A stretch of DNA of 61,882 nucleotides, taken from the NCBI GenBank assembly GCA_945905925.1, contig CAMDQN010000020.1, positions 1 to 61,882 of the forward strand, written 5' to 3'. The position numbers and the translations under genes were made by a program. Position 1 is the first letter of the stretch; each line of letters begins with the position of its first letter. The notes beneath the pieces were generated by a model, which was not told the DNA's origin, did not search any database, and saw only the letters and a program-made list of their open reading frames with translations. Shown here one piece after another: positions 1 to 61,882 of this stretch. The stretch is from Singulisphaera sp. GP187 (GTDB lineage: Bacteria > Planctomycetota > Planctomycetia > Gemmatales > Gemmataceae).

Positions 1-78
1 CTCAAATTCATCAAGCGGTCGATGTACGGACACGCGGGCTTGGCGTTGCTCCGGGCGCGGGTGTGCGCCAAATCGTAA
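1..78 (+). CDS. Transposase, C-terminal fragment (ISL3-like)
   Basis: Frame 1 is open from the window edge to a TAA at 76-78. It encodes 25 residues containing KRSMYGHAGLALLRARV. This matches the typical tail of ISL3-type DDE transposases (K-R-x-M-Y-G-x-A-x-x-x-L-L-R-x-R-V at the extreme C-terminus). The catalytic domain is outside the window, so whether the gene is intact cannot be judged. The fragment is too short to exclude a related family. Confidence 0.5.
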   Translation, partial: LKFIKRSMYGHAGLALLRARVCAKS

Positions 79-148
79 ACGCGAGAGGTATCGGTCGAGC
101 GAGACGCCGGGAACGCAGATACGCCATCACCAAGAGTGCGGAAGAACC
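1..148 (+). mobile_element. Right end of an insertion sequence, probably ISL3-like (partial)
   Basis: The first 78 bases encode the C-terminus of a transposase. They are followed by about 70 bases of noncoding DNA that appear to end at position 148. The reverse complement of the last bases starts GGTTCTTCCGCACTCTTGG, which resembles ISL3-family terminal repeats (GGNTCTT at the tip). Immediately after 148, good sulfatase coding sequence begins, so I place the IS/host junction there. The left end lies outside the window, so neither the element's length nor its terminal repeat pairing can be seen. The family assignment is from memory of the family's features and is moderate. Confidence 0.5.
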
Positions 149-1335
149 CGTTCTGGCCGGCACTGTTCCGCAAGAACGGCTACCAGACGGCCCAGATCGG
201 GAAATGGCACACCGGCACCGACGCCGGGTTCGGCCGCGACTGGGACCATCAGATCGTGTGGAACCGGCCCAAACACCCCGACAACGCCGGTGCGTACTAC
301 ACCAAGCAGATGCTCGCGATCGACGGCGTGGGGAAGGAAGTCGAGGGCTACCCCGCGGACAACTACACGAAGTGGGCCGTCGATTACGTGAAGGGCGCGA
401 ATCGCGACAAAGACAAACCGTGGTTCCTGTGGCTCTGCTACGGCAGCGTTCACGGCCCGTCGAAGCCCGCGCCGCGGCACCTGGGCAAGTACAAGGACGC
501 GAAGGTTCCCGAACCCGCCGACCTGCTCGGTCCCTGGCCTGGCAAGGGCGACTACCTCAAGAACACGCTCGCGTGGCACAAGGACAAGAACGGGTTAATC
601 CGTGCCGGAAGTAATGGAGAGAAGGTCGGCGACGGGGCCGGCGAGAAGGGCACCACCTACGCAGACTGGGTACGGCAGGTGAACGAGTGCGTGCCCGCCA
701 TCGACGAAGGCGTCGGCGAGTTGATGAAGGCGCTCAAGGAAACAGGGCAGTTGGAGAACACGCTCGTGATCTACACCGCGGACCAGGGGTTCGCGATGGG
801 CGAGCACGGGATGCGGATGAAGATCGCGCCGTATGACGCCAACTACCGGTCGCCGCTGATCGCGTTCATGCCGGGTACGGTCGCCGCCGGGAAGAAGTGC
901 AAGCAGGTCGCGAACGCGCTTGATCTCGTGAGCACGTTCTTTAGCTTCGCCGGAATCAAGCCGCCGGCCGACCTGCACGGGCACGACCTCACGCCGCTGC
1001 TGAAGAACCCCGCCGCTGAGTGGCCGCACGCGTGCCTGTACGAACACACCGGCCACGACTTCGGCAGTGACGTCGCGAAGGTGTTGAAGGACGATCCGAA
1101 AGGCGCGATCTACCAGAAAGTCCCGTGGTACACGGCGATCGTTCAAGACGGCTGGAAGTACGTCCGGTATCTGCAACCCGGCGTGCCAGACGAAGTGTAC
1201 GACCTCACCACCGACCCCGTCGAGATGAAGAACCTGGCGGGCGAGGCGAAGCACGCGACAAGGGTGGGCGAACTCCGCACCGCGCTTGCGGCGGAGCTAA
1301 AGCGGACGAAGGCACCCGCAGCGATGCTGCCCTGA
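149..1335 (+). pseudogene. Sulfatase, 5'-truncated by IS insertion
   Basis: About 395 residues of a sulfatase (alkaline-phosphatase-like fold, a secreted or periplasmic sulfate-ester hydrolase) are readable. Sulfatase signature 2 is seen at the start (GYQTAQIGKWH). Further on is the metal-site region TADQGFAMGEHG, where most family members have D-H/N-G. The N-terminal part is missing: there is no signal peptide and no C-x-P-S-R motif, whose cysteine becomes the catalytic formylglycine. An apparent GTG start at 136 would lie inside the IS end. The product should therefore be inactive even if translated. The rest of the frame is uninterrupted to TGA at 1333, so the insertion looks recent. Sulfatases often sit next to DUF1501/DUF1549 operons in planctomycetes, as here. 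Confidence 0.8.
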
Positions 1336-1337
1336 TC

Positions 1338-1400
1338 GAACAAGCCCGCAGCGCGAGCAAGGATTAATCATCTACCCTTGCTCGCGCTGCGGGCTTGTTC
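1338..1400. repeat. Perfect 25-bp inverted repeat between convergent genes (family B)
   Basis: Arms 1338-1362 and 1376-1400 are exact reverse complements with a 13-base loop. The core word is AGCCCGCAGCGCGAGCAAGG. The repeat lies between the sulfatase stop (1335) and the DUF1501 stop (1410), so it may act as a bidirectional transcription terminator, though there is no clear T-tract. One arm recurs inside the DUF1501 gene at 58452-58472 (20 of 21 bases). Confidence 0.85.
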
Positions 1401-1409
1401 GTTAGAAAC

Positions 1410-2699
1410 TCACCCGAACAGGCCGCGAATCACCGACCCTTCGCGGGCGATCATCACCGGGCGGCCGGTCGCGGTCCTGTACTCCTTCGTGTGGTCGATG
1501 CCGAGCGTGTGGTAGAACGACGCGGCCAGTTGGTCCGGCGCGAACCCCGCACCCGCCGGACCCATCCCCTTGTCGTCACTCGCGCCGACCACCTGACCAC
1601 CCTTGATGCCGCCACCGGCCATGAGTGCCGTCATCGCGCGCGGCCAGTGGTCGCGACCGGCCTTGTCGTTGATCTTCGGCGTGCGCCCGAACTCACCCAC
1701 AACGAACACCGTTGTCGTGTCCAGAAGGCCGCGTTCCTTCAACCCCGCGAGCAGTGCCGCGAGTCCCGTGTCAAGTTGCGGGAGCAGGTTGTTTTGCAGC
1801 GTCTTGAAGTTGCCGCCGTGCGTGTCCCAACCACTAAAGCCGACCGTGACGAACCGCACACCGGCCGCGACCAACCGCAGCGCGAGCAGGCAGCTCATCC
1901 CGAAGCGCCCTTCGCCGAACGGCTTCGCGACCTCCGCTTTCTCCTTCGAGACATCGAACGCGTCGCGCGCCTTCGCGCTGCGGATCATGTCGAACGCTTG
2001 CTGCGAAAACTTGTCCATGCCGTCGATGAGTTTGCTGTCGGCTTCGGCGCCCTTGAACGTGGTGTCGAGTTCGGCGAGCAACTTCTGGCGATTCTCGAAC
2101 TCCCCGACTGTCAACCCGTTACCGAGCGAAATGCCGCGCACCGAAAAGGGGATGTTCGGCTTCGGCACGTCGTTCGTTTGGAGCGGCGCGTACCGTACAC
2201 CGAGGTATCCGGCCTTCTGCGGCGTGGTCGGAATCGCGACGAAGTGCGGCAGTTCCTTGTCGCCCGCGACTTCCTTGCTCACAACCGCACCGAGGCCCGG
2301 GTACGTGAGAGACGGAATCGGCCGGTTGCCCGCATTGAGGTACTCGGTGCCGAGTTCGTGCCCCGCGAGCGTGTGCGTGACGCCGCGCACGATCGCGTAG
2401 CAGTCCGCGAGCTTCGCGAGTTTGGGCAGGTGTTCGCAGATGGTGACGCCGGCGGCGTTCGTCTGAGTGGGTTTGAACTCACCGCGAATCTCGGCGGGCG
2501 AGTCCGGTTTGGGGTCGAACGTGTCGATGTGGCTCGGCCCACCACCCAAGTAAACGAACACTGCGTTCGTGGCTTTCGCGGGTTTGGCGTCAGCCGCGTG
2601 CGATTGGCGAAGCGCGTTCGCGAGGCCAAGAGAGCCGATCGCGCCGACACGAACGAAGTCGCGCCGCGTGATCCCGTCGCAGAAGGTAGGTGTTTTCAT
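1410..2699 (-). CDS. DUF1501 domain-containing secreted protein
   Basis: This is a 429-residue member of the DUF1501 family, which is sulfatase/phosphatase-fold related and of unknown substrate. ATG at 2699 is chosen because it places a twin-arginine type leader (TRRDFVRVG) near the N-terminus; the longer frame begins with TTG inside the upstream hairpin. Family landmarks seen are GGGPSHIDTFDPKP near residue 45 and EFGRTPKINDKAGRDHWP near residue 350. It follows the DUF1549/DUF1553 gene on the same strand, separated by 89 bases that contain an inverted repeat. The pairing is typical of planctomycetes, where the two proteins are thought to act together outside the cytoplasm. The biochemical role is unknown. 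Confidence 0.88.
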   Translation of the reverse strand: MKTPTFCDGITRRDFVRVGAIGSLGLANALRQSHAADAKPAKATNAVFVYLGGGPSHIDTFDPKPDSPAEIRGEFKPTQTNAAGVTICEHLPKLAKLADCYAIVRGVTHTLAGHELGTEYLNAGNRPIPSLTYPGLGAVVSKEVAGDKELPHFVAIPTTPQKAGYLGVRYAPLQTNDVPKPNIPFSVRGISLGNGLTVGEFENRQKLLAELDTTFKGAEADSKLIDGMDKFSQQAFDMIRSAKARDAFDVSKEKAEVAKPFGEGRFGMSCLLALRLVAAGVRFVTVGFSGWDTHGGNFKTLQNNLLPQLDTGLAALLAGLKERGLLDTTTVFVVGEFGRTPKINDKAGRDHWPRAMTALMAGGGIKGGQVVGASDDKGMGPAGAGFAPDQLAASFYHTLGIDHTKEYRTATGRPVMIAREGSVIRGLFG

Positions 2700-2724
2700 G
2701 TCGTTGTGGTTGGTGTGGTGTCTG

Positions 2725-2785
2725 GTTAGCCGCAAGCCGAAGGCAAGCGATTTGCGTCCGCGCTCGCTTTCGGCTTGCGGCTAAC
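2725..2785. repeat. Inverted repeat between DUF1549 and DUF1501 genes (family A)
   Basis: Arms 2725-2749 and 2761-2785 pair with two mismatches around an 11-base loop; the core word is GTTAGCCGCAAGCCGAAGGC. The repeat lies in the spacer of a co-directional gene pair, just upstream of the DUF1501 start. The same word forms a hairpin at the equivalent place in the second such operon (26885-26937) and occurs inside nuoN (29736-29760). Confidence 0.85.
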
Positions 2786-2788
2786 AGG

Positions 2789-5245
2789 TTAACGATTCAC
2801 GATGAACTCTTTCGTGTTGAGCAGCGCCCACAGCAGGTCGCGCAGCCCGCTCGGCACGTCCTTCGCGTCGGTCAGGTGCTTCTTGGCGATGCCGGCTTCG
2901 CGTTCGTCGGGCAAACGGTTCAGCACGCGAAGGTACGCTTGCTTTACCAACTCGTCCGCGTCCTTTGTCTTGGTCTTCGCGACTTGCTTCAGCCAACCTG
3001 CGGGGCGGTCGAGAATCGTCAGCACTTCGGGGTCGTTACGCAAGTACACCGTCTGAAGCACGGCCGGTTCGTTCGAGCGTTCGCAGTCGCAGTTCGTCGC
3101 GCGCACCGGTTTGCCGAACAGGTTCGTCGCGTAGTTATCGCCGCGAACGCCCGCGAACCCGCTCGAACGGCCGATCGCGCGAAGCCCGACTGGGTCGGCG
3201 CTCAACCGTTTCCGCTCGTCGTCGGACGCGGTCGCCAGCGAGATCGCGTCTACGACCACTTCCGCGGGAAGCCGACGCAGAACGGCGCGGCTGTGGTTCT
3301 TCTCGTCGTGCTTGTTCGTCTCGTTCGACTTCCAACTGCGCTGGTATGCCTGACTCGTCACGATGGTGCGGTGCAGCCACTTCATGTCGAACTTGCTCGC
3401 GATGAAGCCGTCCGCGAGGTAGTCGCACAACTCCGGGTTGGTCGCCGGATTCGCGAGGTTCAGGTCGTCCGCCGGTTCGATGAAGCCTGCGCCGAAGTAG
3501 TTCGCCCACACGCGGTTCACGAACGCTTTCGCGAAGTACGGGTTCTCCGCATCGCGCATCCAGTCCATGATCGGCTGTCGCGGGTCGGTGTAGGTCGCGT
3601 TCACCACCTCCTCGCCGCCGAGCAACTTCGGCGTGATGACGCGGCCCCCGACGCGCACGCCCGGCTTCGCACCGGGTTTCGGTTTCGCGTTCTGCGGCAC
3701 GCTCAGTTCCTTGAACGGTAGCACTTTTCCGCCCGCGAGCAGGTCCGAGAACTTCCGCTTGTAGTCGCCGGAGTCCTCGTCGAGTCCTTCGAGCACGGTG
3801 CCCTTCTTCATCGCGACCGTTTCGGCACGGTTACCGGCACCGTAACGGATGCCGCTGAAGAACGCGGTGAACTGGTCGAAGTCTTGCTTGGTCCACTGGT
3901 CGTAGGGGTGCTTGTGGCACTGCGCGCACTGAAGACTGACGCCGAGGAACGCGTGCGCGAACGAGAGGGCTTGCTCTTCCGGTTTGCCGAGCGCGCGGCG
4001 GGTCCAGAAGTAGGGCATCGTGGGCCTCGCCGCGAACTCCGCGGGGTCAGTCTTGCGAAAATAGCTGCTCATCTCCGCGCTGTAGTCCGCGAAACTCTGT
4101 TCTGGCTTGCGGCCGACCGCGAGCGCGATCCCCGCGACCAACTTGTCGTAAGGCTCGTTCTCCGCGACGCGTTTGTGAACCCAGTCGTACCACTGACCGG
4201 CCTTCGCGCGGTTCAAGCCTTGTTCGCCGCCAAGCGGCCCGTTGCGCTCGCTGTTGCCGGTGAAGTCAGAAATCTTCGTCGCCCACCACGCCGCGTAACC
4301 CGGCCGGTTCAGCAACTCCTCGATCTTCTTTTCGCGCTTGTCTTTGGCCGTGTTCGCGAGAAACTGCGTGACCTCTTCCGGTGCGGGGAGCGTGCCCGTG
4401 AGGTCGAGCGACACACGCCGCAGGAACTCCGCGTCGGTGCAAAGTTCCGACGGAACGGCACCGAGTTTCTTCAGCTTCGCGACGACGAGTTCATCCACCT
4501 TCGTCGGCGTGGGCACAGCCGGGTACTTCGCGCCGGTCTTGTCGGAAACGGGCAAGAGTACGGCGACGGGCGCGATGCCGTTGTCGTAGAACGCGACCAC
4601 CGCTGTATCGCCCTTCCCCACCGTGGTCACTTCGCCAGACAAGCCGACGGTAGCGACCGATTCGTCGTTGGAGCGGAACCGGCACAGCGGGGTCACGTCT
4701 TCGCGGGTGCCGTCGGCCCACTTCGCGATCACGCGCAACTTCGTGACCGCGCCCGGTTTGTCGAAGACGATTTCTCTCGGCTCGATCTCCAACGTGGTGA
4801 ACGCGGCGTCTTTCTCCTTCGCGCCCGGCGCACCGGCCTTCACCCAGTTCAGCAGCAGGTTGTACTCCCACCCGCCGACCGGCATGCGCTTCCCGCCTTT
4901 GTGCGCTTCGGTGAGTGTCGGCTTGCGGAGGAGCAAGCTATCCGTCGGGGTCTTGACGCTCGCGCGCGGCTCGGTGCCGCCGAGGATCGCGTCGTGATCG
5001 GCTTTGAAGTCGTAGCCGAACAGCGAGAGTCGGAACCCGCCCTGTCCCTGGAACGACCCGTGACACGCGCGGCCGTTGCACCCCAACCGCCCCATCAGCG
5101 GAAGCACGTGCCGCTGGAAGCTGGGGGCTTCTTCGGCTTCTTTCTTGAACCGCTCGCTCGCAGGCGCGATGACATCGGCTGCCATCGCGGGCGACGCGAG
5201 TAGGACAAACAATACCAGGGCGGTCATCCAGAGACGAAAGGTCAT
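2789..5245 (-). CDS. DUF1549/DUF1553 protein with Ig-like domain and haem-type motifs
   Basis: This is an 818-residue exported protein. ATG at 5245 gives a clean signal peptide (hydrophobic LVLFVLLASPAMAA). Near residue 50 is a C-N-G-R-A-C-H motif typical of the N-terminal module of this family. An Ig-like (Big_2-type) segment follows at about residues 160-270, then DUF1549 with LQCAQCHKHPYDQW (a C-x-x-C-H haem-binding type motif) and a C-terminal DUF1553 (NRVWANYFGAGFIEP). It probably binds haem covalently and acts in the periplasm or cell-surface compartment, but the reaction is unknown. It is the first gene of a two-gene operon with the DUF1501 gene and is divergent from the beta-helix gene. 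Confidence 0.88.
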   Translation of the reverse strand: MTFRLWMTALVLFVLLASPAMAADVIAPASERFKKEAEEAPSFQRHVLPLMGRLGCNGRACHGSFQGQGGFRLSLFGYDFKADHDAILGGTEPRASVKTPTDSLLLRKPTLTEAHKGGKRMPVGGWEYNLLLNWVKAGAPGAKEKDAAFTTLEIEPREIVFDKPGAVTKLRVIAKWADGTREDVTPLCRFRSNDESVATVGLSGEVTTVGKGDTAVVAFYDNGIAPVAVLLPVSDKTGAKYPAVPTPTKVDELVVAKLKKLGAVPSELCTDAEFLRRVSLDLTGTLPAPEEVTQFLANTAKDKREKKIEELLNRPGYAAWWATKISDFTGNSERNGPLGGEQGLNRAKAGQWYDWVHKRVAENEPYDKLVAGIALAVGRKPEQSFADYSAEMSSYFRKTDPAEFAARPTMPYFWTRRALGKPEEQALSFAHAFLGVSLQCAQCHKHPYDQWTKQDFDQFTAFFSGIRYGAGNRAETVAMKKGTVLEGLDEDSGDYKRKFSDLLAGGKVLPFKELSVPQNAKPKPGAKPGVRVGGRVITPKLLGGEEVVNATYTDPRQPIMDWMRDAENPYFAKAFVNRVWANYFGAGFIEPADDLNLANPATNPELCDYLADGFIASKFDMKWLHRTIVTSQAYQRSWKSNETNKHDEKNHSRAVLRRLPAEVVVDAISLATASDDERKRLSADPVGLRAIGRSSGFAGVRGDNYATNLFGKPVRATNCDCERSNEPAVLQTVYLRNDPEVLTILDRPAGWLKQVAKTKTKDADELVKQAYLRVLNRLPDEREAGIAKKHLTDAKDVPSGLRDLLWALLNTKEFIVNR

Positions 5246-5448
5246 GGGCCGGTTCCGGTGGGTCGCAAATTGCGCACGGGTGGGTTGTTCTACTATGACC
5301 GCATGGTACCCGCCGAGTCCATCGAATCTCTTGGAAGAAGTAACACCAAACCGCGACCCCGGTTCCTGTCGCGGGTTCGCGAAATTCGGTAAGACACGCG
5401 ACGCCCGGCCGGGTACGGTGAACCGCATCCTCCCTCCGAGACGACGCC

Positions 5449-6762
5449 ATGTTCCGGGTATTTCCCTGTCTCGCGATTCTGTGCGTGTTCGCGCTTACGC
5501 CCGCGTCCCAGTGCGCCGAGCTGAAAGCCAGCACCGACGCCGAAATCGCGAAGGTGCTGACCGAGGCCAAAGCCGGTGACACAATCCTCGTTGCCGACGG
5601 CACGTACACGGAACCGCTCACGATCAAGACAAGCGGCAAGGCGGGGCAGCCGGTTACCGTCAAAGCCGCGAACACTCGCAAAGCGGTGTTCGCGCGCAAG
5701 GGCCAGGCGGCACGCATCGACGGCGCGTTCCTTCGCATCGAAGGGCTTGTGTTCGATAGCCACTACGCCGACTGCACCTGCGTCCGCGCCGCGGGCAAGA
5801 GCATCCACTTCCTCGATTGCGAAATCCGGCGAGCCGGGTCCGCGGACGGCAAGAGCGGCGGCGACGGGTTGCAGTTCTTCGACTCCGCGGACTGTCTCGT
5901 CGAGAAGTGTTTCATTCACCACTGCCTCGGCAGCACCGGCGGCGAGCGCACCGACTCCCACGGCGTTCGTCTCACGCACAGCAGCAACATGACGGTGCGC
6001 GGGTGCCAGATCGACCTCGTCTCCGGCGACTGCCTTCAGGTCGATCCGAACCGCAAGGAGTGGGATAACGTCTTGATCGAGGGCTGTAAGATGTCCGGCG
6101 GGAAAGTCGGCGCGAACGATCCTTATTCGCACCCGCGGTTCCCGGTCGGCGCGTGCCCAGGTGAGAACGCAATCGACACGAAGTGCCCGACCAAGTCCAA
6201 GACCCGACCGCGAATTACGATCCGTGATTGCGAGATATTCGGCTTCCGGGGTCCGATCGGGAACGCCGCCGCGTTCAACATCAAGGAGGACTGCGAAGCG
6301 ACAATCGACCGGTGTACAATCTCCGACTGCGAGATCGGTCTGCGACTCCGCGGCCCAGCCCGCGTACGCGTCACCAACTGCGTGCTGTTCGACAACGACA
6401 CACACTGCCGCTACGAGGACAACATCCCACAACTCCACTTCGCGCACTGCACCTTCGGGCGCCCGACCGGGAAGGGTCGCGGGATGTTCCAGGAGCAGCG
6501 CCCTTCGCCGGACCTGCGCGTGGCGGGGTGTCTGTTCCTGGGTGAGAAGCCGAAGCAAGCGAAAGATGCGTCGAACAAGGCGGCGGAAGCGACCGCGTTC
6601 GCGGATGCGGCGAAAGGCGATTACCGGCTCGCGGCGGCGTTCCCGCTCGCGAACAACGGCCCGGCGACCGCCGATGCGGAGGTGAAGGTTGATCGGGCCG
6701 GCGCGGCGCGGCCGGCAGACAAGGTGCCGGACGCGGGCGCGTACCAGTTCCGTCCGAAGTGA
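5449..6762 (+). CDS. Secreted right-handed beta-helix protein
   Basis: This 437-residue protein begins with a signal peptide (MFRVFPCLAILCVFALTPASQ, mature part probably from about residue 22). The body carries repeated short strands with regularly spaced C/N/D ladders, for example IHFLDCEIRRAG, CLVEKCFIHHC, MTVRGCQIDLVSGDC and VRVTNCVLFDND. These indicate a parallel beta-helix of the pectate-lyase or DUF1565 type. The phrase GDTILVADGTYTEPL near residue 45 is characteristic of such proteins. It probably binds or cleaves polysaccharide, but no catalytic residues can be assigned by eye. It is unusually rich in cysteine. It is divergent from the DUF1549 gene with a 203-base shared promoter region. 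Confidence 0.8.
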   Translation: MFRVFPCLAILCVFALTPASQCAELKASTDAEIAKVLTEAKAGDTILVADGTYTEPLTIKTSGKAGQPVTVKAANTRKAVFARKGQAARIDGAFLRIEGLVFDSHYADCTCVRAAGKSIHFLDCEIRRAGSADGKSGGDGLQFFDSADCLVEKCFIHHCLGSTGGERTDSHGVRLTHSSNMTVRGCQIDLVSGDCLQVDPNRKEWDNVLIEGCKMSGGKVGANDPYSHPRFPVGACPGENAIDTKCPTKSKTRPRITIRDCEIFGFRGPIGNAAAFNIKEDCEATIDRCTISDCEIGLRLRGPARVRVTNCVLFDNDTHCRYEDNIPQLHFAHCTFGRPTGKGRGMFQEQRPSPDLRVAGCLFLGEKPKQAKDASNKAAEATAFADAAKGDYRLAAAFPLANNGPATADAEVKVDRAGAARPADKVPDAGAYQFRPK

Positions 6763-6860
6763 CCTCACGTGCAACGGATACCGGGTCACGGTGCTGAACG
6801 TGTCCCAGATCAAGTGCCCGGCGATCGACGAACACCCCAACCCGTGATGGAGCCGCTACG

Positions 6861-8939
6861 ATGTACACGCGAATGGCCGTTCTGACCGCTGTGGTACTGG
6901 TGCTGACAACCGCGTTCGCACCTGCCGCCGAGCCAGATTGGTCGAAGCACCCGGAGAACACGTGGGTGAAGCAAAGCCCGCGCGAGGGCGTCGCGGTGCC
7001 GGCGTTCCTGTACGAAGGGAGCGGCGACTACGACCCGTTCACCCGCCAGTGGATTCATCACGCTGGGCACGACGGCATCCCGCAGGGCTTCCACACGTTC
7101 ACTTTCGACCTCGACACCGCGAAGTGGGAGCAGAAGTTCCCGGCCACCGCGCCGCCGGGCGTCTGCTGCGTGGACGGCGGGAACTGCTTCGACCCGGTGG
7201 CGCGCCGGTTCGTCCGGTTCCCCGGCGGGATGCTCGGGCACGGTTACCAGTGGAGCCGCGGCGAGAAGCTCAAGGACTCCGCGGTGTGGCTCTACGACCC
7301 GGCCGCGAACGCGTGGGCGAACATGCGCCCGCTCCCGTACAAGGAGCCTGAGAAGGGTCCGCCACAGGGAGTTGGCGGGCTGAACCCCGGCTCGGTGTAC
7401 TCGCCAAATCACGACGTCACGCTCGCGTTCGGCGGTCAGGGTAACTCCGGGGGGAAGAACACACTCTTCGCCTACGACGCGCACGCGAACGTGCTGCATC
7501 ACATCAAGGCCCAAAACCCGCCACCAGCGCGCGACGGAATGGGGATGGCGTACGACACCAGGCGCGACGTGCTGGTGATGTTCGGCAGCCAGTACTCGCC
7601 GGATGAAAAGACGTGGCTCTACGACCTGAAGACCAACAAATGGGAAGGACTGACAATCGACCCGCACCCGCCGGCGGTGAAGGCGACCAAGGAGTATTCG
7701 ACCATCCCGCGAATGAGCTACGACCCGGTGAACGGAGTCGTACTCTGTGTGACGTGGCTCAACGATCGCGGCCACGAAACCTGGGCGTTCGACACTGGCA
7801 AGCGGACCTGGACGCAACTGAAACCCACGGTCGAACCGGAGCCGAGCAAGTCGCGGTCGCGCAACCTCGGCTACGACCCGGGCCGCAACGTATTCATTCT
7901 GGAAACCTCCGGCGCGAAGTCCAACCGGCCCGAAATCTGGACGTACCGCTACAAGGCCGCGAAGCCGAGTACCCTCCCCGCTGCGCCAGCCGATCTGGTC
8001 GTTTCCACCGCGACCGGCGGGAAGGCGAAGCTCACCTGGAAGCCGGTGCCCGGCGCGAAGAGTTACGAGATCCACCGCGCGACTTCCGAGCTACCGTGGC
8101 GAGCGGAGTTCGGTCGCGTTGGCACCGCGAAGGAGCCAACGTTCGAGGACAAGGAACTGGAAGCGGCGACGACTTACGCCTACGTCGTGAAAGTAGTCGA
8201 TGCGGACGGCACCACCGGCGCGGCGAGTTCTCGCGCGCACACACGGCCTCAGGTTCTCACGCAGCCGATCGTGTCAATCGTCGCGAAAGACAAGGTCGCG
8301 GTGAGCTGGGGCCGGCATCCAGCCGACGATGTCGTCGGGTACAACGTGTACCGCGGCGTGGTTCACGTTCGCACAGTGGCAGAAGGCACTCCGAGCGCCT
8401 GGAAAGACAACGACCCGAAGTACGACCAGCCGCAAGTAGTGCAGGTCCGCGACATCACCGATCTGAAAAAGCTCAACGACAAGCCGCTCACCGAAACGAC
8501 CCTTACTGACGCGATCGACCTTGGCGCGAAGTCCCCGGCCGCGGGCGAGTACCGGTTCGCGGTGCATGCTTACATCGTCCGCGCGGTAAACCGGCTGGGC
8601 ACCGAGAGCGGGCCGTCGCCTTACGCGCTGACCATCCCTGCGGAACCGCTGAACGTCCTGTGCCGCGAACTGGGTGAGGTCGCGGAGTTGAAATGGGACG
8701 CGGCCCGCGAGAAAGGCGTCGCCGGTTACCACGTTTACAAACTCGAAGGGACGTGGAAGATCGCTCGCGTGACGGAGAAACCCATCACGGAGACGACGTT
8801 CCGCCACAAGGTCGGCAAGGGCGAGACGCGGTTCTGGGTGGTGACAGTGGACTCGCTGGGCCAAGAAGGGCAGCCGTCGTCCCCGGTGTGGTTCAACCGC
8901 ATGTACCGCGGCTTCTACACCGGCGACTGGCACCAGTGA
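6861..8939 (+). CDS. Secreted kelch-like beta-propeller with fibronectin type III repeats
   Basis: This 692-residue protein has an N-terminal signal peptide (VLTAVVLVLTTAFAPAAE). Residues about 60-375 show kelch/galactose-oxidase type blades, seen as repeated pairs such as TFDLDTAKWEQ, VWLYDPAANAWANM, TWLYDLKTNKWEG and TWAFDTGKRTWTQL. From about residue 375 there are three fibronectin-III-like modules with KLTWKPVPGAKSYEIHRA, VAVSWGRHPADDVVGYNVYR and ELKWDAAREKGVAGYHVY. No catalytic motif is visible; an adhesion or polymer-binding role is an inference. It is the second of two plus-strand genes, 98 bases after the beta-helix gene. An alternative ATG lies four codons downstream. Confidence 0.78.
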   Translation: MYTRMAVLTAVVLVLTTAFAPAAEPDWSKHPENTWVKQSPREGVAVPAFLYEGSGDYDPFTRQWIHHAGHDGIPQGFHTFTFDLDTAKWEQKFPATAPPGVCCVDGGNCFDPVARRFVRFPGGMLGHGYQWSRGEKLKDSAVWLYDPAANAWANMRPLPYKEPEKGPPQGVGGLNPGSVYSPNHDVTLAFGGQGNSGGKNTLFAYDAHANVLHHIKAQNPPPARDGMGMAYDTRRDVLVMFGSQYSPDEKTWLYDLKTNKWEGLTIDPHPPAVKATKEYSTIPRMSYDPVNGVVLCVTWLNDRGHETWAFDTGKRTWTQLKPTVEPEPSKSRSRNLGYDPGRNVFILETSGAKSNRPEIWTYRYKAAKPSTLPAAPADLVVSTATGGKAKLTWKPVPGAKSYEIHRATSELPWRAEFGRVGTAKEPTFEDKELEAATTYAYVVKVVDADGTTGAASSRAHTRPQVLTQPIVSIVAKDKVAVSWGRHPADDVVGYNVYRGVVHVRTVAEGTPSAWKDNDPKYDQPQVVQVRDITDLKKLNDKPLTETTLTDAIDLGAKSPAAGEYRFAVHAYIVRAVNRLGTESGPSPYALTIPAEPLNVLCRELGEVAELKWDAAREKGVAGYHVYKLEGTWKIARVTEKPITETTFRHKVGKGETRFWVVTVDSLGQEGQPSSPVWFNRMYRGFYTGDWHQ

Positions 8940-8986
8940 GCTTTTCCGCTCACTGGTCGAGAACCTCGACCGGCACCACCGCGCCC

Positions 8987-9007
8987 GGGCATTGTCGCGA
9001 AATGCCC
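8987..9007 (+). terminator. Short hairpin after the kelch/FnIII gene
   Basis: A 7-bp perfect stem (GGGCATT / AATGCCC) with a 7-base loop lies 48 bases after the stop codon. There is no T-tract, so terminator function is uncertain. Confidence 0.35.
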
Positions 9008-9122
9008 TTGAGCCTTTGGCGACCCTCATCGAAATCCATGGAAGGGCCGAAGCACGGGGCTCACGTCCGTGCCGCGGGAAGCGAAACGAGGACGGGCGAC
9101 TCACAAACACCGAAAGCTCCTG

Positions 9123-9644
9123 ATGACCGACTTGATAGCGTATCCACCGGCCATCGCGGGACTGCTCGCGGTGCGTGCCGTCGCCCCGCTCGGGCCGGGC
9201 GTGCCGGTTCACGGCGTCCGGGATCAACTCGCCGCAATCGACGACGCTGCGTTCGGGCGAGCGGTGAATCAAAACATGGCCGCCACATGCCGGGCCGGGC
9301 TGTGGCTCGCCTTCAACTTCCTCGACGAGTCGCACGCCATCAGCCAGACGGCCGAGGGTGTGCCGGACTACGACTTCTGGCACGCGATCATGCACCGTCG
9401 CGAGCCAGACGCGCCGAACTCAAAGTACTGGTGGCGCCGCGTGGGGAAGCATCCGGTGTTGGATCGCCTCCGCGAGCGCGCGCCGGAAGTGGGTTACGAA
9501 TTCACCACGCCCGAAGCGTTCGTAGACTTCTGCGAGCGCGTGCGCAACACCGGCACCGCGGACGAAGAGACCGCGAAGCGCGTGCAGCAGCTCGAATGGA
9601 ATTTGCACTTCGCGTGGTGCTTCGAGCGGGTCGTCGGAACGTGA
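9123..9644 (+). CDS. Conserved hypothetical protein
   Basis: This is a 173-residue cytoplasmic-looking protein with no signal peptide or membrane segment. It is rich in aromatic residues (DYDFWHAIMHRREPD, SKYWWRRVGKHP, WNLHFAWCFERV). I chose ATG at 9123 over the longer frame because residues before it are basic and low-complexity. From memory, similar proteins occur in planctomycetes without assigned function. The stop is 12 bases from the stop of the convergent DUF962 gene, with no room for a separate terminator. Confidence 0.65.
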   Translation: MTDLIAYPPAIAGLLAVRAVAPLGPGVPVHGVRDQLAAIDDAAFGRAVNQNMAATCRAGLWLAFNFLDESHAISQTAEGVPDYDFWHAIMHRREPDAPNSKYWWRRVGKHPVLDRLRERAPEVGYEFTTPEAFVDFCERVRNTGTADEETAKRVQQLEWNLHFAWCFERVVGT

Positions 9645-9655
9645 CCGCTCCGGCT

Positions 9656-9964
9656 TCACGCCCGCGGTTCCTGTTGCGGGGCGATGGCCACCACCGGCAA
9701 CCCGAGCAGCTTTTTGAAAGGGATGAGTTCGCCCACGTCGTTCCCCTCGATCCGGTGGCCGATCCACTGCAGGAAGTAGCCCAACACGATCAACCCCGTG
9801 CCCCAGTACCACTCCAAGACGAACAACAGCGCCACGCCTGCGAGCGCCAGCGGGATGCCGAGCATGTGGGCCCAGAAGTTCGCTGGAGTCCGGTGCCGGT
9901 CCAGCCAGTTCCGCCGGGCGCGACCCGCGAGCGCCAACACCTTTCGCGCGATCGGGAAACTCAT
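9656..9964 (-). CDS. DUF962 / Mpo1-like small membrane protein
   Basis: This 102-residue protein has the family pattern HRTPANFWAHMLGIPLA, then a hydrophobic stretch, then GYFLQWIGHRIEGNDVGELI. Both halves carry the conserved histidines of the Mpo1/YGL010w family, in which the yeast member is an iron-dependent dioxygenase acting on 2-hydroxy fatty acids. Two membrane helices are likely between residues 25 and 75. The bacterial role is not established. ATG at 9964 is used; an in-frame ATG 24 bases further upstream is possible. It is convergent with the preceding gene and divergent from rpe. Confidence 0.75.
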   Translation of the reverse strand: MSFPIARKVLALAGRARRNWLDRHRTPANFWAHMLGIPLALAGVALLFVLEWYWGTGLIVLGYFLQWIGHRIEGNDVGELIPFKKLLGLPVVAIAPQQEPRA

Positions 9965-10051
9965 ACGCACCAGTTTCGAGTGCCGCATCTCAAGTTTCAA
10001 GTTCTTCGTGCGCGCGGCTTGGCAAACGCGCCCCGAAACGGCAGACTGTCT

Positions 10052-10179
10052 CTAGATCGCTTTCAGCTAATGCGTAGCGTTGCGTAGCGTCGGGTCCGAG
10101 CCGCGACCGTCAGGGATCGAACGATCACACGCTCCCTGACGGTCGCGGCTCCGCTACACCTTTCCCGAAAGCGATCTAG
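10052..10179. repeat. Nested inverted repeat in the DUF962/rpe divergent region
   Basis: The outer arms CTAGATCGCTTTC (10052-10064) and 10167-10179 are perfect complements. Inside, arms 10098-10116 and 10133-10151 (core GCCGCGACCGTCAGGGA) form a perfect 19-bp stem. A short direct repeat, GCGTAGCGT, lies at the left shoulder. The nested structure spans 128 bases and lies upstream of two divergent starts, so it is not simply a terminator. It looks like a small non-autonomous or palindromic element. Confidence 0.75.
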
Positions 10180-10206
10180 TCGCACCCCGACCCCGGAACC
10201 TACGCC

Positions 10207-10872
10207 ATGATCGCACCTTCTATTTTGGCTGCTGACTTTTCCCGGCTCGGCGAACTCGTCCGCGAGGTCACGAAAGCCGGCGCCGACCGCATTCACGTAG
10301 ACGTGATGGACGGACACTTCGTTCCTAACCTGAGCATGGGCGCGGTCGTCGTTCAGGGACTGCGCCCGGTCACCACAAGCTCACTCGAAGTTCACCTGAT
10401 GGTCGAAGACCCGGGCCGGTTCCTCGACGGGTTCGTGAAGGCTGGCGCGGACTCGATCATCGTCCACCTCGAAGTGCTCCCGGACCCGCGACCGATGATC
10501 GAGCACATCAAGAAGGCGCTGGGCAAGAAGGTGGGTTTGGCGTTCAACCCGGACTTGCCGGTCGAGCGCATCGAGCCATACCTGCGTGACATCGATCTCG
10601 CGCTCTGCATGACCGTGTTCCCCGGCTTCGGCGGGCAAGTGTTCATCCCCGAAAGCCTCGGACGGCTGAAGAAACTCCGCGCGCTAGTGCAGGAACACAA
10701 CCCGGCATGCGAGATCGAAGTAGACGGCGGCATCGACGCGAAGACGATCGGTGCGGCGTCCGCCGCGGGCGCGAACGTGTTCGTCGCGGGAACCGCGGTG
10801 TTCGGCGCGAAGCAAGGTCCGGCCGCCGCGGTCAAGGATCTGCTGAAACTGGCCGACGCGAAACAAGCGTAA
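10207..10872 (+). CDS. rpe: Ribulose-phosphate 3-epimerase
   Basis: This 221-residue protein has the expected length for the enzyme that interconverts ribulose 5-phosphate and xylulose 5-phosphate in the pentose phosphate and Calvin pathways. Seen are the start IAPSILAADFSRL, the metal and catalytic aspartate region HVDVMDGHFVPN, VHLMVEDP, the phosphate-binding loop PGFGGQVF and the second catalytic aspartate in EVDGGID. The usual T-V-N/E-P-G-F-G-G is T-V-F-P-G-F-G-G here, a small departure next to the loop. It is a single cytoplasmic gene, convergent with the BBP7-like gene. Confidence 0.95.
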   Translation: MIAPSILAADFSRLGELVREVTKAGADRIHVDVMDGHFVPNLSMGAVVVQGLRPVTTSSLEVHLMVEDPGRFLDGFVKAGADSIIVHLEVLPDPRPMIEHIKKALGKKVGLAFNPDLPVERIEPYLRDIDLALCMTVFPGFGGQVFIPESLGRLKKLRALVQEHNPACEIEVDGGIDAKTIGAASAAGANVFVAGTAVFGAKQGPAAAVKDLLKLADAKQA

Positions 10873-10887
10873 GGGCAGAAGAGAGTC

Positions 10888-10988
10888 GCACGAGGACGCA
10901 GACAAAGACACGATAAAGGCAGAGGAAGGAGTTCTGTAAAACACTCTGTTCTTGTGCCTTTATCGTGCCTTTGTCTGCGTCCTCGTGC
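10888..10988. repeat. 34-bp inverted repeat between convergent genes (family E)
   Basis: Arms 10888-10921 and 10955-10988 pair with a single mismatch around a 33-base loop. The arms are richer in A and T than the neighbouring genes (for example AGACACGATAAAGGC). Its place between the rpe and BBP7-like stops suggests a bidirectional terminator. Confidence 0.8.
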
Positions 10989-11038
10989 GGCTCATTCTTT
11001 GTTTTCTGTTGTAGCCAATCCTCTTGCTTCGTCTTCGT

Positions 11039-12262
11039 TCAATACCGCCACTCGACGCCGAAGTTAATCGACTGCACCCAGAAGTCCGTGAGCGTGAGAC
11101 GCCCGCTCCCCGGGTCGAGCGCGTCGCCCAACCTCGCGACGCGGCTCAGGTACTGGAACGAGTAGCCCGCGAACACGCGTGAGTGGTCGCCCACCTGCCG
11201 TCCGACCGCAACGTTCAGCGTCGGTATCACCGCGAACTCGCTCTCATCCGCCGCGTTCAGCGCGCCGAGCCGCCGGAACCCGTTCCCCGTGCGCCCCTCC
11301 GCACCGACGAACAACCCACTCGTCGTTACCTCCGGTGTCACCACCCCGAACGCGACCTTTGCCGATCCCGACGCATACCAGCCGTCCGCGCGAACCTCGC
11401 TGGCCAAGCCGATCTGACCGCCGTGGAACGGGTTCGACACCGACGCGCGATTACGCTTGTAGTCGTCGCTCCCGTCCGGCACCTCGCCGAGGTACAGTTG
11501 GTCTTCCAGGTACGCGAAGCGGTAGCCGACAAGCGCGTCGAGCCTTGCGTTGTCGGTGCAGAGCAGTTTGTGCCGGTAGTTCACGTCCACCGTGGCGAAG
11601 AACGTCGCGAGCGTGGCGGGGAAACTGCCCACGACCCGCGCCCCGACCGGGTCCGGGAACGCGATCACCTGCGGCGCGCGGCCGCGCCCTTCCGGGAACA
11701 GCACCAGCACGCCGGGTGAGGTCACGCCAAACGTGTTCTCCGCATTGCGGAAGTAGAAGCTCGCTTCCACGCCTTCGGTGTTCGTCTCCCCGAACCAGCG
11801 CCCGAGTACCAGACCCAGCGCCGCATCGAGCCGACCCGAAGAGAGCCCGGCCACCGGCAACACCGGACCCGGCACCGTGCCGAACAGCGAGGCAGGGTCG
11901 GGCACCCGCAAGCGGACGTTCGCGGGCGGCTGGTTCGTCGGCACCCAGGAGAGGCCGAACGCCAGTTCCGTCCACCACCGGCCGTCCGGCCCGCACTCTT
12001 CCGCGCGGCGCCGGGTGCGTTCCGGTGCCTTCTCGGGGAGATACAGGTAGCCTGGGTCGTACTCCACTCTAGGACCGGTGCCCGGTCGAGGCACTTCGGG
12101 CAACGGCGTGGTCAGCGGTGGTGGCAAGAGCGGTGGAAGTTGGCCCGCGCCCGGCGGTGCGGTTGGAATCGGCGGCAGCGCTGGTCGTGGAATCGGCTGT
12201 GCGCCTACCGCGATCACGCCCAAAAGCACCACACCGACCGCGACCGGCCAACGGCTTCGCAT
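11039..12262 (-). CDS. BBP7-like outer-membrane beta-barrel protein
   Basis: This is 407 residues from ATG at 12262; the frame stays open far upstream but that part overlaps another gene and a PAS relic. A signal peptide (VAVGVVLLGVIAVGAQ) is followed by a proline-rich linker (residues 25-60). The remainder shows alternating beta strands and the family phrases VEASFYFRN, VDVNYRHKLLC, LDALVGYRFAYLEDQL and a C-terminal strand ending FGVEWRY, which is typical for an outer-membrane barrel. It fits the planctomycete BBP7 family (PF07585), whose function is unknown. It is convergent with rpe. Confidence 0.78.
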   Translation of the reverse strand: MRSRWPVAVGVVLLGVIAVGAQPIPRPALPPIPTAPPGAGQLPPLLPPPLTTPLPEVPRPGTGPRVEYDPGYLYLPEKAPERTRRRAEECGPDGRWWTELAFGLSWVPTNQPPANVRLRVPDPASLFGTVPGPVLPVAGLSSGRLDAALGLVLGRWFGETNTEGVEASFYFRNAENTFGVTSPGVLVLFPEGRGRAPQVIAFPDPVGARVVGSFPATLATFFATVDVNYRHKLLCTDNARLDALVGYRFAYLEDQLYLGEVPDGSDDYKRNRASVSNPFHGGQIGLASEVRADGWYASGSAKVAFGVVTPEVTTSGLFVGAEGRTGNGFRRLGALNAADESEFAVIPTLNVAVGRQVGDHSRVFAGYSFQYLSRVARLGDALDPGSGRLTLTDFWVQSINFGVEWRY

Positions 12263-12490
12263 CCGACATCCTCCGACAGTTCCACGCGAACCCGCGGAAT
12301 AGTCTCCGCCGACCGGAACTTCAACTGGAGTTTCATTGCGCCCCAGCCGACCACAGGGGATACACGATCTACCGTCACTTCCACAACCGGGGCAACCCAG
12401 ATGGTTCACGGACTCCTGCGCGTGTTGTTCCCGTTCCGCAGTCGGCATAAACTGTCGGCGTCGGCACCACGCGCCGAGGGAGGGAGCACG

Positions 12491-13474
12491 ATGAGCCGCC
12501 GACTCGTTATTGGTATCGTTCTCACCGTCCTCCTCGTCGGGGGCGGCATGTATACCGGGTTCAGGTACTTCATGCGCGGGTCGCCGCTCGCGGTTACGCC
12601 GACTCACACGGATCCCGGTGGTGAACTCCCTTCCCAGACTGAATTCGACGCTCTCGCCAAGACCGATCCCGTGAAGATGCTCTCGGCGTGCCTCACTCGC
12701 TACGAGCGCGAGGTGCAAGGCGGGGGACGTTTCACCTTCGAGATGCAAGAACGGGTCAAGGGCAGTCCGAAACACCCCGAACCGCCATCGGTGCAAGTGA
12801 TCGACGTGTGCGTGCGCGGCGACGTCCCCAACCGCGACACGAAGCAGACCGCGACTGAGGTCGTGATGAAGTGGCGTTCCGGTGCCAAGAGACCGGCCGG
12901 CTTGAGCATCGCGGCCGAGATCACCGGCTCCCTGTTTAGCGAGAAACCGGTGCCCGACGGGTTTGGCGGCAAGGTCGTGATGTGGCAGCGCGAGAAGCGA
13001 TTCGGATCGCCTGTCAGCGACCCGATGGATGCGAACAGCACGCCCGCGCAGGGTCAGTCGCGGTACTGCATCCGCGACGCGGGCCTCTACCGCACGCTGC
13101 TCCGCACGCACACCGCGTGGGGCGCGCGACAGGAGGCCAACGAGTTCAAGTTCGAGTACCTCGGGCTGAAGAAAGTCGAAAAGGCCGGCGACCGCGAGTG
13201 TCACGTGATCCGGCGCATCTGCCCGCGCACCGAGTTGGACGCGTTCGAGTTGGGCGGCACCGCGTCCACCGACCCGGACGTGGTCGCGAAGGAGGGATTC
13301 ACCGAAGTTGTGCTGTACATCGACCGCGAGCGATGGTTGCAGGTCGGCAGCGAACTGTACCGCACCGAACCGGACGGCACGAAGGTCACGCTCGGCACCT
13401 ACTTCTTCCGCGACGTGGATCTCAAGCCGACATTCCCGGACGACACGTTCACGGTCGCGGGATTGAAAAAATAA
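12491..13474 (+). CDS. DUF1571-like secreted or membrane-anchored protein
   Basis: This 327-residue protein starts at ATG 12491 after a GGGAG ribosome-binding site. An N-terminal hydrophobic segment (VIGIVLTVLLVGGGMYTGF) serves as signal or anchor. The body resembles DUF1571: YEREVQGGGRFTFEMQERV, VVMKWRSGA, then CHVIRR and a C-terminal DRERWLQVGSELYRTE / GTYFFRDVDLKPTFPDDTFT. The second DUF1571 protein in the window (46358-47131) has the same arrangement. DUF1571 proteins have a lipoprotein-carrier-like appearance, but no function is established. The 229-base divergent spacer to the BBP7-like gene probably holds both promoters. Confidence 0.65.
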   Translation: MSRRLVIGIVLTVLLVGGGMYTGFRYFMRGSPLAVTPTHTDPGGELPSQTEFDALAKTDPVKMLSACLTRYEREVQGGGRFTFEMQERVKGSPKHPEPPSVQVIDVCVRGDVPNRDTKQTATEVVMKWRSGAKRPAGLSIAAEITGSLFSEKPVPDGFGGKVVMWQREKRFGSPVSDPMDANSTPAQGQSRYCIRDAGLYRTLLRTHTAWGARQEANEFKFEYLGLKKVEKAGDRECHVIRRICPRTELDAFELGGTASTDPDVVAKEGFTEVVLYIDRERWLQVGSELYRTEPDGTKVTLGTYFFRDVDLKPTFPDDTFTVAGLKK

Positions 13475-13492
13475 GAGAAGGGGGAAGGGGTA

Positions 13493-13693
13493 AACGAATT
13501 CCAATTCCATCGGGCTTTTGCCGAGTACCTCGAACGCGGACCAACAGAACGTACTCGCGGCCCGCGCGTTCCACCGGGTGACGCGCATCTCGCGGTCCCA
13601 CTCGATCACGGTAGGTGGGGTGTTCTCGACGTGCGAGGCGAGTTATTGGTACGCAAACCGGAACTGGCGCTCGGCTTCCGTGCCAGCGACAGG
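13493..13693 (-). pseudogene. Remnant of a PAS-domain sensor protein
   Basis: Reading the minus strand gives EAERQFRFAYQ, then an in-frame TAA (bases 13643-13645), then LASHVENTPPTVIEWDREM, RVTRWNARAASTFCWSAFEV and LGKSPMELEFVYP. This is the start of a PAS domain as found in sensor histidine kinases and diguanylate cyclases (V-I-E-W-D ... V-x-x-W-N-x-x-A ... G-W-x-x-x-E-x-L-G). Homology stops near 13493 in A/G-rich DNA, so only about 65 codons remain. With no start, an internal stop and no downstream catalytic domain, it is a relic. It occupies most of the 321-base space between the DUF1571-like and potassium-channel genes. Confidence 0.7.
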
Positions 13694-13795
13694 AAGGGGG
13701 AACGGGTGCGGGCGTGTTAGTCATCGGACGTTCTGGGCGCGAAAAGCGCCAACAGGGCGTCTCACGGATTGTAACAGATCCGGACAGTGGAACGT

Positions 13796-14881
13796 TTACG
13801 GGGCATCGACTGGCGCAGCGAGTTTCTCCAACTGGTCCAACTGCCGGCGCTGGCCGAGCGCGATGAGCACCATTTCCGGTTCGAGAATCAGTTCCGGCTT
13901 CGGGTTGTAAAGCAACTCGCCACCCAGCCGGAGTACGCCGACGACCACGATGCCGAGCTCTGGGTGAATCTGTGACTCGTGGAGCGAGCGCCCGGCCAGC
14001 GCACTGCCGGCCGCGATGCGAACCTCTTCGATCTGCAAATCCAGAAATTCCGGCCGCGTGGCCAGTTCCATGAAGTGCAGAACCGCGGGCCGCAGGACCG
14101 CTTGCACGGCTCGGTGCGCACCCGAGAGGTACGGCGAAATCACCTTGTTCGCCCCGACCTTGCGGAGCTTCGTCGAGGCGTCTTCTTCTTCCGCCCGCGC
14201 CACGATCAGGAACTTGGGATTGAGTAACCGTGCGCTGAGCGTGATGTAGAGATTATCGGAATCCGAACCGACCACGGTAATAAGCGCCTTCGCGCGATCG
14301 ACCCCGGCCTTCCGCAGGAGTTCGTCTACGGACGCGTCGCCAATCAGCGGCAAGCCGTACTTGAGTGCCGCGTCTTTCAGTCGTTCGGCCGACTTCTCGA
14401 TAAGGACGTACTGCCGTTTCTGTCGCTCCAGTTCCGAGCACACAGTCTTCCCCATGCGCCCGTACCCGCACACGATGAGGTGCCCGGTGAGTGTTCCGAG
14501 TTGGTTGTCCACCCAGTGCCTCCCGATCACCTGACGGAGTTCGCCCGTGACGACCACCCGGACCAGTTCGGACGCGAAGTACGCGAGCGTGAAGATGCCA
14601 CTATACGCGAGCACCACGGTGAACAGCCGGCCGGAGTCCGACAGCGGGTGCGTCTCACCGTAGCCGATGGTGGTGAGCGTGATCGCGGTCATGTAGAAGC
14701 CATCGAAGTACGTCCACGACTCGCCTTCGATCCACCGATAACCCACGGTGCCGACGCCGAGCAGTAACGCGGGAATGACGAATGCGAGCCACACGCGCCG
14801 CGGGATGCGGGTGAGGAGCCACCGGTAGGACCGGCGTAGCCAGTAGCGAAGGTGAACCGCATATCGCCGCCACCGTGTCAC
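13796..14881 (-). CDS. Potassium channel with TrkA/RCK domains
   Basis: This 361-residue inner-membrane protein follows the MthK/KefB-like single-subunit channel plan. Residues 30-50 and 85-105 are membrane helices flanking the pore loop, with the selectivity filter TTIGYG. A TrkA_N (RCK) domain begins near residue 135 with the nucleotide-binding HLIVCGYGRMGK, followed by IGDASVDELLRKAGVDRA. A TrkA_C domain lies at about residues 270-350 (GRSLHESQIHPELGIVVVGV). It conducts K+ gated by a cytoplasmic ligand. It begins three bases after the stop of the upstream metallohydrolase gene, so the two are probably co-transcribed. Confidence 0.92.
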   Translation of the reverse strand: MTRWRRYAVHLRYWLRRSYRWLLTRIPRRVWLAFVIPALLLGVGTVGYRWIEGESWTYFDGFYMTAITLTTIGYGETHPLSDSGRLFTVVLAYSGIFTLAYFASELVRVVVTGELRQVIGRHWVDNQLGTLTGHLIVCGYGRMGKTVCSELERQKRQYVLIEKSAERLKDAALKYGLPLIGDASVDELLRKAGVDRAKALITVVGSDSDNLYITLSARLLNPKFLIVARAEEEDASTKLRKVGANKVISPYLSGAHRAVQAVLRPAVLHFMELATRPEFLDLQIEEVRIAAGSALAGRSLHESQIHPELGIVVVGVLRLGGELLYNPKPELILEPEMVLIALGQRRQLDQLEKLAAPVDAP

Positions 14882-14884
14882 GCG

Positions 14885-16372
14885 CTAGCCCTCCAGCTTC
14901 CGCGCGGCCTCGGTACAGCGGTCGAGGAGCGTTTGCTTTCGCTTCGGGTTCGCGAACCGGCCCTGCGTTTCGATCCACTCGCGCGTCTGTTCGATGAGCG
15001 CCCGCAGTGCCGTGACCGCTTCCGGTTGTCGTTGTATCGGACCGACGGCAACCGACGATGTGTGCGCGAACCCGGCGGAACCGGTGGCGCGTACCGCGAC
15101 CCAACCCGGCTCGCTGAGAGTTACTTCCGCGGTGCGGTCGCCCGACGCGACCACCTCTCCGTTCGCGACGATCTCCACGCGCGCATCAAGAGGTGATCGC
15201 AGGTTCGCTCTCGCGCTTTGTCCTTCGACCACGAGCGTGAGCAGTGGTCCCGCGCTGACGAACGTGCAGCCGGCGCGAATGGATTCGACCCAGGAAGAAC
15301 CTCTCTCCCCAACCCCCTTCCCTGATAAGGGAGGGGGAGTCAGAGAAGAATCGTCACCGTTGGCCTCGTCTTGATGTCTGCCTCCCCCTCCCTTATCAGG
15401 GAAGGGGGTTGGGGAGAGAGGTTCTTCGCGCACCCGCGCATACGTTCGCATCGCGCCGAGTTGGATCGCGTTCGAGTCCTTGCCACTCGCGCCGACGAGC
15501 GGCACCAGCACGCCCGCGTTCCACAACCGGTACACCCACGGCAACAGCGGCGCCTTGCGCGGTTTCGCGCAAACCTCGATCGCATCGATCTTCCCCAGGA
15601 TCGCGGCAACCAGCGATTCGCCACCGGTCACGCCACCGGCCGACTCGAAAGCGTCCACCCACACCACCAACCCGCCTTTGCGGTGGCACTGATCGGCCCA
15701 GTCGCACACGCCCCAGTCGTCGGAATCTTCGCCGCCGAACGTGAGCGGGAACACCGGGCGGTGCGAGTTCAGTAGCGCTACTTTCCCCAACACCGGATGC
15801 GTGTTGAAGGTGTTCACGAACACTGCATGCCCGATGCGTTCCAGCGCCGAGACTTGACCGCTGAACGCGAGCAGGTTCGGTGTGGTGGTGTAGGTGTTCG
15901 CGTCCATCGTGAGAACCGGAATCGGCGTCGCCAGCACGTTCGCCGCGTCGAGGCCTTCGGCTTGCGCTTCAAGCAGTGCCGCGTGCGGACTGATGAAGTG
16001 GCATCGCGTATCAACACTCGCCCAGTTTTCCGCACGTGAATCCGTCCAGCGCGCGATCGTGAACCGCAGTGAGATCTGCCCTACACCGAGGGTCACGGTC
16101 GTGTCGAGCGGCGTCCACTCCGGCCCCTTCGCGGCCTGAACGCGGATCGGCACACCGGCCGGCAGCGACACCTCGCACGCGCCGTCGATGTAGAACCAGC
16201 GCTCGCGCCCGACGCGCAGGTGCCCGCCGACGTCCTCGTTGCGCCCGCCGGCGAACTCCGCGGACCGGCCGAGCGGCGCGTATTGCGCCCCGTCCGGCCC
16301 GGTGACGCGCACCCGCACCGGAACCGGTTTGTTCGTCGCTGCGTCAGTGATGCGAAGGTGAACTGTGAGCAT
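14885..16372 (-). CDS. CehA/McbA-like metallohydrolase carrying an in-frame palindromic insertion
   Basis: This 495-residue protein resembles PHP-type CehA/McbA family metallohydrolases. An N-terminal Ig-like part (LTVHLRITDAATNKPVPVRV) is followed by a PHP-like body with DTRCHFISPHAALLEAQAEG and IDAIEVCAKPRK. A C-terminal module contains IRAGCTFVSAGPLLTLVVEG. The usual metal-binding H-x-H motifs are not obvious, so activity is uncertain. Between TYARV and WVESIRAGC the chain is interrupted by about 45 proline- and glycine-rich residues (EEPLSPTPFPDKGG ... LTPPPLSGKGVGERGSS). These are encoded exactly by the inverted repeat at 15294-15427. The reading frame is kept through the insertion. No signal peptide is seen. 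Confidence 0.75.
   Translation of the reverse strand: MLTVHLRITDAATNKPVPVRVRVTGPDGAQYAPLGRSAEFAGGRNEDVGGHLRVGRERWFYIDGACEVSLPAGVPIRVQAAKGPEWTPLDTTVTLGVGQISLRFTIARWTDSRAENWASVDTRCHFISPHAALLEAQAEGLDAANVLATPIPVLTMDANTYTTTPNLLAFSGQVSALERIGHAVFVNTFNTHPVLGKVALLNSHRPVFPLTFGGEDSDDWGVCDWADQCHRKGGLVVWVDAFESAGGVTGGESLVAAILGKIDAIEVCAKPRKAPLLPWVYRLWNAGVLVPLVGASGKDSNAIQLGAMRTYARVREEPLSPTPFPDKGGGGRHQDEANGDDSSLTPPPLSGKGVGERGSSWVESIRAGCTFVSAGPLLTLVVEGQSARANLRSPLDARVEIVANGEVVASGDRTAEVTLSEPGWVAVRATGSAGFAHTSSVAVGPIQRQPEAVTALRALIEQTREWIETQGRFANPKRKQTLLDRCTEAARKLEG
15294..15427. repeat. 46-bp perfect inverted repeat inside a coding gene (family C)
   Basis: Arms 15294-15339 and 15382-15427 are exact reverse complements separated by a 42-base loop. 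The arm begins GAAGAACCTCTCTCCCCAAC. The repeat lies fully inside the metallohydrolase gene and is translated in frame as two proline-rich arms. Related arms flank intergenic hairpins at 21465-21596 and 45477-45576. Confidence 0.92.
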
Positions 16373-16381
16373 GACAGTGGT

Positions 16382-16456
16382 GAACCTGGAGCGTTAGCGA
16401 GGGTGGGCGTGCAGCGGCGCGTTGATGCTTCACCCCGTCGCTGACGCTCCGGGTTC
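16382..16456. repeat. Imperfect inverted repeat between co-directional genes
   Basis: Arms 16382-16405 and 16431-16456 pair with mismatches and a two-base bulge; the core is GGAGCGTTAGCGA on one side and TCGCTGACGCTCC on the other. It lies between the sugar isomerase stop and the metallohydrolase start on the minus strand. Confidence 0.65.
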
Positions 16457-16461
16457 GCCAG

Positions 16462-17319
16462 TCACTCTTCTTTTCCGCCGCTGTCGCGGAGGATGTTGCG
16501 AAACACTTCGACCGCGTAGGGGAACAAGTCTGGTCCGGTGATGCCGCCGGTCGGCCCGCCGCCTCGCAGGTGCGGCTCCATCGTCGCATAACCCTTGTAG
16601 CCCATCGCGACCGCGCCCCTGATGCTGTGCGCGATGTTTCCGTCGCCGGTGCCCGCGATCACGCCATACTCATGCCCGGCCGCGTGCCCGCCGCGTTTCC
16701 AGTCCTTGATGTGGAAGTGCGAAGTGTACGCCTTCGTCTTCTCCCACCCTTCGACCGGATCGAAGTTGCCGTAGGTGTAGTTGGCTGCGTCGTAGGCCGC
16801 ACGCAGCGCCGGGCTGTTCACGGCACCCAGAACGTCCGCGACGCGCTCCGGCGAGTCCCCATAGATGCGGTGCTCGTTCTCGTGGAACAGCACCACGTTG
16901 TTCTTCGCGGCGATGTCGGCCTTCGCGCCCATGCGCCGGATCACTTCGTCGCGATATTTGGGCCAGTTCGCGGGGTCGAAGTTCGGGTCGTTGCCGGGCG
17001 GGTAGTAGCTAAAGATGCGGATGCCGCGAGTGCCGAACACGCCGCACAGTTCAATGGCGCGCTTGAACTTGTCGAGGTGCGGTTCCAGCGGTTGGTCGAT
17101 CGGGTACTTTCCGATGGGTGAGCCGATTGCGGAAAGGCCGATGCCCTCGCCGTCGAGCAGTTTCTTGAACTCGCGAATCTGCTCGTCGGTGAGCATCAGG
17201 CAGTTGGTTTTGTAGATCGACCGGAATTCAATGAACCGGACGCGGCTCGCCTTCAGCGCCGCGACCTGCTCTTGCGGATCGTGCGAAATCTCATCGGCGA
17301 AAGCGCTCAGCGTGAACAT
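16462..17319 (-). CDS. Sugar phosphate isomerase/epimerase (TIM barrel)
   Basis: This 285-residue protein belongs to the AP-endonuclease-2-like xylose-isomerase TIM-barrel family. Metal-ligand type motifs are visible in order: FIEFRS (E), VLFHENEHRIYGDSPE (E/H), AAYDAANYTYGNFDP (D/N), TSHFHIKDWKRGG (H-x-K-D) and a C-terminal MEPHLRGGGP (E). These fit a two-metal keto-sugar isomerase or epimerase acting in the cytoplasm; the substrate is unknown. It appears to be the upstream member of the minus-strand run containing the metallohydrolase and potassium channel. Confidence 0.85.
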   Translation of the reverse strand: MFTLSAFADEISHDPQEQVAALKASRVRFIEFRSIYKTNCLMLTDEQIREFKKLLDGEGIGLSAIGSPIGKYPIDQPLEPHLDKFKRAIELCGVFGTRGIRIFSYYPPGNDPNFDPANWPKYRDEVIRRMGAKADIAAKNNVVLFHENEHRIYGDSPERVADVLGAVNSPALRAAYDAANYTYGNFDPVEGWEKTKAYTSHFHIKDWKRGGHAAGHEYGVIAGTGDGNIAHSIRGAVAMGYKGYATMEPHLRGGGPTGGITGPDLFPYAVEVFRNILRDSGGKEE

Positions 17320-17382
17320 GGTTCGGCACCGGGAGGAACGTGCGGGTTGGTGCCGGTAGTGTATGGGGAAGACTCGCGAGGG

Positions 17383-18423
17383 TTACCACTCCGGCTCTTC
17401 TTCGTAAGGGAGTTTCTCGTGCCGCCCCGCGAGGATCACCGCGACCAACAGCGGTAGCAGCACGAGCGCTGCGCGACTGGCGAACAGCAGCCACCGGTTC
17501 TGACGGCTCACGCGCGGAATCAGGAACGGTGCGAGGACAAGCGGCGTAAGCGCGACGAGCCAGAACGAAATGGCGGGAACCTTGGTTTCGGCGTGCGACG
17601 GGCGCGTCCCGAGGAGCAACCCCGGCAAGAACGCGACCGCGACTGGGATCGCGCCACTCGCACTGATCTTCGCGCCGACTTCGCGCACCTGGACCACCCC
17701 GGCCGCGACCGCGATGCCGAACATCGCGGAGCCGATCACCACCGCGAGTTCCATGAACTTCGCGTTGTGCGAGTACAGCAGAACCGCCGCGCCCGCGTAG
17801 AACACCGCGCACAAAGACGCGGACACTTCCGCGCTCAACCCGCCGCGCGAGAGGCTATCCAAAACGAGCCAGACGAGAATCATCGCGACTCGGAGTTGCC
17901 ATACAAGGGCGGACCACTTCGGATCGGACGCGGCGTGCCCCATGACGAGCCACGCGCACACGATATACACCGCGGCGATTCGCGGGAGCCACACGAGAAG
18001 GTTCGCGACCCACCACGCGCGTTCCGGGATCGCGTGGCTCGCCGCCTTCCCGAGCCAGCGCGTGAGCAGTCCCACAACGACCAGCACGAGCGCCGCGCGC
18101 GGCAACCAGTGTTCGCACGAGGACGGCTTCGGCGAGTCCTCTTCGGGCACCGCGGCGCCCGGCTTCGGCGCATCGATGGGCTTCCACAGAACCAGGCGCG
18201 AGGTGTTCTCCCAGGTCGGCGCCGGGTCTTCGAGTGAAAGAGTCGGGACCGAGAAGTTCGCGCACATGAACGCGACCACCACCCCGACCGCGGACCCGAG
18301 CGCCGCGGCCCAGCGCCCGGTTAGGAGGAACACGCACAGCACAAGTGCGGACGCGCCCGCCCCAGGCAACACGCACTGTTGCAACGCTTCGAGCACATCT
18401 TTGAGTGGCGGGAGGGGAGGCAT
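17383..18423 (-). CDS. Integral membrane protein of unknown function
   Basis: This 346-residue protein has about nine or ten hydrophobic segments (for example ASALVLCVFLLTGRWAAAL, ALVLVVVGLLTRWLG and ALVLLPLLVAVILAG). A soluble loop of about 50 residues after the second segment is proline-rich. I do not recognise the family. ATG at 18423 is preferred: the longer frame adds a basic stretch encoded by the palindrome at 18443-18468, which is unlikely to be native. It is downstream of the YceI gene on the same strand. Confidence 0.65.
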   Translation of the reverse strand: MPPLPPLKDVLEALQQCVLPGAGASALVLCVFLLTGRWAAALGSAVGVVVAFMCANFSVPTLSLEDPAPTWENTSRLVLWKPIDAPKPGAAVPEEDSPKPSSCEHWLPRAALVLVVVGLLTRWLGKAASHAIPERAWWVANLLVWLPRIAAVYIVCAWLVMGHAASDPKWSALVWQLRVAMILVWLVLDSLSRGGLSAEVSASLCAVFYAGAAVLLYSHNAKFMELAVVIGSAMFGIAVAAGVVQVREVGAKISASGAIPVAVAFLPGLLLGTRPSHAETKVPAISFWLVALTPLVLAPFLIPRVSRQNRWLLFASRAALVLLPLLVAVILAGRHEKLPYEEEPEW

Positions 18424-18442
18424 GAGGTGTTTTAAGAGCCAA

Positions 18443-18468
18443 GTCTTGCGCCGCTTGCGGCGCAAGAC
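18443..18468. repeat. 12-bp perfect palindrome between YceI and membrane-protein genes
   Basis: GTCTTGCGCCGC and GCGGCGCAAGAC are exact complements with a two-base loop (TT). It is located 16 bases downstream of the YceI stop on the minus strand and 20 bases before the next start. It may be a terminator or attenuator. Confidence 0.7.
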
Positions 18469-18483
18469 AGCGCGGCGAAACAA

Positions 18484-19029
18484 TTAGCGCTTCACCAGCG
18501 TCACTTCGAGGCCCATCTCGACCTTGTCGTCGATCTTGCCCTTGCCGTAGACCATGCCCCACTGCGTGCGGTCGATGCTGAACGCCGCGGTGACAACGAT
18601 CTTGCCGTCCTTGTCCGTGATGGTCGCGGGGAACGTGACCGGCTTGGTCTTGCCGAGCATCGTGAGATCGCCGGTAACGCTGTAGCCGGTCGCGGTCTTC
18701 TCCACCTTCGTCGATTTGAACGTGGCCTTCGGCTGGTTCTTCACGTCGAAGAAGTCCGCGTTCTTGAGGTGTGCGGTGAGTTTGGCGTCGTCGGAGAAGA
18801 TCGAGTCGGTGTTGATGTCGACTTCGATCTTGGTCTTGGCGAGGTCGCCGTCGGTGACGGTCGCGGTGCCGGTCAGTTTGCCGAACCCGCCGCTGTGCTT
18901 GCCGTCCGGCTTCTTGCCGACGAACGTGACCTTCGTGTTATCGCCGGTGAGCGTGTACTTCGTGTCCGCGGCGCTCGCGGTGAATGCGCATGCGGCGACA
19001 ATGCTAAGTGCGATCAGCGAACGGGGCAT
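18484..19029 (-). CDS. YceI family periplasmic protein
   Basis: This 181-residue protein has the length and pattern of YceI. A signal peptide (LIALSIVAACAFTASAAD) is followed by a lipocalin-like barrel with TYTLTG-type strands, HSGGFGKLTGTATV, IEVDINTDSIFSDDAKLTAHLKN-type sequence (read in pieces), DFFDVKNQPKATFKSTKVEK and GDLTMLGKTKPVTFP. YceI proteins bind polyisoprenoid or other amphiphilic molecules in the periplasm. ATG at 19029 gives the signal peptide; a TTG two codons earlier is less likely. Confidence 0.92.
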   Translation of the reverse strand: MPRSLIALSIVAACAFTASAADTKYTLTGDNTKVTFVGKKPDGKHSGGFGKLTGTATVTDGDLAKTKIEVDINTDSIFSDDAKLTAHLKNADFFDVKNQPKATFKSTKVEKTATGYSVTGDLTMLGKTKPVTFPATITDKDGKIVVTAAFSIDRTQWGMVYGKGKIDDKVEMGLEVTLVKR

Positions 19030-19185
19030 GGTCAACTTCTCCGAGTTGAAAGACGGGAACGATCCGCCGACCGAATGCCGGCGACCTCCGACCGCAGTGA
19101 CGTGCGCGGTTGTTGGAAGTGTAGGAATTACCCGCCTGCGGTCGCGGGCTTACGCGCAAATTCGTAGTGCGGGTCGTCTACTGCT

Positions 19186-21444
19186 TCACGCCTTTCGGCG
19201 ACCGACGACCTTCAGTCTAATCTTGTCGCCGACGAATAGTTTCTCCCCATGCGCCGGGAACCGCACCTTCACGCGGCGCAGCGCACCGTAGCCGCTGTAC
19301 TCGGTAACGGTGCCCAGACCGAACTCCTCGTGCTGCACCAGCACGCCCAGCGCCAGCCCAGTGTCCGGTGCGTCGGGGATGGTCGGTTTCAGGTCCGGGT
19401 TCGGTTTCCGCACCGGCGGGATGAACGGCCGCGCACCGGTGTCGGCCCAGTCCTTCGCCGCGTGACTCGACTTCACCCGCCACTCGTCCGCCGCAGTGCG
19501 CGCGACGTTACGCGACATCGACGGGTCGATGAAGTTCACGTCGCGCGGCAACTCCTGAATGAACTGGCTCACGATGCAGTAGTTCAACTGCCCGCGGAAC
19601 TCCCGCATCCGGGCGTGACACAGATAGAGTTCCTTCATCGCGCGCGTCATGCCCACGAAACACAACCGGCGTTCTTCTTCCACCTCTTCGTCGTTGGACA
19701 AACTCCGCTCGTGCGGCAGAAGCCCCTGCTCCACCGCGAGCACGTACACCACGGGGAACTCCAGACCCTTCGACGCGTGCAGCGTCATCACGGAGACGTG
19801 ATCGGCTTGTTCGTCCCAGCCGTCCACGTCCGACGCGAGCGTGATCTGTTCGAGGAAGTCGGTGATGGTGCGGCTGTTGTCCTCGTCCCAGAACTGCTTC
19901 GCGGCGGTGACGAGTTCGCCTACGTTCATGAGCCGGTCCGCGTCCTCCTCATCGGTCGAATCGCGCAGCATCGTCTCGTAGCCCGACTTCTCAAGCACGA
20001 GCCGGACGAGTTCGTGCGGAGGTAAATCCAACCGCGAGCGCAGTTCGGACATCATCCTGTGGAAGTCGCGCAGCCCCGTCGCGGCCTTGCCCTTGATCTC
20101 GGTGATGCGCGCCACCTGTCCGGCCGCGACGAGCAACCCGATTTCTTGGCCCGCCGCGAACGACTGGAGCTTGTCGAGCGACACTTTCCCGATGCCGCGA
20201 ACCGGTTCGTTGACGACGCGGAGAAAGCTGACCGTGTCCTGCGGGTTGGCGAGCAACCGCAGGTACGCGAGCACGTCGCGGTTCTCTTTGCGCTCGAAGA
20301 ACGCCAGGCCCTTCACAATCTGGAACGGCACGCCATGTTTCACGAACGCGCTTTCCAGTGAGCGAGTAAGGGCGTTGATCCGCATGAAAATCGCGTGGTC
20401 GCGGTACTTGAACTTGCCCGACTTCACGGCTTCCTTGATGCGAGTGACGACGCCGTCGGCCTCATCGAGACCGTTGTCGAACGTGATGACGTTGACCGGG
20501 TCGCCCTGCGGGTTGTCGGTGACGAGGTCTTTCTTCTTGCGCTGCTTGTTGTGGTCGATGAGTACGCTGGCCGCATGGATAATCGACTTCGTGCTGCGGT
20601 AGTTCTGACTGAGCGTGATCGTGCGCGACTGCGGGAAGTCGCGCTCGAAGTCGAGGATGATTTTGATGTCCGAACCGCGCCACCGGTAAATCGATTGATC
20701 GGGGTCTCCGACCACGCACACGTTCGGGTAGTCGCGGCTCAGTTGCTTCACGATCTGGTACTGCGCGGAGTTCGTGTCCTGGTACTCGTCGATCAGCACG
20801 TAGCGGAACCGCGCGTCGAGTTCGGCGCGGAGTTCCTCATTCAGCTTCAGTGCCATCGCAGGCAGATAGAGGAGGTCGTCGAAGTCCATCGCGTTCGCGT
20901 TGCGCAGCCGCTTCTCGTACAGCGGGTACACCACGGACACCGTCTGCTGGAAGAAGTCCGTCGCGGTCTTCTGGTACGCCGCGGGCGTGATGAACTGGTT
21001 CTTCGCCTTGCTGATCGCACCGCCGATGCGCTCGGGGCTGAACTTCACGTTGTCTATGCCCGACGCTTCCAGCGCGTCCTTCACCAGCTTGTTGCGGTCG
21101 TCCATGTCGTAGATGGTGAAGTTGCGGTCATAACCCAAGCGGTCGGCGTACTGCCGCAGCAGCCGCGCACCGAGGCTGTGGAACGTACTCACCCACACCT
21201 TGTTGCCTGGTGCGAGTTTCTCGACACGAGTTTTCATCTCGCCCGCAGCCTTGTTCGTGAACGTAATCGCCAGGATGTTACTCGCGCGCACACCGGAGCG
21301 CAACAGGTACGCGACTCGGCGCGTGATGGCACGCGTCTTCCCGCTCCCGGCGCCCGCGAGAATCAGCAACGGGCCTTCACCGTGGGTCACGGCCGCTTTC
21401 TGATCGTCAGTCAAATCGGCGAGCAGTTCGGCTGACTCAGACAT
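19186..21444 (-). CDS. pcrA: ATP-dependent DNA helicase UvrD/PcrA/Rep type
   Basis: This 752-residue superfamily-1 3'-5' helicase has a complete motif set: Q-motif LTDDQKAAVTHGEGPLLILA, Walker A AGAGSGKT, Ia ITFTNKAAGEMK, II IDEYQDTNSAQY, III VVGDPDQSIYRWRG, IV LSQNYRST, V VSVMTLHASKGLEF and VI EEERRLCFVGMTRA. The C-terminus ends in the PcrA-type tail with VQHEEFGLGTVTEYSG followed by KVRFPAHGEKLF, a Tudor-like RNA-polymerase-interacting region. It acts in nucleotide-excision and replication-fork repair. ATG 21444 is chosen; the 20 bases upstream end at a palindromic repeat, so its promoter must lie within or beyond that repeat. Confidence 0.95.
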   Translation of the reverse strand: MSESAELLADLTDDQKAAVTHGEGPLLILAGAGSGKTRAITRRVAYLLRSGVRASNILAITFTNKAAGEMKTRVEKLAPGNKVWVSTFHSLGARLLRQYADRLGYDRNFTIYDMDDRNKLVKDALEASGIDNVKFSPERIGGAISKAKNQFITPAAYQKTATDFFQQTVSVVYPLYEKRLRNANAMDFDDLLYLPAMALKLNEELRAELDARFRYVLIDEYQDTNSAQYQIVKQLSRDYPNVCVVGDPDQSIYRWRGSDIKIILDFERDFPQSRTITLSQNYRSTKSIIHAASVLIDHNKQRKKKDLVTDNPQGDPVNVITFDNGLDEADGVVTRIKEAVKSGKFKYRDHAIFMRINALTRSLESAFVKHGVPFQIVKGLAFFERKENRDVLAYLRLLANPQDTVSFLRVVNEPVRGIGKVSLDKLQSFAAGQEIGLLVAAGQVARITEIKGKAATGLRDFHRMMSELRSRLDLPPHELVRLVLEKSGYETMLRDSTDEEDADRLMNVGELVTAAKQFWDEDNSRTITDFLEQITLASDVDGWDEQADHVSVMTLHASKGLEFPVVYVLAVEQGLLPHERSLSNDEEVEEERRLCFVGMTRAMKELYLCHARMREFRGQLNYCIVSQFIQELPRDVNFIDPSMSRNVARTAADEWRVKSSHAAKDWADTGARPFIPPVRKPNPDLKPTIPDAPDTGLALGVLVQHEEFGLGTVTEYSGYGALRRVKVRFPAHGEKLFVGDKIRLKVVGRRKA

Positions 21445-21464
21445 GGCGAATCCTTCCGTGTGGT

Positions 21465-21596
21465 GAAGAACCTCTCCCCCCAACCCCCTCCCCTAAGAAG
21501 GGAGGGGGAGTAAAGCAGTACACAGAGGAGCGGAACTGTGCGCCTTCTGTCTGAAGCCCCTCCCTTTTTAGGGGAGGGGTTGGGGAGGGGTTCTTC
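21465..21596. repeat. Family C inverted repeat in the pcrA/acpS divergent region
   Basis: The left arm (about 21465-21508, starting GAAGAACCTCTCCCC) and right arm (21557-21596) pair with a few mismatches around a 48-base loop. It lies between two divergent gene starts, 20 bases from the pcrA ATG, so it cannot be a gene-end terminator. The arm word is shared with 15294-15427 and 45477-45576. Confidence 0.85.
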
Positions 21597-21654
21597 CTCG
21601 CGGAATTCTACTGGCTCACAGCAGTGGTGCGAAGCTCAGCCTGAAAGTGACCCA

Positions 21655-22077
21655 ATGGTAATACTCGGACTCGGTACACAAGTCATGGAGTGCGCCAGGG
21701 TGCGGCAACTACTCGACGAACACGCGGACGCGTTCCTGCGGCAGGTGTACACCGACCGCGAGGTGCGGTTCTGTCACGCGAAGAAGCAAACCACGGAGCA
21801 GTTCACGGCTATTTGGGCCGCGAAAGAAGCGGTGTTCCGCGCGCTCGGCACCACCTGGAAACGCGGAATGAGTTGGACCGACATTGAGATCGTCTGCGAG
21901 GTCGGCGCGGCGCCGCACGCGATGGTCAGCGGGGCGACCCGCGAGCTTCAGGAGGCCCGCGGCGTCAACCACGTCCTGCTTACGATGGCGTTCTGCCGCA
22001 CCTTCGCCACCGCGACCGCGATCGCGAGCCACACCGACACGCCCCCGGTTAAGGAGGACACGACGCTCGACGATTGA
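21655..22077 (+). CDS. acpS: Holo-[acyl-carrier-protein] synthase-like 4'-phosphopantetheinyl transferase
   Basis: This 140-residue protein fits AcpS, which moves phosphopantetheine from CoA to acyl carrier protein. The N-terminus MVILGLGTQVMECARVRQLL matches the family start, and WAAKEAVFRALGT carries the Mg-binding glutamate and the lysine. The first Mg ligand, normally Asp in G-T-D-I/V-x-E, is Gln (GTQVMEC) here. From memory this Q is common in planctomycete homologues, so it may be a lineage feature. An acidic tail (PPVKEDTTLDD) follows. ATG at 21655 is fixed by this conserved start; the upstream frame runs into the palindrome. Confidence 0.85.
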   Translation: MVILGLGTQVMECARVRQLLDEHADAFLRQVYTDREVRFCHAKKQTTEQFTAIWAAKEAVFRALGTTWKRGMSWTDIEIVCEVGAAPHAMVSGATRELQEARGVNHVLLTMAFCRTFATATAIASHTDTPPVKEDTTLDD

Positions 22078-22170
22078 AAGGATGAGAGAGGAAGGATGAA
22101 GGATGAATTCAAAGACACCGGTTCCGCGAGAGGTCTTCTGCCTTCCTTTCATCCTTCATCCCTCATCCTT
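22078..22170. repeat. Imperfect inverted repeat between convergent genes
   Basis: The left arm (22078-22109, AAGGATGAGAGAGGAAGGAT and following) and right arm (22141-22170, ending CATCCCTCATCCTT) are partly complementary, with internal duplication of GGATGAA. The acpS stop abuts the left arm and the TAA of the convergent gene overlaps the right arm end. Confidence 0.6.
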
Positions 22171-22381
22171 ACTGCACCCCCTCCCCCACTTCCTTGAGCA
22201 GTGCGCGGGCGGCCTTGAACGCGGTGCGGACGCTCATCACTCGGCCCTCGATCTGGTCAGCGATGAACGGTCGTGCCGGGTCCGCCTTCGGCAGCCCGGC
22301 CAGTTCGAGCGTCAGCGGCAACAGTTTCATGAACTCGGTCATCCGGCTCTGCTTCAGTTCGTTGCTCACAGGCTGATCCAT
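22169..22381 (-). CDS. Small hypothetical protein
   Basis: This 70-residue protein begins MDQPVSNELKQSRMTEFMKL and is mostly helical, with no signal peptide or membrane segment. It contains LTLELAGLPKADPARPF and a basic helix VRTAFKAARALLKEV. I do not recognise it. The start (ATG 22381) gives a compact soluble protein; the frame continues upstream but with low-quality sequence. The spacing and codon use look real, so I keep it as a probable gene. Confidence 0.55.
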   Translation of the reverse strand: MDQPVSNELKQSRMTEFMKLLPLTLELAGLPKADPARPFIADQIEGRVMSVRTAFKAARALLKEVGEGVQ

Positions 22382-22716
22382 AACACATTCCAACGTGGGT
22401 GGTGAACTTTTCGCTACTCGCTCCAGACTACCGCGAACCGCGCCACACCTCAAGCGCGCTGTCGCCCACTCCGCCAGTACACGCCACATCTCCCCGCTTG
22501 CCTTCTTCGCGGCGTTACGCTACCCGCCTGCATCGGCCCGAACTTGACCGTAAAAGGGGAAAATCTCGGATTCGACCGGCAGACTGGCTAAATACTTCCG
22601 CGCGTCCCGTCGATGGGTTGGAGAGGATGCCCGTTGGAACCGACTGGGGCGCTCGCGAACGCGGGCGAACGGTTCGAGCAGGTCGTCCCGGGTCCAGGGT
22701 AGAGCGGGGAACACAC
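22382..22716. other. Divergent intergenic region, no clear feature
   Basis: This stretch of 335 bases separates two divergent starts and should hold both promoters. I see a TTGACC at 22544-22549 but no convincing -10 element at the right distance. There is no inverted repeat or recognisable gene remnant. Confidence 0.5.
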
Positions 22717-25290
22717 ATGAGCCGGAGCCGATGGTTCAAGCAGGCGCTCGCCGGAGTGCTGACTGTTTCCGCCGTCGGTGGGTGCAAGCAGCAGCTCTTC
22801 ATGGACCCCGCCGACTACAAGGACGCCACCAGCCTGACGATCCCGAAATCGCTGGAGACGAACCCGCACGGCCCCATCACACCGGCCACGGTGGACAAAC
22901 TGGGCGGGCCGGTCAACACCGTGATCGACTTCGTGCGCCCGCCGCGCCACATGACCCTCCGCGAGTGCGTCGCGCTCTCGCTCGAGCAGGGTAACGTCGG
23001 CGGCGAGAACCCGGCCAACCCCGGGTTCAAGTCCGAACAACTTTCGCTGGTCAACGGGCGGCAGACCGGGGGCGGCACGGACGCGGTCAAGGCGTTCGCC
23101 ATCGAACCGGCCACCGCCAGCGCCGAGATCGAGCGATCGCTCAGCAAGTTCGACGCGCGCTGGATCACCTCGATGCAGTGGCAGAAGGTCGATCAACCGG
23201 TCGCGGCCCAGTTCCTGTCGTTCCAGCAATCGCGCGACGCGGCCCAGTTCAGTAGCACCCTGGCTAAGCCACTGCCCACCGGTGGCGTGGCCGGCATCAC
23301 GTTCAGCACCGACTACTCGAAGTTCTCGCAAAACTCCGCGAACCAGACCCAACTGGTCAACCCGAACTACACGCCGCGCGTGCAACTCACCGTCGAACAG
23401 CCGCTGTTGCGGCTGTTCGGTGTCGAGGTGAATCAACTCACCTCGTCGCACCCCGGGAGCCTGCTGTTGCAAGGCGTCCAGCCCACCGGGGCCGGTACTG
23501 AAGGCATCCTGATCTCGCGCCTCCGGCTCGACCAGTCGCGGGCCTCCTTCGACCAGCGCGTGAACTTCATGCTGGTAAACGTGGAGGCCGCATACTGGAA
23601 CCTGTACGCCGCCTACTACAACCTGTACGCACAGGAAGAGGCGCTCCGGCAGGCGTTCGAGGGCTACCGGTACACAGAACTCCGGGTTCGGCTCGGGGTG
23701 GTGAAGCCGAAGCAACTCGACCAGATCACGGGCCAGTTCGAGCGGTTCCGGCGCCAGGTGTACCAGGCCCGCGGGCAGGTACTCGAAAGCGAGCGCCAGT
23801 TGCGCGGCCTCTTGGGATTGCGGAGCGACGATGGGGTGCGCCTCGTGCCCATCGACGAGCCAAACCTCGCGCCCTACAAGCCGGACTTCCACGAGGCCGC
23901 CAACGACGCCATCGCGTACCGCCCCGAACTGATGCTCGCGCGCCAGGACGTGAAATTCCGCCAACTCGACCTGCTGCTCCAGAACAACCTGCGGAAGCCC
24001 GACCTGCGCGGGTTCGCCCAGTACGACGTGGCCGGACTGGGCACGCGCCTCGACGGGCGCGCCGAGGACTTCGGCGCGAACGGGAACACCGTTCCGGGGA
24101 ACGCGTTCAGCAACTTCGTCGATAACCGGTTCAACAGTTGGACCCTGGGCGTGCGGCTCGACATGCCGCTCGGGTTCCGGGACGCCAACGCGCTGGTGCG
24201 CCAGGCTCAGTTGAACATGTCGCGGAGCTACATTCAGTTGCGCGACGGCGAACTGAAGGCCATCGAGTACCTGACGCTCCAGTACCGGCGCGTGATCCAG
24301 ACGCACACGGAAATTGCGCCGGCGCGCGCCGAGCGGGAATCTCTTCAGAAGTACGCGGCGCGGGTCCGGCAGGCGATCGAGATCAGCGGCGGCCCGGACC
24401 CGGTCGATTTCCTCAGCGACCTGACGGTTCAGCAACAACTGGCGGTGGCGATCGCGTCCGAGACGCGAGCCGTGGCCGACTACAACATCGCGCTGGCACA
24501 GTTCGAGTTCGCGAAGGGCACGATTCAACCGTACAACAACGTGTCGGTCGGCGAGGGCCAGTTGCCGCCGTGGGTGTCGAAGCGGGCCAAGGATCACATC
24601 CGCGAGCGGACCGAAGCGGCGATCAAGTTGCGCGAGCAACCGCTACCGATCGGCGGACCCGCGGCCGGGGGTCACCCGGTCGGGCAGCCCGGCACCGTGA
24701 CGTCGCTGATCCACCTGCCGGTGTTCGCGGAGAAGCGCGAGCCGGTGCCGGATGAACTGCCGAAGATGTCGGAGCCGCGTAACCCGCTCGACCCGAAGCT
24801 CGCTCCCGACCCCCGCGCCCTTCCCGGAGCGCTGCGTCCCAGTGGGGCGCAACCGATCGGCACGCCGCTCCCGACCTACGGCACGGGTATCGGACCGGAC
24901 TACTTCCAGCCCGAGGGCCGTCTCACACTCCCGCCGCTGCCTGCCGGGCGCACCGGTGGCACCGCCACGTTACCCGCGCCGCCGATCACGGGCAACGCGG
25001 GCGCGCCGGACGATTACTTCAAGCCAGACGGTCGCGCGACGATCCCGCAACCGCCCCCGTACCGCCCCGCGGTAGGTGGCCCCGCGGCCCCGGCGGTCCC
25101 GATCACGCCGCCGGCGCTGGGCACTGGCAACGAACCGCGTGACTACTTCAAACAGGACGGGCGTGTCACGCTCCCTCCGCCTCCGAACGCGGGCAAACCG
25201 ATCTGGGGTTCCACCACACCGCCGGTCGGTGGGAGCGTGCCGCTACCGCCCACGATCCCGCCGACGCTCCCGCCTCTGGGTGGAAATTGA
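22717..25290 (+). CDS. TolC-family outer-membrane efflux lipoprotein with C-terminal repeats
   Basis: This 857-residue protein begins with a lipoprotein signal (LAGVLTVSAVGGC, lipobox cysteine near residue 24). The central part, residues about 80-620, shows two TolC/OEP-type halves with long amphipathic helices: RASFDQRVNFMLVNVEAAYW, NLYAAYYNLYAQEEALRQAF and VRQAQLNMSRSYIQLRDGEL. It should form the outer-membrane channel of a tripartite exporter, but no inner-membrane partner is adjacent. From about residue 640 the chain is a proline/glycine-rich extension unlike other TolC proteins. It contains three repeats of Y-F-x-x-x-G-R-x-T-x-P near 24901, 25015 and 25144. It is followed by a terminator hairpin. 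Confidence 0.85.
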   Translation: MSRSRWFKQALAGVLTVSAVGGCKQQLFMDPADYKDATSLTIPKSLETNPHGPITPATVDKLGGPVNTVIDFVRPPRHMTLRECVALSLEQGNVGGENPANPGFKSEQLSLVNGRQTGGGTDAVKAFAIEPATASAEIERSLSKFDARWITSMQWQKVDQPVAAQFLSFQQSRDAAQFSSTLAKPLPTGGVAGITFSTDYSKFSQNSANQTQLVNPNYTPRVQLTVEQPLLRLFGVEVNQLTSSHPGSLLLQGVQPTGAGTEGILISRLRLDQSRASFDQRVNFMLVNVEAAYWNLYAAYYNLYAQEEALRQAFEGYRYTELRVRLGVVKPKQLDQITGQFERFRRQVYQARGQVLESERQLRGLLGLRSDDGVRLVPIDEPNLAPYKPDFHEAANDAIAYRPELMLARQDVKFRQLDLLLQNNLRKPDLRGFAQYDVAGLGTRLDGRAEDFGANGNTVPGNAFSNFVDNRFNSWTLGVRLDMPLGFRDANALVRQAQLNMSRSYIQLRDGELKAIEYLTLQYRRVIQTHTEIAPARAERESLQKYAARVRQAIEISGGPDPVDFLSDLTVQQQLAVAIASETRAVADYNIALAQFEFAKGTIQPYNNVSVGEGQLPPWVSKRAKDHIRERTEAAIKLREQPLPIGGPAAGGHPVGQPGTVTSLIHLPVFAEKREPVPDELPKMSEPRNPLDPKLAPDPRALPGALRPSGAQPIGTPLPTYGTGIGPDYFQPEGRLTLPPLPAGRTGGTATLPAPPITGNAGAPDDYFKPDGRATIPQPPPYRPAVGGPAAPAVPITPPALGTGNEPRDYFKQDGRVTLPPPPNAGKPIWGSTTPPVGGSVPLPPTIPPTLPPLGGN

Positions 25291-25316
25291 CCCGCTGAGC
25301 GAAGAACGAGAACCAA

Positions 25317-25346
25317 CGAACGGGGCGTCACAAGGCGCCCCGTTCG
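25317..25346 (+). terminator. Rho-independent-like terminator after the TolC gene
   Basis: An 11-bp stem, CGAACGGGGCG (25317-25327) with CGCCCCGTTCG (25336-25346) and an 8-base loop, is followed by CGTTTTGCG. It lies 27 bases after the stop. Confidence 0.7.
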
Positions 25347-25520
25347 CGTTTTGCGCGACGCGATACCATCTTCGCTGCTTGCGGCTTCGCGGGCACCACG
25401 CCTAGCGTTTCCCTGTCGTTCCCATCACCCACTGGCGCGGTTTCCCACGAAGCCGCGAGCGGCGAAAACAGCATCGCCGTGAAAGCTTTCGCGCTTTCCC
25501 ACATCCCACCCAAACGAAAA

Positions 25521-25548
25521 CCGCCCGCACACTTACGCGTGCGGGCGG
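25521..25548 (-). terminator. Terminator hairpin for the minus-strand DUF1501 gene
   Basis: CCGCCCGCAC and GTGCGGGCGG form a perfect 10-bp stem with an 8-base loop. On the minus strand the stem is followed by GGTTTTCGTTTGG, a short T-rich run. It lies 24 bases beyond the DUF1501 stop. Confidence 0.7.
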
Positions 25549-25571
25549 CGCGAGTCGGCTTCGCTGGAACC

Positions 25572-26840
25572 TTACACCACGTCCTTCGTGAACGGCTGCG
25601 GTTTCTCCACGATCTGGATCGGCCGGCCGGTCGCGGTCTCGTTCTTCTTCGTGTGGTCGATGCCCATCAGTTCGCACACGGTCGCGAGGAAGTCCTGCAC
25701 CGAGATCTTCTTCTCGGGGCTGGCACCTTCCTTGTCGGTCTTGCCGAACACCTGACCGCCCTTCAACCCACCACCGAACATCGCGAGGCTCCATGCCCGC
25801 GGGTAGTGGTCGCGGCCAGGGTTTGCACCACGGTTGTTGATGTTCGGCGTGCGCCCGAATTCGCCCATCCACACGATCAGCGTGCTGTCGAGCAACCCCT
25901 TGTCCTTCAGATCGCTGACCAGCGCGGAGATCGCGGAATCCACCTGCCCGGAGAGGGCCTTGACGCGGGTGAAGTTATCCTGGTGCGTGTCCCAGCCACC
26001 CAGCGAGACCTCGACGAACGGCACGCCGACCTCGACCAACCGGCGGGCCATGCACACGCCCTCCGCGAACCGACCGCTACCGTATTTCGCCTTGGTCTCG
26101 TCGCCTGTGAGATCGAACGCCTTCGCTTCCTTCGACTGCATCAGTTTGACGGCGCGCTCGTAAGTCGTCTTGTGGTCGGTGATGCTATCGGCGCCGTACT
26201 CGCGGTGGAACGCCTTGTCCATCTGTTCGAGCAAGCCAACGCGATTACCGAGTTGCGCGGCGGTGACGGACGACTTCAGGTCTTCGAGACCGCGGTTCGG
26301 GTCGGTGATGAGCAGTGGCTGGTGCTTCGGCCCGAGGAACCCGGAGCCGTAACTGCGCCCGCCGATGGCGACGAAGTTCGGCATGGTGCTATCGGACTTG
26401 CCCGCTTCCTGCGAGACGATCGAGCCAAGCGACGGGTAAACGATCCCGCCCTGCCCTTCGCGGAACCCGGTGTGCAGGTAATACTTCGCGCGGGGGTGCG
26501 CGCCTTCGGGCGACGACATGCCGCGAACCACGAGGCCGTGGTTCATGACCTGTGCGACCTTCGGCAGGTGCTCGCTGATCTCGACACCGCTCGCGGCGGT
26601 TTTGATGGGTTTGAACTCGCCGGCGCCTTTGCTCTCGGGCTTCAAGTCCCAGGTGTCTTTGTGGCTCGGGCCGCCGTCCATCCACAACAGGATGCACGAC
26701 TTGGCCTTCCCCTTTCCGCCGGCGGGCGCGGCCTTTGCGAGCCGCGGGAACCAGCCCGACAGCGCTGGGGCGAACACGCCCGCCGCAGTCAACTTCAGCA
26801 TGTCGCGCCGGCTCTTCTCTTGCAACTTGGTCGAGAACAT
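25572..26840 (-). CDS. DUF1501 domain-containing secreted protein
   Basis: This 422-residue protein has a twin-arginine leader (KSRRDMLKLTAAGVFAPALS). It then shows the DUF1501 landmarks CILLWMDGGPSHKDTWDLKP near residue 50 and WMGEFGRTPNINNRGANPGR near residue 335. The closing GIDHTKKNETATGRP is shared in form with the copy at 1410-2699 (GIDHTKEYRTATGRP). It is exported folded by Tat and is the second gene of a two-gene operon with the upstream DUF1549/DUF1553 gene. The 108-base spacer between the two contains a family A hairpin, as in the first operon. Confidence 0.9.
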   Translation of the reverse strand: MFSTKLQEKSRRDMLKLTAAGVFAPALSGWFPRLAKAAPAGGKGKAKSCILLWMDGGPSHKDTWDLKPESKGAGEFKPIKTAASGVEISEHLPKVAQVMNHGLVVRGMSSPEGAHPRAKYYLHTGFREGQGGIVYPSLGSIVSQEAGKSDSTMPNFVAIGGRSYGSGFLGPKHQPLLITDPNRGLEDLKSSVTAAQLGNRVGLLEQMDKAFHREYGADSITDHKTTYERAVKLMQSKEAKAFDLTGDETKAKYGSGRFAEGVCMARRLVEVGVPFVEVSLGGWDTHQDNFTRVKALSGQVDSAISALVSDLKDKGLLDSTLIVWMGEFGRTPNINNRGANPGRDHYPRAWSLAMFGGGLKGGQVFGKTDKEGASPEKKISVQDFLATVCELMGIDHTKKNETATGRPIQIVEKPQPFTKDVV

Positions 26841-26884
26841 GGTTTTGGGTTCCTGTGGTTGGGTGTGTTTGGTGTTGTGTTCTG

Positions 26885-26937
26885 GTTAGCCGCAAGCCGA
26901 AGGCGAGCGTGGCGGACGCGCTCGGCTTGCGGCTAAC
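26885..26937. repeat. Family A inverted repeat in the second DUF1549-DUF1501 spacer
   Basis: The left arm 26885-26909 (GTTAGCCGCAAGCCGAAGGC and following) pairs with 26917-26937. The sequence just before it on the plus strand (GTGTTCTGGTTAGC) is nearly the same as at 2716-2730 (GTGTCTGGTTAGC), so the likeness to the first operon extends slightly beyond the palindrome. Confidence 0.85.
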
Positions 26938-26948
26938 GGCTAACTCGT

Positions 26949-28655
26949 TTACCTGACCAGGGTGAACTCACTGCTATTCAGCACGGCCCAGAGGATGTCG
27001 CCGTAGGCGGTTTGGGCGCCGGTCTTGGTCGCGTAGGCGGTCAGGCTCTTCAGTTCATCGGCAGTCGGCCGGCGAGAGAGGGCCGCGAGGTAGATGCGCT
27101 CGATGACATCTTCGGGTTTGCTGGTGTTCCCGGTGACGGCGCGAACCGCCGCCGGGTTGTTGGCGATCGGCGAGTTCATCAGTTTGAGCGCTTGCGGGAT
27201 GCCGGCTTCGTAGTCGAGGGCACTGGTGGAATCGGCGCCCGCGAGGAAGAAGTTCACGAACTGGTCGCGCCCGCCGATGCGCCCACCCTTCGGATTTGCG
27301 GCGCCCTTCGCCCCCTTCGCGTCCATCACGCGAGAGTTCCCGGTCACCTGCGCGAGCGAGTCGTACAGTTGCTCCGGTGAGAGTACCTTCACCGCGACGT
27401 GGCTGTACAGCGCCTTGTCGTTCTTGTTGTCCGCGGTCGGCTTGCTGGTCCGCTGGTAGGTGTCGCTGAGGCAGATCGCTTTCATCAAGTACTTCAGGTC
27501 GAACTCACCCGTTGTGGAAACGTGGTGTGCGAGCGCGGCCAGTAGGTCCGGGTGGGTCGGGCTGTTCTCCGGGAGCATGTCGTCAACCGGGTTCACGAAC
27601 CCGCGACCGAACAAGTGCGCCCAGGTGCGGTTGACCAGCGCCTTCGCGAAGAACGGGTTCTGCGGCGAGGTCATCCACTTCGCGAGCGCCGGCCGGTACG
27701 GTTCGGCGGCGCCCAGCGAAGGCGACTCGCCGCCCAGGAACTTGACCGGTACGGTCTTCGCGGACTCCGGGAAGAAGTCCTTCTGCTTGGTCTGGCGCGG
27801 CCCTTCGGTCACACCGATCGTCGTGTTGTCGCCGCCCTTGTTCGCGTTCTTCGGGTTGTCGGCTTTCACCTTGCCGTAGAACGCGGCCATGCCCCAGTAT
27901 TCCGTTTGCTTCCAACTCGTGAACGGGTGGTTGTGGCACTGCGCACATTGCAACTGAATGCCGAGGAAGTGCTGCGCGGTGGTGTCGGTGAGTTTGTCCA
28001 CCGAGCGGTTCGCGATGAAGTAGGTCACCGCGCCGTTCTCCGCGACGGTGCCGGTCGCGCTCACCATGCTCGTGGTGAACTTGTCCCAGCCGGGATTCTT
28101 GTTGAACTCTTCTTCGAGCCACTTGTAGAGCGGGTCTTTGAGTACGAAGCGGTTGCCAGAGTCCTTCGGGAACAGTTTCGCGGTCCAGATGTCGGCCATG
28201 CGGCGGCCGAAACGCGGGTCGGCGAGAAGTTCGTCGATGAGCTTGGCGCGCTTGTCGGGGCTTTTGTCGTCGATGAAGGCTTTGGCCTTCTCCGCGGACG
28301 GGATGACGCCGGTGATGTCGAGCGACACGCGGCGGAGGAACTCTTCGTCGGAGGAGAGCGCCGACGCGGTGAGTTTGGCGGTCGCGAGCTTCTTCGTGAT
28401 TTCAGCGTCGATGACCTTCGCGAGCGCCGCAGCGTCCTTGGCCTTCGGGGTCGCGACGTTGATGACCGGCGGTGCGACCGGTTTCACGACTTCAGGCTTG
28501 GCGACAGGGGCGGCCGGTGTTGGAGTCTCCGGCGCCTCGATCTTCTTCTTGCTCTTCTTGATTGCCTTTTCTTGTGCGTCAATCGAGGTGAAGTCGCCGA
28601 CCAGCACAGCGAGGCCGGCGGTCAGTGCGAAAAGTGCCAGGGGGCGGAACTTCAT
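26949..28655 (-). CDS. DUF1549/DUF1553 domain-containing secreted protein
   Basis: This is a 568-residue, shorter version of the protein at 2789-5245. A signal sequence (LALFALTAGLAVLVGDF) is followed by a Lys/Pro-rich linker (KKSKKKIEAPETPTPAAPVA). DUF1549 (EEFLRRVSLDITGVIPSAEK to LQCAQCHNHPFTSWKQTEYW, containing C-x-x-C-H) comes next, then DUF1553 (NRTWAHLFGRGFVNPVDDM and YLAALSRRPTADEL). The N-terminal cytochrome-like and Ig-like modules of the other copy are absent. It probably binds one c-type haem outside the cytoplasm; the reaction is unknown. It leads the operon with the DUF1501 gene. Confidence 0.9.
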   Translation of the reverse strand: MKFRPLALFALTAGLAVLVGDFTSIDAQEKAIKKSKKKIEAPETPTPAAPVAKPEVVKPVAPPVINVATPKAKDAAALAKVIDAEITKKLATAKLTASALSSDEEFLRRVSLDITGVIPSAEKAKAFIDDKSPDKRAKLIDELLADPRFGRRMADIWTAKLFPKDSGNRFVLKDPLYKWLEEEFNKNPGWDKFTTSMVSATGTVAENGAVTYFIANRSVDKLTDTTAQHFLGIQLQCAQCHNHPFTSWKQTEYWGMAAFYGKVKADNPKNANKGGDNTTIGVTEGPRQTKQKDFFPESAKTVPVKFLGGESPSLGAAEPYRPALAKWMTSPQNPFFAKALVNRTWAHLFGRGFVNPVDDMLPENSPTHPDLLAALAHHVSTTGEFDLKYLMKAICLSDTYQRTSKPTADNKNDKALYSHVAVKVLSPEQLYDSLAQVTGNSRVMDAKGAKGAANPKGGRIGGRDQFVNFFLAGADSTSALDYEAGIPQALKLMNSPIANNPAAVRAVTGNTSKPEDVIERIYLAALSRRPTADELKSLTAYATKTGAQTAYGDILWAVLNSSEFTLVR

Positions 28656-28790
28656 CGGTGGTAACCCTCGGTTTGGTTGCGCGCGACCAGTACCGAATCC
28701 AACCCCCGCGACGTGGCGGAGGTTCCGTTCGATGGCTGATCTTAGAATATCACGGATTCACCGAACAGACATGAGAACGAAGTTAATGTG

Positions 28791-29561
28791 CTACAGCCGG
28801 AACAGGGTCCGGGCATTCCGCGTGGTGTGTTCTTCGAGTTCCGCGACGCTGATGCCTTTCACCTGTGCGAGCAGTGCGACGGTGTGCGCGACGTAAGCCG
28901 GTTCGTTGCGCTTGCCGCGAACCGGTTGCGGTGCGAGATAGGGGCAATCAGTCTCCACGAGCAAGCGGTCGAGCGGCACTTCTTTCGCCACATCCCGCAG
29001 ATTTTGTGCAGTCGGGTAGGTCACCATCCCCGCGAACGACATGTACAAACCCATTTCCAGGCACTCTCGCGCGGTGGCGAGGTCGCCACTGAACGAGTGC
29101 ATCACCGCGGAGAGCGGGCCGTTCGCTTCCTGGCCGCGGAGCGTCTTCACGACATCGGCTTCGGCGTCGCGGCAGTGGATGACGAACGGCTTGCGCAGCG
29201 CGCGAGCGAGTTGGATGTGACGCTTGAAGTAGTCCTCTTGCGCCGGGAACGGGGCGCGATCCCAGTAGCGATCTAAGCCCGTCTCGCCGATCGCGACAAC
29301 TCGCGGTTCGCTCTCCGCGAGTTTCACGACGGCGTCCCAGTCGCCGGCTTTGGCTTCGGCCGCGTGGTTCGGCTGAATGCCGACGGCCGCGACCACGAGC
29401 GGGTACGTGTTCGCGATCTCGACTGCCCCGCGCGACGTGTCCAGATCGATGCCGAGGCAGATCACGCGATCGACACCGGCCGCGGCGGCGCGTTCGAGTA
29501 CCGCGGGCAAGTCCTTGTGGAACCGGTCGTCGAACAGGTGTGTGTGGGTGTCGATTAGCAT
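28791..29561 (-). CDS. tatD: TatD family metal-dependent hydrolase (DNase)
   Basis: This 256-residue protein matches TatD in length and motifs: metal site MLIDTHTHLFDD (H-x-H), GIQPNHAAE, GETGLDRYWDRAPFPAQ (E), FVIHCRDAE (H), VMHSFSGD (H) and LLVETDCPYLAPQP (D). TatD enzymes are Mg-dependent 3'-5' exonucleases or D-aminoacyl-tRNA-related hydrolases of the cytoplasm. The gene is on the minus strand, 58 bases after the nuoN stop, with an inverted repeat in the spacer. Confidence 0.93.
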   Translation of the reverse strand: MLIDTHTHLFDDRFHKDLPAVLERAAAAGVDRVICLGIDLDTSRGAVEIANTYPLVVAAVGIQPNHAAEAKAGDWDAVVKLAESEPRVVAIGETGLDRYWDRAPFPAQEDYFKRHIQLARALRKPFVIHCRDAEADVVKTLRGQEANGPLSAVMHSFSGDLATARECLEMGLYMSFAGMVTYPTAQNLRDVAKEVPLDRLLVETDCPYLAPQPVRGKRNEPAYVAHTVALLAQVKGISVAELEEHTTRNARTLFRL

Positions 29562-29570
29562 TGGGGTGTT

Positions 29571-29623
29571 GTAGGACAGGCTTCCAGCCTGTCTCAGCGG
29601 GACAAGTTGGAAGCCTGTCCTAC
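29571..29623. repeat. Inverted repeat overlapping the nuoN stop codon (family G)
   Basis: GTAGGACAGGCTTCCA (29571-29586) and TGGAAGCCTGTCCTAC (29608-29623) form a perfect 16-bp stem. The nuoN stop codon (29620-29622) lies within the right arm, so this arm forms the 3' end of the gene. Confidence 0.85.
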
Positions 29624-31179
29624 ATCGAGCGGAACGCGCTCGCGGCCTTCGCGGTTTCGCTCACCAGCGGATCCCACACCACGCCCGCGGCAAACAAGAA
29701 CGCGCAGAGAGCCACGAGGAACAGTGCCGCACCTGCGCTCGCCTTCGGCTCGCGGCTAACAGGCTCGACAGCGTCATCCAAAAGCATCGCGCGGGCGATC
29801 TTCAGGTAGTAGTAGGCGCTCACCGCGGTGTTCACGGCACCCACCGCGAGCAGCACGAAGAACACCGTGCCCAAGCCCGGCGGGCCGGACGCGGTCGCGG
29901 TCTTCGCGGCTTCGTACACCGCCGAAAACACCTGAAACTTCCCCGCGAACCCGGCCAGCGGCGGCAAGCCCAACAAGCTCGCCATGAACACTAACATCGT
30001 GATCGCGAGCAGCGGGTTCCGACGCACCAAGCCGCGAACCGCGCTGATGTCTTCGCTGCCGGTCGCGTTCCGTATCAGAGCGACAACGCCGAACGCGCCG
30101 AGGTTCATCGCGACATACGCTGACAGGTAGTACAGCACGGATGCCGCGCCTGCTTCGGTCACGACCGCGAGCGCCATCAGCATGTAGCCCGCGTGCGCGA
30201 TGGTCGAATACGCGAGCAGGCGCTTCAGGTTGGTTTGTGCGAATGCCGCGAGGTTCCCGAACGTGACCGTGATCATCGCGACCACCGCGACGCCGACACC
30301 GAGGCTCGCGGGGATTCCCCACCCACCTTGCTGCGAAGTGTTCAGCGTGAGCAACAACCGGCCCGTTAGCCCGATCGCACCGGCCTTCGACGCGACCGAC
30401 AGGAACCCCGCGACTTCGGCTGCCGCGCCTTCAAATACGTCCGGGCACCAGAACTGGAAGGGCACCGCCGCGAGCTTGAAGCCCAGCCCCACGAACGTCA
30501 GCACCAGACCCGCGAGTACGGGTAAGTCGAGACCGCGAGCAGCGATGCCCGCGGACACATCGCGAAGCGTGCCGGTGCCGAACGTGCCGGTCAGCAGCGT
30601 CATCCCGTAGAGCATCACGCCGCTCGCGGCGGCCCCATACACGACGTACTTCAGCGACGCTTCGCTGCCGTTCTTCTTCCCCTTAAGGAACCCGGCCATA
30701 GCGTACCCGGGCAGACTCGCCATCTCCACCGCGATGAAGATCATTAGCAGGTGCGACGCGGAGGTCATGAGCGTCATGCCGAGCGTGCCGCCGAGAAGCA
30801 GCACATAGAAGTCCGCGGAGTCGTTTTTGTCCGGGATGCCGGTGAGCTGTGTGAGAACCACCGTGACGAGCGCCGCCGCGAGCACGATCAGGCGCACGAA
30901 CCCGCCCCACGCATCAGACGTAAGCATCCCCGCGAAGTACAGCCCGGGCCAATCATCTGGCTTGCGAAACTGGTAAACCTGAAACCCACCCGCGAACAGC
31001 GCGATCACGAGCGCGACGACTGCCACGCCGCCGAGGTGAACGCGATCCAGAACGGGAAGCAATCGCGCCAGCAGTAGCGCGACGATCCCGATGCAAAGCG
31101 CGAGTTCAGGGAGGAAAACGAGAAGATCGTTCTCCAGCGTGTTCTGGAGTTTCGCAACGTTGTCGGGCGTGGGGAACAT
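29620..31179 (-). CDS. nuoN: NADH-quinone oxidoreductase subunit N
   Basis: This 519-residue proton-pumping antiporter-like subunit of respiratory complex I has about 14 membrane helices. Conserved parts are seen, such as SLPGYAMAGFLKGKKNGSEA, SLKYVVYGAAASGVMLYGM, FKLAAVPFQFWCPDVFEGA, AYSTIAHAGYMLMALAVV and SLLGLPPLAGFAGKFQVF, including the lysines and the glutamate of the helix-5/7/8 channel. No other nuo genes are in the window, so this copy is separate from its complex. A short stretch near the C-terminus (EPVSREPKASAG) is encoded by a family A repeat. Confidence 0.93.
   Translation of the reverse strand: MFPTPDNVAKLQNTLENDLLVFLPELALCIGIVALLLARLLPVLDRVHLGGVAVVALVIALFAGGFQVYQFRKPDDWPGLYFAGMLTSDAWGGFVRLIVLAAALVTVVLTQLTGIPDKNDSADFYVLLLGGTLGMTLMTSASHLLMIFIAVEMASLPGYAMAGFLKGKKNGSEASLKYVVYGAAASGVMLYGMTLLTGTFGTGTLRDVSAGIAARGLDLPVLAGLVLTFVGLGFKLAAVPFQFWCPDVFEGAAAEVAGFLSVASKAGAIGLTGRLLLTLNTSQQGGWGIPASLGVGVAVVAMITVTFGNLAAFAQTNLKRLLAYSTIAHAGYMLMALAVVTEAGAASVLYYLSAYVAMNLGAFGVVALIRNATGSEDISAVRGLVRRNPLLAITMLVFMASLLGLPPLAGFAGKFQVFSAVYEAAKTATASGPPGLGTVFFVLLAVGAVNTAVSAYYYLKIARAMLLDDAVEPVSREPKASAGAALFLVALCAFLFAAGVVWDPLVSETAKAASAFRSM
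29736..29760. repeat. Family A repeat arm inside nuoN
   Basis: Read on the coding (minus) strand this is GTTAGCCGCGAGCCGAAGGC plus five bases. It differs at one position from 26885-26909 and at two from 2725-2749. It is translated in frame as VSREPKAS, in the loop before the last membrane helix of NuoN. Only one arm is present. Confidence 0.85.
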
Positions 31180-31334
31180 GCCGCGGGCTTCCGGTGAATG
31201 GAGAAGCGATAGAGTACCCGGCCGCCGGATGAATGGGAAGGCTTGCGGCGCGAAGTGCTAGCCGGTTTCATTGTCGTCATCACGCTCCACGTGATGTCGG
31301 CACTTGAAGCGACGACCGCGTTCCACGCGGTGCC

Positions 31335-31363
31335 GTAGTCATCACGCGGTGCGTGATGACTAC
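31335..31363. terminator. Perfect 13-bp hairpin downstream of the DUF4198 gene
   Basis: GTAGTCATCACGC and GCGTGATGACTAC pair perfectly with a 3-base loop, 7 bases beyond the stop of the minus-strand DUF4198 gene. There is no long T-tract, but position and strength suggest a terminator. Confidence 0.65.
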
Positions 31364-31370
31364 GATGAAA

Positions 31371-32180
31371 TCATCGCGGCAACGCGAACGTCATGCTTGT
31401 CCAGAAGCTCTCCCACTCCGCGACTGGGTTCGGGTTCTTCTCAACCACGCGGCGCATGTGAACCCCGCGCACCACCCACGGGCCGCTCTTCATCAACTTG
31501 AACGCGGCCTTGCCATCCTTGTCGGTCGCCGCATTCACGGTTGTGAGTGTGTCGCCGTCGCGGTGCCACGCGGTCAGTTTCAGACCCGCGAGCGGCTTCT
31601 CCCCGAATAGCACTTTCACCGATAACTCATCGCCGACTTTCAGCGTGGATGGGTTCTTCGCGGGGACGATTTCCAACACCTGACCCAAAGGCTTGGTCGG
31701 CGTGTCATCTGGAGCGCCGCCCGCGTAAACGATGGTCTTCAGACACCGCCGGTAGCGTTCCTTCCCGTCGGCGTCGGTTTCGCCCGCCGCGGCCCGCGCC
31801 TTGATCACCTCATCTAATCCTTCTTCTTTCAAGTACATAGTGAACTTGTCGGCCTTCAGCGTGATGCTCGACCAGTCGCGGTCTACGCGGAAAACGGCGG
31901 TACTCGCGGTCTCCATCTTGAACGCAAACGCGGGCTTCGTGCCGTCCTTCTGGTTCGCGAAGTCGGTGAACGACTTCTTCGCGGTGACGAGTTGCATCGC
32001 GGCCGTTTTCTTCGCGGAGTACGCGACCTCCTGTTCGGACTTGAACGCCTCACCGACGTACATCCGCACCTGCAAGGTCGCGCCTTCCTTTGGCGCGAAG
32101 GTCTCCGGCACGAGCCAGTAATCGTGGGCGAACGCGGGACTCGCGAGGAGGATGAACATGAGGCAAGCGGCCCGTTTCAC
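31371..32180 (-). CDS. DUF4198 domain-containing periplasmic protein
   Basis: This 269-residue protein starts at GTG 32180, giving a normal signal peptide (KRAACLMFILLASPAFA). ATG 32159 would leave no basic N-region. The mature start HDYWLVPETFAPKEGATLQV is typical of DUF4198 (NikM/nickel-uptake-like) proteins, whose N-terminal histidine can bind metal. The C-terminal Ig-like part contains FGEKPLAGLKLTAWHRDGD and ATDKDGKAAFKLMKSGPWVV. A role in metal uptake is possible from family knowledge, but no transporter gene is adjacent. It is a single gene between two intergenic hairpins. Confidence 0.8.
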   Translation of the reverse strand: MKRAACLMFILLASPAFAHDYWLVPETFAPKEGATLQVRMYVGEAFKSEQEVAYSAKKTAAMQLVTAKKSFTDFANQKDGTKPAFAFKMETASTAVFRVDRDWSSITLKADKFTMYLKEEGLDEVIKARAAAGETDADGKERYRRCLKTIVYAGGAPDDTPTKPLGQVLEIVPAKNPSTLKVGDELSVKVLFGEKPLAGLKLTAWHRDGDTLTTVNAATDKDGKAAFKLMKSGPWVVRGVHMRRVVEKNPNPVAEWESFWTSMTFALPR

Positions 32181-32285
32181 GGCGGTTTCTCCGCGGAGTT
32201 GTCGTGGCAGGGGAACCGTCACCACGTTAAGCTATTCGACATGAATCGCGTTTTCGTTGGAGCGCCATTATACCCTCACTCCTGA

Positions 32286-32477
32286 GCCGAGGCCGCGCTT
32301 CAGACCCTCAGCCTTCTCCGCACGGCGGTGACGGACACCGGTTTGGAACACCTTACGGGCCGGACCAAGTTGATCGGCCTGGACCTGCGCGGGACGAAGG
32401 TCACCGCCCCGGTGTGGAGCAATTGTAGAAGGTGCTGCCGAAGTGCGCGATCACCAGCGCCGCGCCGAAGCAGTGAC
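32286..32477 (+). pseudogene. Remnant of a leucine-rich repeat protein, C-terminal end
   Basis: Plus-strand reading gives AEAALQTLSLLRTAVTDTGL then EHLTGRTKLIGLDLRGTKVT. After a one-base loss near 32410 the frame continues as AGVEQL, a TAG where CAG is expected, then KVLPKCAITSAAPKQ and a TGA at 32475-32477. This is the end of an LRR (internalin/ribonuclease-inhibitor-like) protein, as is common in Gemmata, with a frameshift and a nonsense change. There is also a TGA just upstream, so only about 60 codons remain. It lies between the DUF4198 start and the convergent stop of the TIGR02996 gene. Confidence 0.65.
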
Positions 32478-32487
32478 ACGGGCGCAA

Positions 32488-33639
32488 TCATACGCGACCG
32501 AACTCGACCTTGCGTCCAAAGCGATCACTCAGTTTCTTCTCGGACGCACGCGGCACCGCGTCGTACAGCGCGATGAACTTGATCTTCTTGAGGTACGGCG
32601 AGTCGCGCAGTGCCTTCGCGCCAAGCCCGTTGATCCACGTCTTCACGAAGTTGAGTCGCTCCAAGTTCGCGAACACCGGTGAGCGCGCGAGTGCCCTCAC
32701 GCCACGGTCCGTCAGACTCGTGTTGCGGAAGTCGAGTTCGCGCACGCTCGACAGATGAGACGCGTTAGCTAGCGTTTCCACGCCTTCGTCGCCCATCCGG
32801 GTGTTGTCGAAGCTCAGCGTTCGGATCTGTGTGAGGTGCGTCGCGCGAGCGAGGATGCGCCCCGCTTCCGAGGTGATCGCAAAACTGCCGCACACGTTCC
32901 AATCGGTCATCCGCCTTCCGAGCGGCGAGCCCACGAGCATCGCGTAGGTTTCGTCGTTCAGCGAGTCGTTGCCATACAACCCGAGCGCCTTCAGCCGCGA
33001 CAGTCCCGGCGCGTTCGCGAGGGCACGGATGCCTTCTGTGGTGATTCTGTTCTGGATCAGGTTGAGTTCTTCGAGCCGTTCGAGGTGCGGCGACGCAGCC
33101 AGCACCGTGGCGGTGTCGTCGCCGATGTTGCGATTGGGGGTGGAACTTCCCGAGAAGCCGAGCCGCTTCACCGTGCGGAGTGCTGGCTCCGCGACCAGTT
33201 TGCGCACGTCGGCGTTGTTGAACTTCCGCAGCGACATTCCGGTGATCGGGGTGAGCGCCAGCACCGCAGGCGCGCGTTCGCGGAACGCCGCGAGGTTGTC
33301 GAACACTACCCAGTCGCGAAACCCGCGGTCCCAGTCGTCGTATTCGATCTCGCGCGCGTACTTGTCGTTCTCGGTGCCGAGCGCGTCGAACACGGGCGCG
33401 GCCCACGCTGTGCCGTGCTGTTTGTGGAGTCGCTTGGCGGTCGAGAGGAGTCCGCGCCGGCGTGTCCCTTCGCCTGTCTGCGCCGGGCGCGCGAGTTCGA
33501 CCTGCGCACGGATGAATTGCGCACGTGCGACTTGCGATTCGTCGCCGTGCTCCTGAAGGAAGTCGGCGTAGACGAGCCGTGCGGTGTCGTCGTCCGGGTC
33601 CGCGACGATCGCGGCGAGCAGCGCGGCTTCGGTAGACAT
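32488..33639 (-). CDS. TIGR02996 / leucine-rich repeat protein
   Basis: This 383-residue cytoplasmic protein begins with the TIGR02996 (Gemmata repeat-companion) domain: AALLAAIVADPDDDTARLVY, ADFLQEHGDE and AQFIRAQVELAR. The rest consists of LRR-type units (LRTVKRLGFSGS, LERLEELNLIQNRI, LSRLKALGLYGND, IRTLSFDNTRMGDEGVETLA, VRELDFRNTSLTDRGVRALA). The function is unknown; such domains are thought to be protein-binding. Two paralogues lie at 54327-55448 and 55462-56628. The downstream relic at 32286-32477 belongs to a different LRR protein. Confidence 0.85.
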   Translation of the reverse strand: MSTEAALLAAIVADPDDDTARLVYADFLQEHGDESQVARAQFIRAQVELARPAQTGEGTRRRGLLSTAKRLHKQHGTAWAAPVFDALGTENDKYAREIEYDDWDRGFRDWVVFDNLAAFRERAPAVLALTPITGMSLRKFNNADVRKLVAEPALRTVKRLGFSGSSTPNRNIGDDTATVLAASPHLERLEELNLIQNRITTEGIRALANAPGLSRLKALGLYGNDSLNDETYAMLVGSPLGRRMTDWNVCGSFAITSEAGRILARATHLTQIRTLSFDNTRMGDEGVETLANASHLSSVRELDFRNTSLTDRGVRALARSPVFANLERLNFVKTWINGLGAKALRDSPYLKKIKFIALYDAVPRASEKKLSDRFGRKVEFGRV

Positions 33640-33770
33640 TTGAGCGAACTCCAGGGCTACCAGACAAATACGAATCGCCGGCGAGCCCGTTCAGCTTTTC
33701 GCGCGTCACCGCGCGTCCAGAATCACCTTGTTCACGTTCACTTCCTGAACGGATGGTACCACACCCGACA

Positions 33771-33797
33771 CGCCAGGGAACTCGCTGCTCCCTGGCG
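33771..33797. terminator. 9-bp hairpin beyond the minus-strand sugar isomerase gene
   Basis: CGCCAGGGA and TCCCTGGCG pair perfectly with a 9-base loop, 8 bases beyond the stop of the isomerase gene at 33806. It may terminate that transcript. Confidence 0.55.
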
Positions 33798-33805
33798 CGA
33801 CCGGG

Positions 33806-34999
33806 TCACTGCGCGAACGCGTCGTCGTGCTTACCCCAACTCGGCGGCAGGTCGGCCTTGCGGCAGTTCGCCAGCGCCGCCTTCGCACCGGAGAACTTGT
33901 CCGCGTCGTTGTCTTCCCACTCGATCGACACCGCGCCCTCGAAGCCCACGCGGTTCAACTCGATGAAGATTTCTTCCAGGCTGTTGGCGTCGCGACTAGT
34001 CCCGGGCGTCACGAACTTCCACCCGTTCGTCCAGTGGCCCATCCACCGGTGCCCGCCTAGCAAGCCACCGCGGCAGTGCTCGCGCTCCACCTGCACGCCC
34101 TTCACGTGCGCGCAGTGGATGTACTTCGCGTACTCGCGGATGAACTGAATCACCGACACGTTCTGCCACTCCATGTGCGAGCCGTCGAGGTTGAACCCGA
34201 CCGTGCCCTCGAACCCGGACTTGTTCATGTAGTTGATGTAATCCCCAGCGCTCTCCAGGTCGCCCATCGCGCGCTCGGAGGGGTGGCACTCCAGGTCGAA
34301 GGTAACGCCATATTTCTTGCACTCCTTCCACACGTCGCCAAACCGCTCGACGATCAGTTCCAGCGACACCTGATACACGTCCGGGATGTCGTACCCTTCG
34401 ATCTTCCCGGGCAGCGGCGGGAACAGGAACCAGTGGCTCCAGCAGTGCGCCGGGCTGCCGACAAACCCCGGTAGTGCGACCTTGCGGTTCTGCAACTTCG
34501 ACAGATGACCGGCGTAGCGCGCGGATGCGAGCAGGTCAGCCTTCGCTTCCTTGTGCATCAACTTGCCGACCTCATCCGGCACGAACATCGGGTCGGTGCG
34601 CGGCGGGTTGTTGCCCGCGGCGCGCCACGCCTTATACGCGGCCTTCGCCTGGCCCGCGCCCGAACAGAAGTAGAGCGTCTTCGCACTCGGTTCGTCGCCC
34701 AGAATCTGCCCCTGAAGGTGCGTCGCGACGGTGAAGATTTCCAGGCCGTGCGACTTCGCGAGGGTCACGCGTTCTTTGGCGTATTCGGCCGCGCCCGCGT
34801 CGGTGTCGCAGCGGCGCAGGTCGAGTTCCCAGGACGCTTCTTCCCACCCGTCGAACCCGGCGGCAGCGATGAACTTGAGCCAGTCGGCTTCCGGCACACC
34901 GCCGAACTGCCCGCGAACGAGGCCGATCTGATGGTAACTGCCCTTGCCAGGCCGGTGTTGCGGTTCGCCCTTTTCGTTAACGGTTTGCGCGAATCCCAT
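33806..34999 (-). CDS. Sugar phosphate isomerase/epimerase (TIM barrel)
   Basis: This 397-residue xylose-isomerase-like TIM-barrel protein is longer than the copy at 16462-17319. Motifs seen are GWEEASWELDLRRCD (E), FDLECHPSERAMGD (E/H), VGFNLDGSHMEWQNVS (D, H), YIHCAHVKGVQVE (H-x-K) and VSIEWEDND (E). These are the usual metal and substrate positions of this family. The function is probably isomerisation or epimerisation of a sugar or inositol derivative in the cytoplasm; the substrate is unknown. The start MGFAQTVNEKGEPQHRPGKG is fixed by ATG 34999. No signal peptide is visible. Confidence 0.85.
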   Translation of the reverse strand: MGFAQTVNEKGEPQHRPGKGSYHQIGLVRGQFGGVPEADWLKFIAAAGFDGWEEASWELDLRRCDTDAGAAEYAKERVTLAKSHGLEIFTVATHLQGQILGDEPSAKTLYFCSGAGQAKAAYKAWRAAGNNPPRTDPMFVPDEVGKLMHKEAKADLLASARYAGHLSKLQNRKVALPGFVGSPAHCWSHWFLFPPLPGKIEGYDIPDVYQVSLELIVERFGDVWKECKKYGVTFDLECHPSERAMGDLESAGDYINYMNKSGFEGTVGFNLDGSHMEWQNVSVIQFIREYAKYIHCAHVKGVQVEREHCRGGLLGGHRWMGHWTNGWKFVTPGTSRDANSLEEIFIELNRVGFEGAVSIEWEDNDADKFSGAKAALANCRKADLPPSWGKHDDAFAQ

Positions 35000-35114
35000 T
35001 GTGCTGTGCCTCGAATGGATAGAGGGTGCGGTCAGGAGAGTTAGCGGGACGCACCGCAGACTTTACGGCCCGCGAAAGTTCGGGGCAAGCGCGTCTGCGT
35101 TTCAAAGGTCTTCA

Positions 35115-35219
35115 GGGTGGTCCGTTCTCGGAGAGAGTGGTCTTCGTCTTTTCTCCTGTGGTGCCGATACCTTGACAGACCGCACAGAGAAGCCCACTCT
35201 CGGAGAGAGCGGACCACCC
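35115..35219. repeat. Inverted repeat in a 486-base divergent region
   Basis: Arms 35115-35140 and 35194-35219 pair at their ends (GGGTGGTCCG / CGGACCACCC and GAGTGG / CCACTC). They share an internal word, CTCGGAGAGAG, in the same orientation. The gap 35000-35485 holds this repeat, a possible transposase relic (35229-35327) and the hairpin at 35359-35438. Confidence 0.65.
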
Positions 35220-35228
35220 CGCCCAGAG

Positions 35229-35327
35229 TGCAGACTTGGATTGAGGGAAGTCGGTTGTGACCAATGTGGCGTAGTCCCGAAGACGATCGAGAACTGCCGC
35301 ATCGAACGTTGGAGTGTACGTCTTCAT
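35229..35327 (-). pseudogene. Possible N-terminal remnant of a DDE transposase (IS701-like)
   Basis: On the minus strand an ATG at 35327 starts MKTYTPTFDAAVLDRLRDYA followed by TLVTTDFPQSKSALWAG. The pattern R-L-x-x-Y-A-x-x-x-x-x-D-F-P-x-x-x-x-x-x-W-A-G resembles the start of IS701-type transposases. After about 33 codons the likeness ends at the palindrome at 35115-35219. The call rests on memory of the family and a short stretch, so it is tentative. Confidence 0.35.
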
Positions 35328-35358
35328 GAAAAATGAGAGGCACGAATCGGTCAGGACC

Positions 35359-35438
35359 AGGAGTTACGCAGTTGGTTGTTTCAGCCCTCGGAGAGGGCTG
35401 AAACAACCAAACGCCTTTCAGCCAACTGCGTAACTCCT
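35359..35438. repeat. Overlapping double hairpin upstream of the enolase-superfamily gene
   Basis: The inner stem 35372-35389 / 35393-35410 is 18 bp and perfect with a 3-base loop (core GGTTGTTTCAGCCCTC). The outer arms AGGAGTTACGCAGTTGG (35359-35375) and 35422-35438 are 17 bp and perfect. The inner and outer left arms share four bases, so the two stems cannot both form in full. It lies 47 bases before the start at 35486. Confidence 0.85.
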
Positions 35439-35485
35439 AGGAGAATCAAGAAGTAGTCGCTCAGCGTTTTCGTAGTTTACTCGAA

Positions 35486-36589
35486 ATGAAGGTCACGAAA
35501 CTCACCACGGACCGGCTCCGTGTTCCGCTGCCGAAGCCCGTGCGCGTGTCCCTGACGACCCCAACTGCGGCCCAGCCCGATGCGGTCGAACTGATCCTCG
35601 TTCACCTCGAAACGGACGCGGGCGTAACCGGTCTCGGCTTCGTGTACGTCCTCGGCGCGGGCGGCGCCGCGGTGCGTTCGCTCATTGATACCGAACTGTC
35701 GCCGGTGGTTCAGCGCGAAGACGCGCGCGACACGGACCGGCTCTTCGCGCGAGCGGAAGCCCGGTTCCGCGCGGTCGGTTTCGCCGGACTCGCGGCGCGC
35801 GCGTATTCCGCAATCGACATCGCGCTTTGGGACGCAAAGGCACAGGCCGCCGGTGTTCCGCTCGCGAAGTTACTCGGTGGCGTAAGGCCTGGCGCGGCGT
35901 TCGTAGTATCGGATGCCGCAACGCTCGGGCGTGACGCAGCCGAATCGCTCAAGGTCGCGAAGCCATTCCTGAAACAAGGCGCGGTCGGGATTCGCGTCGA
36001 GATCGGTGCTGGCGGTGATGTGCAAGCCGACGCGGAGCGCGTGCGCGAGATTCAGGACGGGTTGGGCGAAGACGGGTGGATGGCCGTGACCGCGGACAGC
36101 CGGTTCGATCTGAGTACGGCGCTCGCGCTCACGCACTTCTTCGAGGATGTGGGCGTCGATGTCTTTGAAGACCCGATCCCGAGCGCGGACGCGATCGGTT
36201 ACGACAAACTCGCCCGCCTCGCCGAAGTGCCGCTCGCGATCGGTGCGAATCTCGATTCGCGCGACGCGTTCTTCAAGGTCATCCGCGACGGCATCATTCG
36301 CACCGTGCGCCCTGACGTGTGCCGCTTAGGTGGCATCACGCCGCTACTGAAGGTCGCGGCGGTGGCGGAAGCGTATCACGTCGCGGTGTCTCCGGTGCGG
36401 TTACCGGAGGTTGGCGTTCACCTCGCGTGCGGGCTGGCGTCGGTGCCGCACGTCGATTCGGTGTCGTGGTTCAAGGACGTGTTCACCGGCGGGCTGAAGA
36501 TCGAAAGCGGGAAGATGATACCGGGCGCCGAACCCGGCTTGGGGCTATCAATCGACGAGGGTGTTGCGGCGAAGTGGCGAATTGTCTGA
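35486..36589 (+). CDS. Enolase-superfamily protein (mandelate racemase / muconate lactonizing type)
   Basis: This is a 367-residue two-domain enolase-superfamily protein. The N-terminal cap begins MKVTKLTTDRLRVPLPKPVR and the barrel includes AIDIALWDAKAQAAGVPLAK and LLGG. Metal-ligand positions are partly altered: Asp is present (VTADSRFD) and Glu is present (FEDPIP), but the third ligand, normally G-E-N or D-E-S, reads IGANLDS. The usual catalytic K-x-K on strand two reads IRVEI. It may therefore be a divergent or non-catalytic member, or use a different chemistry. GGITPLLKVA is conserved. The gene has its own upstream region with a double hairpin and is followed by a DUF1080 gene. Confidence 0.8.
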   Translation: MKVTKLTTDRLRVPLPKPVRVSLTTPTAAQPDAVELILVHLETDAGVTGLGFVYVLGAGGAAVRSLIDTELSPVVQREDARDTDRLFARAEARFRAVGFAGLAARAYSAIDIALWDAKAQAAGVPLAKLLGGVRPGAAFVVSDAATLGRDAAESLKVAKPFLKQGAVGIRVEIGAGGDVQADAERVREIQDGLGEDGWMAVTADSRFDLSTALALTHFFEDVGVDVFEDPIPSADAIGYDKLARLAEVPLAIGANLDSRDAFFKVIRDGIIRTVRPDVCRLGGITPLLKVAAVAEAYHVAVSPVRLPEVGVHLACGLASVPHVDSVSWFKDVFTGGLKIESGKMIPGAEPGLGLSIDEGVAAKWRIV

Positions 36590-36665
36590 GCCTGTCGTGC
36601 GCGAACCAACAACGTTTAGCATCGGACCAGCAGGGCCCATACCTCTCCATCTTGAGGACAATACC

Positions 36666-37304
36666 ATGTCACGCGGTCTGTGTTGTGCGGTCGTATTCCT
36701 CGCGCTCGGCGCAACGGGGCGCGCCGCGGAGAAGCCGGTTTCACTGTTCGACGGGAAGACGCTCGCGGGGTGGGAAGGCGACACCGAGAAGACCTGGAAG
36801 GTCGAGGACGGTGCCATCACCGCGGGCACGCTCGACGCGGTCGTGCCGCGAAACGAGTTCCTCTGCACCACCAAGACCTACGAGAACTTCGAGCTAAAGG
36901 TCACGTTCAAGCTCAGCGGAGATAAGGCGAAGGCGAACGCCGGGATTCAGTTCCGCACGAAGCGCATCCCGAAGCACCACGAGGTGAGCGGCTATCAGGC
37001 CGACGCGGGCCAGGACTATTGGGGCGCGCTGTACGACGAGAGCCGCCGCAAGATGGTCCTCGCGAAGCCCGACCCGAAGGTGATCGAGAAGCTGGTCAAG
37101 CACGAAGACTGGAACGAGTACGTGATCCGGTGCGAGGGGCCGCGCATCAAGCTGTGGCTCAACGGCACGCTCACCGTGGACTACACCGAAGAGAAAGCAG
37201 ACATCGAGCGCTCGGGCATCATCGGATTGCAGATCCACGGCGGAGCGAAGGCGAAGGTCTTCTACAAGAACATCACGATCGAAGAGCTGCCCGCAAAGAA
37301 GTAA
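36666..37304 (+). CDS. DUF1080 (3-keto-disaccharide hydrolase-like) secreted protein
   Basis: This 212-residue protein has a signal peptide (LCCAVVFLALGATGRAAE) and one DUF1080 jelly-roll domain: SLFDGKTLAGWEGDTEKTWK, ANAGIQFRTKRIPKHHEVSG, YQADAGQDYWGALYDESRR, LWLNGTLTVDYTE and GIIGLQIHGGAKAKVFYKNI. DUF1080 domains are concanavalin-like carbohydrate-binding or hydrolysing modules, and some cleave 3-keto-glycosides. It lies 76 bases after the enolase-superfamily gene and converges on the giant PVC protein, which ends in the same domain. Confidence 0.9.
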   Translation: MSRGLCCAVVFLALGATGRAAEKPVSLFDGKTLAGWEGDTEKTWKVEDGAITAGTLDAVVPRNEFLCTTKTYENFELKVTFKLSGDKAKANAGIQFRTKRIPKHHEVSGYQADAGQDYWGALYDESRRKMVLAKPDPKVIEKLVKHEDWNEYVIRCEGPRIKLWLNGTLTVDYTEEKADIERSGIIGLQIHGGAKAKVFYKNITIEELPAKK

Positions 37305-37319
37305 ACGACGAACAAAGCA

Positions 37320-37453
37320 GAAGAGGATTGGCCACAAAAAGTCACAAAGAGACACAAAAAGGAAGCGACCGAGACAGAGTCGAGATCAATTCAAACTCGG
37401 CTCTTGTCTTCCTTTTTGTGTCTCTTTGTGACTTTTTGTGGCCAATCCTCTTC
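37320..37453. repeat. 46-bp perfect inverted repeat between convergent genes (family F)
   Basis: Arms 37320-37365 and 37408-37453 are exact reverse complements with a 42-base loop. The arms are A-rich on one strand (CACAAAAAGTCACAAAGAGA) and far lower in GC than the surroundings. It lies between the stops of the DUF1080 gene and the PVC giant gene. The tail word GCCAATCCTCTT also appears near the family E repeat (about 11012). Confidence 0.92.
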
Positions 37454-37461
37454 GTCTTCTC

Positions 37462-40400
37462 TTACTTCAACACTTCCAGTTTCACGTCTTTGTACCGCAC
37501 TTCGAGCGGGCCGCCGCTGTGCAGTTGCAGCCCGATCACGCCGCGACGCGCGAGCTTGTCGTCCTCGTAGTCGGTGCAGCGGTTACCGTTGATCCAGATG
37601 CGCACACGACCGCCCACCGCTTCCACCACGTAATCATTCCAGTCGTCCGGCTTCACGAACTTCTCGCCGCCCTCCTTCGCGAGCAACCCGCGACCGCTCT
37701 CCTCGTAGAGCTTGCCCCACCACCCGGCGCCGATGTCGGCCTGCGGGCCGCGCATCTCGCCATCGGGTAAGGGCACGCTGCGGAACTGCACGCCGCTGTT
37801 CGCCTTGTTCGGCGTGAGCTTCACCTTCAGCGACAGTTTGAAGTTCTCCACCGCGGTGTGCGACTTCAGGAACGTGTTCTTCTTCACGTCCACGGTGGAC
37901 TTGCCGACGATCTCCCCAGCCTCTACTTTCCATAGTCCTTCGTCGCCGTCCCAGTTGCTCAAGTCCTTGCCGTTGAAGAAGTCCTTCGCGTTGTCGGCGG
38001 TCGCGAGCATCGGCACCTGCGCCGTGGTTTGCAGGTACGCGATCAACGAGCGGAACTCGTACTCGGACGTCTGCTTCAGGATGTCGTCCGGCATCATGGA
38101 CAACTCCGACGCCTTGCGGCTCGCGATGTCCTTCGCGGCGATGGTTAGCGTTTCGCGGTCAGTGACGACCGTGAGGACGCCGTTCGCTTCGCCCTTCACG
38201 ATGCCGGTGACGACGCGATCATCCGTCAGCACGATACGCGTCGCGGCGTACTCCTTCGGAATAACGTCGCTCGGCGAGAGGATGTTTTCGAGCAGGTAGT
38301 CGAGGTTACTTCGATTAGCGCCGGTAATCTCCGGCCCGACCTTCCCGCCGACCGCGTAGAGCGTGTGGCAGTTCAGGCACGTCTTCGCATACACGGTGCG
38401 GCCAAGGTTCACGTCGGGCGCCGGCATCCCGGCCCGCGTGACCTTCGCCTTCCATTCCTTGATGAGCGCCTTGCGCTCTGCGGGCGACTCGCGCACGACG
38501 CCCCACAACTCCGCGATCTGCTTGTCGATGGTCGCGTCCTCGTACCCGCGAAGTTGCCGAACGATCTCCGCGGGCACGTCCTTCGCGGGAATCTTCTTCG
38601 CACCGATCGCGTTCATGAGCTCGTTCGCGTAACTCGCGCGCGAAGCGAGTGTCGCGAGTACTTCGCGCCGTTCGCCGGAGTTGAACGCCTCGTACCGCGC
38701 GACGAGCAACGCGGGTGTCTTCGCGTCAACGAAGGACGCCAGCCCGCGAATCGCAGCGGTCGCCAACTGGGGGTCTGTTAGCAGCCCCTGAAGGATGGGC
38801 ACGGTTTCGGCGTCGCGTGCTTCGACGAGTGAGGTGATCGCTGCTCCGCGACCAAACAGTTCCGCCTTCGGGTCGGCGGCAATTTTCCGCAGTGTCGCGA
38901 GCACAGTCTTGTCGCCGAAGGTTACTGCCAGTGCCATCGCCCGGTTGCGTGCGTCGAGGTCCGCGGACTTCATCACCACTTCAAACGCCTTGTCCCAACC
39001 GGTTGGCATCGGTGCGTTCCGTTTGCCCTTCGTGGCCTCTTGCAATCCGCCCAGGTACGCGAGCCGCTGTGCGTCGGTCTTCGCTTCGGTGATGGACTTG
39101 GTGAGCAGATTGAACGCTTCAGGCGTGCCAAGTGCGCCGACGCGTCGCGCCGCGAACGTGAACACCATCGGAATCTTGCCGTCGGCCGCGAGCTTCATCG
39201 CCGTCGCGGGGTTTTCCGCGCAGAGCGGTTCGAGTGCGTACCAGTACAAGTACGGCAGGTTGTGGTCGGCCGCGTCCTCGGCGTGAGAGAGGAGGCTGGG
39301 CAGCAGTCCCCACTTTTGTTTCGAAGATGCCCGCTGGGCGACGGACGCAAGTTCTCTGCGAGCCGTCGGAGAGCCGCCCCACTCGGCGAGGCTCGCGAAG
39401 GCTTCGTCGGGAAAATCGGTTACAGCTTCCTCAAAGAGTAGTCGGATAACCCAACCGCGAACGAGCGGGTTCGGATCCTTCATTGCGTCAATGAGTACAG
39501 CCGATCGCGTGCTAAGGCCGAAAGCATTAGCAAGGGCTCCGCGTACACGTTTCGGCGGGCCGTCCCCGGCAACGCAAAGCGCCCACAGTGCTCGCAGTTT
39601 CTTCTGTTCGGTTTTGTCTTTTGCGAGAATCGCCTTGCCCTGGAAGACCGATATCAGCTCGTCCCGAGCTTCTTCCCCGAGTTTCGCTTTGACGCCGCGC
39701 TCTTGGATCAATCGCCTGGCCATGCGGGCGTACCACTCGTTCTCGTGCGACTGATACTTGGCCAGTTCCAAGTCGCTGCACTTCGACAAGTCCACATCCT
39801 TCACCGGCTTCGCGTCCTTGTGCGAAATCTTGTAGATGCGGCCGTTGGTACGGTCCCACTTCTCCGGGTTGGTGAGGTGGCAAATCTGCTGGTCGTACCA
39901 GTCGAGCATGTAGACGTTGCCGTCCGGCCCGTACTTGAAGTTCATCGGGATCGACCACTTATCGTTGGTCAGCAGAAAGTCCGGGTTGCGGTCGGCCACA
40001 TAACCGCTGCCTTTCGGCGTGGCCACGTCCACGTTGATGCGGTGCCCGTGCAGGTTCCCCATGAACAGCTTGCCGTTGTACTCCTTCGGCCAGTTTCCTC
40101 CCTGGTAGATCATCAAGCCGCAGTGCGCGTGACCGCCGCCGGCGCTGTCGCTGCGGTTGTTGCCGCCGTGTGGCGTCGCACCGACGTAGTGCCGGTGGAC
40201 CGCGATCGTCTTGATGTCGTCGTAGGTGTAAGGGTTGAAGTGCATACCGCCTTGCCGGTGATAGCGCCCGCCCTGGATCATGTGCCACATGTGCGGGATG
40301 ACACACGCTTCGATGAAGAAATCACCGTTCGCGTTGTAGTCGAGTCCCCACGGGTTCGAGGTGCCGTGCGAGAACACCTCGAAGACGTGCCGTGTCGGGT

Positions 40401-41589
40401 GGTAGCGCCAGATGCCCGCGTTGATCGGCGTGCGCTCCGCGTCCGGCGTGCCCGGCTTGCCCACGCGCGAGTGCGTGAACACCCCGTGACAGCCGTAGAG
40501 CCAGCCGTCCGGCCCCCAGATGAACGCGTTGAGCGTTTCGTGCGTGTCTTGGTAGCCCCAACCGTCGAGCAAAATCTTCGGCTCGCCGGCCTTATCGGTC
40601 TTCTCGTCGTGCGGAATGAACATCAGGTACGGTGCCGCCCCGACCCACACGCCGCCGAAGCCGACTTCGATACCGCTGACGAGGTTCAAGCCCTCCATGA
40701 ACACCGTTCGCTTGTCAAATTTCCCGTCGCCGTCGGTGTCCTCGAAGATCAGAATCTTGTCGCCCTCGCGCGGCTTGCCCGCGACCGCCGGGATGACCGG
40801 CCCCTTCTCCGGGTTGCGTCGCGGGTAGGTGTACGCTTCGACGACCCACAGGCGCCCGCGATGGTCGATGCAGAACGCGATCGGCTGGTGAATGTCCGGT
40901 TCGCCCGCGAACAGCGTGACGCTGAAGCCATCAGGTACGGTCATCGCTTTCGCCGCGTCGAGTGGCTTCAGCCCGGCGTGCTTGTAAGTGTCCACCGGCG
41001 CCGGCGGCTCGACCTTCGGGCGTGCCGGGAAGTTCGGCTTCTTCTCGTGGAACCGGAAGTCGTCGAAGTTGACGTGCCCCCAACCGCCCGCGTGCTTATC
41101 GACGACGCGAACGAAGACGTCCTTCCCCTGGTGTTTCGCGAGGTCGATCACCGTGCGCGCCATGTCTTCGACTTCGGTGCCCGACGCGCGGAAGATGACT
41201 TCCTTGCCGCTCACGATCTCTACACAGGTTTCCTTCTCCCACGGGCCACCGCCGATGAGGAAACTGGCCCACGGGTGCGTCACCTTGAACGACGCGCTGG
41301 TCAACGTGCCCAGCGGCTTGTCGCCGAGCTTCTCGTAGCCGCCGATCCAGAACTGTCCCTGGTGCCGGCTGCGGTTGTCTTTGCGGCGTGCGAACACCGT
41401 GTCGCCCTTGATCGGCTGATCCTTGAACGCGGCCCCGTCCGCAGTCCAATCTTTCAGGTCGCCGGTCTCGAAGTCGAGGTTGAGTGGCTTGCCATCGGCT
41501 CCGAGTGGCAGCACGCCGACGTCGTTCGGATCGGCCTTCGGCGGTTGTGAAGGGGAGAGTAGCGCGAGGGAGAGGAGAAGCGAATTCAT
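37462..41589 (-). CDS. PVC-type membrane-bound dehydrogenase / HEAT / cytochrome c / DUF1080 fusion
   Basis: This 1375-residue exported protein starts with a short signal (MNSLLLSLALLSPSQ). Residues about 25-190 look like a jelly-roll. Residues about 215-620 form the PVC dehydrogenase-like beta-propeller (FSVTLFAGEPDIHQPIAFCI, IFEDTDGDGKFDKRTVFMEG, GGHAHCGLMIY). Residues about 640-1040 are HEAT-like helices. A c-type haem site CLNCHTLYAVGGKVGPEITG lies near residue 1070. Residues about 1195-1375 are a DUF1080 domain (DLSNWDGDEGLWKVEAGEIV). It probably oxidises a sugar or alcohol and passes electrons through haem. It ends 9 bases from the 46-bp inverted repeat. Confidence 0.9.
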   Translation of the reverse strand: MNSLLLSLALLSPSQPPKADPNDVGVLPLGADGKPLNLDFETGDLKDWTADGAAFKDQPIKGDTVFARRKDNRSRHQGQFWIGGYEKLGDKPLGTLTSASFKVTHPWASFLIGGGPWEKETCVEIVSGKEVIFRASGTEVEDMARTVIDLAKHQGKDVFVRVVDKHAGGWGHVNFDDFRFHEKKPNFPARPKVEPPAPVDTYKHAGLKPLDAAKAMTVPDGFSVTLFAGEPDIHQPIAFCIDHRGRLWVVEAYTYPRRNPEKGPVIPAVAGKPREGDKILIFEDTDGDGKFDKRTVFMEGLNLVSGIEVGFGGVWVGAAPYLMFIPHDEKTDKAGEPKILLDGWGYQDTHETLNAFIWGPDGWLYGCHGVFTHSRVGKPGTPDAERTPINAGIWRYHPTRHVFEVFSHGTSNPWGLDYNANGDFFIEACVIPHMWHMIQGGRYHRQGGMHFNPYTYDDIKTIAVHRHYVGATPHGGNNRSDSAGGGHAHCGLMIYQGGNWPKEYNGKLFMGNLHGHRINVDVATPKGSGYVADRNPDFLLTNDKWSIPMNFKYGPDGNVYMLDWYDQQICHLTNPEKWDRTNGRIYKISHKDAKPVKDVDLSKCSDLELAKYQSHENEWYARMARRLIQERGVKAKLGEEARDELISVFQGKAILAKDKTEQKKLRALWALCVAGDGPPKRVRGALANAFGLSTRSAVLIDAMKDPNPLVRGWVIRLLFEEAVTDFPDEAFASLAEWGGSPTARRELASVAQRASSKQKWGLLPSLLSHAEDAADHNLPYLYWYALEPLCAENPATAMKLAADGKIPMVFTFAARRVGALGTPEAFNLLTKSITEAKTDAQRLAYLGGLQEATKGKRNAPMPTGWDKAFEVVMKSADLDARNRAMALAVTFGDKTVLATLRKIAADPKAELFGRGAAITSLVEARDAETVPILQGLLTDPQLATAAIRGLASFVDAKTPALLVARYEAFNSGERREVLATLASRASYANELMNAIGAKKIPAKDVPAEIVRQLRGYEDATIDKQIAELWGVVRESPAERKALIKEWKAKVTRAGMPAPDVNLGRTVYAKTCLNCHTLYAVGGKVGPEITGANRSNLDYLLENILSPSDVIPKEYAATRIVLTDDRVVTGIVKGEANGVLTVVTDRETLTIAAKDIASRKASELSMMPDDILKQTSEYEFRSLIAYLQTTAQVPMLATADNAKDFFNGKDLSNWDGDEGLWKVEAGEIVGKSTVDVKKNTFLKSHTAVENFKLSLKVKLTPNKANSGVQFRSVPLPDGEMRGPQADIGAGWWGKLYEESGRGLLAKEGGEKFVKPDDWNDYVVEAVGGRVRIWINGNRCTDYEDDKLARRGVIGLQLHSGGPLEVRYKDVKLEVLK

Positions 41590-41908
41590 GCGGTCACTCC
41601 AGGGAGAGTCACGGTTGATACCGTGATACCCAGAGATGCGACGGGGAACCAGTGTTTGAAAGTAGTAGGCGCACTCCGTGTGCGGCTGCGATGCGAATCA
41701 GATTTCACTTCTTTCGAAACGCCGACGATCATGGTTGGCTCCGGGTAGGCGTCGCCGGGCGGATTCAGGGGATTATCGAATCATGTGAGAAGTGAATCAA
41801 GAGGAACGGCTCTCATCATGAAATACCTTGTCCGGCGCGGCGTCTGATGTCTAGGATTGAGAAGTTGCGGATTCAAGTCTCGCTGGGTCTCGGTCACGGG
41901 TGCTTATC
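41590..41908. other. Divergent intergenic region
   Basis: This stretch of 319 bases separates the PVC giant and the ABC-operon starts. It holds a short palindrome, CACGGTTGATACCGTG, near 41611. A 9-bp inverted pair TTCACTTCT / AGAAGTGAA lies at 41704-41712 and 41788-41796. No gene or clear promoter was recognised. Confidence 0.5.
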
Positions 41909-42787
41909 ATGCCGTCGCGTATCGCCGTCGCGGGGATCGTCGCGTTCTGGCTCGCCGTTACCGCCTACGTCACTTATCGCGACGTGTGGCCCAGGCTGTT
42001 CGCGACCGGCCCGCCGCCGGTGTCGATCGAACTCTCCGACGAGGCCAAACAGAACATTCCCGCGCGCTGGACCATCTACCGCGGTCCGCACAAGATCGGC
42101 CGGCTCACCACGCAAATGAAGTACCGCGACACGGACGACACGTTTCAGTTCACGTATCAGTACAGCGACCTCGAACTGGAACAGGGCGGTGTTGTACTCA
42201 AGGTGCCGAGCGCGACCTCGGACGTGCGGATGACCCGCGAAGGCGACCTGAAAGAACAGTCGATGACCGCGAAGGTGAAAGCGACGTACCGCGACGTGGA
42301 GGTCGCGACGGGTACGATCGACGTGAAGGGCGTGGTGCGTAACGAGGTACTCACCGGGCGGGCGGAGCTGAAGAGCAATTTTCTCGATGTGGCGGCCGAC
42401 CTGGACCCGGTCCCGGTGCCGCACGGTGGGCAACCGCTGAATCCTCTCCAACCGGTGAACCGGCTCGGCAGTGTCCGCGGCGGTCAGCAGTGGATCGTTC
42501 ACGAGTCGAACCCGCTGGGCGAGGCGCTGGGCGAGTTGGTGCGCAAGACGCTCGCGGAGCGGGGCATCCGGTTGAAGGAACAGCCGAAGAAGGAATCGGC
42601 CGTGGCGGAGGTGGGTGGTTCGCCACAGATCCTCGTCTGGCAGGCGCAGGAGGTCGCGTGCTGGGTGATCGAGTACCGCCGCGCCGAGCCGTTCGCGCGG
42701 ACGTGGGTTCGCACGGCCGACGGGAAGGTGTTGCGTCAGGAAGCGTTCGAGGGCGGGGAATCGCTCGTGTTCGAGCGCGAGGATTGA
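41909..42787 (+). CDS. Membrane-anchored hypothetical protein, first gene of the ABC operon
   Basis: This 292-residue protein has one N-terminal membrane anchor (IAVAGIVAFWLAVTAYVTY). The rest is an extracytoplasmic beta-rich domain with repeated strands (WTIYRGPHKIGRLTTQMKYR, FQFTYQYSDLELEQGGVVLK, VRNEVLTGRAELKSNFLDVA). I do not recognise a family. ATG 41909 is preferred over a GTG three codons upstream. The next gene, the ABC ATPase, starts 132 bases later on the same strand. The order anchor protein - ATPase - permease suggests it serves the transporter, perhaps handling its substrate outside the membrane. Confidence 0.7.
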   Translation: MPSRIAVAGIVAFWLAVTAYVTYRDVWPRLFATGPPPVSIELSDEAKQNIPARWTIYRGPHKIGRLTTQMKYRDTDDTFQFTYQYSDLELEQGGVVLKVPSATSDVRMTREGDLKEQSMTAKVKATYRDVEVATGTIDVKGVVRNEVLTGRAELKSNFLDVAADLDPVPVPHGGQPLNPLQPVNRLGSVRGGQQWIVHESNPLGEALGELVRKTLAERGIRLKEQPKKESAVAEVGGSPQILVWQAQEVACWVIEYRRAEPFARTWVRTADGKVLRQEAFEGGESLVFERED

Positions 42788-42795
42788 ACGAGAAC

Positions 42796-42907
42796 AAAGC
42801 CGCTCGCGGCTACGCGAGGTTTCCCCGCGTGCTTGGCGTGCTGGCGCGCTCGCGAAGCCGCAAGCGGCGACTTCCATTCCTTTCTCTTCAGGGAGGGGGT
42901 GGGTCTT
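42796..42907. repeat. Hairpin plus single family C arm upstream of the ABC ATPase
   Basis: The stretch 42796-42816 (GCCGCTCGCGGCTACGCGAG) pairs imperfectly with 42852-42873. A lone arm, TTCAGGGAGGGGGTGGGTC (42889-42907), matches the right arm of the family C hairpin at 45477-45576. The G-rich arm lies at the ribosome-binding position of the ATPase start (42920). Confidence 0.6.
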
Positions 42908-42919
42908 CGGAGTTTCAGC

Positions 42920-43660
42920 ATGATCCGAATTGAAAACGTCACGAAGCTCTACGGCCCGAAGGTCGCGGTGCAAGACCTATCGCTTCACGTCCCCGCGGGC
43001 GAACTGTTCGCGTTCCTCGGCCCAAACGGCGCCGGCAAAACCACCACCATCAAGATGCTCTGCGGACTCTTGTTCCCCACAACGGGGAGCGTCAGCATCG
43101 GCGGGTTTGATGTGCGCGCTGAGGGCGACCACGCCCGCGCGCTCGTCAGTTACGTGCCGGACCAGCCATTCCTGTACGAGAAGCTAACCGGGCGTGAGTT
43201 CCTTCAGTTCACCGCCGACCTCTACGCGATGCCAACCGACCGCTCCGCGGAGAAGATCGAAGAGGTGATCGAGTTGTTCCACCTCGACGAGTTCGTGGAC
43301 GACCTGACCGAGCGCTATTCGCACGGCATGCGGCAGCGCACGGTGTTCGCCGCCGCGCTCGTCCACGAACCGAAGTTGCTGATCGCCGACGAGCCAACCG
43401 TGGGCCTCGACCCGAAGAGCATTCGCGAACTGAAAACGCTGTTGCGCAAGCTCGCGAGCGATGGCACGACGATCTTCCTCAGCACCCACACACTGGACAT
43501 CGCGCAAGAACTAGCCGACCGCATCGGCATTCTGGACCGCGGCAAACTCCTCGGCTGCGGCAACATGACCGACCTGCGCAAGCAGGCGAATCAAGATGGA
43601 AGCCTGGAAGACCTGTTCATGAAGATCACAGAAGAGACGTCAGCAGAGGTGCCCGTTTAG
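42920..43660 (+). CDS. ABC transporter ATP-binding protein
   Basis: This 246-residue ATPase has all motifs: Walker A GPNGAGKTTTIKM near residue 38, a Q-loop region SYVPDQPFLYEKLTG, signature RYSHGMRQRTVFAAAL (the usual L-S-G-G-Q is S-H-G-M-R), Walker B LLIADEPTVGLDP and the H-loop STHTLD. It is of the ABC-2 exporter class (CcmA/NodI-like). The permease gene follows after 97 bases that hold a strong inverted repeat. The TAG stop lies in that repeat's left arm. Confidence 0.93.
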   Translation: MIRIENVTKLYGPKVAVQDLSLHVPAGELFAFLGPNGAGKTTTIKMLCGLLFPTTGSVSIGGFDVRAEGDHARALVSYVPDQPFLYEKLTGREFLQFTADLYAMPTDRSAEKIEEVIELFHLDEFVDDLTERYSHGMRQRTVFAAALVHEPKLLIADEPTVGLDPKSIRELKTLLRKLASDGTTIFLSTHTLDIAQELADRIGILDRGKLLGCGNMTDLRKQANQDGSLEDLFMKITEETSAEVPV

Positions 43661-43722
43661 CGTTCGACCTGGAGGGGCGTTTAGCCTTCGCGCCCCCTCC
43701 GGGTCGAACGCTGAACGGGCAC
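43649..43722. repeat. Inverted repeat overlapping the ABC ATPase stop (family H)
   Basis: Arms 43649-43679 and 43691-43722 pair with few mismatches (GTGCCCGTTTAGCGTTCGAC against GTCGAACGCTGAACGGGCAC). The ATPase stop TAG (43658-43660) is inside the left arm. It sits between co-transcribed genes and could attenuate permease expression. Confidence 0.85.
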
Positions 43723-43757
43723 GTCTTGAATGAACTTCCGTCGATGGAGAGTACGCG

Positions 43758-45473
43758 ATGGGCGCCGAACTTCCCGCTGTCGCCGATCAGGGCGCGCTGT
43801 TTCGGCGGCTCCGCTCGCGGCTGTTCCGCAACGGGCTGCGCGTCGCGATGGAGAACGGCCTCGCCCGGCTGCTCACCATGATCGCCACCAGCGCCGTCGT
43901 GGCCGCGTTCACGTTCGCCGTCAGTCTGTACCTGTTCAACCAGCTCGCGACCAACAACATCACGCTCAAAGGCGGCATCGTCGAAGCGCTCTTCGACATC
44001 CTGTTCTTCACGCTCGGCACGATGCTCATCTTCTCGACCGGCATCATCCTCTACGCGAGCCTCTTCACCAGTCCGGAGGCGCGATTCTTACTCTGCTCGC
44101 CGGCACGCGCCGACCAGATCTTCGCGATGAAGTTCCAGGCCGCGGTGCTGTTCAGTTCGTGGGGGTTCGTGATCCTCGGTGTGCCGATCTTCGTCGCCTA
44201 CGGCATCATGTCCGGCGTGCCGTGGTACTTCTACCCGCTGCTGCCGCTGTACCTGTTTGGGTACGTGCTCCTGCCGGGTTCCGTATCCGCCGCGGGGTGC
44301 ATTCTTCTTGTGCGGTACATGCCGCGGAACCGCAAGCAGTTCTTCGCGTTCGTGGGGTTGGTGCTCGCGCTCGTGCTGCTGTTCTGGGCGTACCGAATCG
44401 CGATCACGTTCAAACGGTCGATCATCACCAGCGGGCGCGAACTCGACGACCTCATCGGTCAGTTCGACCTCATGCGGAGCGGGGTCGCGCCAAGCCACTG
44501 GATGACCCGCGGTGTGATGGCCGCGGCCCGTGGCGACTTTGAAGCGGCCCTGCTCCCGCTCGCGCAGGTCTGGAGCAACGGGCTGCTGTTCTACCTGTTC
44601 GCGGCATTCATCGCGAAGCGTGTCTACCGCACGGCATATGATCGAATCTCCGCGTTCGGGCGCGGCAAGAAGATCTACAAGACGAGTCCGCTCGACCGGC
44701 TCATGGAATCGCTCGTGTTCTACCTCGACAAGCGCACTCGCGTACTCGTCGTGAAGGACTTCCGCACGTTCCGGCGCGACCCGACGCAGTGGGCCGTCCT
44801 CGCCATCTTCGGCGGGCTGATGATGCTCGGCGCGAGCAACTTCAGGCAGTATTATTCCGCCGACCTGGGCGTGATGGACAAGTACGCGATCAGCCTCATG
44901 AACCTCAGCGGCACGGCGATTCTGCTCTGCGCCGGGTTGAGCCGGTTCATCTTCCCGCTGATCTCGCTCGAAGGGCGGAAGTTCTGGATCCTGGGCCTGA
45001 CGCCGCTGAGCCGCGATCAAATCTTGTGGGGGAAATTCGCGTTCGCCGCGACCGGTTCGCTGCTGATCGCGGAGACGCTCATCTTGACCAGTGACGTGTT
45101 GCTCACGCTTCCGGTGGAAGGGTTGCTGCTGCACGCGGTCGCGGTCGCCGTGATCGCGATCGGACTGAGCGCGCTGAACGTGGGATTGGGTGCGTACCTG
45201 CCGACGTTCCGCGAAACGGACCCGTCGAAGATTGTTGTGGGTTTCGGCGGGACGGTGAACATGGTGGTGGGCCTCGCGTTCCTGGTCGCCGTGATCGGGA
45301 CAATGGTGGTGCCGTTCCACGTGGCACAACTCGCGCAGCGCGCGACCCAGGGAGCGGTGAAGATCAACCCCTGGGTGTATGCGGGGATGCCGGTGGGATT
45401 GATCGTGGGCGCGCTGGCGATCGTGCTGCCGCTGCGCTCCGGGGCGCGGTCGTTGCGCGAGATGGAGTTCTGA
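43758..45473 (+). CDS. ABC-2 type transporter permease
   Basis: This 571-residue inner-membrane protein has about 12 hydrophobic helices, for example FTFAVSLYLFNQLATNNITL, ILFFTLGTMLIFSTGIILYA, YPLLPLYLFGYVLLPGSVSA, FVGLVLALVLLFWAYRIA, VAVAVIAIGLSALNVGLGA and MVVGLAFLVAVIGTMVVPF. A soluble segment near residue 300-330 contains LDKRTRVLVVKDFRTFRRDP. It is the membrane partner of the ABC ATPase; the pair should export an unknown substrate. It ends a few bases before a family C hairpin that probably terminates the operon. Confidence 0.85.
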   Translation: MGAELPAVADQGALFRRLRSRLFRNGLRVAMENGLARLLTMIATSAVVAAFTFAVSLYLFNQLATNNITLKGGIVEALFDILFFTLGTMLIFSTGIILYASLFTSPEARFLLCSPARADQIFAMKFQAAVLFSSWGFVILGVPIFVAYGIMSGVPWYFYPLLPLYLFGYVLLPGSVSAAGCILLVRYMPRNRKQFFAFVGLVLALVLLFWAYRIAITFKRSIITSGRELDDLIGQFDLMRSGVAPSHWMTRGVMAAARGDFEAALLPLAQVWSNGLLFYLFAAFIAKRVYRTAYDRISAFGRGKKIYKTSPLDRLMESLVFYLDKRTRVLVVKDFRTFRRDPTQWAVLAIFGGLMMLGASNFRQYYSADLGVMDKYAISLMNLSGTAILLCAGLSRFIFPLISLEGRKFWILGLTPLSRDQILWGKFAFAATGSLLIAETLILTSDVLLTLPVEGLLLHAVAVAVIAIGLSALNVGLGAYLPTFRETDPSKIVVGFGGTVNMVVGLAFLVAVIGTMVVPFHVAQLAQRATQGAVKINPWVYAGMPVGLIVGALAIVLPLRSGARSLREMEF

Positions 45474-45476
45474 AGA

Positions 45477-45576
45477 ACCTACCCCCCCAACCCCCTCCCT
45501 GAAGGGAATCAGGGAGAAAGAATCTGCTCGCTGCGTTCGTGGGCGCCCCTCCCTTCCCTTCAGGGAGGGGGTAGGT
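45477..45576. repeat. Family C inverted repeat at the end of the ABC operon
   Basis: The left arm 45477-45508 (ACCTACCCCCCCAACCCCCT and following) and right arm 45555-45576 share a perfect core, CCCCCTCCCTGAAGGGA. It lies between convergent stops (45473 and 45588), fitting a bidirectional terminator. Confidence 0.8.
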
Positions 45577-45587
45577 CGCCTTCGCCC

Positions 45588-46232
45588 TCACTCCGCGACG
45601 TAAGGGTTCGTGCGCTTCTCGTGACCGGTCGTGGTAACCGGGCCGTGACCTGGGTAGACCACGGTGTTGTCCGGGAGCGGCCACAGCACGCGGCGGATGC
45701 CGGCCTTCAGTTGCTCGTGACTGCCACCGGGGAAGTCGGTGCGGCCGACGCTCCCGCGGAACAGCACATCGCCGCCCAGCACCGTGACCGGTTGCGTCTC
45801 GCGGATCACGTACACCACGTGCCCCGGCGAGTGCCCCGGAATTTCGTGAACCTCCATTGGGATCCCCGCGACGGTCAGCGATTCGCCGTCGGTCACGACG
45901 CGGTCGGCCTGCGGGCTGGTCACGTCGAAGCCGAACATCGCGCCCATGTTCCGCCGCGAATCGGTGAACATTAGGGCATCGCCGGCGCCGATGATGATGG
46001 GTGCTTCGGGGTACGCCTGTTTGAGTGCCGTGTTCCCGGCGATGTGGTCGCAGTGGCCGTGCGTGCAGACGATCGCGACGAGCGTGAGACCGCGATCATT
46101 CAGTGCTTCAACGATCAACTCCGGCTCGAAGCCGGGGTCGATCGCGAACGCGTCGCTGCTGCCGTCTTTCCAGACGACGTAAGAGTTCTCGGCGAACGGT
46201 TGCGACTCGACGGTGAGGATCTGAACGGACAT
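45588..46232 (-). CDS. MBL-fold metallo-hydrolase (glyoxalase II-like)
   Basis: This 214-residue single-domain metallo-beta-lactamase protein has the di-metal motif CTHGHCDHIAGN (H-x-H-x-D-H) near residue 56, HSPGHVVYVI, GGDVLFRGSVGRTDFPGG (D) and PGHGPVTTTGHEKRTNPYV (H). It matches short GloB-like / YcbL hydrolases of thioesters in the cytoplasm. ATG 46232 starts MSVQILTVESQPFAENSYVV; upstream sequence in frame is not protein-like. It is divergent from the DUF1571 gene. Confidence 0.92.
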   Translation of the reverse strand: MSVQILTVESQPFAENSYVVWKDGSSDAFAIDPGFEPELIVEALNDRGLTLVAIVCTHGHCDHIAGNTALKQAYPEAPIIIGAGDALMFTDSRRNMGAMFGFDVTSPQADRVVTDGESLTVAGIPMEVHEIPGHSPGHVVYVIRETQPVTVLGGDVLFRGSVGRTDFPGGSHEQLKAGIRRVLWPLPDNTVVYPGHGPVTTTGHEKRTNPYVAE

Positions 46233-46357
46233 ACATGCTCCAACGAACAACTGAACCCCGCCCCACAATCTTACGCGAACTGCTCTTCCCTGATTTACAC
46301 GTCGCTGGTATCTGCGCCCCAAATTGCGGGGAACTTATCCACTGGGGGGAGCGAACC

Positions 46358-47131
46358 ATGCGCGTGAGAACGTGGGCGGCGGTGGCGTGCGCCGGGCTAT
46401 TCGTGGGCGGGGCGACATTCGCTCAGCCACCGAAGACCGAGGCGCCCAAAGCGCCCGACGGCGCGAAAGCCGGTGACTCGCTCCTGACCATGATCGCGGA
46501 CGCGCGCGGCGCGCTCGGCAAAGCACGCGACTACACCTGCACGTTCACCCGCCAGGAGATGCGGAACGGGGCGCTCGGGGCTGAACAGGTCGCGGAGATG
46601 AAGGTGCGCACCAACCCCGGTGGCGTGTACGTCAGGTTCGCCCAGCCCGACACCATCGCGGGCATGGAAGTCGCCTACACCGCGGCCCGCAAGAACCTCA
46701 AGTTCCAGTACAAACCGGCCGGCGTCGCCGGGGCCAAAGGGTTCAAGACCATCGCCCTCGACGACTCGAAGTTCCTCGCCGAGAACCGCCACCCGGTCAC
46801 CGAGTGGACCATGACCGCAGTCCTCGACCGCGTCGCCGCCGCCACCGCACGCGAGAAGACCCTCAACAACCCAGTCGAAGTGTACACCGGCGACTTCCAG
46901 TTCGCCGGGCGCAACGTCACACGCTACGAACTCCTGACCCGCCGCCCGCACGCGTTCCGGTACGCCCACCGCATGCTCGTGTACGTGGACAAGGAAACGA
47001 AACTGCCGCTCCGCTACGAGGCCTACGGCGAGCCGAAAGGCACCGCGGCCGTCGGCGACCTGTTCGAAGCGTACAGTTTCAGCGATGTGAAGCTCAACGT
47101 CGGTCTCGGCGAGAACACGTTCGACTACTGA
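46358..47131 (+). CDS. DUF1571-like secreted protein
   Basis: This 257-residue protein has a signal peptide (VRTWAAVACAGLFVGGATFA). The body shows the DUF1571 pattern: ARDYTCTFTRQEMRNGALGA, EQVAEMKVRTNPGGVYVRFA, NLKFQYKP, TRYELLTRRPHAFRYAHRML, VYVDKETKLPLRYEAYGEP and SFSDVKLNVGLGENTFDY. The C-terminal half resembles LolA/outer-membrane lipoprotein-sorting proteins. The function is unknown; it is a paralogue of the protein at 12491-13474. A GGGGGGAG site precedes the ATG. Confidence 0.8.
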   Translation: MRVRTWAAVACAGLFVGGATFAQPPKTEAPKAPDGAKAGDSLLTMIADARGALGKARDYTCTFTRQEMRNGALGAEQVAEMKVRTNPGGVYVRFAQPDTIAGMEVAYTAARKNLKFQYKPAGVAGAKGFKTIALDDSKFLAENRHPVTEWTMTAVLDRVAAATAREKTLNNPVEVYTGDFQFAGRNVTRYELLTRRPHAFRYAHRMLVYVDKETKLPLRYEAYGEPKGTAAVGDLFEAYSFSDVKLNVGLGENTFDY

Positions 47132-47202
47132 GCCGCGTGAATCGACTTGCTTTCCAGCACGCCGGATGCATACAGTTGGTAACCCTTTTCGGAGACACCG
47201 AT

Positions 47203-47931
47203 ATGAGTTACCTCGTTGACGGATACCACGGCGAAACGGCGGCGATGGCCCCGGTGAATGAGCGCGTGGCGTTCATCCGCCGTACCTATGCGACCCTCGG
47301 CGGTGCGGTCCTGGCTTGGATCGCCGCGTCCACCGCACTGATTGCTACCGGTCTGGCCGAGCAGATCATCCGCGACGTGTTCCTCGCGAACCGGATGTCC
47401 TGGCTCTTTCTGATGATCGTATTCATGGTCGGGAGCGTGGCCGCACAGTACATGGCCCGGTCGCGGTCGTCGGTCGGAACACAGTACGCCGGCCTCGCGC
47501 TGTACGTCGGACTGTACACACTTCTGTTCGTGCCGATCCTGACGATCGCGTCGCAGCCGAAGTACGGCGGCAGCCCGCAGTTGCCGCTCCAGGCGGGCAT
47601 CGTCACGCTCGCGGTGTTCGGCGGGTTGACGCTCGCGGTGTTCATGTCCGGGAAGGACTTCTCCTTCATGGGTCCGGTGCTGATGGTCGGCTCGTTCGCA
47701 GCGTTGGGCCTGATCCTCGCGGCCGTGCTGTTCGGATTCAGCCTCGGCCTGGTGTTCGCCGCGGCGATGGTGGCCCTGTTCGCCGGGTTCATCATCTACG
47801 ACACGTCGAACGTCATCCACCGTTACAGCACGAACGAACACGTGGCCGCGAGCATGGCTCTGTTCGGCTCGTTCGCGATGCTGTTCTACTACATCCTGAG
47901 TATCTTCATGAGCGTCGGCCGTGACGACTAA
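47203..47931 (+). CDS. Bax inhibitor-1/YccA family membrane protein
   Basis: This 242-residue protein has seven hydrophobic helices after a 30-residue soluble N-terminus (RVAFIRRTYATLGGAVLAWI). Conserved BI-1 features include GTQYAGLALYVGLYTLLFVP, AALGLILAAVLFGFSLGLVF and the terminal FAGFIIYDTSNVIHRY with the aspartate that gates Ca2+ leak in BsYetJ. Related proteins regulate membrane proteases and stress. It lies 71 bases after the DUF1571 gene and ends with a strong terminator. Confidence 0.93.
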   Translation: MSYLVDGYHGETAAMAPVNERVAFIRRTYATLGGAVLAWIAASTALIATGLAEQIIRDVFLANRMSWLFLMIVFMVGSVAAQYMARSRSSVGTQYAGLALYVGLYTLLFVPILTIASQPKYGGSPQLPLQAGIVTLAVFGGLTLAVFMSGKDFSFMGPVLMVGSFAALGLILAAVLFGFSLGLVFAAAMVALFAGFIIYDTSNVIHRYSTNEHVAASMALFGSFAMLFYYILSIFMSVGRDD

Positions 47932-47958
47932 TGCCGGGCCGAAAACGCGAAACACGGG

Positions 47959-47982
47959 CGGCCGGAGCTTTGGCTCCGGCCG
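47959..47982 (+). terminator. Rho-independent terminator after the BI-1 gene
   Basis: A 10-bp GC-rich stem, CGGCCGGAGC / GCTCCGGCCG, with a 4-base loop (TTTG) is followed by TTTTC. It lies 27 bases past the stop. Confidence 0.85.
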
Positions 47983-48063
47983 TTTTCGCACTCCGGCTTG
48001 CACTTCTTTCAAACTCCGCGTATCTCGCCGCGCTGAAGTTCACGCGCGGAGGGTTTCGCACCG

Positions 48064-50385
48064 ATGTCCGCACGCCTCGCCGTCATCGTCCTGATCGCCG
48101 CTTTCGCGGGCGTCGGGTGTACGCACAACCCCGGATACTTCCCTTCTTTGCTCCCGCCTGGGCCGGTTCAGCAGACGCACGCCAAACCCCGGTTCGGTTA
48201 CTTCCGCAACTTCGACCCGAAAGCCCACAAACTCGACGTCAAGCCCGGCGGTCTCGCCACCGCGCCGCTCGGCTCGCAAATCGTTCTCGTCGCCACCGTC
48301 TACGACAAGGACGGCACGCCGCGACGCGACCGACGCGTCGAGTGGATGATCGAAGGCCCGGGGAACATCATCGAAGCCGACGAGAGCGGGTTCACCGCGG
48401 GCCGCGGCTACAAGCACGATAACAAGTACGCGGTCACACATACGTCATACACCTCGAAGACCATCACGCGCGGCAACGACGACCCAAAGGATGATGTTGC
48501 GGTCGAACCGGGTCAGACGTTCGTTGTGATTAGCTCGGCCATCCCGGGCGAAACGGTGGTCACCGCCTACGCGCCGGAAGTGTTCAACTGGGACAACGGC
48601 CGAGTCGTCACGAAGGTGATGTGGGGCGAGTCGCGATTCAAGTTCCCCGAAACAACAACCGTGCGCGTCGGCGGCGAAACCACGCTCGCGACCAGCATCA
48701 ACCCGACCAGCGCCGACGCCGGAAGCAACTTCCGCGTGCGCTATCGCGTCATCGACGGTCCGGCCGCGGTTCTGGTCGCGAACGGCGCGAGCCTGAGCGG
48801 GAGCGGCGGCAAAGAAGCCGAAGCGTTCACCGACACGAACGGCGAAGCGGCCGTGCGACTCGTGCAGAACGACCCGAAGACGGGTAAGACGCGCGTCGCA
48901 ATCGAAGTGGTGAAGCCGTCCGAGAGCGGCGTTGGCCCGGGCACCGTCGTCGGCAGGCGCGAGACCACCGTCGAGTGGGCGATCGCCGAAGTAAAGCTGA
49001 AAGTAAACGCGCCCGCGGTCGCGAGTATCATCGGCACGTTCCCGGTCACCGTGTCGCTCGACAACGCGTCCGCGGTCGAAAGCAAAGACTCGCGCGTCCG
49101 GGTTACGCTCTCCGACGGCGCCACTCTCTCGCGCAGCGAGCCGCCACCAATTCGACAGGACGACAAGGGCGGGTTGATATTCGACATTCCGCCGGTCAGC
49201 GGGAAAGGTAAGCAACCCATTACGCTTCAGGTGAAACCGGGTCGCATCGGTTCCGTCACGATCAGCGCGGAGGCCGTCACCGCCGACGGGATGCAGGCCA
49301 ACACCACCGCGACCACTCGCGTCGAGCAAGGGAAACTGCAACTGATACTCGAAGCGCCGCCCGTTGTGCTCGCGGGCGAACGCATCCCGGCGCGCATCTC
49401 CGTTACGAACGGCGGTGCGGCCCCGGCCGAGAACGTGACCGTGTGGGCGCGGTTCGACGAAGGCTTGCTCTCCGCCAATGGCCGCAGTCCGGTCGAACTG
49501 ACCGCGGGCACACTCGCACCCGGGCAGACGAAGACGCTCGACCTTCCGCTGAGCGCGAAGGCCACGGGCAGATATGGCATCCGCGCCACGAGCACCGGCG
49601 ACGGCAACCTTTCCGCTTCGGCAGAACCAGTCGTGGTGGAAGCGCGCCGCACCGAACTCGCGGTCGCGATCACCGGGCCGAAGCTCGCGTATCTCAACCA
49701 ACAAGTATCGTGGTCGCTCACAGTCGCGAATCGCGGTGACGCGCCGGTGTCGAACGTGGTGGTGCGCGCCACGCTCCCGCCCGAAATAAAGATCACCTCT
49801 GCTGAGGGCAGCACCGTTGGCGCGGGGTCGGTCGAGTGGAAGTTAGCGGACCTTCAACCCGGCGCGCAAAAGTCTTTCAAACTCGAAGGTGACGCGAACA
49901 AACTCGCGGCCCAAGCCGGCGTGACCGTCTCCGCGCTGGGCGACGCGACCAACAACGGCAAACCGGTGGGCACGCCGGTCGAGGCGAAGGCGGAGACGGC
50001 TGTCGCGGTCATCGGCACGCCGGCACTGTCGCTCGAACTCTCGACCCCGCCCGGACACGTGGAACTGGGCAAACGCGTTCGCTACCAGATTCGCGTGAAG
50101 AACCAGGGCACGGTTTCGGCGCACAACGTCGATGTGTCCGCGTCGGTGCCGTCGGAGTTGAAACCGTTTCGCGGCACTGGTGCGGGCACGGGTCGCATCG
50201 ACGCCACGACCGGGCGCGTCACGTTCTCGACGATCGAGGAACTCCAACCTGGTCAGACGCTGACGTTCACGATTGATGTGGACGCGGCACAACCCGGCGA
50301 CGCCCGGTTCACAGCCGAAGTGAAAGCGGCGCACCTGCGGAACCCACTGAGGGAAGAACAGTCCACCCGCGTCACGGGGAAGTGA
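48064..50385 (+). CDS. Lipoprotein with Ig-like and DUF11 repeats
   Basis: This 773-residue surface protein has a lipoprotein signal (VIVLIAAFAGVGC, lipobox cysteine near residue 19). Several Ig-like modules follow (VLVATVYDKDGTPRRDRRVE, TLATSINPTSADAGSNFRVR). From about residue 420 there are three DUF11/CARDB-type repeats: ERIPARISVTNGGAAPAENV, QQVSWSLTVANRGDAPVSNV and KRVRYQIRVKNQGTVSAHNV, each with a following D/E-L-x-P-G-Q/A strand. Such proteins are structural, at the cell surface. No enzymatic motif is visible. The gene stands alone after a terminator. Confidence 0.82.
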   Translation: MSARLAVIVLIAAFAGVGCTHNPGYFPSLLPPGPVQQTHAKPRFGYFRNFDPKAHKLDVKPGGLATAPLGSQIVLVATVYDKDGTPRRDRRVEWMIEGPGNIIEADESGFTAGRGYKHDNKYAVTHTSYTSKTITRGNDDPKDDVAVEPGQTFVVISSAIPGETVVTAYAPEVFNWDNGRVVTKVMWGESRFKFPETTTVRVGGETTLATSINPTSADAGSNFRVRYRVIDGPAAVLVANGASLSGSGGKEAEAFTDTNGEAAVRLVQNDPKTGKTRVAIEVVKPSESGVGPGTVVGRRETTVEWAIAEVKLKVNAPAVASIIGTFPVTVSLDNASAVESKDSRVRVTLSDGATLSRSEPPPIRQDDKGGLIFDIPPVSGKGKQPITLQVKPGRIGSVTISAEAVTADGMQANTTATTRVEQGKLQLILEAPPVVLAGERIPARISVTNGGAAPAENVTVWARFDEGLLSANGRSPVELTAGTLAPGQTKTLDLPLSAKATGRYGIRATSTGDGNLSASAEPVVVEARRTELAVAITGPKLAYLNQQVSWSLTVANRGDAPVSNVVVRATLPPEIKITSAEGSTVGAGSVEWKLADLQPGAQKSFKLEGDANKLAAQAGVTVSALGDATNNGKPVGTPVEAKAETAVAVIGTPALSLELSTPPGHVELGKRVRYQIRVKNQGTVSAHNVDVSASVPSELKPFRGTGAGTGRIDATTGRVTFSTIEELQPGQTLTFTIDVDAAQPGDARFTAEVKAAHLRNPLREEQSTRVTGK

Positions 50386-50557
50386 ATGTCAATGTGGTCC
50401 GGCGGTCTTCATTCTCTGTGTCGGGCAACAAGGGAAGACCATCGCGGAGCGGCGCAAAAATTCGTTTTGCAGGATCACACATCGCCTGTATTGCAGCAGC
50501 GCGAAGCACCCGTCATCGACGGTGCGAGAATCGGCCCAGGCCCCCGCGCGAATGCGG

Positions 50558-50586
50558 TTGACACGTTCCGGCAGTTCGCTTAAAGA
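50558..50586 (+). promoter_or_regulatory. Sigma-70-type promoter for the PEP-CTERM gene
   Basis: TTGACA (50558-50563), a 17-base spacer and TAAAGA (50581-50586) form a near-consensus promoter, 110 bases upstream of the ATG at 50697. The rest of the 311-base gap (50386-50696) shows no gene. A weaker start codon (ATG 50664) lies in frame. Confidence 0.6.
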
Positions 50587-50696
50587 TGCGACCCGAACGA
50601 ACCGACAGGGTTCGTCGACACGCGGCGAACTTCGGCCCAAACGGTCAAGAACGACTGCGTCAGATGTTGAAATCGCCTATCACGGAGGGTTACCGC

Positions 50697-51335
50697 ATGA
50701 TTCGTCGAACCTGGATCACCCGCCTGTTCACTGCAGCCGTCGCGATCGTGGTCAGCGCCGAGACCGCCAATGCCGGGTTGCTGCCGGTGTCGGTCACTGT
50801 TCAGCCAGAGGCGGGAAACTTCCGCTGGACGTACTCGGTAGTGCTGCCCACCAACATGCAGTTGCAGTCGGGCAACTACTTCACGATCTACGACTTTGCC
50901 GGCTACCAGACCGGGTCCGCGACGGTCTCAGCCACCTCGCCCGACGAGACCTTCGCGTCGTACTGGACCATGAGCGCGGCCCCGCTCGGGCCGACCCCGG
51001 CCCTGTTGAACCCGCTGGACGACCCGCTGATTCAGAACCTGACGTTCACCTACACCGGACCGACCATCCCGTCCGGTCAGTTGACGTTGGGCAACTTCGC
51101 CGCGACCTCGCTGTATGAACAGACCGCGCCGAGTTACTTCACCGCAACCAACCCGCTGGCCATCAGCGGGAACGTCGACAGCAACATCACCAGCACGCTG
51201 GTGCCGATGGCGTCAGAACTGCCGCCTCCGGTCGGCACCCCGGAGCCGACCACGCTCGTCCTCGCGGGCTTGGGTCTGCCACTGATCGGCCTCGGCCGCT
51301 ACCTGCGCCGCAAGGGCACGCCAGTCGTCGCCTGA
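50697..51335 (+). CDS. PEP-CTERM sorting-domain protein
   Basis: This 212-residue exported protein has a signal peptide (ITRLFTAAVAIVVSAETANA) and a C-terminal PEP-CTERM signal: GTPEPTTLVLAGLG, a hydrophobic helix LPLIGLGRYL and a basic end RRKGTPVVA. Exosortase should cleave at the PEP motif and sort it to the surface. The middle is a beta-rich domain (VTVQPEAGNFRWTYSVVLPT, LTFTYTGPTIPSGQLTLGNF). No exosortase gene is in this window. It ends in a strong terminator. Confidence 0.9.
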   Translation: MIRRTWITRLFTAAVAIVVSAETANAGLLPVSVTVQPEAGNFRWTYSVVLPTNMQLQSGNYFTIYDFAGYQTGSATVSATSPDETFASYWTMSAAPLGPTPALLNPLDDPLIQNLTFTYTGPTIPSGQLTLGNFAATSLYEQTAPSYFTATNPLAISGNVDSNITSTLVPMASELPPPVGTPEPTTLVLAGLGLPLIGLGRYLRRKGTPVVA

Positions 51336-51363
51336 GTTGAGAAACTGATAAGAGTGAGACACG

Positions 51364-51392
51364 GAACCCCCGGACGATTCGTTCGGGGGTTC
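51364..51392 (+). terminator. Rho-independent terminator after the PEP-CTERM gene
   Basis: A perfect 9-bp stem, GAACCCCCG / CGGGGGTTC, with an 11-base loop is followed by TGCTTTT, 28 bases beyond the stop. Confidence 0.85.
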
Positions 51393-51472
51393 TGCTTTTG
51401 TCACGCCTGCTTGCTCGCGAGCGCTCCGCGCGGCTACGATGGACCGCGTACCGCCAAGTTCGGAGGGGCGTC

Positions 51473-54244
51473 ATGAGGTGTGTTCCCGCCGTGCTGGTGT
51501 TCGCGCTGTTTGCGTGCCCGGTGCACTCACTTCCAGCCGGACCGCCCGCGCCGACAGTCGAAGAATTGGTCGCGAACCTCGGCAACCCGGTGTTCTACAC
51601 TCGCGAGCAGGCTCAGCGCGACCTGTGGCTGCAGGGCGGCGACGCGATCCCGGCACTCGAACGCGCCGCGCGCGGCGAAGACCCGGAAGCGGCCCGCCGC
51701 GCGAAAGAGTTGCTCGACCGGTTTGGTTGGGGCGTCCGACACGACACGCCGCCCGCTGTCCTCAAACTCGTTCGTAAGTTTCAGACCGGTGACGAGCGCC
51801 CGGAGCGATGCGATGCGGTTCGCGAAGAGGCGATCGTCGAACTCCTCAAACTCGGTCCGCCGGGCGTGAAGATCGTTCGCGCGATCCTCGGGAAGAACCT
51901 GCCCCCGGAAGCGCGAACCAAACTCGCGAACCACATCACAACGCTCTTGCGCCGCGAAGTGCCGCAGAGGTTGCTCGCCGGTCAGACGGACGAAGCCGCC
52001 GACCTGATCGACCTGCACGCGGCCGGCACCACGCCCGAAGGCGCCGCCGACCTCGCCGCGTTCCACGCGCTGCGCAACGACCTGCCCACGGCCATCGCGC
52101 GCGCGGAAGCATCGCTGCGGTCCGGGCGCCGACCGACCGATACGAAACTCGTTCTCACGTGCCTCTACCGCGCCGCGGGCGAGTGGGAGAAAGCACGCAC
52201 CGTTTCTGCTGACCTGCCACTGATGCCGGAGCAGGTTCCCTACAAGGAGTTGCTGCTCGAAGACGAGGGCGCCTGGGAGGCGCTCGCGGACCTTGCCCCA
52301 GGTCGCGAGTTCAACCACCCGGACGCGGTGCGACTCACGCTCCTCCGGCTCGCTGGGCGCAAGGAAAAGCTCGACGAAGCTGCAAAGAAGGTCCGCGCCG
52401 ACGCGAACGAGTTCGAGTCACAGACCGACATCATGGACGCATCTGTTGCGCTGCTCGCTAACCACCGCGCCAACGACGCGACTGACTTGCTGCTGCTCAA
52501 GAGGAAGAACCTCGCGCTGCTGTCCGAAGTTCTCATTTCGCGGATGCGGTACAAGGACGCGCTCGACCTGATTGGGGAGAAGAAAGAGAAAGAAACGCTG
52601 CCGGTATCCGCGTCCGAGCGGTTGGAATTCAACCTGCGTCGTGCCCGCGTGCTGATGATGGCCGGTCACCGCGACGACGCGGTGCAACTGTTCGAGGAGG
52701 TCGCGCGAGGGCTGCCCGGTCAGGGTCGGCGGCCTGTTTTTGAAGTGTCGGCGCGTGCGCTGGTGCGTACCGAACTGCGGTCCGGGCTGCGCGACCTCGC
52801 GTGCGAACACGGGGCGCGGTTCGTGCCAGCCGAATCGGAAGGCCGCGCCGTTGGGCCAACCGGCGAATCGCCGTTCGAGTTGCTGTTCCCGAACGACGCG
52901 ATCGCGGCCGAATCGCTGTTCGTTGTACTCCGCGCGAAGAAGATACCGGGCGAACTCGCGGGGCCGACGATGATTCGCACGCGCGACGTGCTTACTGGCA
53001 CCGCGGGGCGCGCGGCGGTCGATCAGGCGGTCACGGCGCTGCGCGAATCGGCCGCGGAGTTGCCGAACATTGGCACGCTCACGTCCGGCGGTTCGGTCCG
53101 ATTACTCAAGGCGCGCCGATACCTCGCGCTCGCAATCGTGTGCCGGTCCGCGAACCGCACCGACGACGCCGAAGCCGCGTTCAAGGTCGCCGCCGAACTG
53201 ACCGCGACGACAGCCGACGCAGCCGACGCGAGCGGTACGCGGTCGTGGGTGTACGGTGCTCCAGATCCGGCGTGTGTGTGGCTCGAGTGGGGCGAATTCC
53301 TGGCCGACGGCGGTAAACACCGCGAGGCCGCGACCGTGTTTGAGACCGGCTGGAAGCTCTACCCGGACCAACCGCTGCCGCTGTTCCTGAGCGGTCAGGC
53401 GCTGACGAAAGCCGGCGACGCGAACGAAGGCCGGCGCCGCATCGAGTTGTCACACTGGGTGAGTTTGGGCAACGAGCGCGTTCGCGGGCGATTCCTCGAT
53501 GACCTCGTGCGCCGCGGAGAGGGCACAGCGGTCAAGCGCGAGATCGCGCTCATCCTGAAAGCGTGTTGGAGCCGCGACCACTACTTCGGCAACGTGATGA
53601 ACCAGTGCGCCCGCGGGGCCGCGCTGGTCGGCGATTTCGCGACCGCCGAGTCGTGCGCCCAGCGGTCGCTGCTCGTCATCCTACGGCACCAAGGCGTGTA
53701 CTTCGTGGACCCCGCCGCGTACCTGAACGTGCCCAACGAGTTGCTCGCCCACCGCGCGCGAGCGCGGCTCGCCGCGGAAAATGTCGATGACGCGGTAGCA
53801 CTCGCGAGAGAGGTGCTCGCGGTCACGCCGGGGCACCTCGATCTGGTGAACGGCATGGTGCCCGAATTCGACAAACAGGGGCGCAAGAAAGAAGCCGACG
53901 CGGTATTCACGCTCGGGTGGGGCGCGTACCAGAAGATGCTCGCGGACTACCCGCAAAGCGCGACCGCGCGGCACGCGATGGCGCTGCTCGCGGCGCACGG
54001 CCGGCGCGAACTCGATGACGGTCTCACCTACGCGAAAGCTGCAGTCGCGTTCGACCCGATTTCGGCGGCGTATCGCGAGGCGCTCGCGGAGATTCACTTC
54101 CGAAGAGCTGAGCGCGACGACGCAATAAAGGTGATGCAGAAGCTCCGCGACGAACACCCGCGGAACGCGCTCTACGCGCGCCAGTTGATGCGATACCGCA
54201 CCGCGAGCATCGATGCCGCGTGGCCGCATCTGATGGCTGAGTAG
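51473..54244 (+). CDS. Secreted HEAT/TPR-type repeat protein
   Basis: This 923-residue protein has a signal peptide (VPAVLVFALFACPVHSLPAG). Residues about 30-150 look like HEAT repeats (GGDAIPALERAARGEDPEAA, VKIVRAILGKNLPPEARTKL). The rest is mostly alpha-helical TPR-like (DEAADLIDLHAAGTTPEGAA, AFHALRNDLPTAIARAEASL, DDAVQLFEEVARGLPGQGRR, AEAAFKVAAEL, DDAIKVMQKLRDEHPRNALY). It looks like a large scaffold in the periplasm. No catalytic motif is seen. ATG 51473 gives the signal peptide; the ORF extends upstream only through basic sequence. Confidence 0.78.
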   Translation: MRCVPAVLVFALFACPVHSLPAGPPAPTVEELVANLGNPVFYTREQAQRDLWLQGGDAIPALERAARGEDPEAARRAKELLDRFGWGVRHDTPPAVLKLVRKFQTGDERPERCDAVREEAIVELLKLGPPGVKIVRAILGKNLPPEARTKLANHITTLLRREVPQRLLAGQTDEAADLIDLHAAGTTPEGAADLAAFHALRNDLPTAIARAEASLRSGRRPTDTKLVLTCLYRAAGEWEKARTVSADLPLMPEQVPYKELLLEDEGAWEALADLAPGREFNHPDAVRLTLLRLAGRKEKLDEAAKKVRADANEFESQTDIMDASVALLANHRANDATDLLLLKRKNLALLSEVLISRMRYKDALDLIGEKKEKETLPVSASERLEFNLRRARVLMMAGHRDDAVQLFEEVARGLPGQGRRPVFEVSARALVRTELRSGLRDLACEHGARFVPAESEGRAVGPTGESPFELLFPNDAIAAESLFVVLRAKKIPGELAGPTMIRTRDVLTGTAGRAAVDQAVTALRESAAELPNIGTLTSGGSVRLLKARRYLALAIVCRSANRTDDAEAAFKVAAELTATTADAADASGTRSWVYGAPDPACVWLEWGEFLADGGKHREAATVFETGWKLYPDQPLPLFLSGQALTKAGDANEGRRRIELSHWVSLGNERVRGRFLDDLVRRGEGTAVKREIALILKACWSRDHYFGNVMNQCARGAALVGDFATAESCAQRSLLVILRHQGVYFVDPAAYLNVPNELLAHRARARLAAENVDDAVALAREVLAVTPGHLDLVNGMVPEFDKQGRKKEADAVFTLGWGAYQKMLADYPQSATARHAMALLAAHGRRELDDGLTYAKAAVAFDPISAAYREALAEIHFRRAERDDAIKVMQKLRDEHPRNALYARQLMRYRTASIDAAWPHLMAE

Positions 54245-54305
54245 GTGCAGTTTGCTGGGCGGCACCGCTTCGCGAGCCGTGTCGCTTCCCGGACCGGCCG
54301 AACGC

Positions 54306-54326
54306 GCCCGCCTCGGCAAGGCGGGC
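54306..54326 (-). terminator. Hairpin abutting the stop of the TIGR02996 gene
   Basis: GCCCGCCT (54306-54313) and AGGCGGGC (54319-54326) form an 8-bp stem with a 5-base loop. The stop codon of the minus-strand gene begins at 54327-54329, directly next to it. Confidence 0.6.
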
Positions 54327-55448
54327 CTACACCAACACTTCCGCTTCCGGGAACCGATCCTCCAGCGCGGCCTTGTGTGTGGCGCTCAGTCCGTTGTTCC
54401 TCACGTCGAGGTGGTACAGCCTCAGTCGCTTCTTGTCGGAATTCACCAGCGCGTGGACCGCGTCCGCGCGGAGGCCGGTGTTCGCCAGTCCAAGCCACCG
54501 CAGCGGCGCGAAGTCCTTGCGCCGGCACAGCGCCGCGACGCTCTCGCGAACCCCTTCGTCGCCCACGCCCTGACCTTCGATGTCGAGTACGCGAAGGTAG
54601 TCCCACGGGAGCGTCCAACCCACGTTCAGGTACGTCAGCGGTCCCGGGCCAGCCGACTTGTGCCACGTGAATCGCAACTCCTCCATCGCACGCAGGCACC
54701 GGCTCGCGAGCGCCTTCTGGATCTGGTCGGACGCGAACACGACGGCACTCAAATCGAGCGTGGTGAGTCGGCGGTGTGAAGCTTTTGGCAGTTCGGTCGC
54801 GAGCACTCGCCCGAGGTGTGCGTCGTGAGCGAAATCGAGGCCCGCGAGTGCTGGCAACTCCGGGCCAGTGAGCAGTTTGCCCAGCCACGGGACCGACACC
54901 GCGGTGTTCCGCAGACTCAGGTCCGTGATCGCACTGAACCGTGGCCACGCGAACGTGAACGAACCGAATTCGTCCGGCTGCAGGCCGAGTTTGCTGAAAT
55001 CAAGCCGCGTCACTCGCGTCATCTGTGGAAGGTTGAAGAGGGCATCGAGTGGCGGGGGTGGGGTCGTATACGTGAAGCGTTCCACTTGAAGTGATCGAAT
55101 CGGTTCGGCCGCGAACAGTGGCGCCGCGTCGCGCGCGAACGTGGCCGCGTTCACGCTCACGTGTTCCACGAACCCGCGCGCGAACCGCTGCCCGCAAACG
55201 CGTTCCGAGATGTGGTCGGCCCACACGCCGACGTGCCGCTGGAGTAGCTTCTGCGCGGCGGCTTCGTGCGTTCGCGCCTGCGGGCTGAACGGTTCCGCGT
55301 GTGCCGCCTCGACCTGCAACCGGATGAACTCGCCGCGGGCCGTGGCGCCGTTCTCCTGGAGCCAGTCCGCGAACATCAGACGCGGAGTGTCTTCCTCCGG
55401 GTTCTCGATGATGGCGGCGAGTAGCGCGTCGCGGTCGGTCATCGACAT
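54327..55448 (-). CDS. TIGR02996 / leucine-rich repeat protein
   Basis: This is a 373-residue paralogue of the protein at 32488-33639. The N-terminal TIGR02996 domain reads DRDALLAAIIENPEEDTPRL, MFADWLQENG and GEFIRLQVEAAHAEP. LRR units follow (MTRVTRLDFSKLGLQPDEFG, LAGLDFAHDAHLGRVL, HRRLTTLDLSAVVFASDQIQ, YLRVLDIEGQGVGDEGVRES, LRWLGLANTGLRADAVHALV). No signal peptide. Its start is 14 bases from the stop of the next paralogue, so the two form a tandem, probably co-transcribed pair. Confidence 0.87.
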   Translation of the reverse strand: MSMTDRDALLAAIIENPEEDTPRLMFADWLQENGATARGEFIRLQVEAAHAEPFSPQARTHEAAAQKLLQRHVGVWADHISERVCGQRFARGFVEHVSVNAATFARDAAPLFAAEPIRSLQVERFTYTTPPPPLDALFNLPQMTRVTRLDFSKLGLQPDEFGSFTFAWPRFSAITDLSLRNTAVSVPWLGKLLTGPELPALAGLDFAHDAHLGRVLATELPKASHRRLTTLDLSAVVFASDQIQKALASRCLRAMEELRFTWHKSAGPGPLTYLNVGWTLPWDYLRVLDIEGQGVGDEGVRESVAALCRRKDFAPLRWLGLANTGLRADAVHALVNSDKKRLRLYHLDVRNNGLSATHKAALEDRFPEAEVLV

Positions 55449-55461
55449 ATTAAAGCGGCTC

Positions 55462-56628
55462 CTACACGTGCGCGAGCGGGAACATCTTCGCGAACTTCTT
55501 CTTGTGTTCCGACAACTCCGGGCTGTACGCCAAGCCCAGATACAGCAGCCGCTGACCGAGTTCCGACTTCGCCAGCGCCTTGACGCCTTCGAGCGTCAGT
55601 TGGCACCCGCTCAGGTCGAGACGGCGCAGCGCGGGCAGAACCTTTGCGCTCCCGGCAAGCAACTTCGCGCCGTCGTCGCCGAGCGCGCGGGACCGTAAGT
55701 TCAGTTCCTTGAGGTTGCCGAACGACTTCGCTTCGGCCAACGCTTCTGCCAGCTCCAACCCCTCCTCAAGCGTGTTCTCACGCGTCACGTATCCTTCTTC
55801 CATATGATCGTATTCGCCGATTTCGCCCAGCCGCAGCACGGTCAGCGCGGCGGCGTGCTTGCTCTGCGCGAGTGTCGAGAGGCCATCTGGCCCGACGAGA
55901 GTGCCCGACAGGTCGAGCACCGTCACCCGCGACAGCGACTTGCACTTCGCGAGCGCGTTCAGGTGCGTGTCGCCGAACTCGTCGTTCTTGCGGAAGGCCA
56001 GTTCGTTCAGTGCGGTGAGCGATTCGAGCAACTTCGGCACCGCGGCGGAATTGAAGGACTGAGCGCCGCCCAGCGCGAGCGACCGCAGTTGGGTCAGGTG
56101 CGGCGACGCGCCCAACTTGGCCAGGTCCGCGGTCTTGAGTGCCGAACCGTCGAGTTCGAGTTTCGCGAGCCGCGACAGGTGCGGGCACTCGAACAGAGCT
56201 TGCGGAGTCACCGGGTTGTTGGTCGCGCGGAGCGTGACGAACCGGATCGCGCGAATCGGGTCTTGCTCGAAGTACGACGCGCCTTCCGCCACGAACCGCT
56301 TGGCGTACAGTCGCAGTTCGCCGACCAACCCGCGCTCGAAGAACCATCCGTGAACGCGGCTCTTGAGGTGCGTCACCCACGGCAGCTTGTGCTCTCGGGC
56401 GCGGTCCATCGCGGCGTCTTGCAACTTGACCCAGTGCGGAAACGTCTCGCGCGCTTCAAGCGACCACGGTTCCGCGCGCGTGAGCTTGATGTGCGTGCGG
56501 ATGAAATCCGCGCGGAACGCGTTCTCCTTGCCGCCCTCTTCGTCGAGGAAGTCCGCGAGCGCGAGTCGCGGCGTGTCTTCGTCCGGGTGCGCGCAGATGC
56601 CCGCGTACAGTGCTTGCAGGTCGGTCAT
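55462..56628 (-). CDS. TIGR02996 / leucine-rich repeat protein
   Basis: This 388-residue protein begins MTDLQALYAGICAHPDEDTP and RLALADFLDEEGGKENAFRA (TIGR02996), and continues with LRR units such as LSRLAKLELDGSALKTADLA, LTQLRSLALGGAQSFNSAAV, LSRVTVLDLSGTLVGPDGLS and LPALRRLDLSGCQLTLEGVK. ATG 56628 is used; the frame continues upstream only as a shadow of the WD40-like gene. It follows that gene by 5 bases on the same strand, so the three minus-strand genes from 57524 down to 54327 look like one operon. Confidence 0.88.
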   Translation of the reverse strand: MTDLQALYAGICAHPDEDTPRLALADFLDEEGGKENAFRADFIRTHIKLTRAEPWSLEARETFPHWVKLQDAAMDRAREHKLPWVTHLKSRVHGWFFERGLVGELRLYAKRFVAEGASYFEQDPIRAIRFVTLRATNNPVTPQALFECPHLSRLAKLELDGSALKTADLAKLGASPHLTQLRSLALGGAQSFNSAAVPKLLESLTALNELAFRKNDEFGDTHLNALAKCKSLSRVTVLDLSGTLVGPDGLSTLAQSKHAAALTVLRLGEIGEYDHMEEGYVTRENTLEEGLELAEALAEAKSFGNLKELNLRSRALGDDGAKLLAGSAKVLPALRRLDLSGCQLTLEGVKALAKSELGQRLLYLGLAYSPELSEHKKKFAKMFPLAHV

Positions 56629-56633
56629 GGGTG

Positions 56634-57524
56634 TTACTTCACGTCGATAACGTAGACGTCGCTGCCGCCGTCGCGCGTGGACACGAACGCGAGATTCTTC
56701 CCCTCCGGGTGCCACGCCGGGGAGGTGTCCTGCGCCTTGTGTTCCGTGAGGTTTCGGAGTTCCTTGCCCTCGCTCGTCATCAGCCAGATGTCGGAGTTGC
56801 CGCCGCGGTTCGACGCGAACGCGATGTGCTTCCCGTCGGGCCGCCACGCGGGCCACGCGTCGAGGAAATCGCCGTCGGTGAGCTTCTTAACGTCGGTGCC
56901 GTCGGCGAGCATCAGGTGAATCTTCTGCTTACCGCTGCGGCCACTGGCGAACGCGATGAGCTTCCCGTCGGGCGACCACGCGGGGTGGAGGTCATACGCG
57001 GGGTCGTTGGTAAGGCGATTCTCGTTCTTGCCTCCGGCGTCCACCGTGTACAGGTCTGGGTTCTTGCCTCGCGTCGAAACCCACAGCACCTTCTTCCCGT
57101 CCGGGGAGAATCGCGGCGACTCCTCGAACGCCTTGTGCGGAATGAAAGTCTGGTCATCGGTGCCGTCGGCGGCGCACGCGTTGATGCGCAACTTACCGTC
57201 GGTGCCTTCGAGTTTGTCGTACACGTAAACGATGCGCTTACCGTCTTTCGCGAAGTGTCCGTCGAAGTGCGGTTCGGTGTGGTTGGGTAGGAGCCGCTTC
57301 ATCTCCCCGCCTTTCTCGGCGGGCATCGTCCACAGTGCCATCTTCCCTTCGTGGATGCGCGTGAACAGCAACGTCTTGCCGTCTGGCGACCACTGAAGGT
57401 TCTGTTTGAAACTGCCGTCGGTGGTGAGCCGAAGCGGAAGAGGTTTACCGCAGAGACCGCGAAGACCGCAGAGAGGAAGGCACAGGATAGCAATGAGGAA
57501 GCAATGGAGCGGGGGCCGGCTCAT
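56634..57524 (-). CDS. WD40-like (TolB/PD40) beta-propeller, secreted
   Basis: This 296-residue protein has PD40/TolB blades: LQWSPDGKTLLFTRIHEG, HFAKDGKRIVYVYD, PRFSPDGKKVLWVSTRGK, PAWSPDGKLIAFASGRSG, PAWRPDGKHIAFASNRGG and PAWHPEGKNLAFVSTRDG. This gives a six-bladed propeller of exported type. The N-terminal signal (CFLIAILCLPLCGLRGLCGK) contains cysteine-rich sequence encoded by one arm of the inverted repeat 57444-57554. ATG 57524 is used; a longer start gives a peptide encoded by the other arm. TolB-like proteins bind peptides or sugars; the role here is unknown. Confidence 0.82.
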   Translation of the reverse strand: MSRPPLHCFLIAILCLPLCGLRGLCGKPLPLRLTTDGSFKQNLQWSPDGKTLLFTRIHEGKMALWTMPAEKGGEMKRLLPNHTEPHFDGHFAKDGKRIVYVYDKLEGTDGKLRINACAADGTDDQTFIPHKAFEESPRFSPDGKKVLWVSTRGKNPDLYTVDAGGKNENRLTNDPAYDLHPAWSPDGKLIAFASGRSGKQKIHLMLADGTDVKKLTDGDFLDAWPAWRPDGKHIAFASNRGGNSDIWLMTSEGKELRNLTEHKAQDTSPAWHPEGKNLAFVSTRDGGSDVYVIDVK

Positions 57525-57554
57525 CGTGTTTTCCTCTGCGTTCTCTGCGGTGAA
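57444..57554. repeat. Inverted repeat overlapping the WD40-like signal peptide region (family D)
   Basis: The word TTTACCGCAGAGACCGCGAA (from 57444) and the inverted word TTTTCCTCTGCGTTCTCTGC (57529-57548, continuing to 57554) are imperfect reverse copies. The left arm is translated as part of the signal peptide (GLRGLCGKP) and the right arm lies just upstream of the ATG. Confidence 0.7.
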
Positions 57555-57569
57555 CACTGTTGTTCTTCC

Positions 57570-58958
57570 TCAGAACAGTTCTTCGATGACGCGGCCGACC
57601 GGTGCGAGGCCCAAGCCGGTTATCTGTTCGCTCGTGAGGCCGATCTGGTTGAGCACGGTCGCGTTGAGATCGACCGGCGACAGCGGCGTATCAGCCGGCT
57701 TCGCAGCCTTCGTGTCGCTGGTGCCGACGAACCGCCCGCCCTTCACGCCTCCGCCCGCGACGAGTGCCGAATAGCAACCGGGCCAGTGCTCGCGCCCGGC
57801 CTTGTCGTTCACCTTCGGCTCGCGCCCGAACTCGCCCACTGCGAGCACCAATGTCGAATCGAGCATCCTGCGGTCGTGGAGATCAGTAAGCAGCGCGCTC
57901 ATCGACTGATCAAGCCAGGGCGCGTGCCGGTCCTGCATGATCTGGAAGTTGCGGTAGTGGTGGTCCCAGCCGCCGTCGCCGCTATCCTCTTCGGCTTCCA
58001 CGTGATCAGACCAGTTCACCTGTACGAACGGCACACCTGCTTCGACCAGCCGGCGCGCGAGCAGGCACGACTGCCCGAATCGCGTGCGACCGTAAGTGTC
58101 CCGCGTCGTGTCTTTCTCTTTCGACAGGTCGAAGCCGTCCGCGGCAGTCTTCGAGGTGAGCATCGCGAGAGCGCGCCCGCGATATGCATCGAGAGCGCCG
58201 GCGGAACCGAGTTCGCTCACGCGCTTGTCGGCGCCACCGAGCGCGGCGAGGAGTTGCTGCCGGTCAGCCATGCGTTCCGGCGTGAGTTCCTTCGGAAGCT
58301 GAAGAGCGGGAATCTTCGTGCCGGTCGCGGGATCGTATTCGAGCCTGAACGGATCCCACGCGGCGCCAAGCGGCCCGCCGCCCTCGCCGATGATTGCTTT
58401 CTTCCCTTGATGAAGTTTGCCGCCGATCACGAAGAAAGGGTGGATGTCGTGCCCTTGCTTGCGCTGCGGGCTGGTGGCGAGAGCCTTCGCGACGACCGAG
58501 CCGAGCGCCGGGCGCGGAGAACCTTGCAGCGGTTTGCCATCAAGCCCGGTACCGCCCGCGGCGCTGCCCGTGAGGCCAATCGTGCCCGCGATGCCGTGAT
58601 CGTTCGACTGCGACGTGAGCGTGCGGATCACCGCGAGCTTATCGGTGAGGCCCGCGAGTTGGGGGAACAGTTCGCAGAACCTGATGCCGGGAATGCGCGT
58701 GGGAATGGTGCCGAACGGCCCGCGATAGTCGAGCGAGGCGTTCGGTTTGGGATCGAACGTGTCGAGCTGGCTCGGCCCGCCCCACAGCCACAGCAGGATG
58801 ACGGCCTTCGCCTTCGCGCTCTCGGCGCTGCCGGCCGCGCGAGCGCGGAGCAGGTCCGCGAGCGACAGCCCTAACACGCTCGACGCTCCTACCTGAAGGA
58901 ACGAGCGCCGGTTCAACCCGGCGCAGGTGTGAGTCGTTCGATGGCCGACCGACAGCAT
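57570..58958 (-). CDS. DUF1501 domain-containing secreted protein
   Basis: This 462-residue third DUF1501 protein has a Tat-like leader (LNRRSFLQVGASSVLGLSLA) and the landmarks LLWLWGGPSQLDTFDPKPNA and VGEFGREPKVNDKAGREHWP. Unlike the other two it has no DUF1549 partner; the upstream gene is a kinase. A short peptide, SPQRKQG, at about residue 163 is encoded by a family B repeat arm (58452-58472). It is absent at the equivalent place in the other two DUF1501 copies as far as I can align them by eye. The stop is 45 bases from the WD40-like gene start. Confidence 0.88.
   Translation of the reverse strand: MLSVGHRTTHTCAGLNRRSFLQVGASSVLGLSLADLLRARAAGSAESAKAKAVILLWLWGGPSQLDTFDPKPNASLDYRGPFGTIPTRIPGIRFCELFPQLAGLTDKLAVIRTLTSQSNDHGIAGTIGLTGSAAGGTGLDGKPLQGSPRPALGSVVAKALATSPQRKQGHDIHPFFVIGGKLHQGKKAIIGEGGGPLGAAWDPFRLEYDPATGTKIPALQLPKELTPERMADRQQLLAALGGADKRVSELGSAGALDAYRGRALAMLTSKTAADGFDLSKEKDTTRDTYGRTRFGQSCLLARRLVEAGVPFVQVNWSDHVEAEEDSGDGGWDHHYRNFQIMQDRHAPWLDQSMSALLTDLHDRRMLDSTLVLAVGEFGREPKVNDKAGREHWPGCYSALVAGGGVKGGRFVGTSDTKAAKPADTPLSPVDLNATVLNQIGLTSEQITGLGLAPVGRVIEELF
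58452..58472. repeat. Family B repeat arm inside a DUF1501 gene
   Basis: CCCTTGCTTGCGCTGCGGGC plus T matches 1375-1395 at 20 of 21 positions. On the coding strand it is translated as SPQRKQG. Confidence 0.8.
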
Positions 58959-59017
58959 GGGGAAACCTCGGAGAGGATGCCCCCATTATCGGCATGCGCG
59001 CGTGAAGGCACAAGCGC

Positions 59018-59055
59018 ACAAGAAAAGACACCGGCGAGTTGGTGTCTTTTCTTGT
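59018..59055 (-). terminator. Hairpin after the kinase fusion gene
   Basis: ACAAGAAAAGACACC (59018-59032) and GGTGTCTTTTCTTGT (59041-59055) form a perfect 15-bp stem with an 8-base loop, 63 bases beyond the kinase stop on the minus strand. The stem itself contains T-rich sequence. Confidence 0.65.
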
Positions 59056-59091
59056 CTTTCGCTTTCGCTTTCGCTTTCGCTTTCGCTTTCG
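59056..59091. repeat. Hexanucleotide tandem repeat (CTTTCG)6
   Basis: Six perfect copies of CTTTCG lie directly next to the hairpin at 59018-59055, between the kinase stop (59118) and the DUF1501 start (58958). A CACAC-rich run follows. Such repeats can change in copy number. Confidence 0.9.
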
Positions 59092-59117
59092 CTCACACCC
59101 ACACTCACACAATCCGA

Positions 59118-61376
59118 TTACTTCCCCAGGTGGATCTGTTCGAAGCGGGCCGCGACACTCACGAACGCCGCCACTACCGTTGGGTCGAACTCGCCGACGG
59201 AGTTCGTGGAAATCAGTTTCACCGTCTGCGTGTGACTTAGCGGCGGGCGGTGGGGCCGCCGGTTCCGCAACGCTTCGTATACCGCGGCCAGCGATACCAC
59301 GCGGGCCGCCAGCGGGATCTCCTCGCCCATCAGCCCGTCCGGATAGCCACCACCGTCCCAGCGTTCGTGGTGACTCCGGGCCACTTCCGCTGCCACGTCC
59401 AGACCCGAGACCGCGCTCCCATACGTCTGCGCGACCTCGGCCAGCACCTCAGCGCCGATCGAACAGTGCGTCTGAACTACCGATCGCTCGGACGGGTCCA
59501 GACGCCCTGGCTTCAGCAGCGTGTGCCGCGGAACGCCGAGCAACCCGATGTCATACATCGGGGCGACCGCCGCCAGGATGTCGGCGTACCCGTCGTCTTT
59601 CAGTTGCAGGTACAGGCCCGTGTCAGGCAGCGCGCGGCACAGCGCGCGGACGTATCGCGTGAGACGCTGGAATTGTCCGTCGGCGGCCAGTTGTGTTTCT
59701 GCGAGCAACCGCGACACGGTCAGCGAGAGCGTTTCGGCCGCGACCGGCCGAGGCGTGCTGACTGGGGGCGGAGCGAGAACGCCGTCGGAATCGCCCGGCC
59801 GCGAGGGCCGGCGCATAATCAGAGCGCGAACACGAGAAAGGAATTCGACCGGTGCGAACGGTTTGCTGATGAAGTCGTCAGCGCTGGCAACTGACAGCCC
59901 GCCCAGCGCCTCGGCCGGCAGGTCGCCGGAGGTGATGAGCACTTTCATTCGGTCGGACTCCAGACCCGCGGCGCGGGCCTTCTCCACGAGTTCTGGCCCG
60001 CTCATCCCGGGCAGCCCAACGTCGATCACCACCAGGTCCGGCGGGTTGCGCAGCACGTCGGTGAGCGCGGTCTCGCCGTCCTCCGCTTCCCGAATGTCGT
60101 ATTGGTCCTGGAGCAGCGCGCACATCAACGCCCGCATGCCGGGGTCGTCCTCGACGAGCAGCACTCGCCCGCGGCCAGTCCGCGCCTGGCGCGAGGCTGC
60201 CGAGGTCGCCGTCGAGTTGTGCGGGAGCCACAGCGTGAACCCGGTCAGCGCCGCAGATACCGTTCGGGCGGACGGGAACCGCATCTCCGGGTCCGGTTCC
60301 ATCAACCGCGCCACGAGGTCGGACACCTCGGCCGGCACCTCCGGGCGAACCCTGCGCACCGGTAGCGGAATGGTCGTGAACCGGCGGTGTAAGTCTTGAA
60401 CCGGGTTGCCTGTCTCCGGGTATGGGTCGCGCCCGGTGAGCACCCAGTACAGCGTGGCGCCGAGGCTGAACAGGTCCGCGCGACTGTCCACTGAGTGCGG
60501 ATCGCGCGCCTGTTCCGGGGCCATGTAGCCGATCGTACCGAGCACCACACCGGGTTCCGTCATCTGCTGCGTCGGCAGCCGAGCCAGCCCGAAGTCGAGT
60601 ACCTTTGCCTGCCCGTCGGGCGTCACCAGGATGTTGGAAGGTTTGATGTCGCGGTGAACCAGACCGTGCCGGTGGGCTTCGCTCAGCGCGTCCGCGACCT
60701 GGCGGAATAACTCACAGGCACGAATCGCAGGCAACGGCCCGCTGTCGCGAATCAGCGTGAACAGGTCAAGACCGGGGATCAGTTCCATCACGAAGTAGTC
60801 GCGCGCCGGGGAGCCAGTACGCACGTGCCGGCCCGCGTCGAAGCAAGTGACGATGTGCGGGTGCTGAAGTCGCGCGACGGCCCGGGCCTCGCCGTAGAAC
60901 CGGTGGATGAGCCGCGAACTCACTTCCACGGATCTGGTCATCACCTTGAGCGCGACCTGGCGCCGGAGTTGGAGGTGTTCGGCCCGGTACACGGTTCCCA
61001 TGCCGCCCTGGCCGAGTACGTCGAGGAGCCGGTAATTGCCCAGGATCAGATCCTCGGCCCCACCCTTGCGAACCGTGTCTGCCTGGAACCGGGTGATCAG
61101 GTGCAGCCCGAACAACTTGGCGAGCAGCGAGTCGATCGAGACGAGTCGCGTGAGCGTGTCCCGGTGATCCGGCGGAACTTCCTCCCATTCTTCCGGGAGG
61201 AGTACTTGCGTGGACAGCAGCCGCGCGAGCAGAGATTGGGCTGGTGGCATCGCCGCTTCCATCGTGCCGGGACCGATCCCGACCGTCGGCAGGTGATCGT
61301 CGGTGGGGAACTCGTCGAGCAGGGGCGGCATCGGGCCGTCCCGCTCGTCGTTCCGGTTCCGGGGAAGAAGATTCAT
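59118..61376 (-). CDS. Ser/Thr protein kinase - receiver - HD-GYP fusion
   Basis: This 752-residue cytoplasmic protein has a 100-residue leader, then an Hanks-type kinase (about 110-375) with [32 protein letters not shown] and [11 protein letters not shown]. Next is a receiver domain (about 400-520) with [17 protein letters not shown] (phospho-acceptor D), ITSG and SKPF, then an HD-GYP domain (about 555-750) with [14 protein letters not shown]. The metal His of HD-GYP is replaced: MYDIG where L-H-D-I-G is expected. The later D-V-Y-D reads AVYEAL. The output domain may therefore sense rather than cleave cyclic di-GMP. ATG 61376 is used. Confidence 0.9.
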
Positions 61377-61882
61377 AGCACGTAGATCGGTCGGGTTGTG
61401 GGGTCGCGCCGAACTGCGGGTTAGCAGCTCTAGGCGAGTTGCTTCGCGACAAACTTGGGGCACGATTCGGCCCGTGACAACCGCATGGGGCGGAGAACGG
61501 AATCTTGGGGGTCGGGATTCGCAACCGATTCGCGCCCAGGGTACTAAATTTCTCCCCCGGTGAAGGGCGAGTTCGCGTGAGAGACGAAGGTGCGCGCAGC
61601 GAGGGAATCTGCAGGTTGCGCGTTTGGCAGATACACGTCATGCGCGTTTCGCGGGGAGATGAAAGGATTCTAAAGGGTGTCTCACGCCGTTGTGGATTTG
61701 GCCGCGCGCGGATACAATACCGGAAGTGTCAGGGGGGTCCACGACATGGTTTGCGCGTGGCCTGTGAAAATGCGGTGAAAACCGCTCGAAAGTGCCAGGT
61801 GTCCTTGAGAAATTTGGCTCTTCAAGTGCCGAGGAGTCCGAAATACCAACGGTGGCAAGTCGCTTCAAGACAAGGAGTTATT
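61377..61882. other. Intergenic region at the right edge
   Basis: These 506 bases contain no convincing gene. The left half should hold the kinase promoter (minus strand). The right half contains the plus-strand promoter described below. An AAGGAG ribosome-binding site lies at 61872-61877, six bases from the window end, so a plus-strand gene probably starts just outside. Confidence 0.6.
61690..61718 (+). promoter_or_regulatory. Possible sigma-70-type promoter for the gene beyond the right edge
   Basis: TTGTGG (61690-61695), a 17-base spacer and TACAAT (61713-61718) fit a sigma-70 promoter. The transcript would carry a leader of about 155 bases up to the ribosome-binding site near 61872. Confidence 0.45.

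Follow-up and report, generated by a model that had tools for sequence, protein, structure and literature searches.

A mobile palindrome family that is probably tolerated as coding sequence in Gemmata genomes

The window analysed here, a stretch of 61,882 nucleotides, contains a carrier gene on its minus strand (14885..16372), an ORF of 495 amino acids for a PHP-like putative metallohydrolase. A palindromic element of 134 bp (15294..15427, no strand assigned) lies in frame within this ORF, where it corresponds to residues 316-360. The first arm (15294..15339, plus strand, 46 nt) consists of a tip and a hairpin of its own (CCCCCTTCCC...GGGAGGGGG). A loop of 42 nt (15340..15381, no strand) separates it from the second arm (15382..15427, minus strand, 46 nt), which is its identical reverse complement. 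When one mismatch is allowed the arms grow to 51 nt and the loop is reduced to 32 nt. No stop occurs anywhere in the element along the frame of the carrier ORF. An earlier note, made from the sequence alone, had described a perfect 46-bp inverted repeat with a 42-base loop in frame at 15294-15427, with arms and loop read without a stop for about 45 residues. Both claims held, with translation itself still inferred. The hairpins that it had listed at 21465-21596 and 45477-45576 held as related sequences. The former is a second family copy of 132 bp (21465..21596, no strand) between coding sequences on opposite strands, and the latter is a third, degenerate copy of the ...CCTACCCCC subfamily (45472..45578, no strand) in noncoding sequence, both according to codon scoring. 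In total the window has 14 inverted repeats (arms of ≥15 nt, ≥88% match), and three shuffles in 200-bp blocks gave none. By eye, other palindromes at 2725-2785, 26885-26937 and 43645-43726 match the repeats that flank two Y1_Tnp genes of the window's own genome; they look like ordinary REP/RAYT pairs and, where scored, are not in frame. Long palindromes of further families, with arms of 22-54 nt, are found at 37315-37458, 10883-10993 and 35357-35440 in noncoding stretches or at gene edges.

The carrier gene is matched in 54 of 61 genomes of the taxonomic family and in all 19 genomes of the genus, the window's own genome being counted. The protein had no match in Pfam at 1e-5 or in NCBIfam at 1e-20. 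A Foldseek search of the PDB gave weak matches to PHP-type enzymes, for example EndoQ (5zb8), with a best E value of 1.9e-3. The earlier label of metallohydrolase is weakly supported by these results and is no more than a possibility. An AlphaFold model built with 45 sequences has a mean pLDDT of 91.3 and a pTM of 0.89, and only residues 319-357, which are the insert, fall below a pLDDT of 50. The model predicts that the insert is disordered and that the rest of the protein is ordered.

The element is one member of a family that is dispersed and has been copied. Searching the own genome with the element as DNA gave at least 84 matches at about 40 places, a lower bound as 40 of 147 candidates were scored. 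The tip pattern was matched 66+54 times, compared with 2+2 times for its reversed control. All members share a plan in which the tip GAAGAACC is followed by a C-rich stretch, a 9-bp hairpin and a variable loop, and then by the same parts in reverse, so that the family ends read GAAGAACC...GGTTCTTC and each arm is a hairpin, as in the plan of a REPIN. The sequence examined comprised the window and 100 stretches around the matches (467,933 bases). Paired copies measure from 52 to 179 bp across 101 rows and mostly about 90-165 bp; 24 unpaired arms, partly chance matches, were excluded from the census of paired copies. On direct reading, the consensus 46-nt arm contains neither GTAG nor CGTC on either strand. 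Tip matches were found in 13 of the 19 genus genomes and none in the other six, with 132 in the own genome (G000), 68 in G064, 48 in G070, 46 in G061 and 30 in G062, down to 3 in G043; the reversed tip gave 0 to 2 per strand.

Support for the arm hairpin comes from 85 distinct 46-nt arms that were picked by their likeness to the consensus (≤9 mismatches). The 9-bp hairpin is paired in 97.0% of cells, and this value drops to 65-77% when the partner is slid. Changes on both sides of a pair occur in 18 cells, where the shuffles averaged 3.1. These changes are confined to two base pairs and the number of such pairs was equalled by 81 of 500 shuffles, therefore the support is only modest. Two 143-bp copies on different contigs (L131 on C101 and L132 on C10) are 100% identical and have different flanks, and the family must therefore have moved. 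The 21 copies that retain both tips show no target-site duplication: 20 of them share ≤2 bases at the tip and one shares 3, and offsets of 1 to 4 gave none. A large inverted duplication, perfect where it was checked, was also observed on contig C81 (L115, G000:C81:10600-18700), with one family arm on each side; it may be real or an assembly artefact.

A genome-wide search for copies, which the earlier note had proposed, was run and gave 100 distinct paired copies, 41 of them in frame inside ORFs scored as coding. One copy (L222) was counted twice among the 101 rows, so that 42/101 rows is the same as 41/100 distinct copies. In the rows other than the 42 in-frame ones, the frame is shifted (10) or has a stop (3), or the copy lies between coding sequences on opposite strands (12), has coding sequence on one side (29) or is noncoding (5). 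Gene status in this census is derived from a codon-score heuristic and not from a gene caller. Where both flanks are coding in the same direction, 42 of 55 rows (41 of 54 distinct copies) are open and in frame and 13 of 55 are shifted or stopped. The expected proportion, derived from 46 intergenic copies, is 13.2% (p 2.5e-26). Other palindromes in the same ~468 kb (arms ≥18 nt) are in frame in only 4 of 59 cases (Fisher p 1.3e-6 versus the family), five further C-rich palindromes having been left out of this comparison set. The in-frame excess of family copies is thus established. It reflects selection on the genes and not an aim of the element, because only survivors are counted. In-frame copies showed no additional freedom from stops, with 108 of 252 phases open compared with 109 of 276 for intergenic copies (p 0.48), and for this reason the element has not been shown to be adapted for coding. 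Among the 42 rows, 31 read the 5' arm in phase 0, which typically gives EEPLPPTPSPKKGGG, and the other 11 read it in phase 1, typically as KNLSPQPPPLRREGE; for the 3' arm a single phase (typically PPPFLGEGVGGRGSS) accounts for 36 rows.

The inserts lie within conserved proteins. For the 40 inserts besides that of the window, Pfam domains were found on both sides or across the insert in 28, on one side or undecided in 8 and not at all in 4; L119 and L241 were judged from the left-over part of the profile, and the two sides of L109 are different domains. Carriers include SMC, UvrA, RarA, RecD2, RecO, SelB, NuoL, a polyprenyl synthase, QueG, a SpoU methylase and a carboxyltransferase. Ten carriers were compared with NCBIfam, and eight matched the expected model above the cut-off, RarA matched below it and the window protein did not match. 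The SMC insert (592-634) falls inside the hinge domain (532-672). In UvrA, residues 569 and 619 on either side of the insert align to the adjoining residues 628 and 627 of structure 9gxk. Similarly, RarA residues 374-437 correspond to 231-243 of 3pvs and SelB residues 199-254 to 166-174 of 5lzb.

The earlier note had expected an alignment of orthologues to show a clean insertion that is absent elsewhere, and had held that the claim would fail if every orthologue carried the segment. The expectation was too simple, since 10 of 19 genus genomes have a longer loop, and the refuting case was not met, since 9 of 19 have a short one. At the level of the taxonomic family, two of 29 other orthologues (G043 and G038) have a longer loop at the insert site and the rest lack the segment. 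Within the 19 Gemmata genomes, the window's own included, the loop is short in G016, G056, G066, G067, G068, G069, G072, G073 and G075. Eight of the ten longer loops look like the same C-rich superfamily in both peptide and DNA. Besides the own genome, longer in-frame inserts of C-rich appearance are present in G061, G062, G063, G070 and G071; in G062 and G063 several palindromes are tandem or nested, and the G061 insert, scored as a single ungapped inverted repeat, is not significant (p 0.09). The contigs of G064 and G065 stop within a C-rich-looking insert. The loop of G074 has a different palindrome, and the 26-aa loop of G043 has no significant palindrome (p 0.23).

Four of the 41 sites had their loops compared across Gemmata: that of the window gene and those of UvrA, NuoL and QueG, which were picked for conservation. 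An ungapped inverted-repeat score of ≥13 was reached in 31 of 67 scored species-loops, or 27 of 63 without the own genome; by site the counts are 5/16 for the window gene, 7/16 for UvrA, 8/19 for NuoL and 11/16 for QueG. For comparison, this score was reached by 5 of 334 control windows of 150 nt taken from other parts of three of these gene sets. Five loops were left unscored because of contig ends, anchors or a run of N, and UvrA of G065 and G074 and QueG of G069 and G071 were left out for want of a usable locus. As openness was a condition for picking the ORFs, a shifted gene might be missed. At all four sites the same protein loop also holds palindromes in other species. By eye, some of those in QueG, NuoL and the window gene of one species appear to have no relation to the C-rich type (among them GGATTCGGG repeats, GAGTGCGG repeats and ACCGCGACCGTCAGGGAG), and all those observed at the UvrA site are C-rich. 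Twelve arm words were tested and four were found solely at their own site; several other-type words were found again at other loci with ≤2 mismatches, and these palindromes therefore look dispersed. The UvrA inserts of G000, G061, G062 and G063 look homologous, which suggests that an insert can pass through speciation in frame. The UvrA loop is 6 aa long in five species, and in G016 and G056 it is a spacer that contains no palindrome; an exact empty site at the DNA level was not available for comparison. A second palindrome within the hairpin of a first was seen in the G062 window gene and in G075 NuoL. At L174 (G062) and L316 (G075), in different genes and in frame in both, a GGCCCTGTCAGC...GCGGGCC palindrome sits within the hairpin of a C-rich element.

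The enzyme that moves the family has not been identified, in a search of transposase genes confined to Y1_Tnp (PF01797). Matches to this domain number 80 in the 19 genus genomes. None of the 32 loci scanned is flanked by a family arm, the remaining 48 matches in these draft genomes being unscanned. Loose pattern matches occur near 6 of the 32, and by eye they do not continue into an arm. Two Y1_Tnp genes of the own genome, L036 (C29) and L037 (C99, with a match under the Pfam cut-off), have palindromes of other kinds on their flanks, which are also present in the window. G062 has 30 tip matches yet no Y1_Tnp match at the cut-off used. It is because the scanned loci lack family flanks and G062 lacks any Y1_Tnp match that the mobiliser is regarded as unidentified. 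Places with facing arms were considered as candidates; the one on C81 is the large inverted duplication and for the interval on C101 the ORFs have only been listed.

In the proposed explanation, the window segment is a copy of a mobile palindrome that is non-autonomous and consists of two REP-like hairpin units in inverted orientation, with the tip GAAGAACC and a variable loop. An enzyme not yet identified would move it in trans and leave no visible target-site duplication. A single-strand (HUH-type) process would be consistent with the inverted hairpin units and with the lack of such a duplication, which is a possible inference only. On the most economical reading, insertion would be random and probably not directed to a frame; disruptive copies would then be removed, and open copies would survive in flexible loops and inter-domain linkers. 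Gene-preserving copies may have survived because two of the three frames of each consensus arm are free of stops and give a Pro/Gly/Ser-rich peptide that is probably disordered. The carrier proteins would then be translated through the element. The type of transposase, random insertion followed by selection, translation and any retained function are all inferred, translation from the frame and its freedom from stops. There are no RNA or protein data, and with that reservation it is likely that this is a mobile palindrome family tolerated as coding sequence and surviving where genes stay open. The core claim of the earlier note, a mobile palindrome tolerated as coding sequence and resembling Rickettsia palindromic elements (RPEs), is supported.

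One alternative is that the hairpin is absent from the product owing to ribosomal bypass or RNA processing, as with the bypassing elements of mitochondria. The mRNA would indeed hold long GC-rich hairpins, and bypassed palindromes are known in Magnusiomyces mitochondria (cited in PMC6649704). However, bypass leaves frame and stops unconstrained and requires neither an open frame nor a frame-keeping length, yet 42 of 55 rows are in frame and stop-free where 13% would be expected, and similar UvrA insert peptides stay in frame in several species. Bypass or processing is thus very unlikely. It could also be argued that the window's assembly, with 251 contigs and the perfect inverted duplication on C81, has produced artefacts of assembly or frameshift, and the G061 QueG match contains two TAA codons next to a stretch of N. 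Against this, in-frame palindromes are present at one or several of the four sites in G043, G062, G063 and G075, whose assemblies consist of one to three contigs, and there is very little likelihood that a draft-genome artefact is the explanation.

It is also conceivable that these are native variable loops that are palindromic by chance, or that local template switching and not mobility has produced them. In favor of this, the QueG and NuoL loops are of similar length without a palindrome in some species (G016, G056), palindromes at the same site differ among species and 4 of 12 arm words are confined to their own site. On the other hand, the element sequence is common to many places in the genome, and one copy of 143 bp has a perfect duplicate elsewhere. 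Several of the other palindromes are also found again at further loci (≤2 mismatches), and the low rate in the control windows of three gene sets (5/334) speaks against chance. The alternative as a whole is very improbable, and for the main family a native or local origin is unlikely.

One of the known systems close to the mobile palindrome family is the RPE, although this is by analogy and no RPE sequence was compared. RPEs are palindromes of 105 to ~150 bp found in frame in genes for conserved proteins; R. conorii has 44 insertions, of which about half (19) fall in reading frames, and a guanylate kinase with such an insert is active (PMC10969869, PMC2229807). The element described here meets the size criterion at 134 bp (the family being mostly ~90-165 bp) and is likewise inserted in frame in several unrelated conserved genes, with 41 distinct copies. 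It differs in that each arm is its own hairpin, the copies are GC-rich, one family accounts for 41 in-frame copies in one genome compared with 19 in R. conorii, and three of the four loops compared hold unrelated-looking palindromes at the same place in other species. In a REPIN a hairpin unit is present twice, in inverted orientation, on either side of a spacer (Bertels and Rainey 2011, PMC3116915), a criterion that the two inverted hairpin units and variable spacer of the family meet. Unlike a REPIN/RAYT system, no family arm occurs at the 32 scanned Y1_Tnp loci. In SBW25 the most abundant 16-mers occur 1,067 times, 14 overlap genes and REPs are mainly extragenic (PMC3116915), whereas the Gemmata family is far more intragenic, with 41 of 100 copies in frame and 13 more in co-directional coding sequence that are shifted or stopped. 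Di Nocera et al. (2013) reported that most REPs are intergenic, with intragenic REPs in DNA-repair genes, including both uvrA genes of the verrucomicrobium Opitutus terrae, a relative of the planctomycetes, and different REPs at about the same recB site in two Xanthomonas species (PMC3733652). The family is similar to these GTAG/CGTC REPs in having DNA-repair genes, UvrA included, as carriers, but its consensus arm lacks either tag. It is short with terminal inverted repeats like a MITE of a DDE insertion sequence, but unlike such a MITE it shows no target-site duplication in 21 copies; in-frame MITE fusions are already known. Long inverted repeats also stay open within protein genes of nematomorph mitochondria (PMC6649704). 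There, unlike in Gemmata, both arms encode conserved residues, and the PMC6649704 passages describe no dispersed mobile family.

Coding palindromes are therefore not new in themselves, RPEs and intragenic REPs being known; what appears to be new is the family, the proportion of its copies that are in frame in one genome, and the way in which the same loops are occupied repeatedly. The open-licence literature searched described no coding palindromes in planctomycetes, the supplementary gene list of PMC3733652 not being covered, and gave nothing on cyanobacterial small dispersed repeats. The suggestion that such elements are little described in planctomycetes held to this extent, but REPs have been reported in Planctomycetes (PMC3733652). 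At the scale of one genome, the results suggest that core proteins which act in chromosome segregation, DNA repair, respiration and translation gain linkers of ~33-61 residues from selfish palindromes. Whether such linkers are neutral or used can now be tested, because the loops of related genomes are empty, occupied by the family or otherwise occupied. In a bolder reading, certain Gemmata loops are landing pads that are repeatedly occupied in frame by unrelated palindrome families, and the present evidence does not tip the balance for or against it. A resident hairpin may attract the next insertion; insertion sequences are known to target REPs (PMC1525189). If this were true, the loops of NuoL, QueG, UvrA and the window hydrolase would evolve by palindrome turnover, beyond point mutation and ordinary indels.

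Two carriers have further features. At L109 (1782-3215) a single ORF comprises a MobA-like NTP transferase domain and DUF559 with an element-derived peptide between them, and a gene fusion through the palindrome is possible. The UvrA carrier (L208, G000:C27:32540-37180) is a single open frame of ~2,380 aa with repeated UvrA-like blocks, and open frames of comparable length were found in most genomes of the genus.
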